DNA of 64,000 nucleotides. It comes from Desulfobulbaceae bacterium. GTDB lineage: Bacteria > Desulfobacterota > Desulfobulbia > Desulfobulbales > Desulfocapsaceae. The stretch is taken from NCBI GenBank assembly GCA_011390165.1, contig JAABSV010000011.1:1-64000 (forward strand), given 5' to 3'. The notes under the pieces were generated by a model, which worked only from the letters and a program-made list of their open reading frames with translations, had not been told where the DNA came from and did no database searches. Below are positions 1 to 64,000 of the stretch, piece by piece. Each line of letters starts with the position of its first letter. Within the stretch, counting starts at the first letter, position 1. Both the position numbers and the translations under genes were made by a program.

Positions 1-935
1 CCGGTCTCGAGGCCGACGGCCGGCTGATAACCTAGCAACCTTTGCGCTTTGTCGATGGAGAAGTTTCTGCTTTTGGTGAAAAAGTCAACCCGCCGCCGGT
101 AAATGGGTGGCTCCACCCCCAGCGGGATGCAGATCTTTTCACAGAGTGTTCCGGCCAGTTGAAAGGGCCGGGCCGGCAGGTGGAAGAGCGTGCCGCTGCT
201 GCCGTGGACGATGCCGGCAATGGTGGTGAGCAACTGGTCGAGGGCCATATTCTCGCCGCCGCCGATGATAAAGACCTCGCCCAGGGCCTCTTCCCGCTCG
301 GCGGCAAGAATAAAGCCACGCACCAGGTCATCGATGTAGACCATATGGTAGAGGATCTTGCCGGTTCCGATTACCGGAATGAATTTTTTCACCGCCAGGC
401 GGAACAGTTTCAGCAGACGGATATCGCCGGGGCCGTAAATCGCCGTCGGCCGGACCACCGACAGCGGCAGACCATGTTTTTCGGCAAACTCCCTGGCCAG
501 CAGTTCCCCTTCCAGCTTGGTCCGCTGGTAGATGTCACCCGGCGCGAAGGGAGACTCTTCACTGGCCAGACCCTGGACATCGCCATGCACCCCGACCGTG
601 CTGCAGTGCACAAAGCGCCGGACCTGGTGGCGCAGTGCCGCCTCGACCAGATGGCTGGTCCCCTTGACATGGATGTCGTGGTAGTCGGCATCGACACTGC
701 CGGCGGTGCGAAACATCGCTGCGATATTGAATACCCTTTCCACCCCGGCGACGGCCTGGTCAACTGCTTTCGGGTCGCGGATATCCCCCTCGACAATCTC
801 CAGCCGGGGGTCGGCCGGCAAGGCGACCCGGGCTCGGCTGCGCACCAGCAGCCGGACCTGGTGGCCGTCAGCCAGCAGTTTTTTGCTCAGATTGTGGCCG
901 GTAAAGCCGGTGCCACCGGTGACCAGAATTTTCAT
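1..935 (-). CDS. NAD-dependent epimerase/dehydratase, extended SDR (3' end outside window)
   Basis: Cytosolic extended short-chain dehydrogenase, probably acting on a nucleotide sugar or similar. The protein opens MKILVTGGTGFTGHNL, the GxxGxxG Rossmann motif. It continues with a ribose-binding acidic stretch (EGDIRD), an HCSTVGVHG strand and a YQRTK active-site YxxxK, then VRPTAIYGPGD typical of extended SDRs. The reading frame stays open to the window edge, so the C-terminus is missing. Two ATG codons are adjacent; GAGG lies 5 nt before the second, which I used. It is the last visible gene of a minus-strand operon with a glycosyltransferase and methyltransferase, which suggests glycan or lipid modification. 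Exact substrate is not deducible. Confidence 0.85.
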   Translation of the reverse strand, partial: MKILVTGGTGFTGHNLSKKLLADGHQVRLLVRSRARVALPADPRLEIVEGDIRDPKAVDQAVAGVERVFNIAAMFRTAGSVDADYHDIHVKGTSHLVEAALRHQVRRFVHCSTVGVHGDVQGLASEESPFAPGDIYQRTKLEGELLAREFAEKHGLPLSVVRPTAIYGPGDIRLLKLFRLAVKKFIPVIGTGKILYHMVYIDDLVRGFILAAEREEALGEVFIIGGGENMALDQLLTTIAGIVHGSSGTLFHLPARPFQLAGTLCEKICIPLGVEPPIYRRRVDFFTKSRNFSIDKAQRLLGYQPAVGLET

Positions 936-1054
936 CATCGCCTCAATTATTGAAATTATTTTGTTGTCTTGCGCTGTCCTGCTGGCACTCTGTGGCTGGC
1001 TTCTGCCTATCTGACTATTCCACCCCCAATAGGGGTGACAACATACACCCTCCT

Positions 1055-2236
1055 TCAGGCAGAGCGGGGGAGCAGGCGGTCGTAAAACTCGGCCAGTCTG
1101 CCCTGGAAGGCGGCCAGTGAATGGTTCTCTCGGGCCACCTGACGGCCCCTCTCCCCCAGTTCCCGACACCGCTCGGGATCGGCCAGGAGAGCAACCATCG
1201 CCGCCGCCATTGCCATTTTCTCCGGGGCCACCAGGCAGGCAAAATCGTCGCGCAGCACCTGGGTGTGGGTGGGGAGAGCAGTGGCCAGCACCACCTTGCC
1301 GGAATCAAGGTAGGAGTAGAGCTTCATCGGCGTATTGTTCCCCTGAATGCGTGGCGAGAGGAGGATATCGGCCTGGGACAGATAGTGGCCGAGTGCTTCC
1401 ACCGGCCGCGGCCCGCAGAAGCGGACCTCGGCCGCTATCCCCAGTTTGTCCGCCTGATCGCGGTAGGCGGCAATCTTTTCCGGAGTGCCGCCGATCAGCA
1501 CCAGGGTTCCCTGGCAACCGTCAGCCAAGGCCTGCTGGAAGGCGGCCAGCAGAAGATCGATTCCCTGGTAGCGCTCGAGGTTGCCGACATAGAGCATGAT
1601 TGGACCGTTGATCCGGAAACTCTGTCGCAAGGACTCTTCGGCCGGGACGGCATCTTCCAGCAGGCTGATATCCTCCAGACGGACGATCAAATTCTCCGGG
1701 GCGGCGGCTCGGGCCAGCCCCTCCAGTTCCCGACAGACCGCCACCACGCCCCGGCTCTGCCGGATAACCAGCCGCTCGCAGCGCCCGAGAAGGTTGCGGC
1801 AGGGACCAAGCCAGGGGAATTTTTCCGTCAGTTGGAGGGCCAGGGAAGAGTCCATATCGTAGACGTAGGGTACGGCATGTAACCTCTTCATCAGCAGGGC
1901 GGTATAGACCGCCTCTTCAACGGCATGGATGAGGTCGAAACGGTAGCGCCGGTGAAGGGCAAGTGCCGAAAACAACATACCGATATCACTGACTACCTTC
2001 TTCCAGGAAAAGGAAGGGGGAACGTTCTTCACCCCGGGAATGGCCGCCGTGCGGTGCTGCACCACGCCGGGGATCACCACCTCTTCACCTTCGTGAAAGG
2101 TAAGCAGATGAACCTGGTAGCCGAGAAGGGCCAATTCCCGGACGAGGAGACGGACGGCAATGGGGGTGCCTCGATGCTGGAAGAAGGGCTGGGGGGCAAG
2201 CACCAGAATGGAGGGGGCAAAACTTTTCCTAGGCAT
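1055..2236 (-). CDS. Glycosyltransferase, GT4 family (GT-B fold)
   Basis: Transfers a sugar from a nucleotide-activated donor, presumably at the cytosolic membrane face. The N-terminal acceptor domain starts ILVLAPQPFFQHRGTP with the family's glycine/proline loop and has VYDMDSSLALQL near residue 130. The C-terminal donor domain contains IMLYVGNLERYQGIDLLLAAF followed by the SPRIQGNNTPMKLYSYLDSGK region, which corresponds to the donor-binding EGxP loop of GT4 enzymes (here GNNTPMK). About 393 residues, normal length. I chose the ATG preceded by AGGAAAG; two upstream ATGs lack a ribosome site. It follows a methyltransferase by about 45 nt in the same operon. Donor and acceptor are unknown. Confidence 0.85.
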   Translation of the reverse strand: MPRKSFAPSILVLAPQPFFQHRGTPIAVRLLVRELALLGYQVHLLTFHEGEEVVIPGVVQHRTAAIPGVKNVPPSFSWKKVVSDIGMLFSALALHRRYRFDLIHAVEEAVYTALLMKRLHAVPYVYDMDSSLALQLTEKFPWLGPCRNLLGRCERLVIRQSRGVVAVCRELEGLARAAAPENLIVRLEDISLLEDAVPAEESLRQSFRINGPIMLYVGNLERYQGIDLLLAAFQQALADGCQGTLVLIGGTPEKIAAYRDQADKLGIAAEVRFCGPRPVEALGHYLSQADILLSPRIQGNNTPMKLYSYLDSGKVVLATALPTHTQVLRDDFACLVAPEKMAMAAAMVALLADPERCRELGERGRQVARENHSLAAFQGRLAEFYDRLLPRSA

Positions 2237-2281
2237 CTCTTTCCTGCTTTTCATCGATGGGCACAAATTAGCCGGCAGGGC

Positions 2282-3025
2282 TCAACGGCGGCGGTCGGCC
2301 CGGAAGATAACCGGCGAGCCGAACAGCCGGGTGGCGCCGCTCGCCGCAAAGAACTTTTCCAGCAGGCTGGAGGCCCCTCGGTTGTTCAGCTTGCGGTGGA
2401 GGACCATCGGCAGGAGAAACTCCGGACGAAAGCGGGGGGAGGTGAAGCCGCCCGCAGCCATCTCGGTGGCTATCTCTGCCCTGGTGAAGAGGGTGAAGGG
2501 GCGGGTGCTCCCCTCCATCTTTTTCTTCGCAGCAAACAGCTGGCCGTAGAGGATATTGGTGGAGCGACGGTCGGGGTAGTCAACAACCACACAGTTTGCC
2601 GCCACCCGGCACAGCTCACTGAGCAGTTTCTGCCAGCGCTCGACGTGCGGCAGCAGGCGAAAAGCGGTCACCACCTGAAAGGAGCGGTCGGCAAAGGGGA
2701 GATGCAGATTGTCACAGCGCTGGAAGACAAAGCTGCCGGCGGCCAGGCACTGGTCGAGACGCTGCCGGCAACTCTCGTCACTGCCGGTGACCGTGACCGC
2801 AAAACCCTGCCGTACCAGAGGTTCGGCAATCTGCGCGTGGCCGCCGCCGACATCGAGAACCCGGGCCCCGGGCAGATCACTGAGCAGTTCCAGGGTCAAT
2901 GCTGTCTGCCGGGCGAGAAAAAAATCCCCCGCCGCGCCGCTGAAGCGGGCGGCATAGGCTGCGGTGGCGGTCTCGATGTCCGCCGTTTCCTGATACACAT
3001 CCATTGCCTGTGACTCTGTCGCCAT
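2282..3025 (-). CDS. Class I SAM-dependent methyltransferase
   Basis: Predicted SAM-dependent methyltransferase of the UbiE/Methyltransf_11 type. Motif I is seen as ARVLDVGGGHAQIAEPLV at about residue 55. An acidic post-I strand (GSDES), the LPFADRSFQVVTAFRLLPHV motif II region and a VVDYPDRR strand follow. Length about 247 residues. The chosen ATG has GGAGG 8 nt upstream; an ATG five codons earlier lies inside that ribosome site. The gene sits 24 nt after a GlpD-like dehydrogenase and before a glycosyltransferase, so the substrate may be a lipid or glycan intermediate, but nothing in the sequence fixes it. Confidence 0.8.
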   Translation of the reverse strand: MATESQAMDVYQETADIETATAAYAARFSGAAGDFFLARQTALTLELLSDLPGARVLDVGGGHAQIAEPLVRQGFAVTVTGSDESCRQRLDQCLAAGSFVFQRCDNLHLPFADRSFQVVTAFRLLPHVERWQKLLSELCRVAANCVVVDYPDRRSTNILYGQLFAAKKKMEGSTRPFTLFTRAEIATEMAAGGFTSPRFRPEFLLPMVLHRKLNNRGASSLLEKFFAASGATRLFGSPVIFRADRRR

Positions 3026-3049
3026 CCGTGCACCCTCCATGCGGGCCGA

Positions 3050-4735
3050 TCAACACTTCCCGGCAGTCTGCACCGCCGTATCCTCCCGGAAGGGCTGGTA
3101 CAGGCAACGCACCGCAGCCAGTTGCCGTCGCTCCTCCTCCGCCCCCCAGGCAAGCTCCTCCCCCATCAATTGGGCGATCTCCTGCAGCACCGATTCGGCC
3201 GGCGACTCGGCGCAACCGAGGTTACTGCGACGGAAAAGGACATCGGCCAGACTCAGGGCCATCTCTTCACGAAGAAAGTAGAGCAGTTCGGCAGCAAGCA
3301 GCAGGGGCTGCTCGGCGAGTCGGCGGGGCGTGCCGCCAGCCATCGCCCGGGGATCGTCAAGATAGCCGTACACCACCCGCCAGGCCGATCCGTAGCGCTG
3401 CTGCAAATGGGCCCGGACCATCGGCTCCATCTCCCCGAGCCGACGGCACAGGCCACCGAGATCGAGGTGGCGGCGGCGGAAATTCTGGTAACAACCAGGC
3501 CGCCGTCTGCCAAGTCGACGGCGGAGAAGGGCCACCGCCTGTTCGGCCACCACCGGGGCGGTGGTGTACTTCACCCCCTTGATGGAAAAGAGGCCGAAAG
3601 GCCCTCCCCGTTGGCCGTGGTCAATCACCTGGGACGACTTCTCCAGTTGCACCGAGTCGGCTCCGCCGTCGCCGCCGGACTGCATCGGCAGCAGCCCGGC
3701 GTGGCCGAAGGTGAGATCCGACCCCTTGAGGTCGGCGGCAGGATAGATCCGGTTGACATCCTCCAGCAGCTGCAGATACATCGTCCGGTCAGGGACGAAG
3801 GACTCGGCCGGGCCGGGATGAGGGGCGTAGCTGGTGCCGATCATGGTATAGCGGTCAAGCCAGGGGACAAAGAAAAAGAGCCGCTTGCCCCGCTTGAGCA
3901 GAGCATCCTTGTCGACGTAGTCGGTGTACCCCTCCAGCCCCACCGCATAGTTCTCCACCACTCTCTTTCTGACCACAATGTTAACCGCGCTGGCCCAGCC
4001 CTGGGCCGGATGGCGATCAAGACCGTCCAGCCAGGGGCCGGTGGCATGAACCACCGCCCGGCAACTGAGCCGTCCCTGGCCGCCGTCGATCCGGTCACGA
4101 AAAAAGAGGCCGCTCACCCTGCCGGCGGCGGCATCGACCTCGCCGGCTTCGGTGTAATTGGCCACTATTGTGCCATAGCGGGCCGCCTCGAGGAGATACT
4201 CAAGCACCAGCCGTTCGCTGTCCAGGGCGATCGCATCGTGCCAGACCGCCCCACCGCTCAGATCCGCCCGTTCCAGGCCGGGAACAAGTTCTCGAACCCT
4301 GGCGGCAGAGAGCTGAGCACAGCCGGGGAGATACCCGGCCGGCCCCAGCCCCTGGTTGCGGTCCCAGGCGACGGCATCGTACAGGGCAAAGGCTATCCGC
4401 ATCATCTCCCGTCCCTTCAGACCGTGGCCGTAGGTGGGCATCAGGCAGGGGAGGGGCTTGACCAGATGGGGAGCAAAGGCCATCATCGACCGGCGGGCGG
4501 CAATGGACTGGCGCATCCGCCGGAGATCGCCGTGCTGGAGGTAGCGGATACCGCCGTGGATGATCTTCAAACTGTTGGCCGAGGTGGCCTGGGCGAAGTC
4601 CCCCCGCTCGAGCAGAACGGTGCGGTAACCGGCCCGGGATGCCGCCAGGGCCAACACCGCCCCATGGATGCCGGCACCGACAATGGCCAGGTCGAAATCA
4701 CCTGCCGTACAGGCGTTCACTCTTCTAATCATCAT
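3050..4735 (-). CDS. FAD-dependent glycerol-3-phosphate dehydrogenase-like oxidoreductase
   Basis: Member of the GlpD/DAO flavoprotein family, which oxidises glycerol 3-phosphate to dihydroxyacetone phosphate with electrons to quinone. The FAD dinucleotide-binding motif is DLAIVGAGIHGAVLALAASR, followed by LLERGDFAQATSANS and the GlpD hallmark KIIHGGIRYLQHGD. A second signature is FFFVPWLDRYTMIGTSY. The 561-residue length equals the family norm (500-570), including a C-terminal cap. ATG directly abuts the stop codon of the upstream FMN reductase gene, so the two are translationally linked. The neighbours (glycosyltransferase, methyltransferase, epimerase) are unusual for glpD, so a role on another polyol phosphate or lipid head group is possible. 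Confidence 0.82.
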   Translation of the reverse strand: MMIRRVNACTAGDFDLAIVGAGIHGAVLALAASRAGYRTVLLERGDFAQATSANSLKIIHGGIRYLQHGDLRRMRQSIAARRSMMAFAPHLVKPLPCLMPTYGHGLKGREMMRIAFALYDAVAWDRNQGLGPAGYLPGCAQLSAARVRELVPGLERADLSGGAVWHDAIALDSERLVLEYLLEAARYGTIVANYTEAGEVDAAAGRVSGLFFRDRIDGGQGRLSCRAVVHATGPWLDGLDRHPAQGWASAVNIVVRKRVVENYAVGLEGYTDYVDKDALLKRGKRLFFFVPWLDRYTMIGTSYAPHPGPAESFVPDRTMYLQLLEDVNRIYPAADLKGSDLTFGHAGLLPMQSGGDGGADSVQLEKSSQVIDHGQRGGPFGLFSIKGVKYTTAPVVAEQAVALLRRRLGRRRPGCYQNFRRRHLDLGGLCRRLGEMEPMVRAHLQQRYGSAWRVVYGYLDDPRAMAGGTPRRLAEQPLLLAAELLYFLREEMALSLADVLFRRSNLGCAESPAESVLQEIAQLMGEELAWGAEEERRQLAAVRCLYQPFREDTAVQTAGKC

Positions 4736-5326
4736 CTACCGTTCCCGACGGCCCTGGTGGGAAGCAAGCAGCATGTCGGCAAAGGCCTCGGCCCGGGCCA
4801 GTTCTTCCGGGTGGTCAAGAATCGCCTTGCGTTTGTCCACCCCTTTCACCACCAGTTCGCCGCCATATTCCAGATCAAGGGCGTCAAAGATATAGCGGCT
4901 GGTGAGGATACTGCAGTCAAAAATCTTCTGGCCGCTGGTGGCGGCAGTGGCGAGCAGATAGCCCTTTCGTCCCTCACCCTGGCGAAAGCGCTCCTTGAGG
5001 AGGTATTTCCGGGCCCAGCGGGCCTGGAACCGATCACCGCAGGTCTTGCACTGGGCGGAGAGACCGTAAAAATAGACCGGACTGACCAGAAATACGCAGT
5101 CCGCCTGGTCGACGGCCTGATAGATTGCGCCCATATCATCCTTGACGACACAGCTGCCGGTCTTGTCACAGCCACCACAACCCTGGCAGGGGCGCAGGCT
5201 GAGGTCGTTGAGACGGATCCAGTTGACCGTGCCGCCGGCCTGCTCTACCCTCTCCGCCACCTTCCCGGCCAATGTTTCACTATTTCCCCCCTTGCGGGGA
5301 CTTCCCAGAAGCACTACTACCTGCAT
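4736..5326 (-). CDS. NADPH-dependent FMN reductase / flavodoxin-fold oxidoreductase
   Basis: Small cytosolic flavoprotein of the iron-sulfur flavoprotein/FMN-reductase group. It begins MQVVVLLGSPRKGGNSETLA, where GSPRKxGNS is the FMN phosphate loop. It then has a cysteine cluster CQGCGGCDKTGSCVVKDDM, typical of ISF-like proteins that bind a 4Fe-4S cluster or use a ferredoxin partner. VFLVSPVYFYGLSAQCKT is the second FMN-contacting loop. Length 196 residues. The start was chosen at the ATG with AGGAG 9 nt upstream; an ORF extension 11 codons longer has no ribosome site. It is the first gene of the minus-strand operon and likely supplies or receives electrons for anaerobic redox steps. Confidence 0.82.
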   Translation of the reverse strand: MQVVVLLGSPRKGGNSETLAGKVAERVEQAGGTVNWIRLNDLSLRPCQGCGGCDKTGSCVVKDDMGAIYQAVDQADCVFLVSPVYFYGLSAQCKTCGDRFQARWARKYLLKERFRQGEGRKGYLLATAATSGQKIFDCSILTSRYIFDALDLEYGGELVVKGVDKRKAILDHPEELARAEAFADMLLASHQGRRER

Positions 5327-5520
5327 ATCGGCATTCTCCTCTCTTGCTGTATGGTGCATGATTCTGCTGCCGGCGCGGTCGGCTCACTCCACCGGCCGAG
5401 GCTTACTCTACCATCCTTGCCTCCGGCTGTCAGCCGGATTGTCCCAGCCATCCGTTCCCTGGCCGGGCAAGGCATGGAAATCCCCTTGCAGGAAAATGAG
5501 ATTTATTGTTAAAAACAGCT

Positions 5521-6432
5521 ATGAACAACGTTCCAACAACAATTTTTGCCGTGAAACGCTACGCCCTGCACGACGGGCCGAATATACGAACCACGGTTTT
5601 TTTCAAGGGTTGCCCATTGGCCTGCGCCTGGTGCCACAACCCGGAAGGGATCGCCTTTGCCAGCCGGATCATCACCATTCCGTCCAAATGCATCGGCTGT
5701 GGCGAGTGTCTGGCGGTCTGCCCGGCCGCAGCCCTCGAGCTGCACCCCGAGGGCATCCGTCGCAACGACGAGGCCTGCATTGCCTGTGGGCGCTGCGTCG
5801 AGGTGTGCCCGGCCCTCGCCCACGAGAGTACCGGCCGGGTGGTGGACACCGCCCAGTTGTTGACCGAGATCAACAAGGACCGGCCTTTTTTTGACCAGTC
5901 CGGCGGTGGCGTGACCATCTCCGGCGGCGAGCCACTGGCCCAGCCCGAGGCGCTCCTGGCCCTGCTGCACGGCTGTGCCGGGCTGGGCATCCACCGGGTG
6001 GTCGACACCAGCGGCTTTGCCGCCACCGAGACCCTCCTGGAGGTCGCCGCCCTCACCGACCTCTTTCTGTTCGACCTCAAACACATGGATAACTCCGAAC
6101 ACCAGCGCTACACCGGTGTCGGCAATGAACTCATTCTCCACAACCTGGCGGTTCTCGCCAGTTCCGGGGCAGCGATCCGCATCCGTATCCCTTTGCTTGC
6201 CGGGGTCAACGACGGCCCGGACAACATTGCCGCCACCGCCGAATTCCTCGCCGACTGCCGCGGGGTACAGGGGGTTGATCTGCTCCCTTTCCACTCTTCG
6301 GCCAAGGCGAAATACCGTAAACTCAATCAGAACTTTCCGGCCGGGGAGATGAGCGCACCGCCCCGGGAGCGGCTCGACGCCATTGCGGCAAGCCTGCGGC
6401 CGGTGGTTTCCGACCTGACTATTGGAGGCTGA
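5521..6432 (+). CDS. hypE: Glycyl radical enzyme activase (HypE-like, radical SAM)
   Basis: Radical SAM activase that uses SAM and a 4Fe-4S cluster to abstract hydrogen from the glycine of its partner enzyme. The SAM cluster motif is FKGCPLACAWCHNPEG (C-x3-C-x2-C). Two inserted ferredoxin clusters follow (CIGCGECLAVCP and CIACGRCVEVCP), as in all activases of dehydratase-type glycyl radical enzymes. SGGEP marks the GGE motif. Length about 303 residues. A TTG 15 nt upstream is an alternative start with a slightly better ribosome context. The target enzyme begins 5 nt after the stop, so the pairing is unambiguous. The order activase-enzyme is the reverse of what I recall for Clostridioides difficile hypD-hypE. 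Confidence 0.88.
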   Translation: MNNVPTTIFAVKRYALHDGPNIRTTVFFKGCPLACAWCHNPEGIAFASRIITIPSKCIGCGECLAVCPAAALELHPEGIRRNDEACIACGRCVEVCPALAHESTGRVVDTAQLLTEINKDRPFFDQSGGGVTISGGEPLAQPEALLALLHGCAGLGIHRVVDTSGFAATETLLEVAALTDLFLFDLKHMDNSEHQRYTGVGNELILHNLAVLASSGAAIRIRIPLLAGVNDGPDNIAATAEFLADCRGVQGVDLLPFHSSAKAKYRKLNQNFPAGEMSAPPRERLDAIAASLRPVVSDLTIGG

Positions 6433-6437
6433 ACCCA

Positions 6438-8834
6438 ATGAACAGCAGCACACCGAATCGTACAGAAAGATGTGTCAACGAACGTATCTCCCAGTTGCGG
6501 GAAGAGAGTTTTACCGGAAAACCGTCGATCTCCATTGAGCGGGCCCTCCTCGAGACAGAGTTTTACCGGGAAAACGCCGGCAAACACTCTTTGCCGGTAC
6601 TCCGCGCCCTGTGGTTCAAGTATCTCTGTCAGCACAAGAGCCTGTACATCGGCAAAGGTGAGCTGCTGGTCGGCGAGCGCGGCCCCGCCCCCAAGGCAGT
6701 CCCCACCTTCCCCGAGCTCACCTGCCACAGTGGTGAGGATCTGCGGATTCTCAACGACCGGACGATGACCAGCTACCAGGTGGCTGAAGAGGATATCGAG
6801 CGCTATGAGGCGGAAGTCATCCCCTACTGGCAGGGGCGCTCCATGCGCGAGCGGATCTTCAGCGAGCTCCCCGAGGAGTGGCGCCTGGCCTATGAGGCCG
6901 GTCTGTTCACCGAGTTTATGGAACAGCGGGCCCCGGGCCACACGGCCCTGGATGGAACCATCTACCACACCGGGATGGTAGATTTTCAGGCAAAAATTGC
7001 CGAGCGGATCGCCCGCCTCGACTACGCTGCCGACCCCAGGGCCGCCGACCGGGCGGAACAACTGCGGGCGATGGCCATTGCCTGCCAGGCGGCAATCATC
7101 TTTGCCGAGCGGCATGCGGCACTGGCCGAAGAGATGGCAAAGAGCGAGACGGACGAACAGCGTCACCGGGAGTTGCTGACCATTGCCGAGGTGTGCCGCC
7201 AGGTTCCGGCCAGGGCACCGCGGACCTTCCACGAGGCGCTGCAGATGTACTGGTTCGTCCACCTCGGCACGATCAGCGAACTGAATGGCTGGGACGCGAT
7301 GAGCCCCGGCCACCTCGACCAGCATCTCCACCCCTTCTACCAGCGTGACCTGGCCGCCGGCATCCTCGACCGGGAAAAGGCGAAGGAGCTGCTCAGCTGC
7401 CTGTGGATCAAGGTCAACAACCACACCGCCCCGCCCAAGGTGGGGGTGACCGCCAAAGAGAGCGGCACCTACAACGACTTCACCCAGATCAACCTCGGCG
7501 GGGTCGACCGCAACGGCGCCGACGCCTGCAACGACGTCTCGTACCTCTGTCTCGAGGTGGCCGACGAGCTCCACCTCCTCCAACCTCAGCCCAGTGTCCA
7601 CATCAGCAACAAGACCCCGGAACGGTTCCTCAAGGCGGCCAGCCGGGTGATCCGCAAGGGGTACGGCTACCCCTCGGTGTTCAACAGCGAGGCGGTGGTG
7701 ATGGAGCAGCTGCGGGTGGGCAAGACCGTGGAGGATGCCCGGGAGGGCGGCACCAGCGGCTGTATCGAGACCGGCGCCTTCGGCAAGGAGGCCTATATCC
7801 TCACCGGCTACCTCAACGTCCCGAAGATTCTTGAACTGGCCCTGAACAACGGGGTCGACCAGCTCACCGGCAGGCAGGTTTCCATCGCCACCGGCGAGGC
7901 CACCGACTTCACCAGTTTTGACCAGCTCTATGCGGCCTTCGCCCGCCAGCTCGACTACATCGTCAACCTGAAGATCCGGGTCAACAACTACATTGAGCGG
8001 ATGTACGCCAAATACTCGCCGGCCCCATTCCTGTCCGTGGTGATCCACGACTGTATCGAAAAGGGGCAGGACTACTACGATGGCGGCCCACGCTACAACA
8101 CCAACTATATCCAGTGCACCGGCATCGGCACCGTCACCGACAGCCTGTCGGCGATCAAGACCCATGTCTTCGATGAGGGGGCGGTGACGATGGCCGAGCT
8201 GCTGGCGGCCCTGCGCAGCAACTTTGCCGAAGCCGAGGCCCTGCGGCTGCGCCTGTGGAACCGCACCCCCTTCTTCGGCAACGACGACGACCGGGCCGAC
8301 ACGATCATGCAGCGGGTCTACGAATCGCTCTTTGTCAGCATTGACGGCAAGGCCAACACCAAGGGGAGCGTCTACCACCTGAATATGCTCTCCACTACCT
8401 GCCACGTCTACTTCGGCAAGATGCTCGGTGCCTCCGCCAACGGCCGCTTTGCCTGTCTGCCCTCCTCGGACGGCACCTCGCCGTCGCACGGTGCCGACCG
8501 GAACGGGCCGACGGCGGTGATCAAGTCGCTGGCCAAGATGGACCAGCTGAAGTCGGGCGGGACCCTGTTGAACCAGCGTTTCCTCCCCTCAGTGCTGGCC
8601 AGCGAACAGGACCTCGACAAACTCGGCGGCTTGATCCGCACCTACTTTACCCTGGGTGGGCACCACATCCAGTTCAACGTGGTGGATACCCGGACTTTGC
8701 GCACCGCCCAGGAGCACCCGGACCAGTACCGCAACCTCCTGGTCCGGGTGGCCGGCTACAGCGACTACTTTGTCGATCTCGACCGGGAGCACCAGGAGGA
8801 GATCATCAGCAGGACCGAGCAGGAGTCGGTCTGA
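6438..8834 (+). CDS. hypD: Glycyl radical enzyme, predicted trans-4-hydroxy-L-proline dehydratase
   Basis: Glycyl radical dehydratase that removes water from trans-4-hydroxy-L-proline to give (S)-pyrroline-5-carboxylate. The thiyl cysteine is Cys442 in GGTSGCIETG with the dehydratase-type Glu444. The radical glycine is Gly773 in RVAGYSDYF. Mapping the C. difficile HypD active site as I recall it (F152, H160, D278, S334, D339, F340, C434, E436, Y450, T645, G765) gives F160, H168, D286, S342, D347, F348, C442, E444, Y458, T653 and G773 here. All are conserved with a constant +8 shift. Length 798, normal. GGAGG precedes the ATG. No proC is adjacent, so pyrroline-5-carboxylate reduction must be encoded elsewhere. 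Other dehydratases of the family are less likely. Confidence 0.87.
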   Translation: MNSSTPNRTERCVNERISQLREESFTGKPSISIERALLETEFYRENAGKHSLPVLRALWFKYLCQHKSLYIGKGELLVGERGPAPKAVPTFPELTCHSGEDLRILNDRTMTSYQVAEEDIERYEAEVIPYWQGRSMRERIFSELPEEWRLAYEAGLFTEFMEQRAPGHTALDGTIYHTGMVDFQAKIAERIARLDYAADPRAADRAEQLRAMAIACQAAIIFAERHAALAEEMAKSETDEQRHRELLTIAEVCRQVPARAPRTFHEALQMYWFVHLGTISELNGWDAMSPGHLDQHLHPFYQRDLAAGILDREKAKELLSCLWIKVNNHTAPPKVGVTAKESGTYNDFTQINLGGVDRNGADACNDVSYLCLEVADELHLLQPQPSVHISNKTPERFLKAASRVIRKGYGYPSVFNSEAVVMEQLRVGKTVEDAREGGTSGCIETGAFGKEAYILTGYLNVPKILELALNNGVDQLTGRQVSIATGEATDFTSFDQLYAAFARQLDYIVNLKIRVNNYIERMYAKYSPAPFLSVVIHDCIEKGQDYYDGGPRYNTNYIQCTGIGTVTDSLSAIKTHVFDEGAVTMAELLAALRSNFAEAEALRLRLWNRTPFFGNDDDRADTIMQRVYESLFVSIDGKANTKGSVYHLNMLSTTCHVYFGKMLGASANGRFACLPSSDGTSPSHGADRNGPTAVIKSLAKMDQLKSGGTLLNQRFLPSVLASEQDLDKLGGLIRTYFTLGGHHIQFNVVDTRTLRTAQEHPDQYRNLLVRVAGYSDYFVDLDREHQEEIISRTEQESV

Positions 8835-8848
8835 ATCGCTAGCTGACG

Positions 8849-10045
8849 CTATCTCCTGAGGATCTCGGCGATGGCGTCACAGACAAAGTCGATATTGGCG
8901 GTGCGCAGGCCGGCCAGGTTGATCCGGCCGCCACCGACCATATAGATTCCCTTCTCGGTGCGCAGCTGCTCGACTATCGCATCGTTCAGGCCACTGAAGG
9001 AGAACATCCCCCGCTGGGCGGTTATGTAGGAGAAATCACCCGCCACCCCCCGCCGTGCCAGCCCTTCGACCAGGGCGGCACGCATCTCCTTGATGCGGTC
9101 GCGCATGGCGGCCAGTTCCGCCAGCCACTGCCGGTGCAGCTCCGGGGTACTGAGAACCTTCGCCACCACCAGGCCACCGTGGGCCGGGGGGTTGGAATAG
9201 ATGACCCGGACGGTGGCCTTGAGATGGCTCATCGCCACCGCCGCCTCGGCGGTATTGGGGCTGACGATGGTCAGGGCACCGGTTCTCTCGTTGTAGAGGC
9301 CGAAATTTTTCGAAAAGGAACTGGCAACAAAAAAGTCGGCGCCGCCGGCGGCAAAAACTTCCACGGCGCAGCGGTCTGCCTCAACCCCGTCTCCCAGCCC
9401 CTGGTAGGCAAAGTCGAGAAAGGCCAGCCAACCCCTCTCCCGGCTGAGGGCAGCCACTTCCCGCCATTGTTCCGGGCTCAGGTCAACCCCGCTCGGGTTG
9501 TGGCAACAGGCGTGGAGCAGGACGATGTCTCCGGCTGGAACCTGCCGCAGTGACGCGAGCATCCCGGCAAAATCGAGGCCGTGGCCGGCCGGGTCGTAGT
9601 AGTCGTACTCTGCCAGCGGAAAACCGCTGGCGGTGAAGACGCCACGATGGTTGGCCCAGGTGGGCCGGCTGATCCAGACCCTGGCGGTCGGGCGAAACTT
9701 TTTCAGCAACTCCCCCCCTACCCGCAAGGCCCCGGTGCCACCGGGGGTATGGACGGTTACCGCCCGCCCGGAACTGACCACCTCGGTGGCGTCACCAAAG
9801 AGCAGTCTCTGCACCTCGGCTGCGTACACGGCGTCGCCGGAGATCGGTAGATAGTTCTTCGAGGCCTCCTCGTCCAGGAGGAGCTTCTCGGCGGCCTTGA
9901 CGCAGTCGAGGACCGGCGTCAAACCGTTTTCGTCCTGATAAACCCCGACGCCAAGGTTGACCTTGGTGGGATTGGGGTCTTTTTTAAAGGCCTCGGTCAG
10001 GCCAAAGATGGCGTCGGCGGGAGCCGCCGCAATAGTGTTCCACAT
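8849..10045 (-). CDS. Aspartate/aromatic amino acid aminotransferase (class I, AspC/TyrB type)
   Basis: PLP enzyme transferring amino groups between aspartate or aromatic amino acids and 2-oxoglutarate in the cytosol. It shows the family opening DAIFGLTEAFKKDPNPTKVNLGVGVYQDENG. The PLP-binding triplet GTGALRVGGE is near residue 105, and HACCHNPSGVDLS and FLDFAYQGLGDG contact the cofactor. The Schiff-base lysine is in VASSFSKNFGLYNERTGAL. C-terminal GGGRINLAGL carries the substrate-carboxylate arginine region. Length 398, typical. GGGGATGTG-type spacing upstream gives a moderate ribosome site. The gene converges on hypD with only 14 nt between stop codons. AspC and TyrB cannot be separated by eye. 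Confidence 0.9.
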   Translation of the reverse strand: MWNTIAAAPADAIFGLTEAFKKDPNPTKVNLGVGVYQDENGLTPVLDCVKAAEKLLLDEEASKNYLPISGDAVYAAEVQRLLFGDATEVVSSGRAVTVHTPGGTGALRVGGELLKKFRPTARVWISRPTWANHRGVFTASGFPLAEYDYYDPAGHGLDFAGMLASLRQVPAGDIVLLHACCHNPSGVDLSPEQWREVAALSRERGWLAFLDFAYQGLGDGVEADRCAVEVFAAGGADFFVASSFSKNFGLYNERTGALTIVSPNTAEAAVAMSHLKATVRVIYSNPPAHGGLVVAKVLSTPELHRQWLAELAAMRDRIKEMRAALVEGLARRGVAGDFSYITAQRGMFSFSGLNDAIVEQLRTEKGIYMVGGGRINLAGLRTANIDFVCDAIAEILRR

Positions 10046-10345
10046 CCCCTGTTACCTCCCCAGCAAAGAGTTGTTGTCGAAAATGCCAAGCCTGCAAGCG
10101 TACCGGTTCCGGCCACATCGTGTCAACAGCAATTGCCCTGCTGCCGGTGGCAATATCCCAATCCTGTGCAGTACCAGGAGAGGGAGGCCGGGTGAATTTT
10201 CCCGCGCCGAAAAGTGCTTGCGAGCGCCTGGGGTTTACGCTAGGATAGTTTTGCGCGTAATCATCTTCTTAAACAGCCAGGCCCGCCCCGGCCGTGCTTT
10301 TCCGCATCCATCACTCTGACCGCCTGGTCGTCTCGGTGAACCCGT
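10046..10345. other. Divergent intergenic region between aminotransferase and aspartate kinase
   Basis: Three hundred bases without a gene. It must carry divergent promoters. A plausible sigma-70 promoter for the aspartate kinase is listed separately. I see no convincing hairpin or leader-peptide attenuator. Confidence 0.6.
10218..10246 (+). promoter_or_regulatory. Candidate sigma-70 promoter for aspartate kinase
   Basis: TTGCGA and TAGGAT are separated by 17 nt, a good match to -35/-10 boxes. The implied leader to the ATG is about 90 nt. Sequence match only. Confidence 0.45.
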
Positions 10346-11743
10346 ATGTCATCTGGCAAGCTCCGTATTGAAAAAATTGGCGGGACCAGCATGTCCCGCT
10401 TTGGCGAGGTTATGGAGAACGTCATGCTCCGTGACCCGGCGGACATTTACAACCGCATTTACGTGGTTTCCGCCTATTCCGGGATCACCAACGAGCTGCT
10501 GGAACACAAGAAAACCGGCCAACCGGGTATTTACCAGACCTTCGAGCAGGACAAGGAGTACCAACCGGCGATGATCAGCCTGCAGAACCGGCTCTGCGCC
10601 ATCAACCGCAGCTTCGCGGCCTTCGGGCTTGATGTGGCCACCGCCGACCACTTCATCTGCGAGCGGATAGCCTTTGCCGTCGACCTCCTCAAGAGCATGG
10701 ACACCGTCCTCTCCTCCGGGTATGTCCATCGCAATGAGGTACTGCTCGCCGCCCGGGAGCTCCTCGCCTCCCTCGGCGAAATGCACAGCGCCTTCAACAG
10801 CGCCAATATTCTTCAGAATCGAGGCTATGATGCCACCTTCGTCGACCTCAGCGGCTGGGGGGACCGGCGGGAGCGGACCATCGACGAGCGGATTCGCGAC
10901 ACCTTCGCCGGCCTCGATCCGGCCACCACCATCTGCGTCGCCACCGGCTACACCAAGGGCACCGAAGGGATCATGCGCGAGTTTGACCGCGGTTACTCGG
11001 AAGTCACCTTTTCCAAGATCGCCGTGCTCCTCAACGCCGCCGAGGCGGTGATCCATAAGGAGTACCACCTCTGTTCGGGCGATCCGGAAATCATCGGCGC
11101 CGACCGGGTCCACCCGATCTGCAACACCAACTTCGATGTCGCCGACCAGTTGGCCGATGTCGGCATGGAGGCGATCCATCCCAAGGCCTCCAAACCACTG
11201 GAGACCGCCGGCATCGCCATCCGGGTGATGAACGCCTTCGATCCCAGCCACAGTGGCACTTTGATCACCAAGGACTATATCTGCCCACGCTCAAAAACCG
11301 AAGTGATCACCGGTTCCAATACCGTCATCAACCTGGAGGTGCATGACACCAGGATGGTCGGCGAGGTTGGTTTCGACATGCGGATCATGCAGATCCTGGA
11401 GGCCCACAAGGTCAGCTACATCAACAAGGCCACCAACGCCAACACCATTGACATGATCATCTACGAAAAGGACTGCAGCCCGGAACTGGCCAGGGATATG
11501 GCGGAACATTTCGAAGTGGTCACCACCGAACCGGTGGCAATCGTCTGCGCCATCGGCTCGAACATCGCCAAGCCGGGCATTCTCGCCCGGGCAACTCTGG
11601 CCCTGGCAAAATCAAAGATCAATATCCTCACCGTCTCCCAGACCGCCCGGCAGACCAACATGCAGTTTACCATCCACCGCGAACACTTCGTCGAGGCGCA
11701 ACGTGCCCTGCACCAGGCACTTTGTGAAGATGAGAGTGAGTAA
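10346..11743 (+). CDS. Aspartate kinase (ACT-domain; resembles ectoine-type Ask)
   Basis: Phosphorylates L-aspartate, the first step towards lysine, threonine, methionine or ectoine. The N-terminal amino-acid kinase domain starts KLRIEKIGGTSMSRFG; the more usual lysC opening is KFGGTS. It continues with VSAYSGITNELL and VATGYTKGTEGIMREFDRGYSEVT, the aspartate/ATP loop. Two C-terminal ACT-like segments (about residues 320-465) include EVGFDMRIMQILE and CAIGSNIAKPGILARA. The IEKIGGTSMSR opening resembles the Ask_Ect class as I remember it, but no ectABC genes are nearby, so this may be the housekeeping enzyme. Length 465. The ribosome site is weak. Confidence 0.85.
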   Translation: MSSGKLRIEKIGGTSMSRFGEVMENVMLRDPADIYNRIYVVSAYSGITNELLEHKKTGQPGIYQTFEQDKEYQPAMISLQNRLCAINRSFAAFGLDVATADHFICERIAFAVDLLKSMDTVLSSGYVHRNEVLLAARELLASLGEMHSAFNSANILQNRGYDATFVDLSGWGDRRERTIDERIRDTFAGLDPATTICVATGYTKGTEGIMREFDRGYSEVTFSKIAVLLNAAEAVIHKEYHLCSGDPEIIGADRVHPICNTNFDVADQLADVGMEAIHPKASKPLETAGIAIRVMNAFDPSHSGTLITKDYICPRSKTEVITGSNTVINLEVHDTRMVGEVGFDMRIMQILEAHKVSYINKATNANTIDMIIYEKDCSPELARDMAEHFEVVTTEPVAIVCAIGSNIAKPGILARATLALAKSKINILTVSQTARQTNMQFTIHREHFVEAQRALHQALCEDESE

Positions 11744-11782
11744 CCGGCCTGGTCCGGACTTTCACTGGTGTAGGGGGAGAGA

Positions 11783-12286
11783 TCAGAGGACGTTGACCCG
11801 GACATCTTCAGAGAGGGCCTCGATCTCCCCGGCGATCGTCTCACTCACCGCCGCCTCGGGAACGATCAGGGTCAGTTTGGCCGAATAGACCGGGTCACCG
11901 ATGCCGTCCATGGCAAAGCGTCTGGCGTCCATGTTCTCCACCCTGATATCGAGATTGGCCAGAATGGTGCTGAGATCGCCGGTCAGTCCGGGGCGATCGA
12001 TGCAGTCAACGACCAGGTTGATCACCTTGGTCCCGATTCGGAACTGGTTGCCGGGTGGCGAGTAGGTAAAGGTCAGACTGGGGAACTGTTCCCGCAAGGC
12101 GGCCTGCAGCCCCTCTTCCTGCTCCGGGGCGACTACCACGTTCATGATGGCGGCAAACTGGCCATCAAGCTTGATCACCTTGCTGCTCAGCCACTCCCCC
12201 CCCCGACTGCGGGTAAACTGCGCCAGCGCCTTAATAATTCCTGGGAAATCAGGACCGTGGACAGTAGTCACAAAATTTCTGTTCAT
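11783..12286 (-). CDS. GcvR-like tandem ACT-domain regulatory protein
   Basis: Cytosolic protein made of two ACT domains (about residues 1-80 and 88-167), as in GcvR, the glycine cleavage system co-regulator. The first domain starts NFVTTVHGPDFPGIIKALAQF and the second has VVDCIDRPGLTGDLSTILANL; the G-P-D-x-PGI and DRPGL turns are the usual amino-acid-binding loops. Length 167 residues. The start was placed at the ATG after an AGG-rich stretch; a longer reading frame runs back into the neighbouring gene and has no family similarity. It follows the VKOR-family gene by about 25 nt. The effector amino acid is unknown. Confidence 0.78.
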   Translation of the reverse strand: MNRNFVTTVHGPDFPGIIKALAQFTRSRGGEWLSSKVIKLDGQFAAIMNVVVAPEQEEGLQAALREQFPSLTFTYSPPGNQFRIGTKVINLVVDCIDRPGLTGDLSTILANLDIRVENMDARRFAMDGIGDPVYSAKLTLIVPEAAVSETIAGEIEALSEDVRVNVL

Positions 12287-12311
12287 CCTTGAAGCCTCTT
12301 CTTCTCTGGCG

Positions 12312-13298
12312 CTACTCTCTGTTACCGGCCGCACTGTCGGCCTCAGGTGCCTCTTCTTCCGGGCAGTCGACAGCCAGGCCGCAGGCGTCCTGATCACTGC
12401 CGCCGCCAAGGAAAGGGAGGGTGAAACTGCTGCCGGCAGGGACGGCACTGGAACTCCCATGGTATTGGTCGACTGCTTTCGGCCGGCGACAGTTTGCCGC
12501 CAGATATTTTTGTATTCTCTGCTCTCCCCGCAACACCAGGGTCTGCCCCGCCTCATCGGCAATCAGGGTGGGAATGTCACCAATCGCCAGCGTTTTCAGC
12601 AAGGAAAGGTTGACCTCGGGTTGGTACTCCGGCAGGAAGGTCGCACCGGGAAAAGAAAAACCGGGAACCGGCTCCACCGGATTGAAGCGGACCGGACAGA
12701 AGTTCTCTTCCTGAAGAGTCTCGATCACCTTTTCACAATGGGGACAGGCGGCGGAAAAAAAGAGGTGGAGCGTGGGCCGCCCCTCCTCGCCGGGCAAGAC
12801 GGCTATAGTGCCTGCTGCCAGCGTCAGCGCGGAACCGCCGGCTGGCCCACCAGTAAAGCGCAGGCTGAAGAGGGTGAGCAAAACGGCGACGAACAGTACC
12901 GTGCCTCGAAAGATCTGCCGTGGTCCGGAGAGCAGATTGAGGAGGACAACGGCGGCAAAGACCGCCAGACAGTAGGAGCAGAACGATCCGGCTATGGCGT
13001 ACTGAAAGAAAAGTAAAACCGCCTCGGCAACCAGACCGGCCAACAGCAACAGCCGGGCCAGCCGGTGCCAGTGGCCGGCACCCTTATGCCCCCAGAGAAA
13101 GAGCCAGAAGAGGGCCTGGAAAAAAAGCAGCCCGGCAATATTGAAATAGAGCGGAGGAACCCGGGTCAGCTGCTCGACAATGGCGCAGCCGTCGTCTAGA
13201 CAGATACCTTTACCGCCGATAAACATCAGATAGGCCTGAACCCCGACCCCCAGGCTGGCCACAAAGGCGATGATCGCTCGTATCATGCAGTTTTCCAT
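12312..13298 (-). CDS. VKOR-family disulfide-forming protein fused to thioredoxin-like domain
   Basis: Inner-membrane oxidase that makes disulfides in exported proteins, the functional equivalent of DsbB plus DsbA. The N-terminal half has four to five membrane segments. It carries the VKOR loop cysteines in GICLDDGCAIVE and the quinone-proximal CxxC in AGSFCSYCLAVF. The C-terminal half is a thioredoxin-fold domain with LFFSAACPHCEKVIETL (CPHC, as in DsbA) and a cis-proline region GDIPTL. Length about 328. Candidate starts are close together (ATG at 13298 or 13286) and neither has a strong ribosome site. The last 50 residues are a low-complexity acidic tail. Menaquinone made by the MenA of this window would be the natural electron acceptor. 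Confidence 0.85.
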   Translation of the reverse strand: MENCMIRAIIAFVASLGVGVQAYLMFIGGKGICLDDGCAIVEQLTRVPPLYFNIAGLLFFQALFWLFLWGHKGAGHWHRLARLLLLAGLVAEAVLLFFQYAIAGSFCSYCLAVFAAVVLLNLLSGPRQIFRGTVLFVAVLLTLFSLRFTGGPAGGSALTLAAGTIAVLPGEEGRPTLHLFFSAACPHCEKVIETLQEENFCPVRFNPVEPVPGFSFPGATFLPEYQPEVNLSLLKTLAIGDIPTLIADEAGQTLVLRGEQRIQKYLAANCRRPKAVDQYHGSSSAVPAGSSFTLPFLGGGSDQDACGLAVDCPEEEAPEADSAAGNRE

Positions 13299-13760
13299 GC
13301 TGGCGAATAGAGTACCCCCGACCGGATACCGCTTCGCGGTTGACAGGTGAGGAGAAACACCCGTATTGTGCAGATCCATATTCTCTCGTACCCGTTCACC
13401 ATCACCCCATTCTTGCCCGGTCAGGCCACCGCATAGAGCTGACTCATAGAGCCAACTCCAGCTCGGTGGCCTGCCTCAACGAACCCGGAGCACTGGCTGA
13501 ACGGGTACAGATCCGGGTTCCGCAACCTTTTGCTGCAAACCGGAGAACGATTACTTTTTCTCAAACAACAAGGGCTGTATTTAAGTAAAAATTGCCCGGA
13601 ACTGCAACCGAGAAGGAGACGGTCTGGAAAACAAAGCGCCGGAAAAGTGCCGCCGGTGCGGTGCCCGGCAATTTCCGACCCCGATCGTGCTGCCCGCCAA
13701 GCAGCGCCGGCGACCAGTACTGCCAGACCGCCAAACGCGAGCCACTTGAGGACAATGCCG
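13299..13760. other. Intergenic region carrying structured repeat copy A
   Basis: About 460 nt between divergent genes. The centre is copy A of the dispersed repeat. Short ORFs on both strands exist but have no family similarity and are partly produced by the repeat itself. Confidence 0.6.
13388..13550 (+). repeat. Dispersed structured intergenic repeat, copy A
   Basis: Member of a four-copy family in this window. It begins GTACCCGTTCA, which pairs with TGAACGGGTAC at 13498-13508. Inside, CAGGCCACCG pairs with CGGTGGCCTG. It ends near GGAGAACGA. This copy is 13 nt longer than the others because of a local duplication (CATAGAGCTGACT next to CATAGAGCCAACT). It sits between the VKOR-fusion and elaA genes. 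Confidence 0.85.
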
Positions 13761-14237
13761 ATGAAGAATATCGACTGGCAATGGTACAATTTCGCCGAAC
13801 TGCCCCTGGAACTGCTCTATGCGATCCTTCGCCTTCGCCAGCAGGTCTTTGTGGTTGAACAGCGCTGTGCCTACCTTGACTGTGACGGAGAGGACCAGCA
13901 CAGCCTGCATCTGGTTGGCCGACTGGCCGGGGCTGAGTCCTCGGAGCCAATCGCCTATCTCCGTCTGCTCCATCGGCATCACCCCGATGAATCGCTGCGC
14001 CTCGGCCGGATTCTCAACCACTCCACATTCCGTGGTCAGGGGATCGGCAATACTCTGCTCGAAGAGGGGTTACGGCGTTGCAGCATTGTCGCGCCCATGC
14101 TGCCCATCGGCATCGCCGCGCAACAGCATCTCTGCAGCTGGTACCACAGTTTTGGCTTTCAGACGGTCTCAACACCGTATGACGAAGACGGTATCCTCCA
14201 TGTCGAGATGGTCCGCCCGCCCCTTTCCGCCCGCTGA
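13761..14237 (+). CDS. elaA: GNAT-family acetyltransferase, ElaA type
   Basis: Predicted cytosolic N-acetyltransferase of the ElaA branch. The protein has the ElaA-type opening WYNFAELPLELLYAILRLRQ, then VFVVEQRCAYLDCDGEDQ, which is diagnostic for the family. LGRILNHSTFRGQGIGNTLLEEGL follows, where RGQGIG is the acetyl-CoA pyrophosphate loop. QQHLCSWYHSFGF is the C-terminal substrate motif. Length 158, close to E. coli ElaA (about 150). I chose the ATG with GAGG 9 nt upstream; another ATG two codons earlier is possible. The physiological substrate of ElaA is not established. Confidence 0.88.
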   Translation: MKNIDWQWYNFAELPLELLYAILRLRQQVFVVEQRCAYLDCDGEDQHSLHLVGRLAGAESSEPIAYLRLLHRHHPDESLRLGRILNHSTFRGQGIGNTLLEEGLRRCSIVAPMLPIGIAAQQHLCSWYHSFGFQTVSTPYDEDGILHVEMVRPPLSAR

Positions 14238-14431
14238 CTCTTTCCGGCAACGCCGACAAACTCCCCACCTGCGGCCGGAAAATGGTACCGCCCTGTCGAC
14301 AAAGTTTGTCAAAATCTCGAAAATACGATACGTTGGTAGGCTGCCCGAAACAGTGATGCGACACCTCCGCTGCCGACCGGCCCACAACAACCTCTACCAC
14401 CCGGCAGGCAAAGGCGCCGAGACGTAAAATT

Positions 14432-16009
14432 ATGTCGAGAATTATTTTCTATACATTGATTTGTAGTATCCTTGCGTTCTCCTCAAGCTATGCTCAAGAG
14501 GATGTCGACGGGGGCGAAATAACCGGCAGGGATTGGTCCTTTCACTACTACAGCAGCGCCAACGACTCCACCGGCCACCTTCTGGTGGTGGAAAAGAGAC
14601 ACCAACGGCTTACCCTCTACACCCTCCGCGACCACCTTGAGGCGGAACTCAGTTTTCCCTGCGCCACCGGTGAAAACGGCGGCAACAAGCTGACCAGCGG
14701 CGACTCAAGAACACCGGAGGGGATCTATTTCATCACGGAAATCTACGAAGACAAAAAGATCACCATCTTCGGCAGCCGGGCCTTTCATCTCGATTACCCC
14801 AACGTCTTCGACCGCCAGGCCGGACGCCAGGGAAACGGGATATTCATCCACGGCACCAACAAGAATCTGGTCCCCAACAGTACCAACGGCTGTATCACTC
14901 TGGACAACCACGACCTCGACCAACTCGCCCCCTACCTGACCGTACAGAACCTGCCGATACTGATCGTCGACAGCCTGGCCGAACCGGCGGACGCAGAAAA
15001 GATGGTCCTATCTCACAACGATGACAACTTCCTGAACATTCTCAAACAGATGGCCATAACGCCCGGGAAGGTTGCCGCCGAGAACATCAGCCGGCTCTAT
15101 TTTCTCCGGCAGGGTGGGCAGGCCGTTGCCTCCCTCAGTTATACCGAGTTTGATGGCGGTGTCCTCCAGTACCGCCATCAGCAACGGAGTTATCTGGCTG
15201 CCGGAATTTCCAGGCAGTGGTTGACCCTGCAAAGCTTTCAGCACCAGGAAACCTCCCCTACACTGATCGCCCGACTGCCGCTCAAGGAGCGCCACATGTT
15301 GGCAGCAAGAGGACCGGCGGTCATCAAGCCCATCCAGACTGTCCAGCCCACCGAGTCGAGAGCAGCCGAAGGGCTGCCGCCCGAAGAAGGCCAGCCCGCT
15401 CTGCCAATGTCTGTTCAGCAACCGATCATCGCTGAGCCACCAGCGGCGACATCCAGCGAACCGCCCCCGACACCCTGGCCCGGCAGCAGCCCAGCGACAG
15501 TGACTGTACCGAGCCCCGGGCCAACCAGCCGGGAGAGTGTTGTGCTGAAATCCCATGCCACGGCAGAACCACTTCAGCTTCTTGCTGAAACCAAAAAGAT
15601 GGCTGTCAGCGCTCCAACCCGACCGGTAAGGTTAACCGAACCGGTTGCCGCAGTCCCTCCGGCCGACAGCACCGGCGAAACCCTGTCGGAAATTATCGCC
15701 TTTCTGGAAAAGTGGCGCAGTGCCTGGGCCGGCAAGGATATCCATACCTATCTCGACTGCTACCACCCCTCTTTCACCAGTGACGGGCTTGACCTGAACG
15801 GCTGGCGGGCAAGGAAAAGTGCCCTGAACAACCGCTACCGCTATATTGACATCACCCTCGGTCTCCCCGCAATAGAGTTCCGGGACGGCTTTGCCGTCGT
15901 CACCTTTGTCCAGGAGTACCAGTCGGACCAATACCGGAGCAAAGGGGTTAAAACCCTCCACCTGCGCCATGATGGCCAAGGCTGGAAGATCCATCGAGAA
16001 GGGATGTAA
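14432..16009 (+). CDS. Periplasmic YkuD-domain L,D-carboxypeptidase/transpeptidase with NTF2-like C-terminus (Csd6/Pgp2-like)
   Basis: Exported peptidoglycan-modifying enzyme. A signal peptide occupies about residues 1-21 (ending SSYAQE). The YkuD catalytic domain follows, with RLTLYTLRDHLEAELSFPCA and the active-site stretch from His140 to Cys154 (H-G-T-N...S-T-N-G-C). A proline-rich linker lies at about residues 300-420. The last 100 residues form an NTF2/SnoaL-like domain (FLEKWRSAWAGKDIHTYLDC). YkuD plus NTF2 is the architecture of Helicobacter Csd6 and Campylobacter Pgp2, which trim stem peptides to set helical shape. The next gene is a Csd4/Pgp1-like carboxypeptidase, so the pair is best read as a cell-shape module. 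Plain L,D-transpeptidase activity is the alternative. Confidence 0.85.
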   Translation: MSRIIFYTLICSILAFSSSYAQEDVDGGEITGRDWSFHYYSSANDSTGHLLVVEKRHQRLTLYTLRDHLEAELSFPCATGENGGNKLTSGDSRTPEGIYFITEIYEDKKITIFGSRAFHLDYPNVFDRQAGRQGNGIFIHGTNKNLVPNSTNGCITLDNHDLDQLAPYLTVQNLPILIVDSLAEPADAEKMVLSHNDDNFLNILKQMAITPGKVAAENISRLYFLRQGGQAVASLSYTEFDGGVLQYRHQQRSYLAAGISRQWLTLQSFQHQETSPTLIARLPLKERHMLAARGPAVIKPIQTVQPTESRAAEGLPPEEGQPALPMSVQQPIIAEPPAATSSEPPPTPWPGSSPATVTVPSPGPTSRESVVLKSHATAEPLQLLAETKKMAVSAPTRPVRLTEPVAAVPPADSTGETLSEIIAFLEKWRSAWAGKDIHTYLDCYHPSFTSDGLDLNGWRARKSALNNRYRYIDITLGLPAIEFRDGFAVVTFVQEYQSDQYRSKGVKTLHLRHDGQGWKIHREGM

Positions 16010-16038
16010 CTTCTCTCAAGACTCGCACCACAGCAACC

Positions 16039-17586
16039 ATGAACATGCCCTTTTTCCTGTTCTGCCGGTGCCTCTGCCTGGCACTGCTCCCGGCCCTGGC
16101 CCTTTTCCTCACTCCCTTCCGTTCGGTCTGGGCCAACAGCCACCAGAGCCTTCATGACGTCTATCTTGCAAACACCGAACACGAACTCCATGTTTTCCGC
16201 ATTTACGGTAAGATACCGGGGAAAACCATCATGCTGATCGGTGGCATTCAAGGTGATGAACCGGGTGGCTACCTGACCGCTGACCTGTACGCCGATATCA
16301 GTTTGCAGAAAGGCAACCTGATTGTTGTTCCCCGGGCCAATTTCTACTCGATTCTGCTCAACCAGAGAAACGGCCTCACCGGCGACATGAACCGGAAGTT
16401 CGGCGACCAGGAGCAGAGCCAGAAAAACATGGAGCAGGAGATCGTCACCATTTTGAAGAAATTAATCGATGAGGCTGACTGCCTCCTCAACCTGCACGAA
16501 GGTTCCGGCTATTACCACCCGGAATGGCTGAGCGAAATGGAAAACCCCAGCCGGTTCGGCCAGTCATTGATCTACGATGCCGCCCGGTACCAGGTGGCCG
16601 CCACCGGTACCACCATCGATCTGGCGACCCTGGCAGAACGGGTTCTGGACCGGGTCAATCTGCAGATCGAAAACCCCCGCTACCATTTTCGGAGCAACAA
16701 CCACGACACCGTCTCCGACCACAGCCCCCACCTGGAACAGCGCAAATCGGCCACCTACTATGCCTTGACCAGGGCCAACATCCCTGCCTTCGGGGTCGAA
16801 ACCTCAAAATTCATCCCCAGCAACAACGACAAGGTTCATCTGCAGAAACTGGTGGTCAACGCCTTCATGGCCGAGTTTGACATTGTCCCGGAGGCCCCTG
16901 GACAACATGTGGACCTGGCCGAGATTGATTACGTTCTTGTCCAGATCAACGGCAGGTTGCCCTATGCCGTTACCGCCGGAGCTACCCTTGAGATCGACAA
17001 TGGTGACGAGGTGGTGGTCACCGATATCATCGCCAGCCATGGCCGTGGTCTGGTTGCCGATTTTCTCGGGGTCGGCAGTTACAACGATACCCGCTTGCCG
17101 TTCCGGATCACCGCCCCGACCCGGATCACCATCCGCAAGGATGCCAAGTCCTGCGCCCATGTGGACATTGCCATCCGCCCGAAGGACTCGGAAAAGGCCC
17201 CCTCCCTTGAAGAATCGGTCATTGAACCGCCACTGAACCAGTTACGGACGGAAGAACTCCTGATTAACGTCGACGGCGAACTCTTTACCATCACCGAAGG
17301 GGAAGAACTGGCTATCCCCAGGGACAAGGTCCTGACTATCCGTGGGGTGCGGAGCAATATCAGCCGGCTGGACGGGGAAATATCCGCCAACCTGAAGGGC
17401 TACGTGCCACCTAACCAGAAGACCAACGACGGCAACGACCTTAACTATCCGGTCTTTCCACGACAGGATCTGTGGATTCGCTACTCGGAAAAGGGACTCG
17501 GCCTCCGCTACCCCATCCACACAACCTACAACAACAACGAAATCGGCGTCTTCTGGATCCGACTGGAGCAACTGCCGGTCCACTGA
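16039..17586 (+). CDS. Periplasmic M14/M99-type zinc D,L-carboxypeptidase (Csd4/Pgp1-like)
   Basis: Exported metallopeptidase expected to trim muramyl tripeptides to dipeptides. A signal peptide covers residues 1-33. The zinc site reads IGGIQGDEPGG: Gln71 and Glu74 replace the usual His-x-x-Glu, and His153 lies in LLNLHEGSG. As I recall, Helicobacter Csd4 binds zinc through Gln46, Glu49 and His128, and the spacing Gln-to-His (82 residues) is identical here. The C-terminal part (about 300-515) is beta-rich, as in Csd4. It starts 29 nt after the Csd6-like gene, so they are probably co-transcribed. Length 515. Confidence 0.85.
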   Translation: MNMPFFLFCRCLCLALLPALALFLTPFRSVWANSHQSLHDVYLANTEHELHVFRIYGKIPGKTIMLIGGIQGDEPGGYLTADLYADISLQKGNLIVVPRANFYSILLNQRNGLTGDMNRKFGDQEQSQKNMEQEIVTILKKLIDEADCLLNLHEGSGYYHPEWLSEMENPSRFGQSLIYDAARYQVAATGTTIDLATLAERVLDRVNLQIENPRYHFRSNNHDTVSDHSPHLEQRKSATYYALTRANIPAFGVETSKFIPSNNDKVHLQKLVVNAFMAEFDIVPEAPGQHVDLAEIDYVLVQINGRLPYAVTAGATLEIDNGDEVVVTDIIASHGRGLVADFLGVGSYNDTRLPFRITAPTRITIRKDAKSCAHVDIAIRPKDSEKAPSLEESVIEPPLNQLRTEELLINVDGELFTITEGEELAIPRDKVLTIRGVRSNISRLDGEISANLKGYVPPNQKTNDGNDLNYPVFPRQDLWIRYSEKGLGLRYPIHTTYNNNEIGVFWIRLEQLPVH

Positions 17587-17632
17587 ACACTGAGCACCGG
17601 ATACCAGCAACCTAGAACCTCGGAGCAAAATT

Positions 17633-17992
17633 ATGATCACCTACATGTACTGGACCCTCGTTCTCGCCATCGCGGCGGCAGTGTTCGCCTTTTTCGGCCG
17701 GGCCGACCAGTGGCGGCTGGGTATTGTGCTCTCCCTCATCCTGCTCCTGATTGGCTGGGGAACCTACTATTTTCGCCTGCAGCAGGTCTTTGTCAAAAAC
17801 TATGGTGGTGTGATGACCATCCAGGTGCCAGCCGGGCAGTACCATATCAGTGCTACCTGGAAAGACGATAACCTGTGGATAGAAAATTATGACCCCGAGA
17901 GCAACACCTGCATTTTCAGTGAATACTCCAAGGGGAATCTGCTCCAGGGACGGGTCACCATCAAGAACTGCACGCCCCTTCTCTCCAGATAG
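17633..17992 (+). CDS. Small membrane protein of unknown function
   Basis: A 119-residue protein that I do not recognise. The first 45 residues form two transmembrane helices (MITYMYWTLVLAIAAAVFAF, then LGIVLSLILLLIGWGTYYF). The remaining 70 residues are soluble, predicted beta-rich, and contain two cysteines. It follows the carboxypeptidase gene by 46 nt and could belong to the same transcript, with its soluble part in the periplasm. A GGAG site precedes the ATG by about 9 nt. Confidence 0.65.
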   Translation: MITYMYWTLVLAIAAAVFAFFGRADQWRLGIVLSLILLLIGWGTYYFRLQQVFVKNYGGVMTIQVPAGQYHISATWKDDNLWIENYDPESNTCIFSEYSKGNLLQGRVTIKNCTPLLSR

Positions 17993-18056
17993 GTTCCGCC
18001 CGTCAGCTAACCGGCAGGAAAGAGGTGCGATGGAGAGGAAAGAAGCAGATGGGCAG

Positions 18057-18085
18057 TTGACGCCATCATTGATTCTCATTATTTT
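18057..18085 (+). promoter_or_regulatory. Candidate rubredoxin promoter with overlapping Fur-like box
   Basis: TTGACG and TATTTT are 17 nt apart. On the opposite strand the spacer and -10 read AATAATGAGAATCAATGAT, which matches 14 of 19 positions of the enterobacterial Fur consensus. Iron control is plausible but not shown. Confidence 0.4.
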
Positions 18086-18141
18086 GCATGGGCTGACGCT
18101 ACCGCTTTGCCGACCAACCCACTATGATAAGGGAGAGAGCT

Positions 18142-18300
18142 ATGGAAAAATGGGAATGCCCATGTGGTTACATCTACGATCCGGCCGAAGGGGATTATGA
18201 AAACGGTGTCGAACCCGGCACCCCATGGGAAAAGGTTCCTGCCGACTGGGTCTGTCCGAAATGCGGGGCCGCCAAAGAGGATTTCTGGAAGGCCGCCTGA
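18142..18300 (+). CDS. Rubredoxin with shortened CxCG metal loop
   Basis: Small cytosolic electron carrier with one iron held by four cysteines, in anaerobes usually feeding oxygen or superoxide detoxification. The 52-residue sequence has [20 protein letters not shown] near the start and [13 protein letters not shown] near the end, both classic for rubredoxin. The first knuckle is Cys6-Pro-Cys8-Gly instead of the canonical C-x2-C-G; the second (C38-x2-C41) is normal. The start is set by GGGAGAG 4-8 nt upstream. A desulforedoxin-type gene follows 66 nt downstream. The one-residue shortening should alter the iron site geometry, but the rest of the fold is intact. Confidence 0.9.
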
Positions 18301-18366
18301 ACAAGCTTCCTGCAGATCGCCCCGACCGGCGGAAATACCCGCCACTCACCTCAACAGGAGTCGCGT

Positions 18367-18696
18367 ATGAAAATTTCAGTGGATAGAAATGTTGTGGAAA
18401 TTACCCCCGAGTCAGAGCAGGAAACAGCCTCCCTGGACCTGCTCTGGAAGGTGGTGATCGATTGTTACGGCAACAACAAGAAAATGGTACCGATGGGCCA
18501 GTTTGTCCCGGGTATCGATACCCTGGCCCGTTTCAATATCGAAGGGGTTCAGGGTGGAGTCACCGTCTATTCCGATGAAAAGAAGGCCACCGAGGATAAC
18601 ACCTACTACTGCCATATCTGCAACAAATACATGCAGGTGAAGGCAGGCGGCCAGGTACCGCTCTGTTGCGGGCGAGACATGGAAACCATCGACTGA
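18367..18696 (+). CDS. Protein with C-terminal desulforedoxin-like metal-binding domain
   Basis: A 109-residue cytosolic protein. The last 35 residues (YYCHICNKYMQVKAGG, then PLCCGRDM) have the C-x2-C ... C-C-G-x-x-M pattern of desulforedoxin, which binds one iron or zinc. The first 70 residues are not a known family to me; they are mixed alpha/beta and lack the His-rich superoxide reductase centre of desulfoferrodoxin. AGGAG lies 6 nt before the ATG. Placed directly after rubredoxin, it probably shares a redox or metal-homeostasis role and perhaps the same transcript. Confidence 0.7.
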   Translation: MKISVDRNVVEITPESEQETASLDLLWKVVIDCYGNNKKMVPMGQFVPGIDTLARFNIEGVQGGVTVYSDEKKATEDNTYYCHICNKYMQVKAGGQVPLCCGRDMETID

Positions 18697-18827
18697 CCTC
18701 CCGCTCCGGCAGCCGGCAGGAGAATGGGAAAACTCTCTTTCGGATAGGTGTGCAGTAGGCGGCCAGGTCGGGTATCGGCCCCGCTTGGGGTGCCGGCAAG
18801 CTCCTGATGGCCTGCGAGAAACAACAA

Positions 18828-18869
18828 AGCGCTGGCCGGAGCCGCCGCAGGCGGCCTCCGACCAGCGCT
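18828..18869 (-). terminator. Strong hairpin terminator after the ComEA-like gene
   Basis: Near-perfect inverted repeat with AGCGCTGG arms extended by GC-rich pairs around a GCA loop. On the minus strand it is followed by TTGTTGTTTC. It lies 8 nt beyond the stop codon. Confidence 0.75.
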
Positions 18870-18876
18870 TAGCTTT

Positions 18877-19239
18877 CTAGAACTGCCGCAGATAGGGTTT
18901 CAGCTTGTTCAGGCTTTTCGGCCCGATCCCTTTGACGCCGGTCAACTCATCCAGGCTGTTGAATCGGCCGTTGGTCTCCCGATACTGAACGATTGCCTGG
19001 GCAGTCACCGGCCCGATTCCGGGAACTGTGATCAGCATTTCCTGGTCGGCGGTGTTGATATCAATTTCCCCGCCGACTGCCTTGCCGCTCTCCACAGTCC
19101 CCTTCTCCATACTGCTGATGGTGACCCCTCCCTGCGGGGGAACGATTTCTGCCCAGATATCTCCGGGCAGTCCGGTCAGGAGCAGACCAAAGGTGAGCAG
19201 TACCGCCAGCAACAGATTGATGGTTTTCGTGGTTGTCAT
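18877..19239 (-). CDS. ComEA-like helix-hairpin-helix DNA-binding protein
   Basis: Exported or membrane-anchored protein with a C-terminal helix-hairpin-helix domain. Residues 1-32 are a signal peptide or anchor (INLLLAVLLTFGLLLTGLPG). The ComEA module at about 58-120 reads DINTADQEMLITVPGIGPVTA and then FNSLDELTGVKGIGPKSL, with the two GIG turns that bind DNA backbone. Length 120. GGGAGG 6 nt upstream fixes the start; a longer frame extends upstream without signal features. Homologues act in DNA uptake, but many anaerobes have stand-alone copies of uncertain role. Confidence 0.85.
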   Translation of the reverse strand: MTTTKTINLLLAVLLTFGLLLTGLPGDIWAEIVPPQGGVTISSMEKGTVESGKAVGGEIDINTADQEMLITVPGIGPVTAQAIVQYRETNGRFNSLDELTGVKGIGPKSLNKLKPYLRQF

Positions 19240-19412
19240 GAGATGCCTCCCTTGCTGATTGTTTTCAGGATGCGCCAGACTGACCGCAACCGCCGCGAAG
19301 GACAGGGCGTTGGAACCGCGGTCAGGGTCAGGCGCTGTGATTGATGGTTGCCACGATACCGGCGGCTGCTGAAAAAATTCCCACCAACAGGCTGGCGGCT
19401 GACCATTTTCGC

Positions 19413-19453
19413 AAAAAAAAAGCGGTTGCGAGGGGAAAGCCCCCCGCAACCGC
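19413..19453 (-). terminator. Rho-independent terminator of ilvC
   Basis: GCGGTTGCG pairs with CGCAACCGC, and the stem continues through AGGGG/CCCC around a short loop. On the minus strand it runs into nine T residues. It lies 27 nt after the ilvC stop codon. Confidence 0.88.
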
Positions 19454-19480
19454 CAGTTTTTCCTGATCAAACCAGACCGT

Positions 19481-20953
19481 TTACATGATCGGCTTCATGG
19501 CACTCATATGGGATCGAAGTTCGGCGCCGACGTCTTCAATCACCGTGAAACGGATAGCCTCATTGACTTGGATCAGATCGAGGTTGTCAACGCCGCTGTC
19601 CTCAAGATCGAGGCCGCCACCAATGACATCGATGTCGACGGTATTCATCAGGTCAGCCAGCAGGGGAATGGCCTCGTTGGCAAAGAGGTAGTTGCCGTAT
19701 TCGGCGGTATCGGAGATCACCACGTTCATTTCGTAGAGTTTCTTGCGGGCAATGGTGTTGGCGATAAGCGGTACCTCGTGGAGGGATTCGTAATAGGCCG
19801 ACTCCTCCTTGATGCCACTTGCCACCATGGTGTCAAAGGCCAGTTCCACCCCGGCCTTGATCATTGCCACCATCAGAATCCCCTTGTCATAGAACTCCTG
19901 CTCGGGAATCTCATCGGTGGTGGAGGCCGCCTGTTCAAAGGCGGTCTCGCCGGTCAGCCGGCGCCATTCAAGAAGGTTGGCGTCACCGTTATCCCAGTCG
20001 GCCATCATGGTGGCGGAAAAATGTCCGGAGAGAATATCGTCCATATGCTTTTCAAAAAGCGGCTGGAGGATATTTTTCAGCTCTTCGGCAAGAATGTAGG
20101 CGCGAATTTTCGCCGGGTTGGTGAGTCGGTCCATCATCGCGGTGATCCCACCCAACTTGAGCGACTCGGTAATCACTTCCCAGCCATACTGGACCAGCTT
20201 TGAGGCATAGCCCGGATCAATCCCCTTTTCGACCATTTTATCAAAGCAGAGCAGGGAGCCGGTCTGGAGCATTCCACAAAGGATGGTCTGTTCGCCCATC
20301 AGGTCCGATTTGACTTCGGCTATGAACGAGGACTCGAGAACGCCGGCCTTGTCACCGCCGGTGGCGCAACAATAGGCCTTGGCAATGTCCCACCCATCCC
20401 CGTTGGGATCGTTCTCACTGTGGACGGCAAGCAGGGTCGGCACTCCGAAACCGCGCTTGTACTCTTCCCGGACCTCGGTACCGGGCGCTTTGGGGGCTAC
20501 CATGATCACAGTGATGTCCTTGCGGATCCGCATCCCCACCTCGACGATGTTGAAGCCGTGGGAATAGGAGAGGCAGGCACCTTTCTTCATCAGCGGCATC
20601 ACCGCGCTCACCACATTTGAGTGCTGTTTGTCCGGAGTGAGATTGATCACCAGGTCAGCCCGGGGAATAAGCTCTTCGTAGCTGCCGACCGAAAAACCGT
20701 TCTCGCTGGCATTCTTCCAGGAACGGCGTTTTTCGCTGATCGCCTCCGGACGCAGGGCATAAGCAACGTCCAGGCCACTGTCGCGAAGGTTCAAGCCCTG
20801 GTTCAGTCCCTGGGCGCCACAGCCGATGATCACAATCTTTTTCCCCTTGAGGTACTCCACTCCGTTGAACTCGTCGGCGCTCATGAACCGACACTGGGAC
20901 AACTCTGCCAGCTGCCGTCGCAGGGGCAGGCTGTTGAAATAATTCGAGGCCAT
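19481..20953 (-). CDS. ilvC: Ketol-acid reductoisomerase, class II (long form)
   Basis: Converts 2-acetolactate to dihydroxyisovalerate with NADPH and Mg2+ in valine, leucine and isoleucine synthesis. The N-terminal Rossmann motif is [19 protein letters not shown], followed by the cofactor loop [17 protein letters not shown], the long E. coli-type loop. The Mg2+ acidic residues lie in [16 protein letters not shown], and the duplicated C-terminal knotted domain extends to residue 490. Class I enzymes have about 330 residues, so this is class II. AAGGAG 7 nt upstream supports the start. It is monocistronic, with its own terminator. Confidence 0.95.
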
Positions 20954-21280
20954 TTTTTATCTCCTTGTATCTGTACTGTTTTCTTGCCATGCCGAGCCGG
21001 TCGGCGCGTTGCCTTGTGATATATTGGGAAAGTCCTGTTGCGTCAAGTGATTTGTTCGTGCTACTCTCTGCCGCTACTGTCCACTTTTCTCTCAACCGCC
21101 GTACCCGTTCACCAGCACCACATTTTCGTCCGGTCAGGCCACCTCACAGAGCCAACTTTAACTCGGCGGCCGGCCTGAACGAACCTGGAACACTTGATGA
21201 ACGGGTACAGACCCGGGTTCCACAACCGTTTGCCGCCGGCCGGTGAACGATTACCAACCGCCGCCGGCCAGCCACCTGCC
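20954..21280. other. Divergent intergenic region carrying repeat copy B
   Basis: About 330 nt between ilvC and surE. The part next to surE is repeat copy B. The ilvC promoter must lie in the remaining 145 nt; I found no convincing boxes. Confidence 0.6.
21101..21250 (+). repeat. Dispersed structured intergenic repeat, copy B
   Basis: 150-bp copy beginning GTACCCGTTCACCAGCACC and ending CCGGTGAACGA. It has the internal GTACCCGTTCA/TGAACGGGTAC pairing and GGTGAACG as the complement of the 5' CGTTCACC. It ends 30 nt before the surE start, so it lies in the surE leader if transcription comes from upstream. Confidence 0.85.
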
Positions 21281-22048
21281 ATGACCACCATACTAGTTAC
21301 CAACGACGACGGCATCCACAGCCCTGGAATCCAGGCTTTAGAAGAGGCCCTGCAACCTCTCGGAACCATTGTTGTCGTTGCCCCGGACCGGGATAATTCG
21401 GCGGTTTCCCATTCGCTCACCATGAACCGCCCGCTCACCATCCAACAGCTTGCCCCCCATCGCTACACGGTGGACGGGACCCCCACCGACTGTGTGGCGA
21501 TGGCGCTGAAAAGGATCCTCAGCAGCCGGCCGGACCTGCTGGTCTCCGGGATCAATACCGGCGCCAACCTCGGCGACGATATCTCCTACTCGGGCACGGT
21601 TTCGGCGGCCATCGAAGGAACGATGTACGGCGTCCCGTCGATGGCGATTTCGGTGGGTGGCCCGCCACCCTTCGACTTTCGTGCGGCCATGCGGGTGGCC
21701 GGTTGCATGGCCCGCAAGATCCTCACCAACAGCCTGCCCAGTGACACCCTGCTGAACATCAACGTTCCCAGCGGGGAGCGCTGCCAGCGGATCAGGGTGA
21801 CCCGCCAGGGGCGGAGACTGTGGCAAAACACCATCCACGAAACCCTCGATCCGCGTGGCCGTCCCCGCTACTGGATCGGCGGTGGCACCTCCCTGGGCGA
21901 CGCGCAGGAGGACACCGATGTGCACGCCTTCGCCCGTGGCGATGTCTCGATCACTCCCATTCAGCTTGACCTGACCAACCACGCCGGCATTGTTTATCTC
22001 CGGGAAAAGTGGCAATTGGAGAGTGAAGGTGGGGAGGATCTGCCGTGA
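21281..22048 (+). CDS. surE: 5'/3'-nucleotidase SurE
   Basis: Metal-dependent nucleotidase that dephosphorylates nucleoside monophosphates and short polyphosphates. It opens TTILVTNDDGIHSPGIQALE, with the metal-binding Asp-Asp pair. VVAPDRDNSAVSHSLTMNRPL carries the metal-binding serine, and DLLVSGINTGANLGDDISYSG carries the asparagine and phosphate loop. YSGTVSAAIEG is also conserved. Length 255, usual. The ribosome site is weak. The stop overlaps the GTG start of the next gene (GTGA), indicating coupling. Confidence 0.93.
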   Translation: MTTILVTNDDGIHSPGIQALEEALQPLGTIVVVAPDRDNSAVSHSLTMNRPLTIQQLAPHRYTVDGTPTDCVAMALKRILSSRPDLLVSGINTGANLGDDISYSGTVSAAIEGTMYGVPSMAISVGGPPPFDFRAAMRVAGCMARKILTNSLPSDTLLNINVPSGERCQRIRVTRQGRRLWQNTIHETLDPRGRPRYWIGGGTSLGDAQEDTDVHAFARGDVSITPIQLDLTNHAGIVYLREKWQLESEGGEDLP

Positions 22049-22947
22049 AGGCCGACCAGCGCCACCGCAAGAGCCTCTTTGCCATCAATGTCGGCCTGGC
22101 CGCCAATGCCCTGCTGGCGGTGGTCAAGACCGGTGTCGGGATTATCGGCAACAGCCCGGCTCTGCTCGCCGACGGGATCAACTCCACCTCCGATGTGGCC
22201 TACGGCATCGTTGTCAAGGTGTTCATGCACCTCTCGGGGAAACCGGCGGACAAAGAGCACCCCTACGGCCACGACCGGCTGGAGTCCATCGCCGCGGTGG
22301 TGGTCGGGGCCTTCGTGATCACCACCGCCATCTCCATCTTCTGGGCATCGCTGCACAGCATCTACGAACTCTTCCAGGGTGCCAGCAGCTTCGCCGGCGC
22401 CTCAGAGCTGGCTCTGTGGATCGCCATGGCCACCGTGCTGCTGAAAATCTGGCTCTCGGTCTGGACCCTGCGACTGGGCCGGCAGGCCAACAGCAGTGTC
22501 CTCCTCGCCCTGGCCGCCGACCACCGCAACGATATCTTCTCGGCCCTGGCGGCAACCATCGGGATCCTCTTTGGTCGGGCCGGCTATCTCTGGGTCGACC
22601 CCCTGGCCGGGGGAGTCGTCTCGATCATCATCCTCCTCACCGGGGTGGAGATCATCCGCGAATCGGCAGCCGACCTGATGAACACCACCCCGGGCAGGAA
22701 ACTGACCGAGGACATCCGTGACAAACTGGCCCGGCTCAACGAAGTCCTGGCCGTGGAGGATATCCACGGCCACCGCTTCGGCCCCTACATGGTGGTCAAC
22801 GTCACCATTGGCATCGACCCGAAGCTGACCGTTGCCGAAGGGGACCGGATCGCCACCCGGGTGGAGGAGGTGCTGGTGGAGGAGATCGACTGCATGCGCC
22901 GGGTCTTTGTCCACTACCACCCGGTACAGCCAGTGCAGAGGCACTGA
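22045..22947 (+). CDS. Cation diffusion facilitator family transporter
   Basis: Inner-membrane efflux protein exchanging Zn2+, Fe2+, Mn2+ or similar for protons. It has six hydrophobic segments over residues 10-215. The site-A metal ligands are in ADGINSTSDVAYG (D-x3-S/D type) and ALAADHRNDIFSALAA (H-x3-D), and HPYGHDRLES is the conserved cytosolic loop. The C-terminal domain (220-300) is the ferredoxin-like CDF regulatory fold, ending in FVHYHP. Length 300. It starts at GTG overlapping the surE stop. Metal specificity cannot be read from the sequence. Confidence 0.9.
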   Translation: MKADQRHRKSLFAINVGLAANALLAVVKTGVGIIGNSPALLADGINSTSDVAYGIVVKVFMHLSGKPADKEHPYGHDRLESIAAVVVGAFVITTAISIFWASLHSIYELFQGASSFAGASELALWIAMATVLLKIWLSVWTLRLGRQANSSVLLALAADHRNDIFSALAATIGILFGRAGYLWVDPLAGGVVSIIILLTGVEIIRESAADLMNTTPGRKLTEDIRDKLARLNEVLAVEDIHGHRFGPYMVVNVTIGIDPKLTVAEGDRIATRVEEVLVEEIDCMRRVFVHYHPVQPVQRH

Positions 22948-22958
22948 GCCGGGGCCGG

Positions 22959-24155
22959 TTGTTCTCCTCCCGCCTGCCCCGAAGTCTGGAGGCCAACCCC
23001 TTCACCACCCTCCTGGCCGAAAAGCGGGCCGCCGGGGCGATGTTGATCGATCTCACCCTCGCCAATCCGACTCAGGCCGGTTTTGCCTATCCCGCAACCC
23101 CCCTGGCCCAACCCCCCGGCCACGGCGGTTGCCCATCGTCCCCATTAGCAGGGCAACAGATCTACCGGCCAACCGCGCAAGGGGCACTCGAGGCCCGGGA
23201 GGCGATCTGCCGCTTCTACCGCACCAGCCGGCAGCAGCTGATCGACCCTGACAACCTTTTTCTTACCGCCGGGACCAGTGAGGCCTACAGTTTTCTCTTC
23301 AAGCTGCTCACCAACCCCGGTGACGAGGTCCTTCTCCCCGCCCCGGGCTACCCACTTTTTGACCTTCTCGCCGAACTCGACCTGGTCACCCCGTGCCGCT
23401 ACCCCCTGCGGCGGGATGGGCAGGGCTTCTGGCGGCTCGACTTCAGCCACTTGCGGCGGCAGATATCCCGACGCACCCGGGCAATCGTCGTCGTCCACCC
23501 CCACAATCCCACCGGTTCCTACCTGAGCGAAGAGGAGATGCGCCGGCTCGGGCAACTCTGCCGCGACCACCAGCTGGCCCTGATCATCGACGAGGTCTTT
23601 TTCGACTATCCCGCTGCCGGCGGACCTGCCAATCCGGTCCCGGCGGTGGCGGAGAATACCGCGCTGACCTTTGTCCTCAACGGGTTCTCGAAACTCCTCG
23701 GCCTGCCCCAGGCCAAACTGAGCTGGATCCACCTGGGCGGGCCACCGGCCCTGCGCGCTGGGGCGCGGGAGCGGCTTGAGTTCATCGCCGACAGCTACCT
23801 CTCGGTGGGTACGGTCCAGCACCAGGCCGCTGAGTTGCTGGCCGGATACCGGCCGGCCCAGGAGGAGATCCGCCAGCGACTGGCCAGTAACGATGCGGCT
23901 CTGGCCGCCGCCACCGGCCTCAAGGCCCTGCCCCGTGAGGGCGGGTGGTACCGGATCATCCAGCTGCCGCCTGGATGGGATGACGAAAGCTGTTGCCTGG
24001 AACTGCTTAAACGCCACAACCTCATCGTCCACCCCGGTTTTTTTTACGATTTTCTTGACGAGGCGGTGCTCGTGGTCAGTCTCCTCTGTCCGGAGGCCGA
24101 CTTTCGCCGCGGCCTGGAACTGCTGCAGGAGTTTCTGCCTGCGCCGCTGCAGTGA
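22959..24155 (+). CDS. PLP-dependent aminotransferase, class I/II fold
   Basis: Cytosolic PLP enzyme. It has LTAGTSEAYSFLFKLLTNPGDEVLLPAPGYP (cofactor phosphate region), VVHPHNPTGSYLSEEE, the PLP-ring aspartate in LALIIDEVFFDYP, and the Schiff-base lysine in LNGFSKLLGLPQAKLSWIHL. Length about 398. The start is a TTG just after a GGGGCC stretch and 11 nt after the CDF gene. The GFSKLLGLPQAKLSWI motif resembles aminotransferases annotated as aspartate/alanine type in deltaproteobacteria; the amino donor is unknown. Its 3' end overlaps the convergent hydrolase gene by 80 nt. Confidence 0.85.
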   Translation: MFSSRLPRSLEANPFTTLLAEKRAAGAMLIDLTLANPTQAGFAYPATPLAQPPGHGGCPSSPLAGQQIYRPTAQGALEAREAICRFYRTSRQQLIDPDNLFLTAGTSEAYSFLFKLLTNPGDEVLLPAPGYPLFDLLAELDLVTPCRYPLRRDGQGFWRLDFSHLRRQISRRTRAIVVVHPHNPTGSYLSEEEMRRLGQLCRDHQLALIIDEVFFDYPAAGGPANPVPAVAENTALTFVLNGFSKLLGLPQAKLSWIHLGGPPALRAGARERLEFIADSYLSVGTVQHQAAELLAGYRPAQEEIRQRLASNDAALAAATGLKALPREGGWYRIIQLPPGWDDESCCLELLKRHNLIVHPGFFYDFLDEAVLVVSLLCPEADFRRGLELLQEFLPAPLQ

Positions 24156-24876
24156 TCCCTCCCCGCCACCCCATCTTACCCAGCCTCTCCGGCTCCCCAC
24201 CCCAGACAATCTCAGCCTGAGCATTGCCGAGATACTCCATCTCACCGGCCTCGGACAACCGGAAGGGGGAATCGTGACCGGGAACCACGATCCGGGCCCG
24301 CGCCGCGGCCTGCTGGTAACTGGCCAGGGCCTCGTTCGGATCACCGAACACCGGTGGCGCCACCCCGGCAGCAAACTCCCGGCCATTCTTGATGCCGTCA
24401 CCGGCAAAGAGCACCCCGACCTCTTCCAGAAGCAGACCGGTCATTCCCGGGGTATGCCCCGGCAGGGGAATGGTACGCAGCCCAGGGAGAAGAGAGTGCT
24501 CACCGCTGAAGAGCCTGATTCTCGGTTCCAGCAGCGGGTAGAGAACCGCCGGCACATAGGGGTCGCCGGCTGCCTGAAAACCACCGTTGACCACATAGTG
24601 CCGTTCCCGCTCGGAGAGGTACAAATCGGCCTTGGGAAAGAGATCGAAGTTGAGCATGTGGTCGTAATGGAAATGGCTCAGAAAGACCATGTCGATATCG
24701 GCCGGGTTTACCCCCTCTTCCCGCAACCGGCTGACAAGCTGGCCACGATCGCCATAGGAACCGGTATCCACCAGCAGCAATTTCCCGGCCAGCCGCAACA
24801 GGGATACCGAACACCAACCCAGTGCCCCACGGCTGGAACCAACCGGAATACCGGGGAGAAGAATCTTCCAGTCCAT
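24076..24876 (-). CDS. Metallo-beta-lactamase-fold hydrolase
   Basis: Binuclear zinc hydrolase of the glyoxalase II/lactonase superfamily. The metal motif is FLSHFHYDHMLNFD (H-x-H-x-D-H). LPGHTPGMTGLLLEE supplies the third histidine, VLFAGDGIKNGREF the bridging aspartate, and VVPGHDSPF the last histidine. Length 266. AGGAGG 6 nt before the chosen ATG fixes the start; the reading frame extends 25 codons further upstream without support. The tail overlaps the end of the aminotransferase on the other strand. The substrate could be a lactone, thioester or phosphodiester. Confidence 0.85.
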   Translation of the reverse strand: MDWKILLPGIPVGSSRGALGWCSVSLLRLAGKLLLVDTGSYGDRGQLVSRLREEGVNPADIDMVFLSHFHYDHMLNFDLFPKADLYLSERERHYVVNGGFQAAGDPYVPAVLYPLLEPRIRLFSGEHSLLPGLRTIPLPGHTPGMTGLLLEEVGVLFAGDGIKNGREFAAGVAPPVFGDPNEALASYQQAAARARIVVPGHDSPFRLSEAGEMEYLGNAQAEIVWGGEPERLGKMGWRGGITAAAQAETPAAVPGRGESRPPDRGD

Positions 24877-24913
24877 TTTGTCCTCCTGCCGTTCTGCCAC
24901 CACTCCAGCCTCC

Positions 24914-25300
24914 TCAGCCATACCCCAGAGCCGCCAACTCGTCGTCGTCAAAACCGATAAAGTGGGCGATCTCGTGGACGACAGTTATCTCAATTTCCTC
25001 AAGCAGCTCGACCCGGCTCCGGCAGCAGGCCTCCAAGGGCTCTTGAAATATGATGATGGTATCCGGATACAGAGGCGGTTCGCTGAGGCTCCGTTCGGTG
25101 AGGGGCGTCCCGGTAAAGACCCCAAACAGCTCCTCATCCGGGGCAAAGCCCAGTTCGGCCAGCAATTCCGCTGTCGGTCGGGGCTGTACCGAGACCAGCA
25201 CATTGCCCAAGTGGTAGCGGATCTCTTCGGGAATTCTGGCTATGGCCTCTGCGACCAGCCGATCAAACTCCTCTGCACACATTTTCTGCCGGTTTGCCAT
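24914..25300 (-). CDS. Metallopeptidase family protein (small zincin)
   Basis: Member of the small 'possible zinc metallopeptidase' family common in anaerobes and actinobacteria. The catalytic helix is ITVVHEIAHFIGFDDDEL (HExxH with a downstream acidic ligand). GVFTGTPLTERS and DTIIIFQEPLE form the family's conserved first half. Length 128, as expected for the family. GAGGG about 9 nt upstream supports the start. It lies 38 nt before the metallo-beta-lactamase-fold gene on the same strand, so both may be transcribed together. Protein substrates are not known. Confidence 0.85.
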   Translation of the reverse strand: MANRQKMCAEEFDRLVAEAIARIPEEIRYHLGNVLVSVQPRPTAELLAELGFAPDEELFGVFTGTPLTERSLSEPPLYPDTIIIFQEPLEACCRSRVELLEEIEITVVHEIAHFIGFDDDELAALGYG

Positions 25301-25559
25301 CTCAACTTCCCTCTCTTGCCGATCTGAAGGACAACCGGACAGGACCGGCAAAGGCCATTACCGGCGATGATCAGGCCGGGGGGCCTGTCTCGCCCGAGCC
25401 GGATAGCCGGCCACCCTCGATCCGAATACGGCTGATTGTATTCCAGTTGAGCGAAAAAACCCAGTCTCTTGCCGATCCACTCGCCCATTTCCGCCTCTTT
25501 CGCACTGCTGGAACTTGCCGTTTGCCTACATGATGATTGAGCAGATGGATAAAAATTCG

Positions 25560-25588
25560 TTGACCTGGCAGAGAAGGTACTGTATTCT
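25560..25588 (+). promoter_or_regulatory. Candidate promoter of the GntR-family gene
   Basis: TTGACC and TATTCT separated by 17 nt. The -10 box falls inside the palindromic operator, consistent with autorepression. Confidence 0.55.
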
Positions 25589-25604
25589 TGTATACAGGAA
25601 TACA
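25581..25604 (+). promoter_or_regulatory. Palindromic GntR/FCD operator candidate
   Basis: TGTATTC and GAATACA are perfect 7-nt arms around TTGTATACAG. The core fits TTGTnnACA(A/G), also seen upstream of both TRAP operons. Confidence 0.6.
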
Positions 25605-25685
25605 TTAAACGTTCATAAAGATGATACGCATCACTTCTGCCTGCCAGGATAACTGCCAACGGCACGGAACAGCGAGGAGCACGAT

Positions 25686-26381
25686 ATGGCGCAGGTAGCC
25701 GGTTTGATGAAAACACCGCAAACCATTGCCGAGCAGGTTTATACCCTGCTGCGCAAGCGGATTCTCGACCAGGAACTGCTCCCCGGAGAGCGGCTTTTGG
25801 AGGTTGCTCTCTGCGAATCACTGAACGTCAGCAGGACTCCGGTCCGTGAAGCCTTCCGACTCCTCCAACAGGATGGCCTGGTCGAACGGATACCCCAGGG
25901 TGGCATCCGGGTAACCAGCCTGTCGCTGGACGAGTTGAAAGAGATCTCAGCCCTGCGCACCGTACTTGAAGTGTACGCTGTTGAACTGGCCTGCGACCTG
26001 ATCAGCGATCAGGAGATCGCCAGGCTGGAAAAGATCCTCCAGCAGGCTGCCTCCCTGGTCGCCGCCGAGGCTGAAGGCAAAGCCATTGATGTCGCCGAAC
26101 TGAGCCGTCTCAACACCCTCTTCCATGATACCATCTGCTCGGCGGCGCGAAGCACATACCTGAACAAGATTCTCGAGATCGTGCGGATGCCGATCCTTCG
26201 TTTTCGGCCATTCTCCCTGGTGGACCGGGAACATCGCCTGCGCGGGGTTGAGGAACATCGCCAGATGCTCGATATGCTCCGGCAACGGAACAAGGGGGAA
26301 CTGAAAAAACTGACCGCCAAACATGTCGGCGACGTCTCCAGCGCCATTGCCCGGATGCTGTCCGCCAAAAAATCGTTTTAA
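25686..26381 (+). CDS. GntR-family transcriptional regulator, FadR/FCD subgroup
   Basis: DNA-binding regulator, probably of the adjoining ureide/TRAP genes. The winged helix-turn-helix (about 12-75) reads IAEQVYTLLRKRILDQELLPG then LNVSRTPVREAFRLLQQDGLV, the GntR signature. The FCD ligand domain (85-225) has the metal-binding histidines in NTLFHDTIC, GVEEHRQML and LTAKHVGDV. FCD proteins usually sense small organic acids, in line with the neighbouring catabolic genes. GAGGAG 6-8 nt upstream supports the ATG. It is transcribed in the same direction as the TRAP operon and only 79 nt before it. Confidence 0.9.
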   Translation: MAQVAGLMKTPQTIAEQVYTLLRKRILDQELLPGERLLEVALCESLNVSRTPVREAFRLLQQDGLVERIPQGGIRVTSLSLDELKEISALRTVLEVYAVELACDLISDQEIARLEKILQQAASLVAAEAEGKAIDVAELSRLNTLFHDTICSAARSTYLNKILEIVRMPILRFRPFSLVDREHRLRGVEEHRQMLDMLRQRNKGELKKLTAKHVGDVSSAIARMLSAKKSF

Positions 26382-26385
26382 CTTT

Positions 26386-26395
26386 TTGTAAACAA
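26386..26395 (+). promoter_or_regulatory. Second TTGTnnACAA site, upstream of first TRAP operon
   Basis: TTGTAAACAA lies just after the regulator stop codon and 66 nt before the binding-protein start. Same core as the site in front of the regulator. Confidence 0.45.
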
Positions 26396-26460
26396 GCTGT
26401 TATGGGGCATTGCGCCCCATAGTCCCGACCACATTTCTTTTACCAGGAAGGAGAACACCG

Positions 26461-27501
26461 ATGAAACGATTCGCCATAGCGCTGGTCACTGCCGGGATGC
26501 TCGCCGCCCCGTGCCTCACCCTCGCCGCCGACAAATCATTCAATGTCCTGGGGCAACCCCTGGCTACCGGGCTGATCCAGAAAAACAAGGAGCAGCCTTT
26601 CTTCGAAAACTTCGCCGCCAACACCGGCCTGTCGATTACGGCAAACTACAAGCCCATCGATGTCACCGGCATCCAGTCGGAAGAGACCCTGCGCGTCTTG
26701 AAAAACGGTCTGTTCGATATCGTTTCCATCCGTACCGCCCAGGCCGCCCGGGACGAGGTCTTTCTTCTCGGCCAGGACCTCGTCGGGTTGAACCCCAACT
26801 ACGAGACCGCCCGGAAAGTGTACGATGCCTACAAACCCCACTTTGCCGCCCGCCTGGCGGAAAAATTCAACGCCAAGCTCCTCGGCTTGTGGCCCTTTGG
26901 CCCCCAGGTGCTCTTCTGCAAACCGGAAATCACCGGCCTTGCCGATTTGAAGGGGAAAAAGGTCAGGGTATATGACCAGAATATTTCCAAATTCATCGAG
27001 AGTATCGGCGCCACTCCGGTACCGATCGGTTTTTCCGAAGTGCAGCAGGCCCTGTCGCGCGGGGTAACCGAATGTGCGATTACCGGCGCCAGTTCCGCCA
27101 ACACCGCCGGCTGGCCGGAAGTGACCGACTATTTCATGCCCATTGGCTTCCAGGTCGGTTTCAACGGCTATGCCATCAACATGGACAGTTGGAACAAGCT
27201 CTCGCCAGCCGAGCAAGGGCAACTCCAGGCTGCCTTTGATACCCTGGTCGATGACATCTGGGTCTACTCCGAGGAACTTTTTGAAGATGCCCTGCGCTGC
27301 AATGTCGGCAAAGAACCATGCACCACGGTGACCAAGTACAACATGAAAGAGGTTCCGGTAAAGGAAGAGGACCTGCAGATTGTCGCCAATGCCGTCAAGA
27401 CCATCTCCTTCCCCTCGTGGTCGGAAACCTGTGAAAAAAATTACCCGGGTTGCGGCGACAAATGGAAAGAGATTCTTGGTGAAATGACCGGCATCAAATA
27501 A
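26461..27501 (+). CDS. dctP: TRAP transporter substrate-binding protein, DctP family (first system)
   Basis: Periplasmic binding protein of a sodium-coupled TRAP transporter. It has a Sec signal peptide at residues 1-22 (IALVTAGMLAAPCLTLAADK). The mature part shows DctP features: GLADLKGKKVRVYDQNISKF with the carboxylate-binding arginine region, and GFSEVQQALSRGVTECAITG. Four cysteines near the C-terminus (CNVGKEPC and CEKNYPGC) could form two periplasmic disulfides. Length 346. GAAGGAG upstream sets the start at 26461 rather than the longer frame. Context suggests an anionic amide or ureide ligand such as oxamate, oxalurate or allantoate (inference). Confidence 0.88.
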   Translation: MKRFAIALVTAGMLAAPCLTLAADKSFNVLGQPLATGLIQKNKEQPFFENFAANTGLSITANYKPIDVTGIQSEETLRVLKNGLFDIVSIRTAQAARDEVFLLGQDLVGLNPNYETARKVYDAYKPHFAARLAEKFNAKLLGLWPFGPQVLFCKPEITGLADLKGKKVRVYDQNISKFIESIGATPVPIGFSEVQQALSRGVTECAITGASSANTAGWPEVTDYFMPIGFQVGFNGYAINMDSWNKLSPAEQGQLQAAFDTLVDDIWVYSEELFEDALRCNVGKEPCTTVTKYNMKEVPVKEEDLQIVANAVKTISFPSWSETCEKNYPGCGDKWKEILGEMTGIK

Positions 27502-27563
27502 AGCGAAGAGCCCGCACATTCTGGCCGGCCGGCAGTTTCCAGCGGTCGGCCCCTGTTTCTCCA

Positions 27564-27713
27564 CTACCTGATCACCAGCACCCCATTTTCGCCCGGTCAG
27601 GCCACCGAACAGAGCCAACTCTAGCTCGGCGGCCGGCCAGAACGAACCTGGGGTACTGGCTGAACGGGTACAGATTCCGGTTCTGCAGCCTTTTTCTGCA
27701 TACCGGTGAACGC
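27564..27713 (+). repeat. Dispersed structured intergenic repeat, copy C
   Basis: 150-bp copy starting CTACCTGATCACCAGCACC and ending CCGGTGAACGC. The 5' arm has diverged (CTGATCA for CCGTTCA) but the core and 3' part are well kept. It lies inside the TRAP operon between binding protein and small permease genes, so it is presumably transcribed. Confidence 0.85.
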
Positions 27714-27739
27714 TCCACTTTCTTCACCAGGGGTGAGAT

Positions 27740-28303
27740 ATGGAAACCAGTAAAAAAATCGCCTTTCTGGCAAGCTGTCTGTTTGGCTATCTCTGCCTGG
27801 GATTATCCATTTTCGTCAGCGTCGAGGTGGTAATGCGCAAACTGTTCGCAAAATCGCTTCAGGGTGCCGACGAGTTGGGCGGCTACGTCCTGGCCATCGG
27901 TTCCATCCTCGCCTTCTGTATTGCCCTGATCGGTAACAACCATATCCGCATCGACCTGTTCCACTACAAATTTTCGCACACTATCCAGGCCCTGCTCAAC
28001 TGGCTGGCGACCCTGTCGATGTTTTTGCTCTCGCTGCTGCTCGCCTTCTCGGCGGCCCGGGTCCTCTCGGAAACACTCAGCTACGGCAGCACCGCGCCCA
28101 CTCCCTGGGCCACCCCGCTGCACTATCCTCAGATCCCCTGGACCCTTGGGCTGTTCCTCTTCTTCGCCCTCGCCGGCTACCATCTGTTTGGGGCTACCCG
28201 ACTGCTCCTCACCGGCCGCTGGGAGCAACTCCGGGTGCTGTACCAGCCTAAAGGTTCGGCCGATGAGGTCAAGGAAGAGCTGCGTGATCTGCAGCAGCGT
28301 TAG
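27740..28303 (+). CDS. dctQ: TRAP transporter small permease DctQ (first system)
   Basis: Small integral-membrane subunit that joins DctM to make the TRAP translocator. The 187-residue protein has four hydrophobic segments, the usual number. They begin KIAFLASCLFGYLCLGLSIF, with the DctQ-conserved VVMRKLF after the first. NNHIRIDLF matches the conserved N-x-H-(V/I)-x-(V/I)-D-(L/F) motif. GGTGAG 5 nt upstream gives the start. It follows repeat copy C and precedes dctM by 84 nt. Confidence 0.88.
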   Translation: METSKKIAFLASCLFGYLCLGLSIFVSVEVVMRKLFAKSLQGADELGGYVLAIGSILAFCIALIGNNHIRIDLFHYKFSHTIQALLNWLATLSMFLLSLLLAFSAARVLSETLSYGSTAPTPWATPLHYPQIPWTLGLFLFFALAGYHLFGATRLLLTGRWEQLRVLYQPKGSADEVKEELRDLQQR

Positions 28304-28387
28304 ACAACGCTCACTCGTACCCGGCCCACCTGCCCCGGAAAAGGTCAAGGCCGTTACGGCGTCATTATCGATAAGGAACCTGCTGTC

Positions 28388-29683
28388 ATGCCGATTACCG
28401 TTATCCTGATATTCTTTGCTGTCGGTCTCTGTCTTCTTTTCCTGGGGATTCCCATCTCTCCGGTCATGGCCATTCTCGGCCTGATCGGCGGTTTGCTCGC
28501 CTTCGGCTTCCCGTTCATGAACTCCATCGGCAATGTGGTGTGGGGTGTGCATAACTCCTTTATCCTCACCGCTGTGCCGTTGTTCATCCTGATGGGGGAG
28601 ATACTGCTCCGTTCCGGGGTGGCCGACAAGATGTACGAATCCCTGGCCAAGTGGATGAACTGGCTACCCGGCAATCTCCTCCTCACCAATATTGGCTGCT
28701 GTGCCCTCTTTTCGGCGACCACCGGTTCTTCGGTCGCCTGCGCCGCCACCGTCGGTACCGTCGCCCTCCCCACCCTGAACGAACGTGGCTTCTCAAAAAA
28801 ACTGTCCCTCGGCTCACTTGCCGCCGGTGGGACCATGGGCATTCTGATCCCCCCCAGCATCGCCCTGATCATCTACGGTAGCCTGACCAGCAACTCGATC
28901 AGCCAGCTCTTCGTTGCCGGGGTGATCCCAGGCATCGTTCTCACCCTTTCCTTCATCGTCTATCTGATGCTTGCCAGCGTTTGGATCAAAAATACTGGAA
29001 TCGTCCCGGTAACCTGGGCGGAACGCTTTCGGGCGCTGCCGGCAATGCTGCCTCCTCTGTTCATCTTCTTCATAGTCATGGGCAGCATCTATTTCGGCTT
29101 TGCCACCCCCACTGAGTCGGCGGCTCTCGGCATCATGGTCTCGCTCTTTTTTGCCTGGTTGGCCGGCAAGCTGAGCTTTGCCATGCTGCACAAATGCTTT
29201 CTCAATACCGCCCAGTTGACCGGGATGATCATCCTGATCATCACTGCCGCCTTTATTCTCAACCTCACCCTCAGTCTGCTCGGCATCGCCGAGATGCTTA
29301 CCAGGGAGGTGATGTCGTTCAATCTCTCCCTCATCCAGCTGACCATGGTCATGGTCCTTTTTTATATCGTCCTGGGGATGTTTCTCGATGTCCTCTCCAT
29401 TCAAGTCGCCACCATCCCCATCGCCTACCCGATCATGACCGCCGCCGGTGCCGATCCGATCTGGTTTGGCATCTTCATCGTCCTGATGAGTGAAGTGGCA
29501 ATGATCACCCCGCCCATGGGGATGAATCTCTTTGTCATTCAAGGGGTGCGCCAGGACAAGGGGCCACTCTCCGACGTTATCTGGGGGGCCCTCCCCTTTG
29601 CCCTGATCATGCTGGCCTTCACCATGGTGATCATTTTTGTTCCTGAACTGGTAACCTGGTTGCCAGACAAGATGCGAGGCTGA
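28388..29683 (+). CDS. dctM: TRAP transporter large permease DctM (first system)
   Basis: Large membrane subunit carrying the Na+ and substrate path. The 431-residue sequence is almost wholly hydrophobic (about 12 segments). It contains FSATTGSSVACAATVGTVALP, the DctM G-S-S-x-A-x-x-A motif, GTMGILIPPSIALIIYGSLT, and near the end EVAMITPPMGMNLFVIQG. These repeat-related motifs are the family fingerprint. It is followed after 4 nt by the carbamate kinase gene, tying the transporter to the oxamate/carbamoyl-phosphate genes. Confidence 0.92.
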   Translation: MPITVILIFFAVGLCLLFLGIPISPVMAILGLIGGLLAFGFPFMNSIGNVVWGVHNSFILTAVPLFILMGEILLRSGVADKMYESLAKWMNWLPGNLLLTNIGCCALFSATTGSSVACAATVGTVALPTLNERGFSKKLSLGSLAAGGTMGILIPPSIALIIYGSLTSNSISQLFVAGVIPGIVLTLSFIVYLMLASVWIKNTGIVPVTWAERFRALPAMLPPLFIFFIVMGSIYFGFATPTESAALGIMVSLFFAWLAGKLSFAMLHKCFLNTAQLTGMIILIITAAFILNLTLSLLGIAEMLTREVMSFNLSLIQLTMVMVLFYIVLGMFLDVLSIQVATIPIAYPIMTAAGADPIWFGIFIVLMSEVAMITPPMGMNLFVIQGVRQDKGPLSDVIWGALPFALIMLAFTMVIIFVPELVTWLPDKMRG

Positions 29684-29687
29684 AACA

Positions 29688-30647
29688 ATGGTGGCTGAAG
29701 AGCGACGGATCCTCCCGAACAAGCTCCTTATCGCCCTGGGTGGCAATGCCATCCACCCCGAGGGGATCAAGGGGACCGGCGAGGAGCAGGTCAACTTTGC
29801 CCTGGCGGCGGCCAGATCCCTGTTCCCCCTGGTGAACAGGGTGCCGCAACTGGTTCTCACCCACGGCAACGGCCCCGGCGTCGGCAAGGTACTGATGCGC
29901 CAGGCCATCGCCAGCAAAAGGGTGGCCAGCATGCCACTGGATATCTGTGTTGCCAACAGCCAGGGGGGAATCTCCTACGTCATCATGCAGGCACTGCAGA
30001 ATATCCTTCGCGAGGAAAAGGTGCAGCGGCGGGTGGCGAGCCTGGTTTGCGAGGTCGAGGTTGCCGAGGACGATCCCGCCTTTGCTCACCCCGACAAGCC
30101 CCTTGGCTATTTTTTTACCGCCGAAGAGGCGAAAAACCTGGCGGTGGAATTTGGCTGGACAATGCGGGAGGATGCCGGTCGTGGCTGGCGGATGGTCGTG
30201 CCATCGCCACGCCCCCGAAAAATCCTTGATTGCGAGGTGATCGCCAGCCTGATGGAGCAGGGCGTTATCGTCATTACCGGTGGCGGCGGCGGTGTGCCGG
30301 TGCTGGTCGATGGCCGGATCCGCGGTGTCGAGGCGGTGGTCGACAAGGATCTCACCTCAGCTCTTCTCGCCCGCGAGCTGGGGATTGATGAGCTGGTTAT
30401 CCTCACCTCGGTGAAACAGGTGAAGATCAATTTCGGCAGCAGGTTCGAGCGGGGCCTCTCCTCCCTCAGCCTCGCCGAACTCGACCGCTATGCCGCTGAA
30501 GGGCATTTTGCCGCCGGCAGTATGGGGCCGAAAATCCAAGCCGTCAAACAGTTTCTCGAATTGGGCGGCAAACAGGCGGTGATCGCCCATCTCGACGATG
30601 CCTACCCGGCCGTACTCGGCAAGGCCGGCACCAGGGTCAGCAGGTAA
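29688..30647 (+). CDS. Carbamate kinase (AllK/ArcC family)
   Basis: Transfers phosphate from carbamoyl phosphate to ADP, giving ATP, CO2 and ammonia. It shows LLIALGGNAIHPEGIKGTGEEQ, VLTHGNGPGVGKVLMRQ, and VITGGGGGVPVLVDG in the middle. The ATP-site sequence AVVDKDLTSALLARELGIDELVILT and GSMGPKIQAVKQFLE near the end complete the family set. Length 319, typical. The stop codon overlaps the ATG of the AllH-like gene. Together with the AllFGH genes it would conserve energy as ATP from oxalurate or another carbamoylated compound, as in anaerobic allantoin use. Confidence 0.92.
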   Translation: MVAEERRILPNKLLIALGGNAIHPEGIKGTGEEQVNFALAAARSLFPLVNRVPQLVLTHGNGPGVGKVLMRQAIASKRVASMPLDICVANSQGGISYVIMQALQNILREEKVQRRVASLVCEVEVAEDDPAFAHPDKPLGYFFTAEEAKNLAVEFGWTMREDAGRGWRMVVPSPRPRKILDCEVIASLMEQGVIVITGGGGGVPVLVDGRIRGVEAVVDKDLTSALLARELGIDELVILTSVKQVKINFGSRFERGLSSLSLAELDRYAAEGHFAAGSMGPKIQAVKQFLELGGKQAVIAHLDDAYPAVLGKAGTRVSR

Positions 30648-31720
30648 TGAAGCAGGGGAATGGACAGAAGATCGGACAGGGAATCCTCCACGCCGAATCT
30701 GTCGGGGCCATGGTGCCGGAGCTTCTCGCCCGGCCAGCACCTTGGCAGGTTGTCCAGCGCTACCGGCACTGCTGCTACTGCCGGGACAGCGCCGATCAGC
30801 TCCTCTGCATCGCCGATAAACTGATTGGCAAGGGGCCATTCACCATCGTCTGCCCCGGGATCGGCCCTCTGCTCGGCAGAGAACTGACGGATGGCTGCCA
30901 CGCCTCGGCGGGCAGGTTGGTCTGGCCGGGCCTGACCATCGACAGCCAGCAGGCCGAAATCTGGTCAGCGACCTTTGCTGAAGCCTCACCCGGTGGCGCC
31001 CTGACGGCGGAGGCATTCCTGACCAGGGATCTTTCCGCCTTGGCCGAAGAGGCGACCAAAGGGGCGCCAAGGGAGGGCTACGGCAGCCTGATCCCCGCCA
31101 TTCTCGGCAAGGCCGTTTCGCCACGAATGAATGACGGTACAGCAGGCCTCCTCCATGACCACCTGTTCCGTATCCTCGCCTTTTTGCCAAAGGAGGGCGA
31201 AAACGTGCCGCCCTCGGGGAGACTCGCCTCAGTCCTTACCCCCCTCATAGGCGTAGGATATGGCCTGACCCCTTCCGGCGACGACTTCTGCGCCGGCTTT
31301 CTTCTCGGTCTGGTGAGAATGGGCCGATCGAAGGAGGCCAGCCAGGTGGCCCGGGCCCTCTATCGTGCCGCCAGGGGCAGGACGACCGTGGTCAGCCTTG
31401 CCGGCTATCGGGCCCTGGCCGCCTCCCAGCTCACCGAGAAACATGCCCGCCTGGTTGCCTCTTTCGGCCAGAGTGACCAGAAGTGCTGCCGGGCCGCAGT
31501 CGACGGGGTTGGGCAGAGCGGCGCCACCTCGGGCTGGGACACCCTGGCCGGTTTTGCCGTCGGGATACTCACCGCCAGCCCACCCTCCGGGATAATTCCA
31601 ACCCTGGGCGGTTTGCCGGCCAGACTGCCCGAAAAGGGGTCAAGAGAACCAGGGGCATGGCCCCGCCCGATTCGACGGCAGCCAGCCGCCGCCCGGATTG
31701 CCGGTATTTTTAAAGGATAG
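30647..31720 (+). CDS. allH: DUF2877 protein, AllH-like oxamate carbamoyltransferase component
   Basis: Belongs to the DUF2877/YlbF group, recently assigned as one of three parts of oxamate carbamoyltransferase (AllFGH) in E. coli. The diagnostic block is LIGVGYGLTPSGDDFCAGFL, present at about residues 200-220, and ALAASQLTEKHARLVASFG matches the C-terminal helix region. Length 357, somewhat longer than E. coli YlbF (about 270), with a disordered arginine/proline-rich tail. The start overlaps the carbamate kinase stop (TAATGA). The next gene, fdrA/allF, starts 1 nt after the stop, supporting a complex. Confidence 0.85.
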   Translation: MKQGNGQKIGQGILHAESVGAMVPELLARPAPWQVVQRYRHCCYCRDSADQLLCIADKLIGKGPFTIVCPGIGPLLGRELTDGCHASAGRLVWPGLTIDSQQAEIWSATFAEASPGGALTAEAFLTRDLSALAEEATKGAPREGYGSLIPAILGKAVSPRMNDGTAGLLHDHLFRILAFLPKEGENVPPSGRLASVLTPLIGVGYGLTPSGDDFCAGFLLGLVRMGRSKEASQVARALYRAARGRTTVVSLAGYRALAASQLTEKHARLVASFGQSDQKCCRAAVDGVGQSGATSGWDTLAGFAVGILTASPPSGIIPTLGGLPARLPEKGSREPGAWPRPIRRQPAAARIAGIFKG

Positions 31721-31721
31721 A

Positions 31722-33272
31722 ATGATGTTCTGCACCACCAGCATAGTCACCTCAAGCTATTACGATTCGGTTGTCCTGATGCGGGTAGCCAGCCAACTGA
31801 AGAAGCGCCAGGGTGTCTCGGAAGTGGCCATGTTCATGGGCACCGAGGGCAACCACGCACTGCTCGCCCAGGTTGGTTTGACAACTCCCGAAAGCAAAGA
31901 GGCCGGCCCCCAGGATCTGCTGATCATCGTCCGGGCCGAGAGCGAAGAGCTGGCCGCCGCCATCGCCCGGGAAGCGGCAGACGAGTTGATCAGCCGCCGG
32001 CAGACAGAGCAGTCAAGCCAATCCTACCAGCCACGAACCCTCGACCGGGCTATCGGCTTTCTCCCCGGAGCTTCCCTGGCCGCCATCTCGATCCCTGGAA
32101 ACTATGCGGCCCGAACCGCCGCACACTGCCTGGAAAAGGGTCTGAATCTCTTTATCTTCAGTGACAACGTGGCGGTGGCCGACGAGGCTTCACTCAAGCG
32201 GCAAGCGGTGGAGAGGGGTTTGCTCTGCATGGGGCCTGACTGCGGAACGGCCTACCTGAATGGAGTCGGCCTTGGCTTCAGCAATGTTGTCCGGCGGGGG
32301 CGAATCGGCTGCGTCGCCGCCTCCGGCACCGGCCTGCAGGCGGTGGCCTGCGCCCTCGACCGGCTGGGGGAAGGGATTTCGCACGGGATCGGCGTCGGAG
32401 GTCGGGATCTGAGCCTTGAGGTTGGCGGCATAATGACCACCCATGCCCTCGCCCTCCTCGACCGGGACCCTGGCACCAGGGTGATCGTCCTCCTCTCCAA
32501 GCCTCCCCACCCTCAGGTAGCCCAGACCCTGCTCGACTTTTGCCGTACTCTCACCACGCCGGTGGTAAGCTGTTTCCAGGGTGCCCGGTTGCCCGGCGGC
32601 CAACTTCTTCAGACCCTCACCTTAGAAGATGCCGCCCACCAGGCCGCCTGCCTGGTCCAGGAGAAACCCTTCACGGCTAGACTCTTCAGCCAACCAGATA
32701 CGGTGAAGGCTTTGCTGGCCAATGCCGGATCTGGGCCGGCAGGAAAACAGCTGATCGGCCTCTTCTGCGGCGGGACTCTGGCCAAAGAGGCCCAGCTGCT
32801 GCTCACCCCCCTGCTTGGAGAGATCGCAACCGACCTGAACCGGCAGAATGGCCATTGTCTTGTCGACCTGGGCGATGACCGCTATACGGTGGGCAGACCG
32901 CACCCGATGATCGCCCCGGAGAATCGCTCGGAAATCCTCCTGGAACTGGCCCGCAGTGGCGGTCTGAACAACTGTGGAGCCCTGCTGATGGATATTGTCC
33001 TCGGCAATGGCGCCCACCTCGACCCTGCCGGAGAATTGGCCTGGAGCCTGGCCGAGTTGCGCGGGAAACACGGCTTTTCCGGGCCGGTGGTGGTCAGCCT
33101 GGTTGGTACCGAAGATGACCCGCAGGCTCTCAGCAACCAACAGCGCACGCTGCACCAAGCCGGGGCCACCGTTTTCCTCGCCAACAGTGAAGCAGCACGG
33201 TACGTGGCCCTGCTGGTCGCTCCGGCCTGCCGTGCCTTGCTCCTCAACGAACCGGATGGAGAAGCATCATGA
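31722..33272 (+). CDS. fdrA: FdrA/AllF-like acyl-CoA synthetase-fold subunit (C-terminus encoded separately)
   Basis: Member of the FdrA family, related to succinyl-CoA synthetase alpha, and a component of oxamate carbamoyltransferase. The N-terminal region reads TSSYYDSVVLMRVASQL. The CoA-ligase-like domain follows with AAISIPGNYAARTAAHCLE, GLLCMGPDCGTAYLNGVGLG and VAASGTGLQAVACAL. A second domain (about 350-516) has GLFCGGTLAKEAQLLL and GAHLDPAGEL. Length 516; long FdrA proteins run further and end in a segment that here is encoded by the next, overlapping small gene. Two consecutive ATGs follow AAAGGA; I used the first. Confidence 0.87.
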   Translation: MMFCTTSIVTSSYYDSVVLMRVASQLKKRQGVSEVAMFMGTEGNHALLAQVGLTTPESKEAGPQDLLIIVRAESEELAAAIAREAADELISRRQTEQSSQSYQPRTLDRAIGFLPGASLAAISIPGNYAARTAAHCLEKGLNLFIFSDNVAVADEASLKRQAVERGLLCMGPDCGTAYLNGVGLGFSNVVRRGRIGCVAASGTGLQAVACALDRLGEGISHGIGVGGRDLSLEVGGIMTTHALALLDRDPGTRVIVLLSKPPHPQVAQTLLDFCRTLTTPVVSCFQGARLPGGQLLQTLTLEDAAHQAACLVQEKPFTARLFSQPDTVKALLANAGSGPAGKQLIGLFCGGTLAKEAQLLLTPLLGEIATDLNRQNGHCLVDLGDDRYTVGRPHPMIAPENRSEILLELARSGGLNNCGALLMDIVLGNGAHLDPAGELAWSLAELRGKHGFSGPVVVSLVGTEDDPQALSNQQRTLHQAGATVFLANSEAARYVALLVAPACRALLLNEPDGEAS

Positions 33273-33448
33273 CAGAAAAGAGTTCCCCCCTCGATCGTCA
33301 GGTTCAGGTTATCAACATTGGCCTGGAACGCTTTACCGCCGACCTCCGTGAGGCCGGCGTCCCCGTCGTGCAGATGGATTGGCGCCCGCCCGCCGGCGGT
33401 GACAAAAAACTGCTCGAACTCCTGGACAGTCTGCACGAACGGGGCTGA
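33269..33448 (+). CDS. 59-residue FdrA C-terminal-like protein (split subunit)
   Basis: Small protein whose ATG overlaps the fdrA stop (ATGA), so translation is coupled. The core VINIGLERFTADLREAGVPV then VQMDWRPPAGGD closely resembles what I recall as the C-terminal tail of full-length FdrA proteins (N-x-G-L ... V-D-W-R-P-P-A-G-G). I infer that fdrA is split into two chains here rather than truncated. It could also contact the AllG-like subunit, whose gene begins 36 nt later. Too short for many automatic callers. Confidence 0.75.
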   Translation: MTEKSSPLDRQVQVINIGLERFTADLREAGVPVVQMDWRPPAGGDKKLLELLDSLHERG

Positions 33449-33484
33449 ACACCACCTGAACATCTACAGCCAGAAGAGACCGCC

Positions 33485-34723
33485 ATGACCATAGAACAAG
33501 CAAATAGACAATTTCTCGACAACGTTCAGGCCGGTACCGCCCACTGGTATGATATCCGACCGGCCCACGAAGCGATTGCCGCCATGAACGACTACACCGT
33601 TCTCCACGCCGGTCCACCCCTCGGCTGGGACGAGATGTGCGGGCCGATGCGCGGGGCAATCACCGGTGCCTGCATCTACGAGGGGTGGGCCAGTTCTCCG
33701 GAAGAGGTGGAACGGCTTGCCACAAGCGGCCGGCTGCTCTTTGATTCCAGCCACCACCACCATGCCATCGGCCCGATGTCAGGGATTATCACCCCGTCAA
33801 TGATGGTCAACGTGGTCAGGAACGAACCTTTCGCCATCGACACCTGTTCCACGCTCTATATGGGGATTGGCAAGGTGCTGCGGCACGGGGCCTTTGACCG
33901 GGAAGTGCTCGACAAACTGCGCTGGATGAACCGGGAACTGGCCCCGCTGCTCCAGACGGCCATTCAGGCGGCAGGCGGCATCGATATCAAGAGCATCATC
34001 GCCCAGTCACTGCAGATGGGCGACGAGCTCCACAACCGCAACAAGGCAAGCAACGCCCTGTTGCTCACCAGCCTGGTGCAACACCTGATCCGGGCAGGCG
34101 AAAAGGATATCGCCATACGGGCGGTCGATTTTATTGACAAGGCGGGCCATTTTATTCTCAATACCGTCATGGCTGCCGCCAAGGGGATGCTTGACGCTGG
34201 CGCCAATATCCCCCGGTCGACCATGGTCACGGCCATCGCCCGCAACGGCTACCAAACCGGCATCAGGGTCAGTGGCCTCGGCGAGCGCTGGTTCACTGCC
34301 CCTGCCCCGATGATCGATGGGGTCTACTTTCCCGGTTTCGGCCCGGAAGATGCAAACCCTGACCTGGGTGACTCGGCGATAGCCGAAACCATCGGCCTCG
34401 GCTCCTTTGCCATGGCCGGTGCCCCGGCGGTTGTTGAGTACATCGGCGGAACTGCCCAGTTCGCCATGGAGACCACTCTGCAAATGTATGAAATCACCAT
34501 CGGCGAACACCAGACCTTCAAACTGCCGCCGCTCAATTTTCGCGGTACCCCTCTCGGTATTGACATCCGCAAGGTGGTCGAGACCGGCATAACACCGGTG
34601 ATCAATACCGGCATCGCCTGTCGGCGACCAGGGGTCGGACAGATCGGTGCCGGCCTGACCGCCGTACCGATGGCCTGCTTTACCGCTGCCCTGGAGGCCT
34701 TTGCCGGCCAACAGACGGCCTGA
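33485..34723 (+). CDS. allG: DUF1116 protein, AllG-like oxamate carbamoyltransferase component
   Basis: YlbE/DUF1116 family, the third component assigned to oxamate carbamoyltransferase. Characteristic blocks are AHWYDIRPAHEAIAAMNDYT, LLFDSSHHHHAIGPMSGII, LQMGDELHNRNKASNALLL, TAIARNGYQTGIRVSGLGER and ETGITPVINTGIACRRPGVG. Length 412, normal. The reaction predicted for the complex is phosphorolysis of oxalurate to oxamate and carbamoyl phosphate, which the adjacent carbamate kinase would use. No oxygen-dependent ureide enzymes are nearby, in line with anaerobic metabolism. Confidence 0.87.
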   Translation: MTIEQANRQFLDNVQAGTAHWYDIRPAHEAIAAMNDYTVLHAGPPLGWDEMCGPMRGAITGACIYEGWASSPEEVERLATSGRLLFDSSHHHHAIGPMSGIITPSMMVNVVRNEPFAIDTCSTLYMGIGKVLRHGAFDREVLDKLRWMNRELAPLLQTAIQAAGGIDIKSIIAQSLQMGDELHNRNKASNALLLTSLVQHLIRAGEKDIAIRAVDFIDKAGHFILNTVMAAAKGMLDAGANIPRSTMVTAIARNGYQTGIRVSGLGERWFTAPAPMIDGVYFPGFGPEDANPDLGDSAIAETIGLGSFAMAGAPAVVEYIGGTAQFAMETTLQMYEITIGEHQTFKLPPLNFRGTPLGIDIRKVVETGITPVINTGIACRRPGVGQIGAGLTAVPMACFTAALEAFAGQQTA

Positions 34724-34734
34724 GACCAGCTGCT

Positions 34735-36081
34735 ATGGATTCCCTCCACCGCCTGAGCGCCGGAAGTGCCTTGCGGGCAATGGCCGAAAAGACCATTTCC
34801 AGCGAGCAACTGGCCCTTGCCTGCCTGGCTCGAATCGATGCCCAGGAGCCGACCGTCGGTGCCTGGGCCTTCCTTGACCGGAAACTCTTTCTTGAGCAGG
34901 CTTGTCAGGCCGACAAGCGCCGGCAGGCCGGCGAGACAACCGATATGCCGCTGAACGGCATACCGATTGGCATAAAGGATATCTTCGATACCCGGGACAT
35001 GCCCACCGAGTACGGCACCCCTGCCTGCCATGGCCGAAGTCCCGACACCGATGCAGCGGCCGTCCGGCTGTTACGGGAGGCAGGAGCAGTGATTGCCGGC
35101 AAGACGGTCACCACCGAACTGGCCGTCTATACCCCTGGGAAGACAACCAATCCGCACAACTGCCGGCATACCCCCGGCGGTTCATCCAGTGGCTCGGCGG
35201 CAGCGGTCGCCTGTGGCATGGTGCCGCTGGCCATCGGTACCCAGACCAACGGCTCAGTGATACGGCCCGCCTCCTATTGTGGCGTAGTCGGCTACAAACC
35301 AACCTTTGGCACCATTCCCCGTGCCGGTATTCTCTGCCAGGCCCCGAGCCTTGACCAGGTGGGGGTCTTTTCCCGCCAGGTGTATGACAGCGCCCTGCTC
35401 GCCGCGGTTCTCGTCGATCGACGACTGCGGCACGGTGACACCTTGCCATGGCCAAAGCTTGAGCTGAAAAAACTGGCCGGCAAAGCACCCTCACCGCCGC
35501 GTCTGGCCCTGGCCATGACTGCCCTCTGGCCGGAAGCAACAGCTGCCACCAGGGCAGCCATCCTCGCCGCCAGCAACTCTTTACAAATCGAGGTCACGGC
35601 CATCGACCTGCCGGAAAGCACCCTCCAGGCGGTCGATTGCCACCGCACCATCATGCTCACTGAGATGGCCCACCACTATCGCCACCTGTACCAGCACCAC
35701 TCTCAGCTGCTCAGCGCAAAACTGCGCGGGATGATAGAGGAGGGGCAGACAATCACCCTCGCCCGCTATCTCGAGGCAAAAAAAGTGGCCGTCGACATCA
35801 CCGGTGAAGTGGACAACGCGCTGGCTGGATTTGCCGGGGTGCTCACCCCGGCCACCACCGCGGAAGCCCCGGCTGGCCTGGCCTCCACCGGTAGCCCGAT
35901 CTTTTCCACCCTCTGGAGCCTCTGTGGGGTTCCCGCCCTTTCCCTGCCGGTGCTCAGTGGCAGGACCGGTCTGCCCCTTGGTCTGCAACTGGTCGGCGCC
36001 CGAGGAGGTGACAACCAGCTCCTGCAGGCCGCGCAGTGGCTGGAGAGGAAGTTTTCACCGGCAGTAACCCAGCAACCATGA
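34735..36081 (+). CDS. Amidase-signature hydrolase (first copy)
   Basis: Ser-cisSer-Lys amidase that hydrolyses a C-N amide. The catalytic lysine is Lys81 in PIGIKDIFDTRDMPTE. The serine-rich loop is PGGSSSGSAAAVACG (Ser150-152) and the acylated serine is Ser174 in GTQTNGSVIRPAS. Length 448. ATG lies 8 nt after the allG stop. The cluster makes an oxamate- or ureide-type amide a likely substrate: hydrolysis of oxamate would give oxalate and ammonia. That is inference. A very similar paralogue lies next to the second TRAP system, sharing DIFxTRDMPTE, GKTVTTELAV and QTNGSVIRPAS. Confidence 0.88.
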   Translation: MDSLHRLSAGSALRAMAEKTISSEQLALACLARIDAQEPTVGAWAFLDRKLFLEQACQADKRRQAGETTDMPLNGIPIGIKDIFDTRDMPTEYGTPACHGRSPDTDAAAVRLLREAGAVIAGKTVTTELAVYTPGKTTNPHNCRHTPGGSSSGSAAAVACGMVPLAIGTQTNGSVIRPASYCGVVGYKPTFGTIPRAGILCQAPSLDQVGVFSRQVYDSALLAAVLVDRRLRHGDTLPWPKLELKKLAGKAPSPPRLALAMTALWPEATAATRAAILAASNSLQIEVTAIDLPESTLQAVDCHRTIMLTEMAHHYRHLYQHHSQLLSAKLRGMIEEGQTITLARYLEAKKVAVDITGEVDNALAGFAGVLTPATTAEAPAGLASTGSPIFSTLWSLCGVPALSLPVLSGRTGLPLGLQLVGARGGDNQLLQAAQWLERKFSPAVTQQP

Positions 36082-36090
36082 GGAGTACCG

Positions 36091-36582
36091 ATGATCATCT
36101 CCACCGCAGTGCTGACCCCGGAAACGTTTGCGCCCTTTGGCCAGGTCCTGATGGCCGACAAGGGTCTGCCGGAATATAATGCCTGGGCCGGTCGTATTGA
36201 AAGCCTTCGTCCTCAGGCACGTCTCAATGTCACCTATATGAGCATGCAGCCGGCCCCCTTCCCGGCGACATTAAGCGAGTTCGAACGCCACCCCTTTTCT
36301 CACCAGATGTTTGTGCCACTGGACGGCACCCGCCACCTCGTGGTGGTCTGCCCATCCCAGGCCAATGGCCAACCCGATCTTGCCAACATTGCCGGCTTCC
36401 ATGCCGCTGGCGGGCAAACCGTGATCTACTCGGCCAACGTCTGGCACACCCCGCGCACTGTTTTGTTCGATCCGGGTGCCTTCATCATGCTCCGCTGGGA
36501 CGAAGGGAACAGCATGGATACCGAGTTTTTCCCCCTTGACCCACCTCTGCAAGTGGAGTACCCATGGCCAAAGAGGCCCTGA
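36091..36582 (+). CDS. allA: Ureidoglycolate lyase family protein (AllA)
   Basis: Cupin-fold enzyme family that cleaves ureidoglycolate to glyoxylate and urea. Recognised from TPETFAPFGQVLMADKG at the start, FERHPFSHQMFVPLDGTRHL in the middle, with the conserved His and Glu, and VWHTPRTVLFDPGAFIMLRWDE near the end. Length 163, matching E. coli AllA (160). It follows the amidase by 9 nt, with GAGGAG before the ATG. With AllFGH and carbamate kinase it supports ureide breakdown, where ureidoglycolate can go either to glyoxylate (AllA) or through oxalurate to carbamoyl phosphate. Urease and allantoinase are not in the window. Confidence 0.88.
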   Translation: MIISTAVLTPETFAPFGQVLMADKGLPEYNAWAGRIESLRPQARLNVTYMSMQPAPFPATLSEFERHPFSHQMFVPLDGTRHLVVVCPSQANGQPDLANIAGFHAAGGQTVIYSANVWHTPRTVLFDPGAFIMLRWDEGNSMDTEFFPLDPPLQVEYPWPKRP

Positions 36583-36677
36583 TGGCCTCAGCCGGCACGC
36601 CAGCAGGGTAGCGCAAGCTCCGCTCTCCCCTTGCCAGCTCCCCGGCCGTTGCCGATCCCGTTCCGGTGAGGAGAGAG

Positions 36678-37616
36678 ATGCTCCCCTTTCTCAAAAGACA
36701 GTGGTTTCTCATCGCCGTTGCCGGCGCCGCCCTCCTCGCCTACTACCGGCCAGGCTGGGGGAATAGCCTGCACCAGTACGACATTCTCAGCTACGGCATT
36801 TTTCTCTCTTTTTTCGCCACCGGCCTCTCCCTGGACCCCCGCTCAATTCTTCGCCAGGTGAAGGCTGTCCGCGCCCCGGCCGCCGCCCTCGTTTCCTCTC
36901 TGCTCCTCTATCCCCTTCTCGCCTGGGCGGCTGCCCTGCCCCTGCTGCCATACGAATTTGTCATCGGCATCTGTATCGTCGGCACCGCACCGGTGACCAT
37001 CTCCTCCGGAACAATCATGACCACCATTGCCCGTGGCAATATCCCTCTTTCCCTGCTGATCTGTATTCTTTCCAACTTCCTGGCCATCTTTACCATCCCG
37101 CTGATGCTCAACCTGCTGCTCGGTTTTGCCGGTGAAATCGAGCTGCCCGTCACCCAGATGCTGCTTGCCCTGCTCCTGAAAATTCTGCTCCCCCTCATTC
37201 TCGGCAACCTGCTCAGGCCACTGGCCAGAGAGTTGATCAAAAGGAGGCGGCAGGAGATTTCCATTTTTCAGTCCCTGATCATCGTTCTGATTATCTTCAA
37301 CGTCGTCAGCAGTTCGGCCGAAAAGATGCACGAGATCGGCGGTTCACTCGCTGCCGTCGTACTCTTCATGGTTGCTCTCAACCTTGTCATCCTGGCCCTC
37401 AATTACGGCCTGGCCGGACTGATCAGACTTGACCGGCCGGCCACCATCGCCTTCACCATCCACACCTCCCAGAAAACACTGGCGGTAAGCTATATTGTCT
37501 GGGCGGGTTATTTTGCCGCCGACTATCCGGCCGCCCTGGTCCCGGCGATCACCGGCCAACTCGTCCAGATGGTCATTGGTACTCTCGTCGCCAATTATTT
37601 CCGCGCCAGGAACTGA
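36678..37616 (+). CDS. Bile acid:sodium symporter-like (BASS/SLC10) transporter
   Basis: Integral membrane protein with about ten transmembrane helices. It resembles the BASS family of sodium-coupled organic anion carriers: ILSYGIFLSFFATGLSLDPR near the start, IGICIVGTAPVTISSGTIMT carrying the polar Na+/substrate crossover, and FTIHTSQKTLAVSYIVWAG in the second half. Length 312. The chosen ATG has AGGAG 5 nt upstream; a GTG four codons earlier is inside that site. It lies 95 nt after allA and may export or import a pathway acid such as glyoxylate or glycolate. That is inference from position. Confidence 0.82.
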   Translation: MLPFLKRQWFLIAVAGAALLAYYRPGWGNSLHQYDILSYGIFLSFFATGLSLDPRSILRQVKAVRAPAAALVSSLLLYPLLAWAAALPLLPYEFVIGICIVGTAPVTISSGTIMTTIARGNIPLSLLICILSNFLAIFTIPLMLNLLLGFAGEIELPVTQMLLALLLKILLPLILGNLLRPLARELIKRRRQEISIFQSLIIVLIIFNVVSSSAEKMHEIGGSLAAVVLFMVALNLVILALNYGLAGLIRLDRPATIAFTIHTSQKTLAVSYIVWAGYFAADYPAALVPAITGQLVQMVIGTLVANYFRARN

Positions 37617-37625
37617 TCCGCCCTT

Positions 37626-37665
37626 CGTCCTTGGCCGGCATCGGCAACCCGGCCGGCCAAGGACG
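37626..37665 (+). terminator. Hairpin at the end of the first ureide operon
   Basis: Perfect 14-bp inverted repeat (CGTCCTTGGCCGGC) with a 12-nt loop, 10 nt after the transporter stop. No T-tract follows, so it may protect the 3' end rather than terminate alone. Confidence 0.55.
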
Positions 37666-37759
37666 GCCACGCCCACCCGGATGTAGGGATCGGTGTGACG
37701 CCTCATCCTCGTAACGCCCCATCCTTTTGTTGATGGCTATGCTGGCGTCCATAGTGCAT

Positions 37760-38611
37760 TCAGGCGACCCTGGGAGCTGTTGGCTCTGAACGCCCCATCT
37801 CCACTGAGACCAGAAACTCGAGAAGGGTCCGGTTGAACAGCTCCGGCTCCTCGGCGTTCACCGCATGCCCGGTGCGTGGAAAGACCCAGAGTGCCGCATC
37901 GGGAATGGTTCTTTTGAGAAAGAGGCTTGGCTCAAGCGCCGGCTGATCCTCATCGCCGACCACGATCATTGCCGGCATCGGCAAGGCACTGATGCCCTCT
38001 GCCAGTTCATAAAGCGATGGCCTTTTCGCCTGGATACCGCGCAGGGTGAGACTGGCGCCAAGCGGGTTCAGCCGCAGCATCTGGTCCAGGAAGGCCTGCC
38101 AGCCTCGAGGGTCCTTTTTCCGGTAGGGCAGGCGGGTCGGTCCATTGGCGTAGCTTCGCACCGCCTGGGCAATATCGGTACTGATTCCCTCCGCCAGTAC
38201 ACTGTTGCTCGCCAGCCAGGCATCCCGTTCGCTGGCAATTGAACCATAACCGCAGCCACACAGGGTGATGGAGCGGGCCCGCGAGCCATGACGCAGGGCA
38301 AAGTCGAGGGTGGTGACGCTGCCCATGGAGAGACCGACGATATGGGCGCTATCGATACCGAGGGCGGTCATGAAATGGGCCAGATCAGCGCTGGCCAGCG
38401 CCTGACTGTAGGCGGACTGTTCGAGGGGGACATCGGAAGGGGGGTAGCCCCGGGCATTAAAGGCCAGGCAGCGAAAGTTGCGGCCAAGGCGGCGCATCTG
38501 CAACTCCCAACTGGACAGATCCCCACCAAATTCGTGGACAAAGATCACCGGTTCTCCTGATCCGACCTCTTCGTAATAGAGACGAACACCATTGGCATCG
38601 ACAAAGGGCAT
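37760..38611 (-). CDS. Alpha/beta-fold hydrolase
   Basis: Cytosolic serine hydrolase of the 3-oxoadipate enol-lactonase-like group. It begins ANGVRLYYEEVGSGEPVIFVHEFGGDLSSW, the oxyanion-hole region (HEFGG where HGxGG is usual). The nucleophile is in HIVGLSMGSVTTLDFAL (G-x-S-x-G), the acid in IVVGDEDQPA, and the histidine in FPRTGHAVNAEEPE. Length 283. AGGTGAAAG upstream gives a fair ribosome site. It is transcribed against the flanking ureide genes. Related enzymes open lactones or ureide rings or hydrolyse carbamates; the substrate is unknown. Confidence 0.87.
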   Translation of the reverse strand: MPFVDANGVRLYYEEVGSGEPVIFVHEFGGDLSSWELQMRRLGRNFRCLAFNARGYPPSDVPLEQSAYSQALASADLAHFMTALGIDSAHIVGLSMGSVTTLDFALRHGSRARSITLCGCGYGSIASERDAWLASNSVLAEGISTDIAQAVRSYANGPTRLPYRKKDPRGWQAFLDQMLRLNPLGASLTLRGIQAKRPSLYELAEGISALPMPAMIVVGDEDQPALEPSLFLKRTIPDAALWVFPRTGHAVNAEEPELFNRTLLEFLVSVEMGRSEPTAPRVA

Positions 38612-38945
38612 CTTTCACCTCACTGCTGAATTTGCCTGCATTCCATGAAAATCTTTCCGCGGCCGGCCAGCCTTTCTGCGGCAGCCGCCTGCCGGTCTGA
38701 TTGAGGGGTCGGCGAGGCCGGCAGACAGGCCATCCCGACATGTTTCAATTCTTCTCTACGGTACCGATATGGCCTCAGTACCTGCCCAGAGACTGTAGGC
38801 CACCTTGAAAATGGTCTTTCCGCCCAATCTCTGCGTTGAACGAAAACAATTTGTCCTCAGGCTATCAACTCTGTGCCTGCGGCAGATTGTTTTACTTTGC
38901 CGTTGATTTTAAATGGAAATTCAAATTTTTCAAGGCAGCCTGTAT
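38612..38945. other. Intergenic region, 334 nt
   Basis: Lies upstream of the alpha/beta hydrolase and downstream of the phosphatase gene, both on the minus strand. It contains an AT-rich patch at about 38890-38935 that could hold a promoter, but I see no clear boxes, hairpins or genes. Confidence 0.5.
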
Positions 38946-39746
38946 CTACTCCGGGGCCGCCGCCATCCCCGGCCGGCTCAGCGCTGCCAGCAGTTGCCGG
39001 TGCAGCGCCGGGTTGGCGGCAACGATCGAATAGGGCTCGACCAAGAGACTATCCGACCCGTTCAGAGTGGTTACCCGGGCCCCCGCCTCAAGGGCAATCA
39101 AGGCACCGGCGGCGAGATCCCAGGGCTTGAGGGAGAGTTCCCAATAGCCATCAAGACGCCCGGCAGCCAGGTAACAGAGATCAAGAGCCGCCGAGCCGAG
39201 CCGGCGCATACCCCGGCAGGAGGTGGCAAGAGCGGCAAATTCAGCCAGGTTGTTACGCCGGTTGCTGCGGATGTCATACGAAAAACCGGTAACCAGCAGG
39301 GCGTTGCGCAGTTCCGAGGCGGTGGCCACGGCCAGCCGACGACCGTTCAGCCAGCTGCCGCATCCACGTTCGGCAAGAAACATCTCGTCCCGGAGAGGTT
39401 CGTAAACAGCCGCCAACTGGACCACTCCGTGGCTGGCGTAGGCGATCGAGACACAAAACAGCGGCACGCCATGGGCATAATTGACTGTCCCGTCCAGTGG
39501 GTCGATATACCACTGCCGGGCGCCGCCGTCACTGCCCCCTCCTTCTTCGGCCAGCACCTGGTGGTCGGGAAAAAGGCGAAAAACCTCCGCTACGAGGAAC
39601 TCTTCGGAACGGCGATCAATCTCTGTGACCAGATCGATCTCTCCCTTGAAATCGATCTGGTGTTGCTGTTCGTAACCAGCCGCCAGGATCGTGCCGGCCT
39701 GGCGGGCCATCGCTTCTACATCGGCAAGCACGGGTATTTTTTCCAT
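38946..39746 (-). CDS. Inositol monophosphatase family protein (SuhB-like)
   Basis: Mg2+-dependent, Li+-sensitive phosphatase fold acting on inositol phosphates or related sugar phosphates. The metal sites are EIDLVTEIDRRSEEFLV, HQVLAEEGGG, YIDPLDGTVNYAHGVP (the D-x-x-D-G-T signature) and LKPWDLAAGALIALEAGA near the C-terminus. Length 266, standard. Two nearby ATGs exist (39755 and 39746); I used the second, which has AGGATGAAGG spacing. There is no obvious functional link to the adjacent ureide genes. Confidence 0.9.
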   Translation of the reverse strand: MEKIPVLADVEAMARQAGTILAAGYEQQHQIDFKGEIDLVTEIDRRSEEFLVAEVFRLFPDHQVLAEEGGGSDGGARQWYIDPLDGTVNYAHGVPLFCVSIAYASHGVVQLAAVYEPLRDEMFLAERGCGSWLNGRRLAVATASELRNALLVTGFSYDIRSNRRNNLAEFAALATSCRGMRRLGSAALDLCYLAAGRLDGYWELSLKPWDLAAGALIALEAGARVTTLNGSDSLLVEPYSIVAANPALHRQLLAALSRPGMAAAPE

Positions 39747-40192
39747 CACCTTCATCCTGTTGTTGGCCAACCTCTTTTCACGCCGGGCCGGCGACGCACC
39801 TCTTCGAGCCGGCAACCATTTCGGCCACTATACCATTCCAGCCCATTTCCTGGTCTATTTCTCTGTTTTTCTTTTCTCTTTGCCGTCGGCCGGCGAAGCT
39901 GATCTGGAGAAGCGCCACCCGCCCGGTTGGCCGGCTGATTTACCGGCGGCTCGGAAAAAGGACTTGTCACGATACCCGGAAGGCGATATCGTGAACCCTG
40001 TAGAGACTCGCTCCCTCATCTCCGCCGGAGACCGTCGACCGCTTCAACCGTCCTCTCCTGCCCGCCTGCGAGGGATGGAAACCTTCAGAGTGCTTTGCCC
40101 GTTATCTTTGAACTCACCACGGCAAGCTCGCATGACCACTTCAGTGACGGCGCTGGGGGCAAGCCGCTGGACAAACCCAGCTAGGGGCAACC
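39747..40192. other. Divergent intergenic region, 446 nt
   Basis: Between the phosphatase (minus) and GlcG-like gene (plus). It holds the inverted repeat described separately. No gene of recognisable family; frames present are shadows. Confidence 0.5.
39967..39994 (+). promoter_or_regulatory. Perfect inverted repeat upstream of the GlcG-like operon
   Basis: TCACGATA and TATCGTGA are exact 8-nt arms spaced by 12 nt, about 200 nt before the first gene. It may be an operator; it does not match the TTGTnnACAA core. Confidence 0.35.
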
Positions 40193-40645
40193 ATGCCGGA
40201 ACTCAGCCTGAGCCAGGCCAACACCCTGATCCATGATGTTTTTGCCGAGGCGGCCCGCCGTAAGCTGCCGCCCCTGGCGGCAGCGGTTCTTGACAGCGGC
40301 GGCCATTTGCGCGCCCTGCAGCGTCAGGACGGTCTCTCCTTCCTTCGTGCCGATATCTGCCAGGCAAAGGCCTGGGCAGCGCTGGCCCTTGGCGTTGACA
40401 GTCGCCAACTGGCCGAACGTCTTCTCGGTGATCCCCTGCAGCCCGGCTTCTTCCAGGCCCTGAACGGAATGACCGGCGGCAGGATCGTGCCGCTCCCGGG
40501 CGGACTGCTGCTCCGGGATGCTGCCGGAACCGTCATCGGCGCCCTCGGGGTGGCAGGAGCTGCCTCGGATGATGACGAAGCGTGTGCCCTGGCAGCGATC
40601 CGCCGGGCCGGCTTCAACAGCCAGCAGCCAGGAGGCGCGCGATGA
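40193..40645 (+). CDS. GlcG/HbpS family protein (PF03928-like)
   Basis: Small protein of the GlcG/PduO-C/HbpS fold, often found beside glycolate, diol or hydroxyacid catabolic genes and sometimes binding haem or cobalamin-like ligands. The typical pattern is seen in PPLAAAVLDSGGHLRALQRQDG, DICQAKAWAALALGVDS, GGLLLRDAAGTVIGALGVAGA and DDDEACALAAI. Length 150. Its TGA overlaps the ATG of the following hydroxyacid dehydrogenase (ATGA), showing translational coupling and a shared role with that enzyme. The molecular function is unknown. Confidence 0.85.
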   Translation: MPELSLSQANTLIHDVFAEAARRKLPPLAAAVLDSGGHLRALQRQDGLSFLRADICQAKAWAALALGVDSRQLAERLLGDPLQPGFFQALNGMTGGRIVPLPGGLLLRDAAGTVIGALGVAGAASDDDEACALAAIRRAGFNSQQPGGAR

Positions 40646-41547
40646 TTGACGAAGCAGACCGCCCCCTGCATGGCTGGCGGATCGGCTTTGCCGGCCTGGG
40701 GCTGATGGGCCGGCCAATGGCCCGGAACCTCTTTACCGCCGGGGCCGAGCTGGCTCTCTGGAATCGTACCCGTTCGGTGGCCGAGTCGATGCTGGAACCG
40801 GGAATGCGTCTGGCCGGCAGCCCGGCCGAACTGGCCGGAATGAGCGATTGTCTCGTCTTGATGCTGGCCGATACCGAGGTGGTCGACCAGGTGCTCTTTG
40901 CTCCTCCGGATGGTCTTGCCAATGGTCTACGGCCGGGGATGCTGCTGATCGACATGGGCACCACCGCAGTGATGGCCACCAGGAAAATTGCCGCGAAACT
41001 GGCACAGACCGGAGTCGACTATATCGATGCACCAGTGTCCGGGGGAGAAATCGGTGCGATCAACGCCAGCCTCACCATCATGGCCGGAGGTTCGGAAGAG
41101 GCGATTGCCCGGGCCCGTCCCCTGTTTGCCGTACTTGGTAAGCAATTCACCCATGTTGGCGATGTCGGTGCCGGACAGGTCGCCAAGGCAGCAAATCAGG
41201 TGATCGTCGGACTCAATATTGGCGCCGTCGCCGAGGCCCTGTCCCTGGTCCGACGGGCCGGGGTCGACCTGAACAAAGTGCGCCAGGCCCTGCTGGGTGG
41301 TTTTGCCGGCTCCCGTATCCTCGAAGTACACGGGCAACGGATGATCGACAAGGCCTTCGCCCCTGGCGGTCGGGTAACCACCCAGCACAAGGATATGCGT
41401 CAGGCCTGCGAACTGGCAGCTGAACTTGGCCTGACCCTGCCGGCCACCGAGTTGAGCAGGAGGCTGTACCAGAAGCTCATCGACCAGGGGGATGGCGACC
41501 TCGACCACAGCGCCCTGATCAGAATTTTCGACCAGCCCGCGGAGTAA
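40642..41547 (+). CDS. NAD(P)-dependent beta-hydroxyacid dehydrogenase (GarR/GlxR-like), first copy
   Basis: Reduces or oxidises a small beta-hydroxyacid such as tartronate semialdehyde/glycerate or 3-hydroxyisobutyrate. The Rossmann motif is IGFAGLGLMGRPMARNLFTAG. The substrate loop YIDAPVSGGEIGAINASLTI and the catalytic lysine in GQVAKAANQVIVGLN are family hallmarks. Length 301 from the ATG that overlaps the GlcG-like stop. The D-A-P-V-S-G-G-x-x-x-A form is shared by tartronate semialdehyde reductases, which take glyoxylate-derived carbon to glycerate after AllA. No glyoxylate carboligase is seen here. Confidence 0.88.
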   Translation: MIDEADRPLHGWRIGFAGLGLMGRPMARNLFTAGAELALWNRTRSVAESMLEPGMRLAGSPAELAGMSDCLVLMLADTEVVDQVLFAPPDGLANGLRPGMLLIDMGTTAVMATRKIAAKLAQTGVDYIDAPVSGGEIGAINASLTIMAGGSEEAIARARPLFAVLGKQFTHVGDVGAGQVAKAANQVIVGLNIGAVAEALSLVRRAGVDLNKVRQALLGGFAGSRILEVHGQRMIDKAFAPGGRVTTQHKDMRQACELAAELGLTLPATELSRRLYQKLIDQGDGDLDHSALIRIFDQPAE

Positions 41548-41626
41548 TTTTTAAATAATTCGACACTCTTCTCGCCTCACCAGCTAGGCAGAGGTGGGGT
41601 GCTAACGCCAGCACAAGGAGATTACC

Positions 41627-42499
41627 ATGGCAAAGGTTGCATTTATTGGTTTAGGGGTGATGGGGTATCCGATGGCCGGACACCTCGCCAAAGGGGGCCA
41701 TCAGGTCACAGTCTACAATCGTACGGCGGCCAAGGCCGAAAAATGGGTCGGCCAGTTTGGCGGCAGCCATGCCGACACCCCCGCCGTCGCCGCTACCGGC
41801 TGCGACTTCGTCTTCAGTTGTGTCGGTAACGACGCGGATCTTCGCGAGGTCACCATTGGTGCCAACGGCGCCTTTGCCGCAATGCGCCAGGGTGCCGTCT
41901 ATATCGACAACACCACCGCCTCCGCCGACGTGGCCCGGGAACTGGCCGGGGTGGCCGCCGACAAAGGCTTCGCCTTTCTCGACGCGCCGGTCTCCGGTGG
42001 CCAGGCGGGAGCGGAAAACGGCGTGTTGACGGTGATGGTCGGTGGCGACCCACAAACCTTCGACAGGGCCCGGCCGGTGATTGACTGCTACGCACGAATG
42101 GTTGGCCTGATGGGCCCCGCCGGCAGTGGCCAGCTGACAAAAATGGTCAACCAGATCTGTATCGGCGGTCTGCTCCAAGGACTGGCCGAGGGAATCCATT
42201 TTGCCCAGAAAGCCGGCCTGGACGTAGAGAAACTGATCGGGGTGATATCGAAGGGCGCAGCCGGTTCGTGGCAGATGGAAAACCGCTACAAGACCATGAA
42301 GGAAGGAGAGTATAACCTCGGTTTTGCGGTTGACTGGATGCGCAAGGACCTGGGTATCTGTCTGCAGGAGGCGAACCGAAATGGCGCCTCCCTGCCGGTT
42401 ACCGCTCTAGTCGACCAGTTCTACCATGATATCCAGAAAATGGGCGGCAAGAGGTGGGACACCTCAAGCCTGCTCGCCCGCCTGAACGCGGCAGGCTGA
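41627..42499 (+). CDS. NAD(P)-dependent beta-hydroxyacid dehydrogenase, second copy
   Basis: Second member of the 3-hydroxyisobutyrate/tartronate semialdehyde family. Motifs: KVAFIGLGVMGYPMAGHLAKGG, FLDAPVSGGQAGAENGVLTV, GSGQLTKMVNQICIGGLLQG with the catalytic lysine, and GFAVDWMRKDLGICLQEANR with the second active-site lysine. Length 290. AAGGAG precedes the ATG by 7 nt. The closeness to the first copy and the differing loop sequences suggest two different substrates rather than a recent duplication. Confidence 0.88.
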   Translation: MAKVAFIGLGVMGYPMAGHLAKGGHQVTVYNRTAAKAEKWVGQFGGSHADTPAVAATGCDFVFSCVGNDADLREVTIGANGAFAAMRQGAVYIDNTTASADVARELAGVAADKGFAFLDAPVSGGQAGAENGVLTVMVGGDPQTFDRARPVIDCYARMVGLMGPAGSGQLTKMVNQICIGGLLQGLAEGIHFAQKAGLDVEKLIGVISKGAAGSWQMENRYKTMKEGEYNLGFAVDWMRKDLGICLQEANRNGASLPVTALVDQFYHDIQKMGGKRWDTSSLLARLNAAG

Positions 42500-42514
42500 T
42501 AGCGGATGGCTGCC

Positions 42515-42733
42515 TTACCTGGCCCTTCTCCCTCTCCTGGGACCGGAACCGATTCCCCAGAGGAGCAGACGGAGGAGGGCCAGCAGCAGCAGAGCGCTGA
42601 AAAAACCGACAAGGCTTACCGTTCGGTTGCCGAAAGCAACCCCGAGCCCGGAGAGGGCGATACAGAGGCCAAGCAGCGACAGGCAGAGGAAAAACACCAC
42701 CCGGATACTCTTCTCTCTGCTCCCCTTCGTCAT
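42515..42733 (-). CDS. Possible small two-helix membrane protein
   Basis: A 72-residue frame with two hydrophobic segments (VVFFLCLSLLGLCIALSGLG and LVGFFSALLLLALLRLLLWG) and basic ends. No family recognised. The start is uncertain and the ribosome site weak. It converges with the dehydrogenase gene. It may be real because the hydrophobic pattern is coherent, but it could be chance. Confidence 0.35.
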   Translation of the reverse strand: MTKGSREKSIRVVFFLCLSLLGLCIALSGLGVAFGNRTVSLVGFFSALLLLALLRLLLWGIGSGPRRGRRAR

Positions 42734-42792
42734 ATTCCCGGCCCGCCATCGGTGGGGTGTACTGCTCGTCAAGAGCGCTTCAAATGCGCTTC

Positions 42793-42862
42793 ATGAGCAC
42801 ATATGAGCACATATGAGCACATAATGGGCACTCAATTAAAAACGTAAAGCGCCCATGAGCAC
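42793..42862 (+). repeat. Short tandem repeat ATGAGCACAT with an outlying copy
   Basis: Three exact contiguous copies of a 10-nt unit at 42793-42822, then a related ATGGGCACT, and a further ATGAGCACAC about 30 nt on. The copies are flanked by GCGCTTC and GCGCCC. One repeat per helical turn fits a multi-subunit protein binding site. Confidence 0.7.
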
Positions 42863-42954
42863 ACTAGCGCCTCACGATTGTCTCAAGGACGCCAGTGGTT
42901 GGGCACCACCAGAGGAAGGGCTGTCTCCTTCTCCAGGCTTGCCGTTGAGCGATT

Positions 42955-43266
42955 CTACAGTTTGTCTCTGATCTTCTCCCAGATCGCCGCAATCCCCTCG
43001 ACAAAGCCCCGGGCGAAGGCATCACGGCTAAAGGCCGCCCCCTGTTCCTCGGCCAGACGGGCCACGGCATCGGCAAGGTCACTCCCCAGTGTCGGGTCAT
43101 ATTTCTCCAGGGTACTGAGCAATACCGGGTAGTCGACCGCAAAGGTCTTACGCACCAGGTGCAGGTCACTGAGGGCGACAAAAGGCCGGTACTCTACCCG
43201 CTCCTCCCGGACCAGCCGCTCGGCCTGCCGTTTTCCCAGGGCAACAGATTGTTCAACCGCTTCCAT
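42955..43266 (-). CDS. Hypothetical protein, about 103 residues
   Basis: Soluble, mostly helical protein that I do not recognise. It starts MEAVEQSVALGKRQAERLVR and contains RKTFAVDYPVLLSTLEKYDP and FARGFVEGIAAIWEKI. No cysteines or membrane segments. AGGAGGTGAGG immediately before the ATG is an unusually strong ribosome site and the main evidence that it is expressed. It is transcribed away from the second TRAP operon. Confidence 0.6.
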   Translation of the reverse strand: MEAVEQSVALGKRQAERLVREERVEYRPFVALSDLHLVRKTFAVDYPVLLSTLEKYDPTLGSDLADAVARLAEEQGAAFSRDAFARGFVEGIAAIWEKIRDKL

Positions 43267-43838
43267 CCTCACCTCCTGCAAAATGCCAAATCCCTGGCCT
43301 CATCTCCCATCACTGCCGGCCGCACTCTTCACACCTCAGCAAAGGGTACCAGGCAGTTGCGGGAGCGGCAAGCGACAATGGCGCCGTTGGCCGTTTTTCC
43401 TGCCCGGCTACGCCTTTCTGCCTCCTCGTGCCGGCACGATTTTTCTTGCAATAATTCTGAACCCAAATACAATGGAAGTTGATAGTTTTATGTGTTTTCA
43501 GGGCCTCCAGCCGATTATTCGGTATCCCTTAACTCGAACTGCAGCAGTCAAGTGGTAGTGTTGTTAGCGTAGCCCACCGGCGATAGCTGCCATCAGCCGG
43601 ATTTGTCCAGTAAAGATCGGTGGGTACGGTTCCAGCCAGTTCAACCTGGGTCAGGATGGAGTATTGCGATTGTACACAAGCCATTTTCTCTCAGTAGCCA
43701 GCCAGGTAGAATTTTGTCACGGCCCGAGCATCCCGTGACAAGAGAGGCAGGTGGCAGGTTTTCGGAAAGAATCCGAATGCACTTCTTGTTGCCGACACGA
43801 TTCAGTAACTTTCTACACACAGAGGGGAGGAACCGTTG
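43267..43838. other. Regulatory gap upstream of the second TRAP operon, 572 nt
   Basis: No gene recognised. It contains a possible promoter (TTGCAA, 16 nt, TACAAT at 43446-43473) and the TTGTACACAA site listed separately. The long leader suggests regulation, but no riboswitch fold was recognised. Confidence 0.5.
43670..43679 (+). promoter_or_regulatory. Third TTGTnnACAA site, upstream of second TRAP operon
   Basis: TTGTACACAA is a perfect 10-nt palindrome apart from the central AC. It shares the core of the GntR-regulator operator and lies about 160 nt before the binding-protein gene. Confidence 0.45.
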
Positions 43839-44999
43839 ATGAAAAGAGACGAGTTGAACACCAGCGCTGTCCAACAGGAAGAGGTACAGAACGGTCGCCG
43901 CAAGTTCCTGAAGACCGCCGCCGCCGCCGCCGGGGCGGCCACCGTAGCCACCATTGGCTTTCCAATGGTCTCCCGTGCCGAAACCACCGTGTTGAAAATG
44001 CAGGGTGCCTGGGGTGCCAAGGATATCTTCAACGACTTTGCCACCGATTACGTCAAACGGGTCAACGAGATGGCCGGTGGACGCCTGAAGATCGAGTATC
44101 TGATCGCCGGTGCGGTGGTCCAGGCCTTCCAGGTGCAGGATGCGGTGCACAAAGGGGTACTCGATGCCGGGCACCAGGTGTCGGTTTACTGGTACGGCAA
44201 GAGCAAGGTGGCCTCACTCTTTGGTACCGGCCCGGTCTTCGGCCAGAACGCCCACCAGGGACTGGCCTGGATCTATTATGGTGGCGGCCTGGAGATGTAT
44301 CAGGAACTGATGGATCTGCTCAAGCTCAATATCGTCGGCTTCTTCGCCATGCCGATGCCGACCCAGCCCCTTGGCTGGTTTAAAAAAGAGGTCAAGTCGG
44401 CTGAAGACATGAAGGGGCTGAAATACCGAACCGTCGGACTGGCCGCCGACCTCATGCAATCGATGGGTGTTCTGGTTACCCAGCTGCCCGGCGGCGAGAT
44501 CGTGCCGGCCCTCGAACGCGGTGTTATCGACGCCTTCGAATACAACAACCCGACCTCCGACCGCAGCTTCGGCGCCCAGGATGTCAGCAAAAACTACATG
44601 CTCGGCAGCTTTCACCAGGCGGCCGAATTCTTTGAAATCCTCTTCAACAAGGAGAAGTTCAACGTCCTTCCCGACGAGCACAAGGCCATTCTGCGCTATG
44701 CCGCCGAAGCGGCCTCATCGGATAACTTCTGGCGGGGCCAGGATCAGTATTCCAAAGATCTGCTCTGGCTGCGCGATGAAGCAGGAGTAAACATCATCCG
44801 CACTCCGGATTCGATCATGAAGGCCCAGCTCGAGGCCTGGGACAAGATCATGCCGGATCTGATGAAGGACCCATTCTTCGCCAAGGTGGTTGATTCCCAG
44901 AAGGCCTTCGCCAAACGGGTCGCCTACTACGATCTGATGAACAGTTGCGACTACAAGATGGCCTACGACCACTACTTCCCGGGTGATCTCGGCTTCTAG
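43839..44999 (+). CDS. TRAP transporter substrate-binding protein, TakP-like, Tat-exported (second system)
   Basis: Periplasmic binding protein exported folded through the Tat pathway: the leader reads NGRRKFLKTAAAAAGAATVA, a textbook RRxFLK motif. The mature protein resembles TakP-type TRAP binding proteins that hold 2-oxoacids: LKMQGAWGAKDIFNDFATDY, GLKYRTVGLAADLMQSMGV, LPGGEIVPALERGVIDAFEY and NNPTSDRSFG. Length 386. GGGAGG 8 nt upstream of the ATG marks the start. Tat export distinguishes it from the Sec-exported first binding protein. With an amidase and hydroxyacid dehydrogenases nearby, an oxoacid or oxoacid amide is a fair guess. Confidence 0.88.
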   Translation: MKRDELNTSAVQQEEVQNGRRKFLKTAAAAAGAATVATIGFPMVSRAETTVLKMQGAWGAKDIFNDFATDYVKRVNEMAGGRLKIEYLIAGAVVQAFQVQDAVHKGVLDAGHQVSVYWYGKSKVASLFGTGPVFGQNAHQGLAWIYYGGGLEMYQELMDLLKLNIVGFFAMPMPTQPLGWFKKEVKSAEDMKGLKYRTVGLAADLMQSMGVLVTQLPGGEIVPALERGVIDAFEYNNPTSDRSFGAQDVSKNYMLGSFHQAAEFFEILFNKEKFNVLPDEHKAILRYAAEAASSDNFWRGQDQYSKDLLWLRDEAGVNIIRTPDSIMKAQLEAWDKIMPDLMKDPFFAKVVDSQKAFAKRVAYYDLMNSCDYKMAYDHYFPGDLGF

Positions 45000-45020
45000 G
45001 AGTCGATTGCAACCGGTGAA

Positions 45021-45061
45021 GCATCCCGGCCGATGCCATCTCCTGGCACCGGCCGGGATGC
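45021..45061 (+). terminator. Long hairpin between second TRAP binding-protein and permease genes
   Basis: A 12-bp arm (GCATCCCGGCCG) plus an inner 5-bp arm around TCTCC, with one A-C mismatch. No T-tract follows. It may stabilise the binding-protein mRNA or attenuate the permease genes. Confidence 0.6.
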
Positions 45062-45209
45062 GTAAGACCGCCGGCAGAGATATCCACCAGTGGTTACTGT
45101 ACATTCTTCCCAAGGAGGCGGTACGAGCTGCCGCTGCCCCGACTGCCTGCTCGTCGATACGGCTTGAGCAGAGCAGCGTCACCACAGAAATCCAGCCAAG
45201 GACGAGGGT

Positions 45210-45857
45210 ATGAATCATTTTCTGTACTTCATCGACCGGTTTAGTGCCTGGGTGGGAAAGTCTTTTGCCTGGTGCATTCTGATCCTCTGTTTTGCCACCA
45301 CTTATGAGGTCTTTGTCCGCTATGTTCTGCGGAGCCCAACCGCCTGGGCCTTTGACATCAGTTACATCATGTACGGAACGCTGTTCATGATGGCCGGCGG
45401 CTACGCTCTGTCGCGCAATGCCCATGTCCGGGGCGATTTTGTCTATCGACTCTGGCCGCCGCGGGTTCAGGCGGGGATCGAACTGGTACTGTACCTGATC
45501 TTCTTTTTTCCCGGTATCCTTGCACTGGTCTACGCCGGCACCAACTATGCTCTCGAATCGTGGAACTATTTCCCTTACGGATTTAATGGACCACGGGGGC
45601 AGATCAGCATCAACAGCCCGGCTGGAGTACCGATTTTCCCCCTCAAAACCATCCTGCCCATCGCGGCCGGGGTTATCTGTCTTCAGGGGGTTGCCGAGAC
45701 AATCCGTTGCATACTCTGTCTAAGGGACGGAAAATGGCCGACCCGGATGCACGATGTCGAGGAGTTGGAGAAGGTTCTCACCGAACAGCACCAGCGTGAA
45801 GAAGCGGCAAAGGCCGCCCGGCTGGCTGACGAGCAAAAGGAGGCCACGCATGACTGA
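45210..45857 (+). CDS. TRAP transporter small permease (second system)
   Basis: Small membrane subunit of the second TRAP system. It has four hydrophobic helices, with the conserved TTYEVFVRYVLRSPTAWAFD after the first and YALSRNAHVRGDFVYRLW (N-x-H-V-R-x-D motif) after the second. Length 215, with a charged C-terminal tail of about 45 residues. The last codons overlap the start of the large permease gene by 8 nt (ATGACTGA), typical of coupled TRAP subunits. Confidence 0.88.
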   Translation: MNHFLYFIDRFSAWVGKSFAWCILILCFATTYEVFVRYVLRSPTAWAFDISYIMYGTLFMMAGGYALSRNAHVRGDFVYRLWPPRVQAGIELVLYLIFFFPGILALVYAGTNYALESWNYFPYGFNGPRGQISINSPAGVPIFPLKTILPIAAGVICLQGVAETIRCILCLRDGKWPTRMHDVEELEKVLTEQHQREEAAKAARLADEQKEATHD

Positions 45858-47205
45858 TCCCCAGGTTGCCATGTTAATGATGGGGTCATTTGTGGCCTCG
45901 ATTCTGCTCGGTTTCCCAATATGTTTCACCCTCATCGCCATGGGTTTCGGCTTTGGCTACTATGCCTACGCCAGACCTGACTGGATGGATTTCCCTCTGC
46001 AGAACAATATCTTTGATCTGCTTGTCAACCAGACCTATTCGGTAATGACCAACGACGTTCTCGTTGCCGTGCCGCTCTTCCTCTTTATGGGCTACATCGT
46101 CGAACGGGCAAACATCGTCGAACGGCTGTTCTACAGTCTGAACATAGCCATGCGCTTCATACCCGGTGCCATGGCCGTTGCCGCCCTGCTCACCTGCGCC
46201 ATCTTCGCCACCGCGGTGGGCATCGTCGGAGCAGTGGTCACCCTGATGGGCCTGCTCGCCTTCCCGGCCCTGCTGAAGGCCGGCTACGACGAAAAATTGT
46301 CCGCCGGGGTGATCTGTGCCGGAGGTTGTCTCGGCATCCTCATCCCACCAAGCATCATGCTGATCGTCTATGGAGCAATCTCCGGCGTCTCGGTGGTCCG
46401 CCTCTATGCCGGAGCACTGATCCCGGGCTTCATGCTGGCCGGACTTTATATCCTCTATGTGATCATCCGGGCAGCTCTCAACCCGAAACTGGCCCCCAAA
46501 CCACCAAAGGAGCAGACCGACATCCCCCTGAGGGAATTGTTGACCATGATCGTCACCTCGGTCTTCCCGATCTCGATTCTGATCCTTGCCGTGCTTGGCT
46601 CAATTATCTTCGGTTTGGCAACCCCGTCGGAAGCGGCCGCAGTCGGTGCCTTCGGCAGCATCGGTCTGGCCGCCGGGTACGGGCAGCTCACCTGGAAAAG
46701 GCTGCGCGACTCTGTCTACCTGACCACCCGGACTTCGGCGATGGTCTGCTGGCTGTTCGTCGGCTCCTGGACATTTTCCTCTGTATTTTCATACCTTGGC
46801 GGCCACCATGTCATCGAAGAGTTTGTTCTCGGACTGAATCTTCATCCCATAGCCTTTCTGCTGCTCGCCCAGGCAATTATTTTCCTGCTCGGCTGGCCCC
46901 TGGAATGGAGTGAAATCATCATCATCTTTGTGCCCATTTTTCTTCCTCTGCTGGCCGCCTTTGGTGTCGATCCGCTCTTCTTCGGTATTCTGGTGGCCTT
47001 TAACCTGCAGACATCCTTTCTCACCCCTCCGATGGCCATGTCCTGCTACTATCTGAAGGGGATAGCCCCGCCACATATTCAACTCACCACTATCTTTCGC
47101 GGGTCACTTCCCTTTCTCGGCATGGTGTTGCTGGCGATGTTCCTGCTCTACTATTTTCCGTTCATGACCACCTGGCTGCCGGATATGGTCTACGGCAAGC
47201 ATTGA
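45850..47205 (+). CDS. TRAP transporter large permease (second system)
   Basis: Large DctM-type membrane subunit with about twelve helices. Family motifs: FATAVGIVGAVVTLMGLLAF, GGCLGILIPPSIMLIVYGAI, IIFGLATPSEAAAVGAFGSI and near the end NLQTSFLTPPMAMSCYYLKG. The last resembles the mannitol/chloroaromatic TRAP-M branch, which pairs with TakP-like binding proteins. Length 451. The start is the ATG overlapping the small permease stop; an ORF extension further upstream is only the small-permease frame in shadow. Confidence 0.92.
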   Translation: MTDPQVAMLMMGSFVASILLGFPICFTLIAMGFGFGYYAYARPDWMDFPLQNNIFDLLVNQTYSVMTNDVLVAVPLFLFMGYIVERANIVERLFYSLNIAMRFIPGAMAVAALLTCAIFATAVGIVGAVVTLMGLLAFPALLKAGYDEKLSAGVICAGGCLGILIPPSIMLIVYGAISGVSVVRLYAGALIPGFMLAGLYILYVIIRAALNPKLAPKPPKEQTDIPLRELLTMIVTSVFPISILILAVLGSIIFGLATPSEAAAVGAFGSIGLAAGYGQLTWKRLRDSVYLTTRTSAMVCWLFVGSWTFSSVFSYLGGHHVIEEFVLGLNLHPIAFLLLAQAIIFLLGWPLEWSEIIIIFVPIFLPLLAAFGVDPLFFGILVAFNLQTSFLTPPMAMSCYYLKGIAPPHIQLTTIFRGSLPFLGMVLLAMFLLYYFPFMTTWLPDMVYGKH

Positions 47206-47353
47206 TTCGCCATGACTGCGTAGCGACAGGTCATAAGAAGGTACTGGCCGGGGAAAATCCGGCAGCGATTGCAAGCCTGGCTAACCGGGCAACCGGGCAA
47301 CTGGTCTCCCGGCCTCACCTCTTCAGAAACAGCAGCGAACACAAAGGAAAAAA

Positions 47354-48679
47354 ATGGAACCGGCGTTGATGGGAGCAGTGCAGGCAAGGCAGGAAATCAG
47401 AGAAGGCCGGCTCAGTGCCGAAGAGTTGGTAGGTTCCTGCCTGGCTCAGATAAAGCGGTTGGAGGAGGCGGTTGGCGCCTGGGCCTTCATCGATGCCGAT
47501 CTGGCCCTGCAACAGGCCATTCAGGCCGATCAGCTCAAACGGACCGGACGCCCCTTAGGGCTTCTGCACGGTCTGCCGGTGGGGGTCAAGGATATTTTCG
47601 CCACCCGCGACATGCCCACCGAAGACGGGACCATCCTCCACCGCGGACGGCGACCACACAGCGACTCGACGGTGGTCAGCCGCCTGCGGCAGGCTGGCGC
47701 GGTGATCCTCGGCAAGACGGTGACCACTGAGCTGGCCGTTTTCTCGCCTGGAAAAACCCGAAACCCGCATGACCTCGAGCGGACTCCGGGGGGGTCCTCC
47801 AGCGGTTCAGCCGCCGCCGTCGCCGCCGGGATGGTTCCCCTGGCAGTGGGAACCCAGACCAACGGCTCAGTTATCCGGCCCGCCTCCTTCTGCGGCATCT
47901 ATGGCTTCAAGCCGACCTTCGGCTGGATCTCCCGCCACGGCATCCTGACCCAATCGCCGCCTCTCGATCAGGTGGGAGTTTTTGCCAGAAGTATCGAGGA
48001 CCTGGCGCTGATCGCCGAGTCCCTGGTCGGCCATGACCCCAACGATCCCTTTACTCTGCTGCAGGCCGGACCCGATCTGCTGCGCATCCAGGCTGAAGAC
48101 CCGCCAGTCACCCCAAAACTGGCCTTTGTCCGGTCACCGGTCTGGGATCAGGCGGACAGGGGTACCCAGGAAGCCTTTGCCGAACTGGTCGACACACTCG
48201 GCAGCCGCGCTGCCCCGATTGACCTGCCGGCACCCTTTGACCGGGCCCACGAGCTGCATCGCTGTATCATGGAGGCCGATATTGCCCGCAGCTTCGACCA
48301 CGAGTACACCACCGGCCGGAAGCAAATCAGTCCGATTCTGCTGGAAATTATCGAGCGTGGCCGCCGGGAGCTGGCCATGGACTACAACAATGCCCTGGCC
48401 GCCAGGGCCAGTCTGCACGACGCACTGGAACAGCTTTTTTCCTGGCACGACGCGATCATCACCCCGGCAACCATTGGTGAGGCACCACTCGGTCTCGGTG
48501 CCACCGGCAGTCCGGTCTTCTGTACCATCTGGACCCTTTGCGGCATGCCGGCCATCACTTTGCCACTGCTCCAGGGGGAAGGCGGGATGCCCCTGGGCGT
48601 GCAACTGGTCGGCCCCCGCGGCAGTGACGCCAGACTGTTGCGCACTGCCCGCTGGCTGATCGCTGAACTTGCCGGCTAA
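47354..48679 (+). CDS. Amidase-signature hydrolase (second copy)
   Basis: Paralogue of the amidase in the first ureide operon. It has PVGVKDIFATRDMPTEDG with the catalytic lysine, TPGGSSSGSAAAVAAGMVPL with the cis-serine, GTQTNGSVIRPASFCGIYG with the nucleophile, and LDQVGVFARSIEDLALIAES. Length 441. AAAGGA precedes the ATG. It lies 148 nt after the large permease, so imported substrate probably meets this enzyme first. Strong similarity between the two amidases, each beside its own TRAP system, suggests related amides handled by parallel routes. Confidence 0.88.
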   Translation: MEPALMGAVQARQEIREGRLSAEELVGSCLAQIKRLEEAVGAWAFIDADLALQQAIQADQLKRTGRPLGLLHGLPVGVKDIFATRDMPTEDGTILHRGRRPHSDSTVVSRLRQAGAVILGKTVTTELAVFSPGKTRNPHDLERTPGGSSSGSAAAVAAGMVPLAVGTQTNGSVIRPASFCGIYGFKPTFGWISRHGILTQSPPLDQVGVFARSIEDLALIAESLVGHDPNDPFTLLQAGPDLLRIQAEDPPVTPKLAFVRSPVWDQADRGTQEAFAELVDTLGSRAAPIDLPAPFDRAHELHRCIMEADIARSFDHEYTTGRKQISPILLEIIERGRRELAMDYNNALAARASLHDALEQLFSWHDAIITPATIGEAPLGLGATGSPVFCTIWTLCGMPAITLPLLQGEGGMPLGVQLVGPRGSDARLLRTARWLIAELAG

Positions 48680-48736
48680 CGGCCTTTTTCCGTAGTTTAC
48701 CGGACTCACCCCACCCTGGAGGAGGAGGGACAGCAC

Positions 48737-48907
48737 ATGAGCAATATTATTACCGGCGGCATTGCCGTCCTCTTGGCCCTGATCTACATGCTGCACTATG
48801 CCTACCGGCTCGACTCGGTGGCCTTATGGGTGATCATTCTGGTCAATATCGGCGCCTTGCTCTATGACTATTACAGTTCAATTGCCGAAGGTGAGGATTC
48901 TATCTGA
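48737..48907 (+). CDS. 56-residue hydrophobic membrane protein
   Basis: Small protein with two predicted transmembrane helices (ITGGIAVLLALIYMLHYAY and SVALWVIILVNIGALLYDYY) and an acidic C-terminus (SIAEGEDSI). GGAGGAGGG upstream of the ATG is a very strong ribosome site. It lies between the amidase and the 2-hydroxyacid dehydrogenase with short gaps, so it should be expressed with them. I do not recognise a family. It may be an accessory to the TRAP permease, but nothing proves it. Confidence 0.7.
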   Translation: MSNIITGGIAVLLALIYMLHYAYRLDSVALWVIILVNIGALLYDYYSSIAEGEDSI

Positions 48908-48923
48908 AACGGAGGAACTCTGC

Positions 48924-49883
48924 ATGAAGCCCGTAGTCCTGGTCACCAGAAAACTGCCCGAGGCGGTGGAAGAGCGCCTCCGGCGCGACTACCAACCAAT
49001 TCTCAACCCTGAAGACGAACTGTACGACAGTAGACGGATTGTCGCGAAGGCGGCTGGTGTTGACGCCATCCTCCCCTGCCATACCGAGAAATTTACCGCC
49101 TAGGTGATCGAACGTCTGCCGGAACGGGTGAAGATCATCGCCAACTTCTCCGTCGGCTATGATCATGTGGATGTTGTGGCCGCAAAAAAAAAGGGGCTTG
49201 TAGTAACCAACACCCCCGACGTCCTCTCTGACGCCACCGCCGAACTGACCATCATGCTTATGCTCGGGGCGGCCAGGCGGGCCAGTGAAGGGGAGCGGCT
49301 GGTGCGCAGCCGGGCGTGGAAGGACTGGAGCCCCAGTTTTATGGTCGGGGTGCAGATGACCGGTAAACGATTGGGGATCATCGGTTTCGGTCGGGTCGGA
49401 CAGGTCGTTGCCAGACGGGCCAAGGCCTTCGACATGGAGATCCACTACCACAACCGCCGCCGGGTAGCTGCGGAGAACGAGGCGGGGGCGATCTACCACG
49501 CCACCCCGGAAGAGCTTCTGCCGCACTGTGATTTTCTCGCCCTGCACTGCGTCTCTTCCCCGGAAACCAGCAAACTGCTCAACGCCCGGCGTATTGCCCT
49601 GCTGCCGGATGGGGCGATTGTGGTCAATGCCAGCCGCGGTGTGGTCATTGATGACGAGGCCCTGCTTGCCGCCCTGCAGTCAGGCAAACTGTACGCCGCC
49701 GGCCTTGATGTGTTCAACAACGAACCGGATATCCATCCGGGATACCGGCAGTTGGAGAACGTCTTCCTGATGCCCCATATCGGCAGTGCCACCCGGGAGA
49801 CCCGCGACGCCATGGGTTTCCGGGCCCTGGACAACCTGGACGCCTATTTCGCCGGCAGGCCGCCGGGGGACCGGGTGGCCTGA
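48924..49883 (+). pseudogene. D-2-hydroxyacid dehydrogenase (glyoxylate reductase-like) interrupted by in-frame TAG
   Basis: NAD-dependent 2-hydroxyacid dehydrogenase. Codons 1-59 form the start of the substrate domain (KPVVLVTRKLPEAVEERLRR). Codon 60 is TAG at 49101-49103, and the same frame continues with IANFSVGYDHVDVV, the Rossmann motif LGIIGFGRVGQVVARRAKAF, the arginine region VVNASRGVVIDDEALLAAL, AAGLDVFNNEP with the catalytic Glu, and MPHIGSATRETRDAM with the His. All catalytic residues are present. Homologues have a polar residue (often Glu) where TAG lies, so a single-base change from GAG, AAG or CAG would explain it. Translation could restart at GTG 49104. Readthrough or pyrrolysine insertion is possible but unproven; a recent nonsense mutation or sequence error is simpler. 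Confidence 0.85.
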
Positions 49884-49965
49884 GGCCGGAGAAGCCGTCA
49901 CCATTTGGCATCCAGTATTGATCGCCCGCCACCTGGGACAGCCGAAATAACGCCGATATCTTTAG

Positions 49966-51195
49966 CTATTTGTTGATATTTTCCTCCGGAATCGGCTTTT
50001 TCTCCCCGGTCCTGGCCAGTTGCAGTTTGCCCCAGCCACCACCTAGAAGGGCGGGCTGCTCGAAAGTCAGCAGGCAAAAGAAGAAGCTGCCGTCGCTCTC
50101 CCTGGCCGCCGCTGCCGCCTGGATATGGCGGGACGAGACGGCACTGTTGCCGCCGGCAACCCGGTTGATCCACCAGTCCCTGTCGACGATCAACAACCGG
50201 CGAACCTCCGGCCAGCCGGCATTTTTCAACAGAGCGAGCATCTCCTCCTGGAGGGCGGCATCGGTCTTACCGGGTTGCGGCATCTGCTGCAGTTTGCCGG
50301 CGCCATCCTTGATTGCCGAAAGCAGCGGTGCGTAGACCGAAAAATCACTGCCGGTAATGATAAACTCACCTGCGGCATGCACATCTCCATAGGACTTCAC
50401 CTCAAGCCTGATCCGGTGTTCACCTGGGGGCAACTCACTTAAATATTTGGTGAACAGCTCCGGGCCAAAGCGATAGCCATCCTTACTGGGGAAGACGATG
50501 TCGGTATCGGTATAGTTGGTCATCGCCGCCGGCTCCGGGGCGATATCGATGACAAAGTAGTCCCGGGCAAGCAGTTCAGCCCGTTTCAAGCCAACCGTCC
50601 GCATACTCTTCTCGGTGCCGTCAATAAAGAGATGGAGCATCAGGTAATCGCTGTTTTTTACCAGCTTCTTCCAGGAATCCTGGGCTTTTAACATACCATA
50701 GATCCTCTCTCCGGCCGTAAACGAGAGTGTCGTTGGCGGTGGGTTGGCCGGGTCGATCGGGGTTGGTGAAAAAACCGATCCAACTACCCCGGCACCGGCC
50801 GGAGCCACAGTCTCCGGGGCCGTGGCCGTAGCCTGGACGGCGGCAGGCTGAGACGCGGGGACTGCTGCCGGCGTTGTTTTCATCGGCTCGTCGGCCACGA
50901 AGACTCCGGCTGGCTTCTTCGCCCCGGAAGTTGAGGTGGTCGGCGGTGTTGCCTGCTTCTCTTTTTCTTCAGCTGGTAACACCTGTTTTACCTGTTCTTC
51001 AATGGAATTGATCCCACTTTGCACTGCCTTACCGACATCATCCACCAGATTGCTGAATTTGAAGGCATGACAGGTCATGGGAACCAGCAGCAACAGCAAC
51101 AGCAGGGTGAGGACAATTTTGCCAGTGGGGGCTTTGACTGGACCGGGATTGGCAGAGGAGAGGACAGGAAGTGTACTGGAGGACTGGACCGGCAT
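49966..51195 (-). CDS. Hypothetical exported or anchored protein, 409 residues
   Basis: Unrecognised protein with an N-terminal hydrophobic helix (KIVLTLLLLLLLVPMTCHAF, about 26-45) that acts as signal peptide or anchor. A Pro/Ala/Thr-rich linker covers about residues 80-150. A globular region follows (TLSFTAGERIYGMLKAQDSW, then IDGTEKSMRTVGLKRAELLA). A conserved-looking end includes LLIVDRDWWINRVAGGN and SFFFCLLTFEQPALLGG. TAAGGAG upstream fixes the start. It is the last gene of the minus-strand group that includes the radical SAM maturase and RluA-type synthase, 149 nt further on. No function can be assigned. Confidence 0.65.
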   Translation of the reverse strand: MPVQSSSTLPVLSSANPGPVKAPTGKIVLTLLLLLLLVPMTCHAFKFSNLVDDVGKAVQSGINSIEEQVKQVLPAEEKEKQATPPTTSTSGAKKPAGVFVADEPMKTTPAAVPASQPAAVQATATAPETVAPAGAGVVGSVFSPTPIDPANPPPTTLSFTAGERIYGMLKAQDSWKKLVKNSDYLMLHLFIDGTEKSMRTVGLKRAELLARDYFVIDIAPEPAAMTNYTDTDIVFPSKDGYRFGPELFTKYLSELPPGEHRIRLEVKSYGDVHAAGEFIITGSDFSVYAPLLSAIKDGAGKLQQMPQPGKTDAALQEEMLALLKNAGWPEVRRLLIVDRDWWINRVAGGNSAVSSRHIQAAAAARESDGSFFFCLLTFEQPALLGGGWGKLQLARTGEKKPIPEENINK

Positions 51196-51344
51196 GGGAA
51201 TCTCCTTACGACAGCGAATGAATGGTTATGAAACATTGCGCTCTCAGCAGACAACGACCTGCAAGGAATCGGGAGAGGAGAAAGGACAGCACCGTATTGT
51301 ACTCCACTGAACGGCCAGAGTACAATCTCAATCCTGACAGTTTC

Positions 51345-52217
51345 TTACTTGAACAATTTGAGAAAAGCTGCCGGGATCTCCGTTTCAAAGAGACAGGCGG
51401 CACCGGTTCTGGGGTGGGTAAAGGCCAGCACCTGGGCGTGCAGACCAAGGCGACGGAGGGGGTTGAGGGTGGCACCGTACTTGGTGTCGCCCACCACCGG
51501 GTGGCCGATATCCTGCATGTGGACTCTGATCTGGTGCTTGCGGCCGGTTTCCAACTGGAGCTGGAGCAGGGAGAGGCTGTCACTTCCCCGGAGTTTGCGG
51601 TAGTGGGTGACCGCCCTGCGCCCCTGCTGCCGGTTTTGTGAAGAGTAGACAATAAATGCTTTGCTTTCAGTGAGCCAGGAGGTGATGGTGCCCTGCTCGT
51701 CTGCCACCCTCCCCTCCACCACCGCCACATAGCTCCGCCTGCTGATCATCGCCTCCCAGGAGTCCTGCACCAGCCGCTTGGTCTCCTGGTTTTTGGCAAA
51801 CATCAACAACCCGGAGGTTTCCCGGTCCAGCCGATGGATGATAAAGATCTTGTTGTCAGGATCTTTCCCTTTCAGGTAGGCGCTGAGCATGGCGTAGGCT
51901 GTCTTCCGTTTTTCCTTGTCGGTAGCAACCGTCAAGAGGCCCGGAGGTTTGTCGACCACCAGCAGATCCTCATCCTCGTGGACAATCTTCAGCCCCTGGG
52001 GAGCTTGGTGGCTGGCAGCGGCACGGTCCCACTGTACCGACAGCACCTGCCCTGGCCGCAGGGGGTGATCGAACTGACTGACCGGCCGGCCATCGACCAG
52101 AACCTGTCGGTCGCGCAACACCGCCTTGATCATGGCCCGCTTCTTATCGGGAAAGAGGGCAAGCAGGCTGGCCAGCAGCTGACCGGATTGGGCAACGGTG
52201 ATGGTATCGGTAGGCAT
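51345..52217 (-). CDS. RluA-family 23S rRNA/tRNA pseudouridine synthase
   Basis: Isomerises specific uridines in rRNA or tRNA to pseudouridine. An S4-like N-terminal region (KKRAMIKAVLRDRQVLVDGR) precedes the catalytic domain. That domain has LLVVDKPPGLLTVATDKEKR, the catalytic aspartate in FIIHRLDRETSGLLMFAKN, the TGRKHQIRVHMQDIGHPVVG motif, and a C-terminal LHAQVLAFTHPRTG. Length 290, fitting the RluA/RluC/RluD family. It begins 9 nt after the radical SAM maturase stop, so it is probably in the same transcript, although its role is housekeeping. Confidence 0.92.
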   Translation of the reverse strand: MPTDTITVAQSGQLLASLLALFPDKKRAMIKAVLRDRQVLVDGRPVSQFDHPLRPGQVLSVQWDRAAASHQAPQGLKIVHEDEDLLVVDKPPGLLTVATDKEKRKTAYAMLSAYLKGKDPDNKIFIIHRLDRETSGLLMFAKNQETKRLVQDSWEAMISRRSYVAVVEGRVADEQGTITSWLTESKAFIVYSSQNRQQGRRAVTHYRKLRGSDSLSLLQLQLETGRKHQIRVHMQDIGHPVVGDTKYGATLNPLRRLGLHAQVLAFTHPRTGAACLFETEIPAAFLKLFK

Positions 52218-52226
52218 CGAAACTTC

Positions 52227-53765
52227 TTACTCCCGAAAACAATAGGGGTCAAGGGCCGAAAAAATATCCAGCCCAAAGCCATGGCTGACGGCCAGACAGC
52301 CGCCGCAGGCCGGACGGATCGGGCAGTCACGGCAGGCGGAACTCCCCAGCCGGTACCTTTCGGCAAGGGGGCTGTCGTATATTTCGGCCAGTGAACCGCA
52401 GCGGATGTTGCCCAGTGGGGAGGGAAGTTTCCGGCAGGCATGGACCACCCCATCCGGCAGAAGAGCGACAAAATTAAAGGCGGCACCGCAGCCAAATCCG
52501 GCACAGCCACCGCCAACCGAATGGCCCTGCTGCCAGCGGAGGAGATTGAAGAGATTCTCCTTTAATCGGATAACCGGGTTGTTCTCGGCCGCCTCAAGGT
52601 ATTCGGCCAGAAAGTGTCGGAACCCCTTTGGAGGAACTGACGCCAGAGCCGCCCCCTCCCCAACCATGGCCAGGCGGTTGAACGAGAAGAGATCAACCCG
52701 GTGGCGAAGGAGTTCCGCCAGGGGGAGAACCTGTTCCAGGTTGGCTCTGGTGAGAGTGAGCATGACCATCGAAAAGATTCCCATTTCCCCAAGGAGATCA
52801 AGAAAGGCCAGCACTCTGTCGAAATGCCCCACCCCGCGAATGTAATCGTTGTGGTCCGGCAGTCCCTCCAGGCTGACCTGGAAAAACTCCGGCTTTTTTA
52901 TTGCCAATATCTTCTCCAGCGTCGCCCTGTCTGCCGGGTTACCGAGGATGGCGGTGAGCAGGCCCCGTTCGCTGGCCCCCCGGTAGAACTGGTAAAAGTG
53001 TTCCGCCAGCAGAGGGTTGCCGCCTGTGAAACTGACCTGGCCATAGACATGCCGGGCCTGACAGAAGTCGTACAGCTGGTCGAGAACCCCTACACCCTCG
53101 GTCAGGGACATCTCGCGGCAGGGTCTGCGGTCGTAACAGTGGCGACAGTGCAGGTCACAGGCCTGGGTGAGATGCCACTGCAGGGTAAAGGCCTGGGCCT
53201 GGAGCAGTTCTTCGCTACCGGCCAGTTGGCGGGCAAAACTCTCGGGACGGACCAGGCGGGAGGCAGGAGCCAGCAGAAGACCACGGCCTTCGGCGGCCCA
53301 GAGGATATCATCGATCACCCCAATGGGAACCCCGGCGATACGGGCCGCTTCCCGGCTGGGTATGGCTTCGGTGACAATCTTCAAGGCCAAGAGATCGTGG
53401 CTGCCGGGAGTGCATATTTTCGGGTAGCTTCCAGGCTCCATGGCCTGGAGGAGGACAAACCCCTCCCCAGGGACCGGTCGACCACCCTGGCCGGCGAGCA
53501 GTTCCGGCAGCCCCTGCCAGCTGACGGCCACCAGGTCAAGACCGGGATGGACCCTTCGTACCTCTTCACTGGCGATGGCCGGCCTATTGGAGAGCTGATA
53601 GGCCGCCAACTCCACTGTCGCCAGATCGGCCAGAAACGGCGCCTCCCGGCATAGTTCCGGTTGTCTGACCAGCAACTTCGGGAGTTGCTCCGGCTGCGGA
53701 CAGCTGATATTGTCCGGCAGCAGGGGAAAACTGACCGGGTAGATCCTTTGCAGAAGACTCTTCAC
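52227..53765 (-). CDS. sbtM: Radical SAM/SPASM RiPP maturase, SbtM-like (thio/selenooxazole peptide)
   Basis: Predicted maturase of the selenocysteine-rich peptide encoded just upstream. The SAM cluster is Cys203, Cys207 and Cys210 in TQACDLHCRHCYDRRPC, and VSFTGGNPLLAEHF is the SAM-binding GGxP loop. The C-terminal third is a SPASM region: GGGCAGFGCGAAFNFVALLP, VVHACRKLPSPLGNI and SACRDCPIRPACGGCLAVSH, giving ligands for auxiliary 4Fe-4S clusters. Residues 1-190 lack iron ligands and probably recognise the leader peptide. I chose GTG 53765, preceded by AAGGA at 7 nt; the longer frame would overlap the precursor's terminator. Length 512. I recall an NCBI family of this type paired with SbtA peptides. 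The chemistry is inferred. Confidence 0.82.
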   Translation of the reverse strand: MKSLLQRIYPVSFPLLPDNISCPQPEQLPKLLVRQPELCREAPFLADLATVELAAYQLSNRPAIASEEVRRVHPGLDLVAVSWQGLPELLAGQGGRPVPGEGFVLLQAMEPGSYPKICTPGSHDLLALKIVTEAIPSREAARIAGVPIGVIDDILWAAEGRGLLLAPASRLVRPESFARQLAGSEELLQAQAFTLQWHLTQACDLHCRHCYDRRPCREMSLTEGVGVLDQLYDFCQARHVYGQVSFTGGNPLLAEHFYQFYRGASERGLLTAILGNPADRATLEKILAIKKPEFFQVSLEGLPDHNDYIRGVGHFDRVLAFLDLLGEMGIFSMVMLTLTRANLEQVLPLAELLRHRVDLFSFNRLAMVGEGAALASVPPKGFRHFLAEYLEAAENNPVIRLKENLFNLLRWQQGHSVGGGCAGFGCGAAFNFVALLPDGVVHACRKLPSPLGNIRCGSLAEIYDSPLAERYRLGSSACRDCPIRPACGGCLAVSHGFGLDIFSALDPYCFRE

Positions 53766-53897
53766 TTGGTTTTCCTTACCGGGTTGCCGGCCGGCTCTGC
53801 CTTGCTTTACAGAAAAAGAGGCGCATTTTTTCTCCGCATTCTTCTTCTGCAGGCGGTCGACATCTACCTGATTAGACAGGGCAATCGGAAAAAAAGA

Positions 53898-53934
53898 GAT
53901 CGGCCGACAGCTGTTGCACAGCCATCGGCCGATC
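53898..53934 (-). terminator. Strong intrinsic terminator between precursor peptide and maturase
   Basis: Ten-bp outer stem GATCGGCCGA/TCGGCCGATC extended by seven more pairs to a 3-nt loop. On the minus strand it is followed by CTCTTTTTTT. Its place after the peptide gene would give abundant precursor mRNA with limited readthrough into the maturase gene. Confidence 0.88.
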
Positions 53935-53966
53935 AAATCGCGTCGCTCTGACCCGACAGGACTCAA

Positions 53967-53985
53967 CAGGTGCGGACCGCACCTG
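53967..53985 (-). promoter_or_regulatory. SECIS-like hairpin 4 (after TGA codon 111, in 3' UTR)
   Basis: CAGGTGC, loop GGTCC, GCACCTG: a 7-bp stem beginning 13 nt after the fourth TGA and running past the final stop. The GGTC loop on a GTGC/GCAC stem closely resembles the E. coli fdhF SECIS apex. Confidence 0.7.
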
Positions 53986-53992
53986 GGCGGTA

Positions 53993-54331
53993 TCAGCTTC
54001 AGCCGCTTTTGGCCGCTTCTTTTTTCGGTTCTTCGACCGGTTCACCGCTTGCCTTGGCTGCGCCATCAGTTTCGTCTGTGCTGGTGCGCACGGCACCATC
54101 CTTGGCCCCACCTCAGCCGCTGGCGGCGGCCGGTTTCTTCACCTCAGCGCTCACGGCGCCGGGCTTGGCCCCTCAGCCGCTACCGGCGGCCGGCTTACTC
54201 ACCTCAGCGCTCCCGGCGCTGGGTTTGGCCCCTCAACCACTCCCCGAGGCATGGGCACCGGGCAGGGTCACCCCTCCGGCACTGAGCAGGCTGGCCACAC
54301 CCAGACCCGCCAGTATTTTTTTCATCTTCAT
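53993..54331 (-). CDS. sbtA: Multi-selenocysteine RiPP precursor peptide, SbtA-like
   Basis: A 112-codon frame with TGA at codons 33, 53, 73 and 111, ending at another TGA after Ser112. The leader is MKMKKILAGLGVASLLSAGG then VTLPGAHASGSG. Each internal TGA follows Ser-Gly and the first three are followed by G-(G)-A-K. A 20-residue repeat (GAKPxAxSAEVxKPAAxSG) continues in frame across TGA codons, which chance would not keep. Each TGA has a pentaloop hairpin 11-15 nt downstream, as selenocysteine insertion needs. AGGAGG lies 5 nt before the first ATG. The next gene is a SPASM radical SAM maturase. I interpret it as a selenopeptide whose Ser-Gly-Sec units are modified. Reading TGA as stop would leave only a 32-residue leader. 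Confidence 0.85.
54083..54097 (-). promoter_or_regulatory. SECIS-like hairpin 3 (after TGA codon 73)
   Basis: GGTGC, loop CGTGC, GCACC: a 5-bp stem starting 15 nt after the third TGA. An extra Gly codon after this TGA shifts it by three bases compared with hairpins 1 and 2. Confidence 0.65.
54145..54161 (-). promoter_or_regulatory. SECIS-like hairpin 2 (after TGA codon 53)
   Basis: CGGCGC, loop CGTGA, GCGCTG: 6-bp stem with one G-T pair, starting 11 nt after the second TGA. The base that differs from hairpin 1 keeps pairing while changing the amino acid. Confidence 0.7.
54205..54221 (-). promoter_or_regulatory. SECIS-like hairpin 1 (after TGA codon 33)
   Basis: CAGCGC, loop CGGGA, GCGCTG: perfect 6-bp stem starting 11 nt after the first TGA, within the coding repeat. 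Confidence 0.7.
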
Positions 54332-54409
54332 CCCGACCTCCTTCTGGCATCGTGTACAGCATATCGATAGGACCATCCGATCAATACACCGCTCTCCATA
54401 GGTAATCGT

Positions 54410-54439
54410 TTTATACCAATGGCGATGCCGGAAAGTCAA
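54410..54439 (-). promoter_or_regulatory. Promoter of the selenopeptide gene
   Basis: On the minus strand TTGACT and TATAAA are separated by 18 nt, among the best sigma-70 matches in the window. It lies in the gap after pyrF and implies a leader of about 70 nt. Confidence 0.65.
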
Positions 54440-54445
54440 TCAGGA

Positions 54446-55192
54446 TCAGGAATGTTTCCCGTTTATCTCCCCTGCCGATCGCGCCTGCAGGTGCATAATC
54501 TCCGCCTGCATCCCCTCTATCACCGCCAGCGGGTCGGAGGCCCGAGTGATCGGTCGGCCGACCACCACATGGCTGGCGCCACTAGCGAAGGCCCGGGCCG
54601 CAGTAACAACCCGCTGCTGATCGTCAAGGCTCTCCTGCTGGTTAACACCAGGGCGAATTCCAGGCGTGACGATGAGCAGGCGATCACCCAGTTCCTGCCG
54701 CAGCCGCCCGGCCTCAAGCCCGGACGAGACCACCCCGTCACAGCCCAGGGCAAGGGCTCGTGCCGCGCGGTAGAAAACAAGGTCGGCGATTGAACCGGTC
54801 ATTCCCATCGCCCGCATATCCTCCTCGCCGAAGCTGGTCAACACAGTCACCGCCAGAAGGCGCATATCCCCCCTTGCCGATACCGCAGCCCGAATGATCG
54901 GATCGTTGCCATGGATGGTTGCCAGACTCACCCCCCGGTTGTTGAGCTGCTCGACGGCCAGCCGGACAGTCTCGGGGATATCGAAAAACTTCAGATCGAG
55001 CATAACCTTGTGGCCACGCTCGACCAACCAGTCGACACTGGCAAACCAGCTCCCCATGAAGAGCTGCAGGCCGACCTTGAAAAAACCGATGCGTGATTCA
55101 CAACGGCGCACCAGGGCCTTCGCCTCTGCCAGGGTGTCGACATCAAGGGCAACGATTATCTTCTCGTTCAGTGGTACCACAGTATGTTCCAT
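54446..55192 (-). CDS. pyrF: Orotidine-5'-phosphate decarboxylase
   Basis: Final step of UMP synthesis: decarboxylates OMP. The sequence opens KIIVALDVDTLAEAKALVRR with the first substrate Asp. It has IGFFKVGLQLFM with the Lys, and the catalytic DLKFFDIPETVRLAVEQL (Asp-x-Lys-x-x-Asp). Then come IVTPGIRPG, the phosphate-binding loop, and VVGRPITRASDPLAVIEGM. Length about 248, standard type I. Two adjacent ATGs exist; I used the second, with GGAAGGG just upstream. It precedes the selenopeptide gene on the same strand, but that gene has its own promoter. Confidence 0.96.
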   Translation of the reverse strand: MEHTVVPLNEKIIVALDVDTLAEAKALVRRCESRIGFFKVGLQLFMGSWFASVDWLVERGHKVMLDLKFFDIPETVRLAVEQLNNRGVSLATIHGNDPIIRAAVSARGDMRLLAVTVLTSFGEEDMRAMGMTGSIADLVFYRAARALALGCDGVVSSGLEAGRLRQELGDRLLIVTPGIRPGVNQQESLDDQQRVVTAARAFASGASHVVVGRPITRASDPLAVIEGMQAEIMHLQARSAGEINGKHS

Positions 55193-55227
55193 CATCCCTT
55201 CCCATCAAGTAGCACGGCTAGTTGTAA

Positions 55228-55380
55228 TTGTTCATCGGTATGCAGCCAAAGTCTGCTGAACCCGGATCTGCACCCGTTCATCGAGTGCTCCCCAGGTACG
55301 ATCAGGCCGGCCACCGAGCTAGAGTTGGCTCTGTGCGGTAGCCGGGCCGGGCGCAAATATGGGTGCTGGTGAACGGGCAC
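55228..55380 (-). repeat. Dispersed structured intergenic repeat, copy D
   Basis: About 153 bp in reverse orientation. Read on the minus strand it begins GTGCCCGTTCACCAGCACCC and ends near CGATGAACAA. It keeps the GAGCCAACTCTAGCTCGGTG core and the GATGAACGGGTGCAG segment. It lies directly upstream of pyrF. Confidence 0.85.
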
Positions 55381-55622
55381 GGGTGCCTGCTGCCCTGGCT
55401 CGTGAGGCAGGTCCTCTCCTCTTCTGGCCGCTGCCGCCGGTTGAGTGCTCCACATGCTCGATCTGCGCACTGCGTTGTCCTCTCTGTTTACCTGCCACTG
55501 TAGAACCAACGCACTGGCTCGACCACAAAAAAAATTCCGGCAAGCCATTTCCCCACCCCGGAAACAGGAGGCAGAGGCAGTTGGAAGCCTCTGCGGGCTG
55601 AGGATGGAAGGAACTACCCTTC

Positions 55623-55651
55623 TTTACATTACGGTTGATGGATAGTACAAT
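55623..55651 (+). promoter_or_regulatory. Candidate promoter for the monooxygenase-like gene
   Basis: TTTACA and TACAAT with a 17-nt spacer, about 100 nt before the ATG. Confidence 0.5.
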
Positions 55652-55749
55652 AATTATTGTGGTAATCAAAAAATACCACTGGAGCACGGTCGGGCGCTCG
55701 CTACCAGGCCGGCACAATCCCCCTCCGGCAGCCGAAAAGGAGAGACAAA

Positions 55750-56034
55750 ATGACTATCAAAATCTTCATCAAACGTACCGTGAGCCCGGAAGATGTCCTC
55801 CCGTTAACCACTCTGCTGAAAAAACTGCGCAGCCTTAGCCTCAATCAAAACGGCTACATCCATGGAGAAACCCTGCGTCGGATCGACAGACCGAACGAGT
55901 CCATGGTGATAAGCACCTGGCAGTCCCTCGATGACTGGAACAGTTGGCTGAGCAATCCGGAACGGGTTGCCATCCAGGACGAAATCGACCATCTCCTCGG
56001 GGTGGAAACGGAGTATGCCGTCTACGAGGTGTAA
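55750..56034 (+). CDS. ABM-fold (antibiotic biosynthesis monooxygenase-like) protein
   Basis: A 94-residue dimeric alpha+beta barrel protein of the ABM superfamily. Pattern: IKIFIKRTVSPEDVLPLTTL, then LNQNGYIHGETLRRIDRPNE, MVISTWQSLDDWNSWLSNPE (the conserved W-x-S-x-x-x-x-x-W-x-x-S block) and a short tail. Members include haem-degrading and quinol oxygenases, but in anaerobes many have unknown roles. AAGGAG lies 9 nt upstream. It stands alone before the oxaloacetate decarboxylase operon. Confidence 0.85.
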   Translation: MTIKIFIKRTVSPEDVLPLTTLLKKLRSLSLNQNGYIHGETLRRIDRPNESMVISTWQSLDDWNSWLSNPERVAIQDEIDHLLGVETEYAVYEV

Positions 56035-56089
56035 CCGAAACCGCTGTACGGAACCCCTGCCTCATGGTACAATCCTCCGCCAATAGTTC

Positions 56090-56128
56090 GCCGGCTGGTT
56101 GACATTTGCCAACAATCGACCAGCCGGC
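56090..56128 (+). terminator. Hairpin after the monooxygenase-like gene
   Basis: GCCGGCTGGT pairs with ACCAGCCGGC across 19 nt, followed by CTTTCC. A weak T-tract makes termination likely but not certain. Confidence 0.5.
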
Positions 56129-56286
56129 CTTTCCAGAGACCAGTCGCCGGACCAGCAGTTGATCACATTTACACGCCTGTTTATGCACGGACGTGTTTTG
56201 TGCGCTGTACTCGCCTGGTGTAGCTCGAGCCGGCTGCTCAGCCCTGCACCACTCACCTAAGAAATCCATACCGAGGTGAACAGAAA

Positions 56287-56556
56287 ATGATTTTTGAAGG
56301 TATTAAACTCATGGTCGTCGGCATGACCACCGTCATGCTCTTTCTCAGCCTGATGATATTTTTCATCAACCTGGTTGCCAGACTGACCAGGGGAGTAACC
56401 GCCAGGGAACTTGAGGGCATTGAAAAGGAAAGGGCATTCCAGGCAGAACAACGAAGGAAGGCAAAAGAGGCCGCGTCGATGGATGCAGACGAGGACATCG
56501 CCGTTATTGCCGCCGCTGTTGCCACGTATGAGGCCGAGCGGTTCGCCCGCGCGTAA
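56287..56556 (+). CDS. oadG: Oxaloacetate decarboxylase gamma chain (OadG family)
   Basis: Small membrane-anchor subunit of a sodium-pumping decarboxylase, needed to assemble alpha and beta. The 89 residues have one N-terminal transmembrane helix (IKLMVVGMTTVMLFLSLMIF) with the OadG-typical G-M-T-T/G-V, then a charged coiled region and an Ala/Val-rich end (EDIAVIAAAVATYE). That end matches the E-x-x-A-A-I-x-A-A motif of OadG/MmdD tails. GAGG lies upstream. It is the first gene of the three-gene operon. Confidence 0.87.
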   Translation: MIFEGIKLMVVGMTTVMLFLSLMIFFINLVARLTRGVTARELEGIEKERAFQAEQRRKAKEAASMDADEDIAVIAAAVATYEAERFARA

Positions 56557-56640
56557 AGAGAGAACTGGTTTCACTTCTGGTTGCGCACCGCCCAGAGAGA
56601 GGAACGACCAGACCTAACCACAAAAGTAAGGAGAAGAACG

Positions 56641-58440
56641 GTGAGTAAAAAGGTTATTCAATTCATGGATACGTCCTTTCGGGACGGTTTTCAGTCGGTT
56701 TTTGGCGCAAGGGTGTTGACCGATGACTTTATGCCGGCGGTGAAGGCCTCGGTCGAAGCGGGGATCACCAACATGGAGGCCGGCGGTGGCGCCCGTTTCC
56801 AGAGTCTCTTTTTCTACTGTGGCGAATCGGCGTTTGACATGATGGACCGCTTCCGCAAGGAGGTTGGTCCCGATATTGCCCTGCAGACCCTGGCCCGGGG
56901 CATCAATGTCGTCGCCTTGAGCCAGTGCCCGCGGGATATCATTGACCTGCACGCCAAGATGTTCAAAAAGCACGGCATCACTACCATCCGTAACTTCGAC
57001 GCCTTGAATGATGTCCGTAATCTCGAATACTCCGGCCAGCGAATTGCCCACCACGGCTTGAACCACCAGATCGTCATTTCGATGATGGAACTCCCCCCTG
57101 GCTGCAGCGGTGCCCATAGCCCGGAATTCTATATGGACCGCCTGAAGCAGATCCTGGATGCGAAAATTCCCTTCCATTCAATCTGCTTTAAGGACGCCTC
57201 CGGAACCTGCAACCCCACCAAGGTTTTCGAAACCCTGAAGGCCGCCCGGAAAATGGTCTCTGACGACACCATCCTCTGGTTCCACACCCACGATACTGCC
57301 GGTCTCGGAATCTCCCAGAACATGGCCGCCATCGAAGGCGGCGCCAATGGCATCGACCTGGCCAAATCACCGGTATCCGGGGGCACCTGCCAACCGGATA
57401 TCCTTTCGATGATGCACGCCATGAAGGGAACCCAATACACCCTCGACCTCGACTACGAAAAGATTCTCGTGGCCATGGATGCCTTCGAAGAGGCAATGAA
57501 GGATTATTTCTTCCCACCCGAGGCGAAGATGGTCTCTTCCCGGGTCACCCTCTCACCGATGCCTGGTGGGGCGCTGACCGCCAACACCATGATGATGCGT
57601 GATACCGGTACCCTCCACCTCTACGCCGATGTCATCAAGGAAATGTCCGAGGTCGTTGCCCGGGGTGGTTTCGGCACCTCGGTTACCCCGGTTTCCCAGT
57701 TCTACTTCCAGCAGGCATACCTCAACGTCACCCAGGGCCGGTGGAAGAAAATCAACCCCAGTTACGGCAACATGGTACTCGGCTACTTCGGCCGGACCCC
57801 GGTACCGCCGGACGCCGAGATCGTCAAGATCGCCAGCGAGCAGCTTGGTAAGCCGGTGTTCACCGACGACCCCCTTGATATCCTCGAACCGGGTATCCCG
57901 AAGGCCACCAAGATCCTCGAAGAGAACAAGCTGCCAGTCACCGACGAAAACATCTTCATCATAGCCAGCTGCGAACAAAAGGGCCTTGACTACCTTCTCG
58001 GCAATGCGATTGTCAATATCCGCAAGATCAGCGATGCGCCCAAAGAGGAGAAAAAGACCGGCGGCAAACAGGCTGCCGCCGCACCCGCCGCCCCAGCGGC
58101 AATCGGCCCGCGCAGCTACACCATCACAGTCAACAACCGCCCCTACAACGTTTCCGTTTCCGAGGCCGGTGCCATCCACTCCACCCCGGTGGCCGCCCCG
58201 GTCGCCCCCGCTCCGGCAGCGGTGGAGGGAACCGACGTTGAAGCTCCGACCCCCGGCAATATCCTGAAGATCCTGGTTGAGCTGGGAGCCACCGTCACCA
58301 AGGACCAGCCTCTGGTGGTCATGGAGGCGATGAAGATGGAGTCAGAAGTCAAAGCACCCTGTGCCGGCAAGATTGTCGCCATCCACATTGCCCCCGGGGA
58401 TACTGTCCAGGCCTCCGACCTGCTGTTCACCATCGGTTGA
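56641..58440 (+). CDS. oadA: Biotin-dependent carboxyltransferase, oxaloacetate decarboxylase alpha-type
   Basis: Soluble subunit that moves the carboxyl group from oxaloacetate (or a related acid) to its own biotin. Residues 1-300 form the TIM-barrel carboxyltransferase. It has FMDTSFRDGFQSV in place of the usual TLRDAHQS, CFKDASGTCNP with the active-site lysine, and LWFHTHDTAGLG with the two metal histidines. A PYC_OADA domain follows to about 460, then an Ala/Pro linker. The C-terminal biotinyl domain has VVMEAMKMESEV with the biotinyl lysine. GTG start with AAGGAG 8 nt upstream; length 599. Methylmalonyl-CoA:pyruvate transcarboxylase function is an alternative. Confidence 0.88.
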   Translation: MSKKVIQFMDTSFRDGFQSVFGARVLTDDFMPAVKASVEAGITNMEAGGGARFQSLFFYCGESAFDMMDRFRKEVGPDIALQTLARGINVVALSQCPRDIIDLHAKMFKKHGITTIRNFDALNDVRNLEYSGQRIAHHGLNHQIVISMMELPPGCSGAHSPEFYMDRLKQILDAKIPFHSICFKDASGTCNPTKVFETLKAARKMVSDDTILWFHTHDTAGLGISQNMAAIEGGANGIDLAKSPVSGGTCQPDILSMMHAMKGTQYTLDLDYEKILVAMDAFEEAMKDYFFPPEAKMVSSRVTLSPMPGGALTANTMMMRDTGTLHLYADVIKEMSEVVARGGFGTSVTPVSQFYFQQAYLNVTQGRWKKINPSYGNMVLGYFGRTPVPPDAEIVKIASEQLGKPVFTDDPLDILEPGIPKATKILEENKLPVTDENIFIIASCEQKGLDYLLGNAIVNIRKISDAPKEEKKTGGKQAAAAPAAPAAIGPRSYTITVNNRPYNVSVSEAGAIHSTPVAAPVAPAPAAVEGTDVEAPTPGNILKILVELGATVTKDQPLVVMEAMKMESEVKAPCAGKIVAIHIAPGDTVQASDLLFTIG

Positions 58441-58512
58441 CAGAGGCTGTACGCTGCCGGTTCCCGGGCCTGCCCGGGAACCGATTCTTGTTGCTCTTAC
58501 CGGGATAGTGTT

Positions 58513-60027
58513 ATGAAAACCAGATTCTGCATACTCGTTGTGCTGGCCGCGCTGTTCAGCTGGCCGTTTACCGCCTGGGCGGAAAACGGTCCGGTGACAA
58601 TCGTCGCGCCGGCTGACGCCAAAATCATCCGGGTTCTGGTGCAACCGGGTGGTTTCGTCTACAGCGGTGACGAGATCGCCACCCTGAAACAGGACAACGG
58701 CACCGTCATAGTGCTCAAGGCAGGTTCCGCCGGAAGGATAACGGAACTGTCGGTACGGGCGTACCAGAGGGTCAGCAAGGGAGAGCAGCTTGGGCTCCTC
58801 GACACTGCCCAGATCGTCGCCGATCAGCCCACCACCGGTGCCGCCAGGGAACTCCCCGGCTTCTCCACCCTGCTTGGCAATCTCTTCAAGACCACCGGCC
58901 TGTACGGGGTGATTGACGGCCAGGCCAACAAGGACTGGACCGTCGGCATCGGCCGGGTGCTGATGATTCTTGTCGGCCTTGCTCTTCTCTACCTGGGGAT
59001 ATTTAAAAAATTTGAGCCGCTGCTCCTCGTCCCCATCGGCTATGGAGCCATTCTGGCCAACATTCCCCTGGCCGGTATGGCCGAACCTGGCGGAATTTTA
59101 TACTATATTTATGAGATGGGTATAACCACCGGGGTCTTCCCGCTGCTCATTTTCATGGGTGTCGGCGCCCTGACCGACTTCGGGCCAATGATTGCCAACC
59201 CGAAGACCATTCTCCTCGGCGGTGCCGCCCAGTTCGGTATCTTCACCACCCTGATCGGGGCCCTGTTGCTCAGCGACCTGGTTCCGGGAATTAACTTCTC
59301 TCTGCGTGATGCCGCATCCATCGGCATTATCGGTGGCGCCGACGGGCCGACGGCCATCTTTCTCTCCAGCCAGCTCTCGCCGCACCTGCTCGGCTCCATC
59401 GCCATCGCCGCCTACTCGTATATGGCCCTGGTGCCGTTGATTCAACCACCGATCATGCGCTGGTTGACCACCCCGGAAGAACGGCAGATCAAGATGGTCC
59501 AGATGCGGCATGTCTCGAAACTGGAGAAGATGCTTCTGCCCCTGCTGGTCCTCGGCATCTGCGCTTTCCTGCTGCCTTCGGCGGCACCGCTGATCGGCAT
59601 GTTCATGCTCGGCAACCTGGCCAAGGAGTGCGGGGTGGTGGACAGGCTCTCCAACACCATCAAGGACTCGCTGATGTACACCGTGACCATCTTTCTCGGT
59701 CTCGGGGTCGGCTCGAAACTCTCCGCCGACAAGTTTCTCAATCTTGAGACCCTGGGGATTCTCGTCCTGGGAATGGTGGCCTTCTGCATCGGCACCGCCG
59801 CCGGAGTCCTTCTCGCCAAACTGATGAACAAGATGAGCAAGACCCCGATAAACCCGCTGATTGGCGCCGCCGGCGTCTCGGCAGTTCCGATGGCGGCCAG
59901 GGTCGTCAACAAGGTCGGTCTTGAGGCCAACCCACAGAACCATCTGATCATGCATGCGATGGGTGCCAACGTCTCCGGAGTAATCGGGTCGGCGGTGGCG
60001 GCCGGGGTCCTCCTCGCCATCCTCTAG
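58513..60027 (+). CDS. oadB: Oxaloacetate decarboxylase beta chain with N-terminal signal and biotinyl-like domain
   Basis: Membrane subunit that decarboxylates carboxybiotin and pumps Na+ outward. Core motifs of OadB/GcdB/MmdB are present: [38 protein letters not shown] with the Na+-site Asp, [18 protein letters not shown], and [19 protein letters not shown]. Ordinary beta chains have 370-430 residues; this one has 504. The extra N-terminus consists of a signal sequence ([20 protein letters not shown]) and a biotinyl/lipoyl-like barrel (about 26-105), with no M-K-M lysine to carry a cofactor. That domain would face the periplasm. Stop is followed by a terminator. Confidence 0.92.
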
Positions 60028-60073
60028 CGACCGGCGCAGGCGACCGGATAACCGTCCGGAACTGAAGGAAAAG

Positions 60074-60117
60074 GGGGGCTCTCCACAGCAGCGTGGGCAG
60101 CCCCCTCTCTCTTTTTT
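60074..60117 (+). terminator. Rho-independent terminator of the oxaloacetate decarboxylase operon
   Basis: GGGGGCT pairs with AGCCCCC; the hairpin is followed by TCTCTCTTTTTT. It lies about 47 nt after the oadB stop. Confidence 0.85.
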
Positions 60118-60189
60118 GGCTCATTGGTGGGTGTACACCTGTCCAAGGCCTTTACCGGCGGTATGCGGCTGCGGGCAAAGGGGCAATAC

Positions 60190-61017
60190 CTATCGTACCC
60201 GCTGCACCCGTGGCAGGCCGCGATCGACGCAACGCTGGTAGCGAACCGCCGGCAACCCAAAACCCATCACATAGCCCAGCTGGTGGTCGATCGGAATTCC
60301 CAGTCGCGACTGCAGCGAGGGTACCAGTTCGCTGATGGTCAACATTGCCAGGCCATTCCAGAGGGTCCCAAGGCCACAACTGACCGCGTACAGTTCGAAG
60401 GTGGTCAGGGCGATCAGGCAGTCCTGCAGCGGCGAAGCACTTTCGGCCAGAGCGGAGACCAGGAGAAGATGCGGGGCACCCCGGAAGAGAATGTCCCGCC
60501 CCTCCGAGCGCCAGGCGGCGACGATATCGGCAAACATCTCCATGCCCGCCGGCAGATCGTTTGCTGCCAGCCGTTTTTCCAGTCCGGCAATGGCCTCCTC
60601 CCGTAGATCGAAGAGAATCCCCTTGTCGTCGACCACCGTGAAGAGCAGTTCCCGGTCATTATGTCCACTCGGGGCGTGCGCGGCCACCGCCAGCAGTCTG
60701 TCAATCAGTGCCGGATCGACATTTCTTTGCTGGTAGTTGCGTACCGAACGCCGCCCCTTGATCAGTGCCTCAAGTTGCTCCGGCCTTGGCAGTGGCGCCT
60801 CTGCCAGAACCATCGCCGCCTCAGGGCGGTAGCCGGAGATGGTGAGCGCCTCTTCACTGCAGATAACGACGCAGTGCCGACAGTCGATGCAGAACTGCTC
60901 CAACTCAGCAGCAATGGCCGGCAGACTGTTCTCCATGGTGATAATCTGCGCCGGACAGTCACTGGCGCACTGGCCGCAGCCGATACAACGTTCCGCGTCT
61001 ATGGTCAAATTGAGCAT
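60190..61017 (-). CDS. Ferredoxin-nitroreductase fusion protein
   Basis: Cytosolic flavoenzyme with an N-terminal bacterial ferredoxin domain. Residues 1-60 hold two 4Fe-4S motifs (CIGCGQCASDCP and CIDCRHCVVICS). From about 80 the nitroreductase fold begins with LIKGRRSVRNYQQRNV, the FMN-binding R-R-S-x-R, then AAHAPSGHNDRELLF. Near the end come GLGTLWNGLAMLT and LGYVMGFGLPAVRYQR. Length 275. Such fusions reduce nitro compounds, quinones or unknown electrophiles with ferredoxin electrons. It is the last gene of a minus-strand group with FabI-like and MenA genes. Confidence 0.9.
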   Translation of the reverse strand: MLNLTIDAERCIGCGQCASDCPAQIITMENSLPAIAAELEQFCIDCRHCVVICSEEALTISGYRPEAAMVLAEAPLPRPEQLEALIKGRRSVRNYQQRNVDPALIDRLLAVAAHAPSGHNDRELLFTVVDDKGILFDLREEAIAGLEKRLAANDLPAGMEMFADIVAAWRSEGRDILFRGAPHLLLVSALAESASPLQDCLIALTTFELYAVSCGLGTLWNGLAMLTISELVPSLQSRLGIPIDHQLGYVMGFGLPAVRYQRCVDRGLPRVQRVR

Positions 61018-61029
61018 GTTTCCTCCCGA

Positions 61030-61833
61030 TTATCCGACACTCTTGCGGACAATTTCCTGGTCAAAATAGTTCACCGCCATGCCGGCGTCGACGACGATGG
61101 TCTGGCAGTTGATGCCGGAGGCCCGGCCGGAAAGCAGAAAGACGGCGACGTCCGCCGCCTCCTGCGTGGTCAGCGCCGACTTTCTGAGAATTGCCTTTTC
61201 GGCAAAGAGAAAGCTGTCAATATAGCCGGGAATCCCCGCCGAGGCCGAGGTCTTCAGCAGTCCCGGAGCCACTGCATTGAAGCGGACCCGGGAAAACTCG
61301 GCAAAACTCTTTGCCAGAAAACAGAGCGAGGAGTCGAGAGCCGCCTTGATCGGGGCCATATAGCCGTAATTTTCCGCCGCCATCCGGGTAGAGGAGATCG
61401 AGATGGTGAGCATTGAGGCGTCGGTGGCAAGCAACTGGCGGAAGTGGTTGGCGATGCTGATAAAGGAAAAGCAGGAGATGTTCACCGCCTGCAGGAAGTC
61501 GGCCCTGGCAGTCTCATGGAATGGTCGTATTCCATTGGAATAGTTTGCAAAGGCTATTGAGTGGACAATCCCGTCCAGCCGTTGCTCACCAATCATGGCG
61601 GCTATTTCGTCTCGGACCCGGACAATATTGGCCTCTTCCTCGACATCACAAAGAAAGACCGGCGCCCCGGGAAAGATTTTGGCCACCGTGGCGGCCCGGG
61701 CGGCAGAACGCACCACATGGAGCACCTCGGCCCCCTCAGCCACCAGGGTTCGGGCGATGGCACAGGCAACCGATTTTTTGTTGGCCATGCCGAAGACCAC
61801 ATAACGCTTCTTTTCAATGCCCAGGAAACTCAT
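61030..61833 (-). CDS. Enoyl-[acyl-carrier-protein] reductase, FabI-like SDR
   Basis: NAD(P)H-dependent reductase of the FabI branch, which saturates trans-2-enoyl-ACP in fatty acid elongation. The cofactor motif is the FabI-specific VVFGMANKKSVACAIARTL, where other SDRs have GxxxGxG. IDGIVHSIAF-type sequence (LDGIVHSIAFAN) and the active site NYGYMAPIKAALDSSLCFLA (Tyr-x6-Lys) follow. The end VVDAGMAVNYF is typical. Length 267. The start was taken at the ATG just before FLGIEKKRYVVFG; the upstream extension has no family similarity. The ribosome site is modest. Confidence 0.85.
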   Translation of the reverse strand: MSFLGIEKKRYVVFGMANKKSVACAIARTLVAEGAEVLHVVRSAARAATVAKIFPGAPVFLCDVEEEANIVRVRDEIAAMIGEQRLDGIVHSIAFANYSNGIRPFHETARADFLQAVNISCFSFISIANHFRQLLATDASMLTISISSTRMAAENYGYMAPIKAALDSSLCFLAKSFAEFSRVRFNAVAPGLLKTSASAGIPGYIDSFLFAEKAILRKSALTTQEAADVAVFLLSGRASGINCQTIVVDAGMAVNYFDQEIVRKSVG

Positions 61834-61919
61834 CGTTATCTCACTTATCACAGAAAGAGTGCAGAACAGCCATTTGTCTGCATCGAAACCCAGTGTCCAG
61901 CCCCCATTCACCGCTCATC

Positions 61920-62813
61920 TCAACCACCCCAGATCAGGCCAAGGGCAAAGAGGAGACTGAATCCCAGCGAGAGGAGCGCCGTTGCCGCCAGCAGGCCGTT
62001 GAGTGCCCGCCCCTGTTCACCGCCGACCCTTCTGGCCAGCGACCAGGCAAAGGGCAGGGTGATGAGGGTGAGCAGCAGAGGCCGCCAGCCAACCACCGGC
62101 AGGAGAAGTAGCGGAACCAGGTAGGAGAGGGCCAGCAGCAGGCGGTATTCGAATATGGTCCCCTGCCGGCCGAGAAGGACTGCCAGCGTCCGTTTGCCGG
62201 CTCTGGCGTCATTGTCGATATCTCGGAGATTGTTGACCACCATGATCGCGGTGATCAGCAAACCGGGAGGAAGAGCTGCCACCAGAACCAAGGGGTTCAC
62301 TCCTCCCGCCTGCACATGGTAAGTGCCCCCCACCGCCACCAGACCAAAAAAGATCAACACAAAAAGCTCCCCAAGGGCGTTGGAGGCAAGGGGGTACGGA
62401 CCGCCGCTGTAGGCCAGGGCAGCCAGAATCGAGGCAATGGCAATGAGCACTATGGGCAATCCGCCAACAACGGCGAGGTAGACAAATACCGGCCCGGTGA
62501 GTGCAAAGGTGAAAATCATCCCCCCCTTCACCTCGGCCGGGGTGAGCAGGCCGCTCTGGGTAACCCGCAGCGGGCCGAGCCGTTCCGCCGTGTCAATCCG
62601 GTTTTTTCCGTCAAAGTAGTCGTTGGCAAGGTTGACGGCGATCTGCAGCAACAAGCTGCCGCAGAGGCAGGCCAATGCCGGCAGCAGGGCAAAGCCACCG
62701 TCACGGAAGGCCAGAGCCGACCCTACGGCAACCGGCCCGACCGCTGCCGGCAGGGTCTTCGGGCGGATGGCGAGCAGCCAGATGGCGGTTCGTGAAAGGG
62801 ATTCTTCCGACAT
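61920..62813 (-). CDS. menA: 1,4-dihydroxy-2-naphthoate polyprenyltransferase
   Basis: Integral membrane prenyltransferase that attaches the isoprenoid tail in menaquinone synthesis. It has eight or nine hydrophobic helices. The two Mg2+-diphosphate motifs are VNLANDYFDGKNRIDT (N-D-x-x-D type) and NNLRDIDNDARAGKRTLAVL (D-x-x-x-D). The opening WLLAIRPKTLPAAVGPVAVG is the UbiA-family MenA signature. Length 297. GGAGAGATC before the ATG supports the shorter start. Menaquinone would serve the anaerobic respiratory chain and the VKOR protein of this window. Confidence 0.93.
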   Translation of the reverse strand: MSEESLSRTAIWLLAIRPKTLPAAVGPVAVGSALAFRDGGFALLPALACLCGSLLLQIAVNLANDYFDGKNRIDTAERLGPLRVTQSGLLTPAEVKGGMIFTFALTGPVFVYLAVVGGLPIVLIAIASILAALAYSGGPYPLASNALGELFVLIFFGLVAVGGTYHVQAGGVNPLVLVAALPPGLLITAIMVVNNLRDIDNDARAGKRTLAVLLGRQGTIFEYRLLLALSYLVPLLLLPVVGWRPLLLTLITLPFAWSLARRVGGEQGRALNGLLAATALLSLGFSLLFALGLIWGG

Positions 62814-62838
62814 GATCTCTCCGGCACAGTTGCTACGG

Positions 62839-63591
62839 TCAACCGACAAAGAGGTGTCGGCTCACTCGCAGTTCGATGGCATTGATGGCGAAGTAGAGCA
62901 GAACCCCCAGCAGACCCATGCCCATGATGCCGGTATACATCTCCGGGTACAGCAGTACCTGGTAGGTTTCCACCACGATATAGTAGCCAAGACCGTAATT
63001 GGTCAGTGATTGTTCGGCAATAAAAAGGACGGCAACCGCCGTCCCCACCGATACCCGCAGGGCGGTGAGCACTGCCGGCAGGGAGGCGGGCAGGTAGACG
63101 TAGCGAAAGAGGGCCCGCCGTCCGGCACCCAGCGACTTGACCGACAGGATCAGTTCCGGCTTCAGGCTCGACGCCTCATCCCGGACCACCACCAGAATTT
63201 GAAAAAAAATGATAATCGCAATCAGGGTCACCTTCGACAGGTCGCTGATGCCGAGCAGCACATAGATCACCGGCAGAAAAATGATTTTCGGGATCGGGTA
63301 GAGAATGGCGATCAGCGGGCCAACCAGGCGGTCAAGGCGGGGCATCTGCCCCAGGGCGAGCCCCAGAGGGGCAGCAAATACTACCGCAATCGCCACCGCC
63401 GACAGAACCCGGGCGGCGGAGGCAAGAAAGTGGAGACCGAGTTCCCCGGCCATTCCCTGGAGAAACATCGGCACCACCTGCAGAGGTGAGGGGAGGATCG
63501 GTCGGTCAATGCAGAGTGCGCCGAGCTGCCAGAGCAGGAAAAACATCACTCCCCCGGCCAGGGTACTGAGCATGGTGGGGCGTTTTTTCAT
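62839..63591 (-). CDS. ABC transporter permease, nitrate/sulfonate/taurine (SsuC/TauC) type
   Basis: Inner-membrane permease of an importer related to the SsuABC/TauABC/ThiXYZ group. It has six hydrophobic helices over 250 residues. The EAA loop, which contacts the ATPase, is seen as SVKSLGAGRRALFRYVYLPA. ILPSPLQVVPMF and GLALGQMPRLDRLVGPLIAI near the start are typical of the family. The ATG is 7 nt after the ATPase stop codon and has a modest ribosome site. The substrate is not evident: the binding-protein gene, if present, lies outside the window. Confidence 0.9.
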   Translation of the reverse strand: MKKRPTMLSTLAGGVMFFLLWQLGALCIDRPILPSPLQVVPMFLQGMAGELGLHFLASAARVLSAVAIAVVFAAPLGLALGQMPRLDRLVGPLIAILYPIPKIIFLPVIYVLLGISDLSKVTLIAIIIFFQILVVVRDEASSLKPELILSVKSLGAGRRALFRYVYLPASLPAVLTALRVSVGTAVAVLFIAEQSLTNYGLGYYIVVETYQVLLYPEMYTGIMGMGLLGVLLYFAINAIELRVSRHLFVG

Positions 63592-63598
63592 GGTAGAC

Positions 63599-64000
63599 TC
63601 ATCCGCGACTCCCGTCCGTGCTGCTGAGCAGTTCCCGCAGCCGGCCGCAGAGCCTGACATAATCATCGTCCTCTCGTCTTACCCCGCCGGCGAAGAGGTG
63701 GTTGGTGACGACCAGCGGCTGTCGATTGCAGCCACTGGCCAGGACCAGAATCTTCTCCCCGAGCACCATCGCTTCCTCAATGTCGTGGGTGACGGTCAGC
63801 GAGGTGAGACCGGACTCGCGGTGAAAAGCGTTCATCACTTTTTGCAGATCCTCCCGAATCGGCGCGTCAAGGGCGGAAAAGGGCTCGTCCATCAAGAGCA
63901 GATCGGGTTCAAGCACCAGGGTTCTGGCAAGCGCCGCCCGCTGCCTCTGCCCCCGGGAGAGCTGGGCCGGGTACATCTCCTGAAGATGGGCAATACCCAA
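63599..64000 (-). CDS. ABC transporter ATP-binding protein (5' end outside window)
   Basis: C-terminal half of the ATPase that powers the adjacent permease. The frame is open to the window edge, so the Walker A part is missing. Seen in order: the signature YPAQLSRGQRQRAALARTLV (LSRGQ in place of LSGGQ), Walker B LLLMDEPFSALDAPIREDL with D-loop, and the switch histidine LTVTHDIEEAMVLGEKILVL. These fit SsuB/TauB-type ATPases. It is co-transcribed with the permease gene. Confidence 0.92.
   Translation of the reverse strand: MGIAHLQEMYPAQLSRGQRQRAALARTLVLEPDLLLMDEPFSALDAPIREDLQKVMNAFHRESGLTSLTVTHDIEEAMVLGEKILVLASGCNRQPLVVTNHLFAGGVRREDDDYVRLCGRLRELLSSTDGSRG

Follow-up and report, generated by a model that had tools for sequence, protein, structure and literature searches.

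The closest described relatives of the locus reported here are the SbtA/SbtM systems (TIGR04081/TIGR04082), with whose published descriptions (PMC11002830, PMC13188914, PMC12668002) it shares the leader model, the maturase, the Ser-Gly-selenocysteine (SG-U) motif and a SECIS element behind the TGA. Another SbtM is reported to remove four hydrogens from cysteine and selenocysteine (Sec) peptides in vitro (PMC11002830), and the same paper, citing Lewis et al. 2021, gives the product of the Cys peptide, as analysed by NMR, as a thiooxazole. The SbtA example put forward in review, WP_074187118.1, has two Sec residues, whereas the precursor described below has four and its relatives have up to six; of the 119 prokaryotic selenoprotein families covered by a 2026 review (PMC13188914), by far the most have a single Sec and only a few have two or three. 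Bacterial SECIS elements are placed in the coding region (PMC13188914, PMC11431864), one review adding "typically", and a SECIS past the stop codon has been engineered in Escherichia coli for thioredoxin reductase (PMC11431864), which indicates that an element in this position can work. Bufferins and captophorins carry thiooxazoles and bind copper (PMC12668002). Bufferins have signal peptides for the general Sec export route and give protection from copper, with about 16% of Buf2 proteins being lipoproteins (PMC12452194), and a RiPP lipoprotein has been demonstrated (PMC12636315).

The window analysed here, a 64,000-nucleotide stretch from a Desulfobulbaceae bacterium, carries on its minus strand a gene for an SbtA-family RiPP precursor of 112 residues (sbtA, 53993..54331). 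A sequence-only reading had proposed a peptide with four in-frame TGA codons at this position, and minus-strand translation from 54331 to 53993 bears this out. The gene starts with the ATG at 54331, which is preceded by the Shine-Dalgarno-like AAGGAGGT (54336..54343, minus strand), and its product, with TGA read as U, is MKMKKILAGLGVASLLSAGGVTLPGAHASGSGUGAKPSAGSAEVSKPAAGSGUGAKPGAVSAEVKKPAAASGUGGAKDGAVRTSTDETDGAAKASGEPVEEPKKEAAKSGUS. The Sec codons specify residues 33, 53, 73 and 111 (54233..54235, 54173..54175, 54113..54115 and 53999..54001, minus strand), all four of them in the Ser-Gly-TGA context noted earlier, and a fifth TGA two codons past the last is read as the true stop (53993..53995, minus strand). 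Repeats 1 and 2 of the 20-residue repeat described by the sequence-only reading are clear and nearly alike, but repeat 3 is degenerate and resembles the others only in part. The plus-strand reading of 53993-54331 showed no coherent repeat, and an Rfam search of the window at the gathering threshold gave no match.

Residues 2-24 of SbtA match NCBIfam TIGR04081 with 35.2-36.3 bits (curated cut-off 30.5), and the core contains four copies of the Ser-Gly-Sec/Cys repeat by which an SbtA core is recognised, each as SG-U. Next after sbtA on its strand comes a gene whose product scores 626.7 bits against TIGR04082 (cut-off 350). With the leader over one cut-off and the neighbour far over the other, the earlier guess at the SbtA/SbtM family proved right, and at the gene level there is strong support for the idea of a selenium-rich RiPP, whose chemistry and function in the host organism we infer.

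A hairpin was found behind every TGA of sbtA, as had been claimed. On the minus strand these SECIS-like hairpins occupy 54205..54221 (loop CGGGA), 54145..54161 (loop CGTGA), 54082..54098 (loop CGTGC) and 53967..53985, with loops 17, 17, 20 and 21 nt past the respective UGA, continuous stems of 6, 6, 6 and 8 pairs, predicted energies of -8.7, -8.0, -8.0 and -12.2 kcal/mol, and, throughout, a G at loop position 1 or 2. The change between hairpins 1 and 2 does keep pairing, an A-U pair becoming G-U. Hairpins 1-3 lie inside the coding region; hairpin 4, a point absent from the sequence-only reading, lies wholly 3' of the stop codon in the 3' UTR. At its top stands GGUC, as in E. coli fdhF. All four window sites agree with the published bSECIS model (PMC13188914), which combines a loop of 3-9 nt, a stem of 4-16 bp, G in the first two loop positions, a distance of 16-37 nt and an energy of -7.5 kcal/mol or lower; the coding-region placement that the same review gives as typical, not defining, holds for sites 1-3 and not for site 4. 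Synonymous-codon shuffling, which in the window covers sites 1-3, gave values of 0.01, 0.19 and 0.175. The result is clear for site 1 alone, so the strength of the case for the hairpins comes from the family, not from the window.

TIGR04081 matches were present in 136 of the 257 genomes of the host's order, 133 of them over the cut-off, and SbtA members were also found on contigs bearing a Nitrospirota or Nitrospirae label (L148, L150, L151). Related stretches were taken as the best 80 of 324. In all, 159 distinct SbtA precursors were extracted, 156 complete and three cut by contig ends; the seed model gave no precursor in five of 129 TIGR04081 regions, nor in 16 of 80 and 10 of 30 SbtM loci in two sets. 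Peptides were ended at any UGA that lay no more than three residues past a Sec or had a foreign context, a rule that errs both ways, with L127 and L136 among a few peptides probably cut too early. Scoring first gave 394 UGA codons as Sec and then 391, after three that follow Glu-Gly-Cys and are probably stops (L082, L088, L196) had been dropped; except where 391 is given, the hairpin counts and the pairing analysis of internal sites below use the 394. The 391 Sec are distributed over the 156 precursors as none in six, one in 14, two in 62, three in 48, four in 22, five in three and six in one (L094, from a Desulfofustis MAG), with four to six in 26. Two culturable relatives share the arrangement of the window, Desulfofustis glycolicus with four Sec and Desulfopila sp. 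IMCC35006, of the Desulfobulbales, with three. As scored, 84 precursors end in TAA, 39 in TGA and 33 in TAG. The Ser-Gly-Sec context is found at 320 of the 391 Sec codons, and homologues, rather than running into unrelated sequence past the first TGA, keep SG-U repeats there.

For each UGA we searched for a hairpin with a continuous stem of at least four pairs and a loop of 3-9 nt. One of -3 kcal/mol or better lies behind 387 of the 394 UGA codons, and 380 of these 387 have a G at loop position 1 or 2; the distance from UGA to loop is 20 nt at 193 sites and 17 nt at 67. Among the 136 precursors that contain at least two Sec, all Sec codons are followed by a hairpin in 128. A stricter test, which demands a distance of 16-22 nt and the G rule, is passed by 354 of 391 UGA codons (354 of 394 as first scored), compared with 14.6% of 15,982 other codons in the same genes and, for the lineage whose peptides end in Glu-Gly-Cys, one of 13 C-terminal Cys codons. 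By the published model (-7.5 kcal/mol or lower), 264 of 394 sites score, versus 15.3% of 4000 sampled codons. When the 274 internal sites were subjected to synonymous shuffling, the mean energy went from -7.67 to -2.63 kcal/mol, and 57% were individually at or below 0.05.

SECIS-like hairpins were also found at nine of 30 Cys sites, a count that includes lipobox Cys. Four of these nine (L012, L060, L122, L251) have Cys at the Sec position with a hairpin of -8 kcal/mol or lower, which would fit a recent replacement of Sec; by analogy with the wobble decoding described in E. coli (PMC3834832), Sec might still be inserted there. Three other loci (L177, L189 and L206, in genomes G094, G086 and G253) encode a Sec-free SbtA with SG-C motifs, yet selA is present.

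Pairing between the arms of the hairpins is maintained across homologues, both at internal sites and past the stop codon, where a lack of covariation would have told against them. For the internal sites, the register was anchored on a protein motif past the Sec, for example A-(G/V)-(S/G), and not on pairing; the motif was present at 235 of 278 sites, which reduce to 227 distinct segments, and the 43 sites without it were left out. Across these segments, 97.8% of the cells of a six-pair stem are standard pairs and 250 are changed on both sides; when one partner is slid by 1-3 nt the figures fall to 14.0-45.7% and 3-28, in counts that related sequences enter more than once. Since shuffling the columns with composition kept leaves 85.8% still paired, much of the internal pairing comes from conserved letters.

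Past the stop codon the hairpins are free of coding constraint. At 111 C-terminal sites, defined by a last Sec within six residues of the peptide end, hardly any coding sequence, if any, is left for a SECIS, and a hairpin of -3 kcal/mol or better was found at all 111 (99 by the stricter test, 65 by the published model), lying wholly 3' of the stop, as in the window, at 90. These counts hold when the two precursors of one locus (L153) are keyed separately. A MAFFT alignment of 109 post-stop segments, built from sequence only, gave with RNAalifold a seven-pair hairpin of -8.57, compared with 0 in 100 of 100 column shuffles, and 192 cells are changed on both sides; a further count, on hairpins chosen for pairing, is partly circular and was set aside. 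As sbtA encodes no protein there, its coding cannot explain the post-stop hairpin. Hairpin 4 of the window was considered as mainly a transcription terminator and rejected, as it has no T-run behind it and a terminator-like site lies further downstream; across the family, at least five T in the next nine bases were found at only nine of the 111 C-terminal hairpins.

The stops that follow the C-terminal Sec are TAA in 57 cases, TGA in 34 and TAG in 20. Where the stop is UGA, the loop lies 6-17 nt from it, and fewer than 16 nt in 33 of the 34, against a published range of 16-37 nt, so that nature itself seems here to illustrate the SECIS distance rule.

In the host genome we identified tRNA-Sec (70.4 bits, anticodon tca), selB (332.9 bits), selA (575.5 bits) and selD (372.4 bits), so that the absence of selB and selC, which the sequence-only reading had named as fatal to its proposal, does not apply. 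The selD gene itself has one in-frame TGA followed by the hairpin GCTCCAG-GGGAC-CTGGAGC, with its loop 19-20 nt downstream and an energy of -13.3 kcal/mol; it is a SECIS-like hairpin of the same build as those of sbtA in another gene of the host genome. A point against the proposal is that six genomes (G036, G019, G057, G027, G198, G206) that are 95-100% complete have sbtA with two to five UGA, selB and tRNA-Sec, and in these no selA was found over the cut-offs of TIGR00474 and PF03841; G019 gave one match of 19 bits. A search for SepSecS (TIGR03531) as its replacement in seven genomes, these six included, gave none; the gap could reflect a masked stretch or an unknown synthase.

Two readings dispense with selenocysteine in sbtA. 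If TGA had been reassigned to an ordinary amino acid in the host genome, the frame would be open through the TGA codons, as it is; we reject this, and give it practically no credence, because pyrF, upstream of sbtA, terminates at TGA, and because 39 of 156 SbtA precursors are scored as TGA-ending (42 with the three doubtful sites) and SECIS-like hairpins are far commoner after UGA than after other codons. If instead TGA were a plain stop, ordinary translation would terminate at codon 33 to give only the 32-residue leader, and the remainder would be a chance or decayed frame. That is very improbable given the repeats conserved past each TGA in homologues, the covariation of the hairpins and the Sec machinery in the genome.

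The neighbouring gene, sbtM (52227..53765, minus strand), encodes a radical SAM/SPASM maturase of 512 aa from a probable GTG start at 53765 behind AAGGA, a start likelier than that of the mechanical 579-aa ORF. An intrinsic-terminator-like site of 17 pairs followed by TCTTTTTTT (53898..53934, minus strand) separates it from sbtA, for which reason sbtM is probably expressed less than sbtA. Pfam finds the radical SAM and SPASM domains, and the CxxxCxxC motif and the cysteines of the SPASM region are invariant in 17 SbtM sequences. In the AlphaFold2 model (pLDDT 88.6, pTM 0.88), residues 53-137 form three strands and three helices ahead of the barrel, a layout that we take to be that of an RRE domain, and the best Foldseek matches in the PDB are RiPP maturases (5wgg/5why, SuiB, SkfB), partial and with a TM of about 0.5. 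SbtM is over the cut-off in 41 of 97 relatives; SbtA lies within 4 kb of it in 31 of these and none is so near in the other 10, so SbtM can probably act in trans. The earlier statement that no characterised product is known holds in that the family is little studied, but not in full, as thiooxazole formation by an SbtM in vitro has been reported (PMC11002830).

SbtA leaders begin with a basic segment (mean net charge +1.8 over nine residues) followed by a hydrophobic one, and their likeness to signal peptides was judged from composition and AXA/lipobox patterns. A lipobox-like Cys precedes the first Sec in 23 of 156 leaders, and of the 133 leaders without a lipobox 83 have AXA near the core, the window having AHA ahead of SGSGU. 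Among ORFs of at least 70 aa around 81 loci, sbtM was present in 77 and no other gene in more than 27. The largest other cluster consists of GGDEF proteins (27 of 81), and two clusters are antisense to sbtA or low-complexity by position. Minority neighbours of sbtM, in clusters identified through scanned representatives only, include ABC ATPases (11 of 81 loci), an RNA methyltransferase (10), M16 peptidases (10), HlyD (6), MacB (5) and EamA (5), as well as smaller clusters. The leader features and the lack of a widely conserved third gene suggest export by the general Sec route, with lipidation in some lineages; the transport and M16 genes near sbtM in minorities of loci may point to another exporter or cleavage route. 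The GGDEF (diguanylate cyclase) genes near sbtM are found on either strand at varied distances and may be merely common genes. In the window, 49966-51195 on the minus strand encodes a predicted protein of 409 residues with a hydrophobic start, an Ala/Pro-rich stretch and no Pfam match.

Taken from sequence and comparison, it is very probable that the window holds an SbtA/SbtM locus whose precursor would receive four SelB-inserted Sec residues, the last by way of a 3'-UTR SECIS, and would be converted by SbtM to selenooxazoles and exported. SelB, held by the hairpin behind each UGA, would insert Sec four times, a step that the comparison of homologues strongly supports, and the fourth SECIS would act from the 3' UTR; the UGA two codons past the last Sec would be read as a stop because it is too near the hairpin. 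SbtM would bind the N-terminal leader through its RRE-like N-terminal domain and, if it follows the published SbtM reaction, oxidise every Gly-Sec, with loss of four hydrogens, to a selenooxazole with an exposed selenolate. The leader would then serve as a signal peptide for the Sec route, and the modified peptide would be exported to the cell envelope. Decoding per UGA is 30-40% in E. coli fdhF (PMC4513850); were it similar here, full-length SbtA would amount to ~1-3% of starts, with most products ending early.

As to function, we tentatively favour, at rather less than even confidence and by analogy with bufferins and captophorins, an exported buffer for a soft metal such as Cu(I). Storage or carriage of selenium, or a report on its supply, as in a bacterial analogue of vertebrate selenoprotein P, would suit a small peptide of low complexity that can contain as many as six Sec, and with 30-40% efficiency per UGA a series of them would make the length of the product steeply Sec-dependent; we nevertheless think it unlikely, since a dedicated oxidising enzyme alongside would hinder the recovery of selenium, and the existence of Cys-only homologues makes storage unlikely as the sole role. 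A secreted antibacterial appears less probable still, even though the family is listed as a "selenobacteriocin" (PMC13188914), the architecture is that of a RiPP, and transport-type and M16-peptidase genes lie near sbtM in minorities of the 81 loci: besides sbtM the most frequent neighbour, the GGDEF cluster, reaches only 27 of these neighbourhoods, lipobox-like leaders, seen in 23 of 156, would keep the product attached to its producer, and the system is widespread in a single order (136 of 257 genomes). For the metal buffer, the likeness to bufferins and captophorins extends in published accounts to a thiooxazole-type heterocycle, Sec-route signal peptides (here predicted), a lipoprotein subset and several modified sites per peptide. 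The difference is that theirs is a sulfur 5-thiooxazole made by an MNIO enzyme, whereas SbtA would be modified at selenium by a radical SAM enzyme, and no sequence kinship is claimed. An MNIO enzyme (PF05114) was found in none of 97 relatives, the host genome included, so the comparison is one of "works like" only.

A wider proposal is possible, if doubtful: that Desulfobulbales and their relatives use serial SECIS arrays of up to six UGA-SECIS units, the last naturally in the 3' UTR, and that the products are exported, in part anchored by lipid, and buffer metals through several selenooxazoles each, as a selenium counterpart, independent of oxygen, to the copper-binding bufferins. If they are exported and bind metal, these peptides would solve with selenium, and with no need of oxygen, the problem that bufferin makers solve with sulfur.

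Compared with SbtA/SbtM as so far described in the sources cited, the systems analysed here have a SECIS-like hairpin for each UGA, the last one past the stop, and leaders that are signal-peptide-like or lipobox-like; compared with bacterial SECIS elements such as that of E. coli fdhF, they form series of up to six per short gene, with the last in the 3' UTR. The post-stop position engineered for E. coli thioredoxin reductase (PMC11431864) is natural here. Within the openly licensed literature, which includes PMC9312934 and PMC12013277 and does not extend to Lewis et al. 2021, we found no natural bacterial SECIS past a stop codon. Against that same literature the SbtA family is already known, and four to six Sec with serial SECIS elements and a natural post-stop SECIS are new. 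Because no protein is encoded there, the requirements of SelB could be probed cleanly with the post-stop hairpins, and the UGA-Ser-(Gly)-UGA ending marks where in nature Sec insertion gives way to termination. Gene finders that take TGA as a stop would report only short fragments or antisense ORFs in place of such genes.

Some loci depart from the common arrangement. L216 (G009:C11:147000-150500), from the same genus as the host, is a remnant of sbtA/sbtM with a Trp codon at the first Sec position; its frame then enters a piece of SbtM, and the SbtM match is broken by one TGA and one TAA. It represents a loss of the sbtA/sbtM system within the genus. L254 and L255 encode SbtA-like peptides in which the leader is lipobox-like or contains Cys and the motif SGUSGL occurs once, at the C-terminus; they possibly form a separate one-Sec subfamily.
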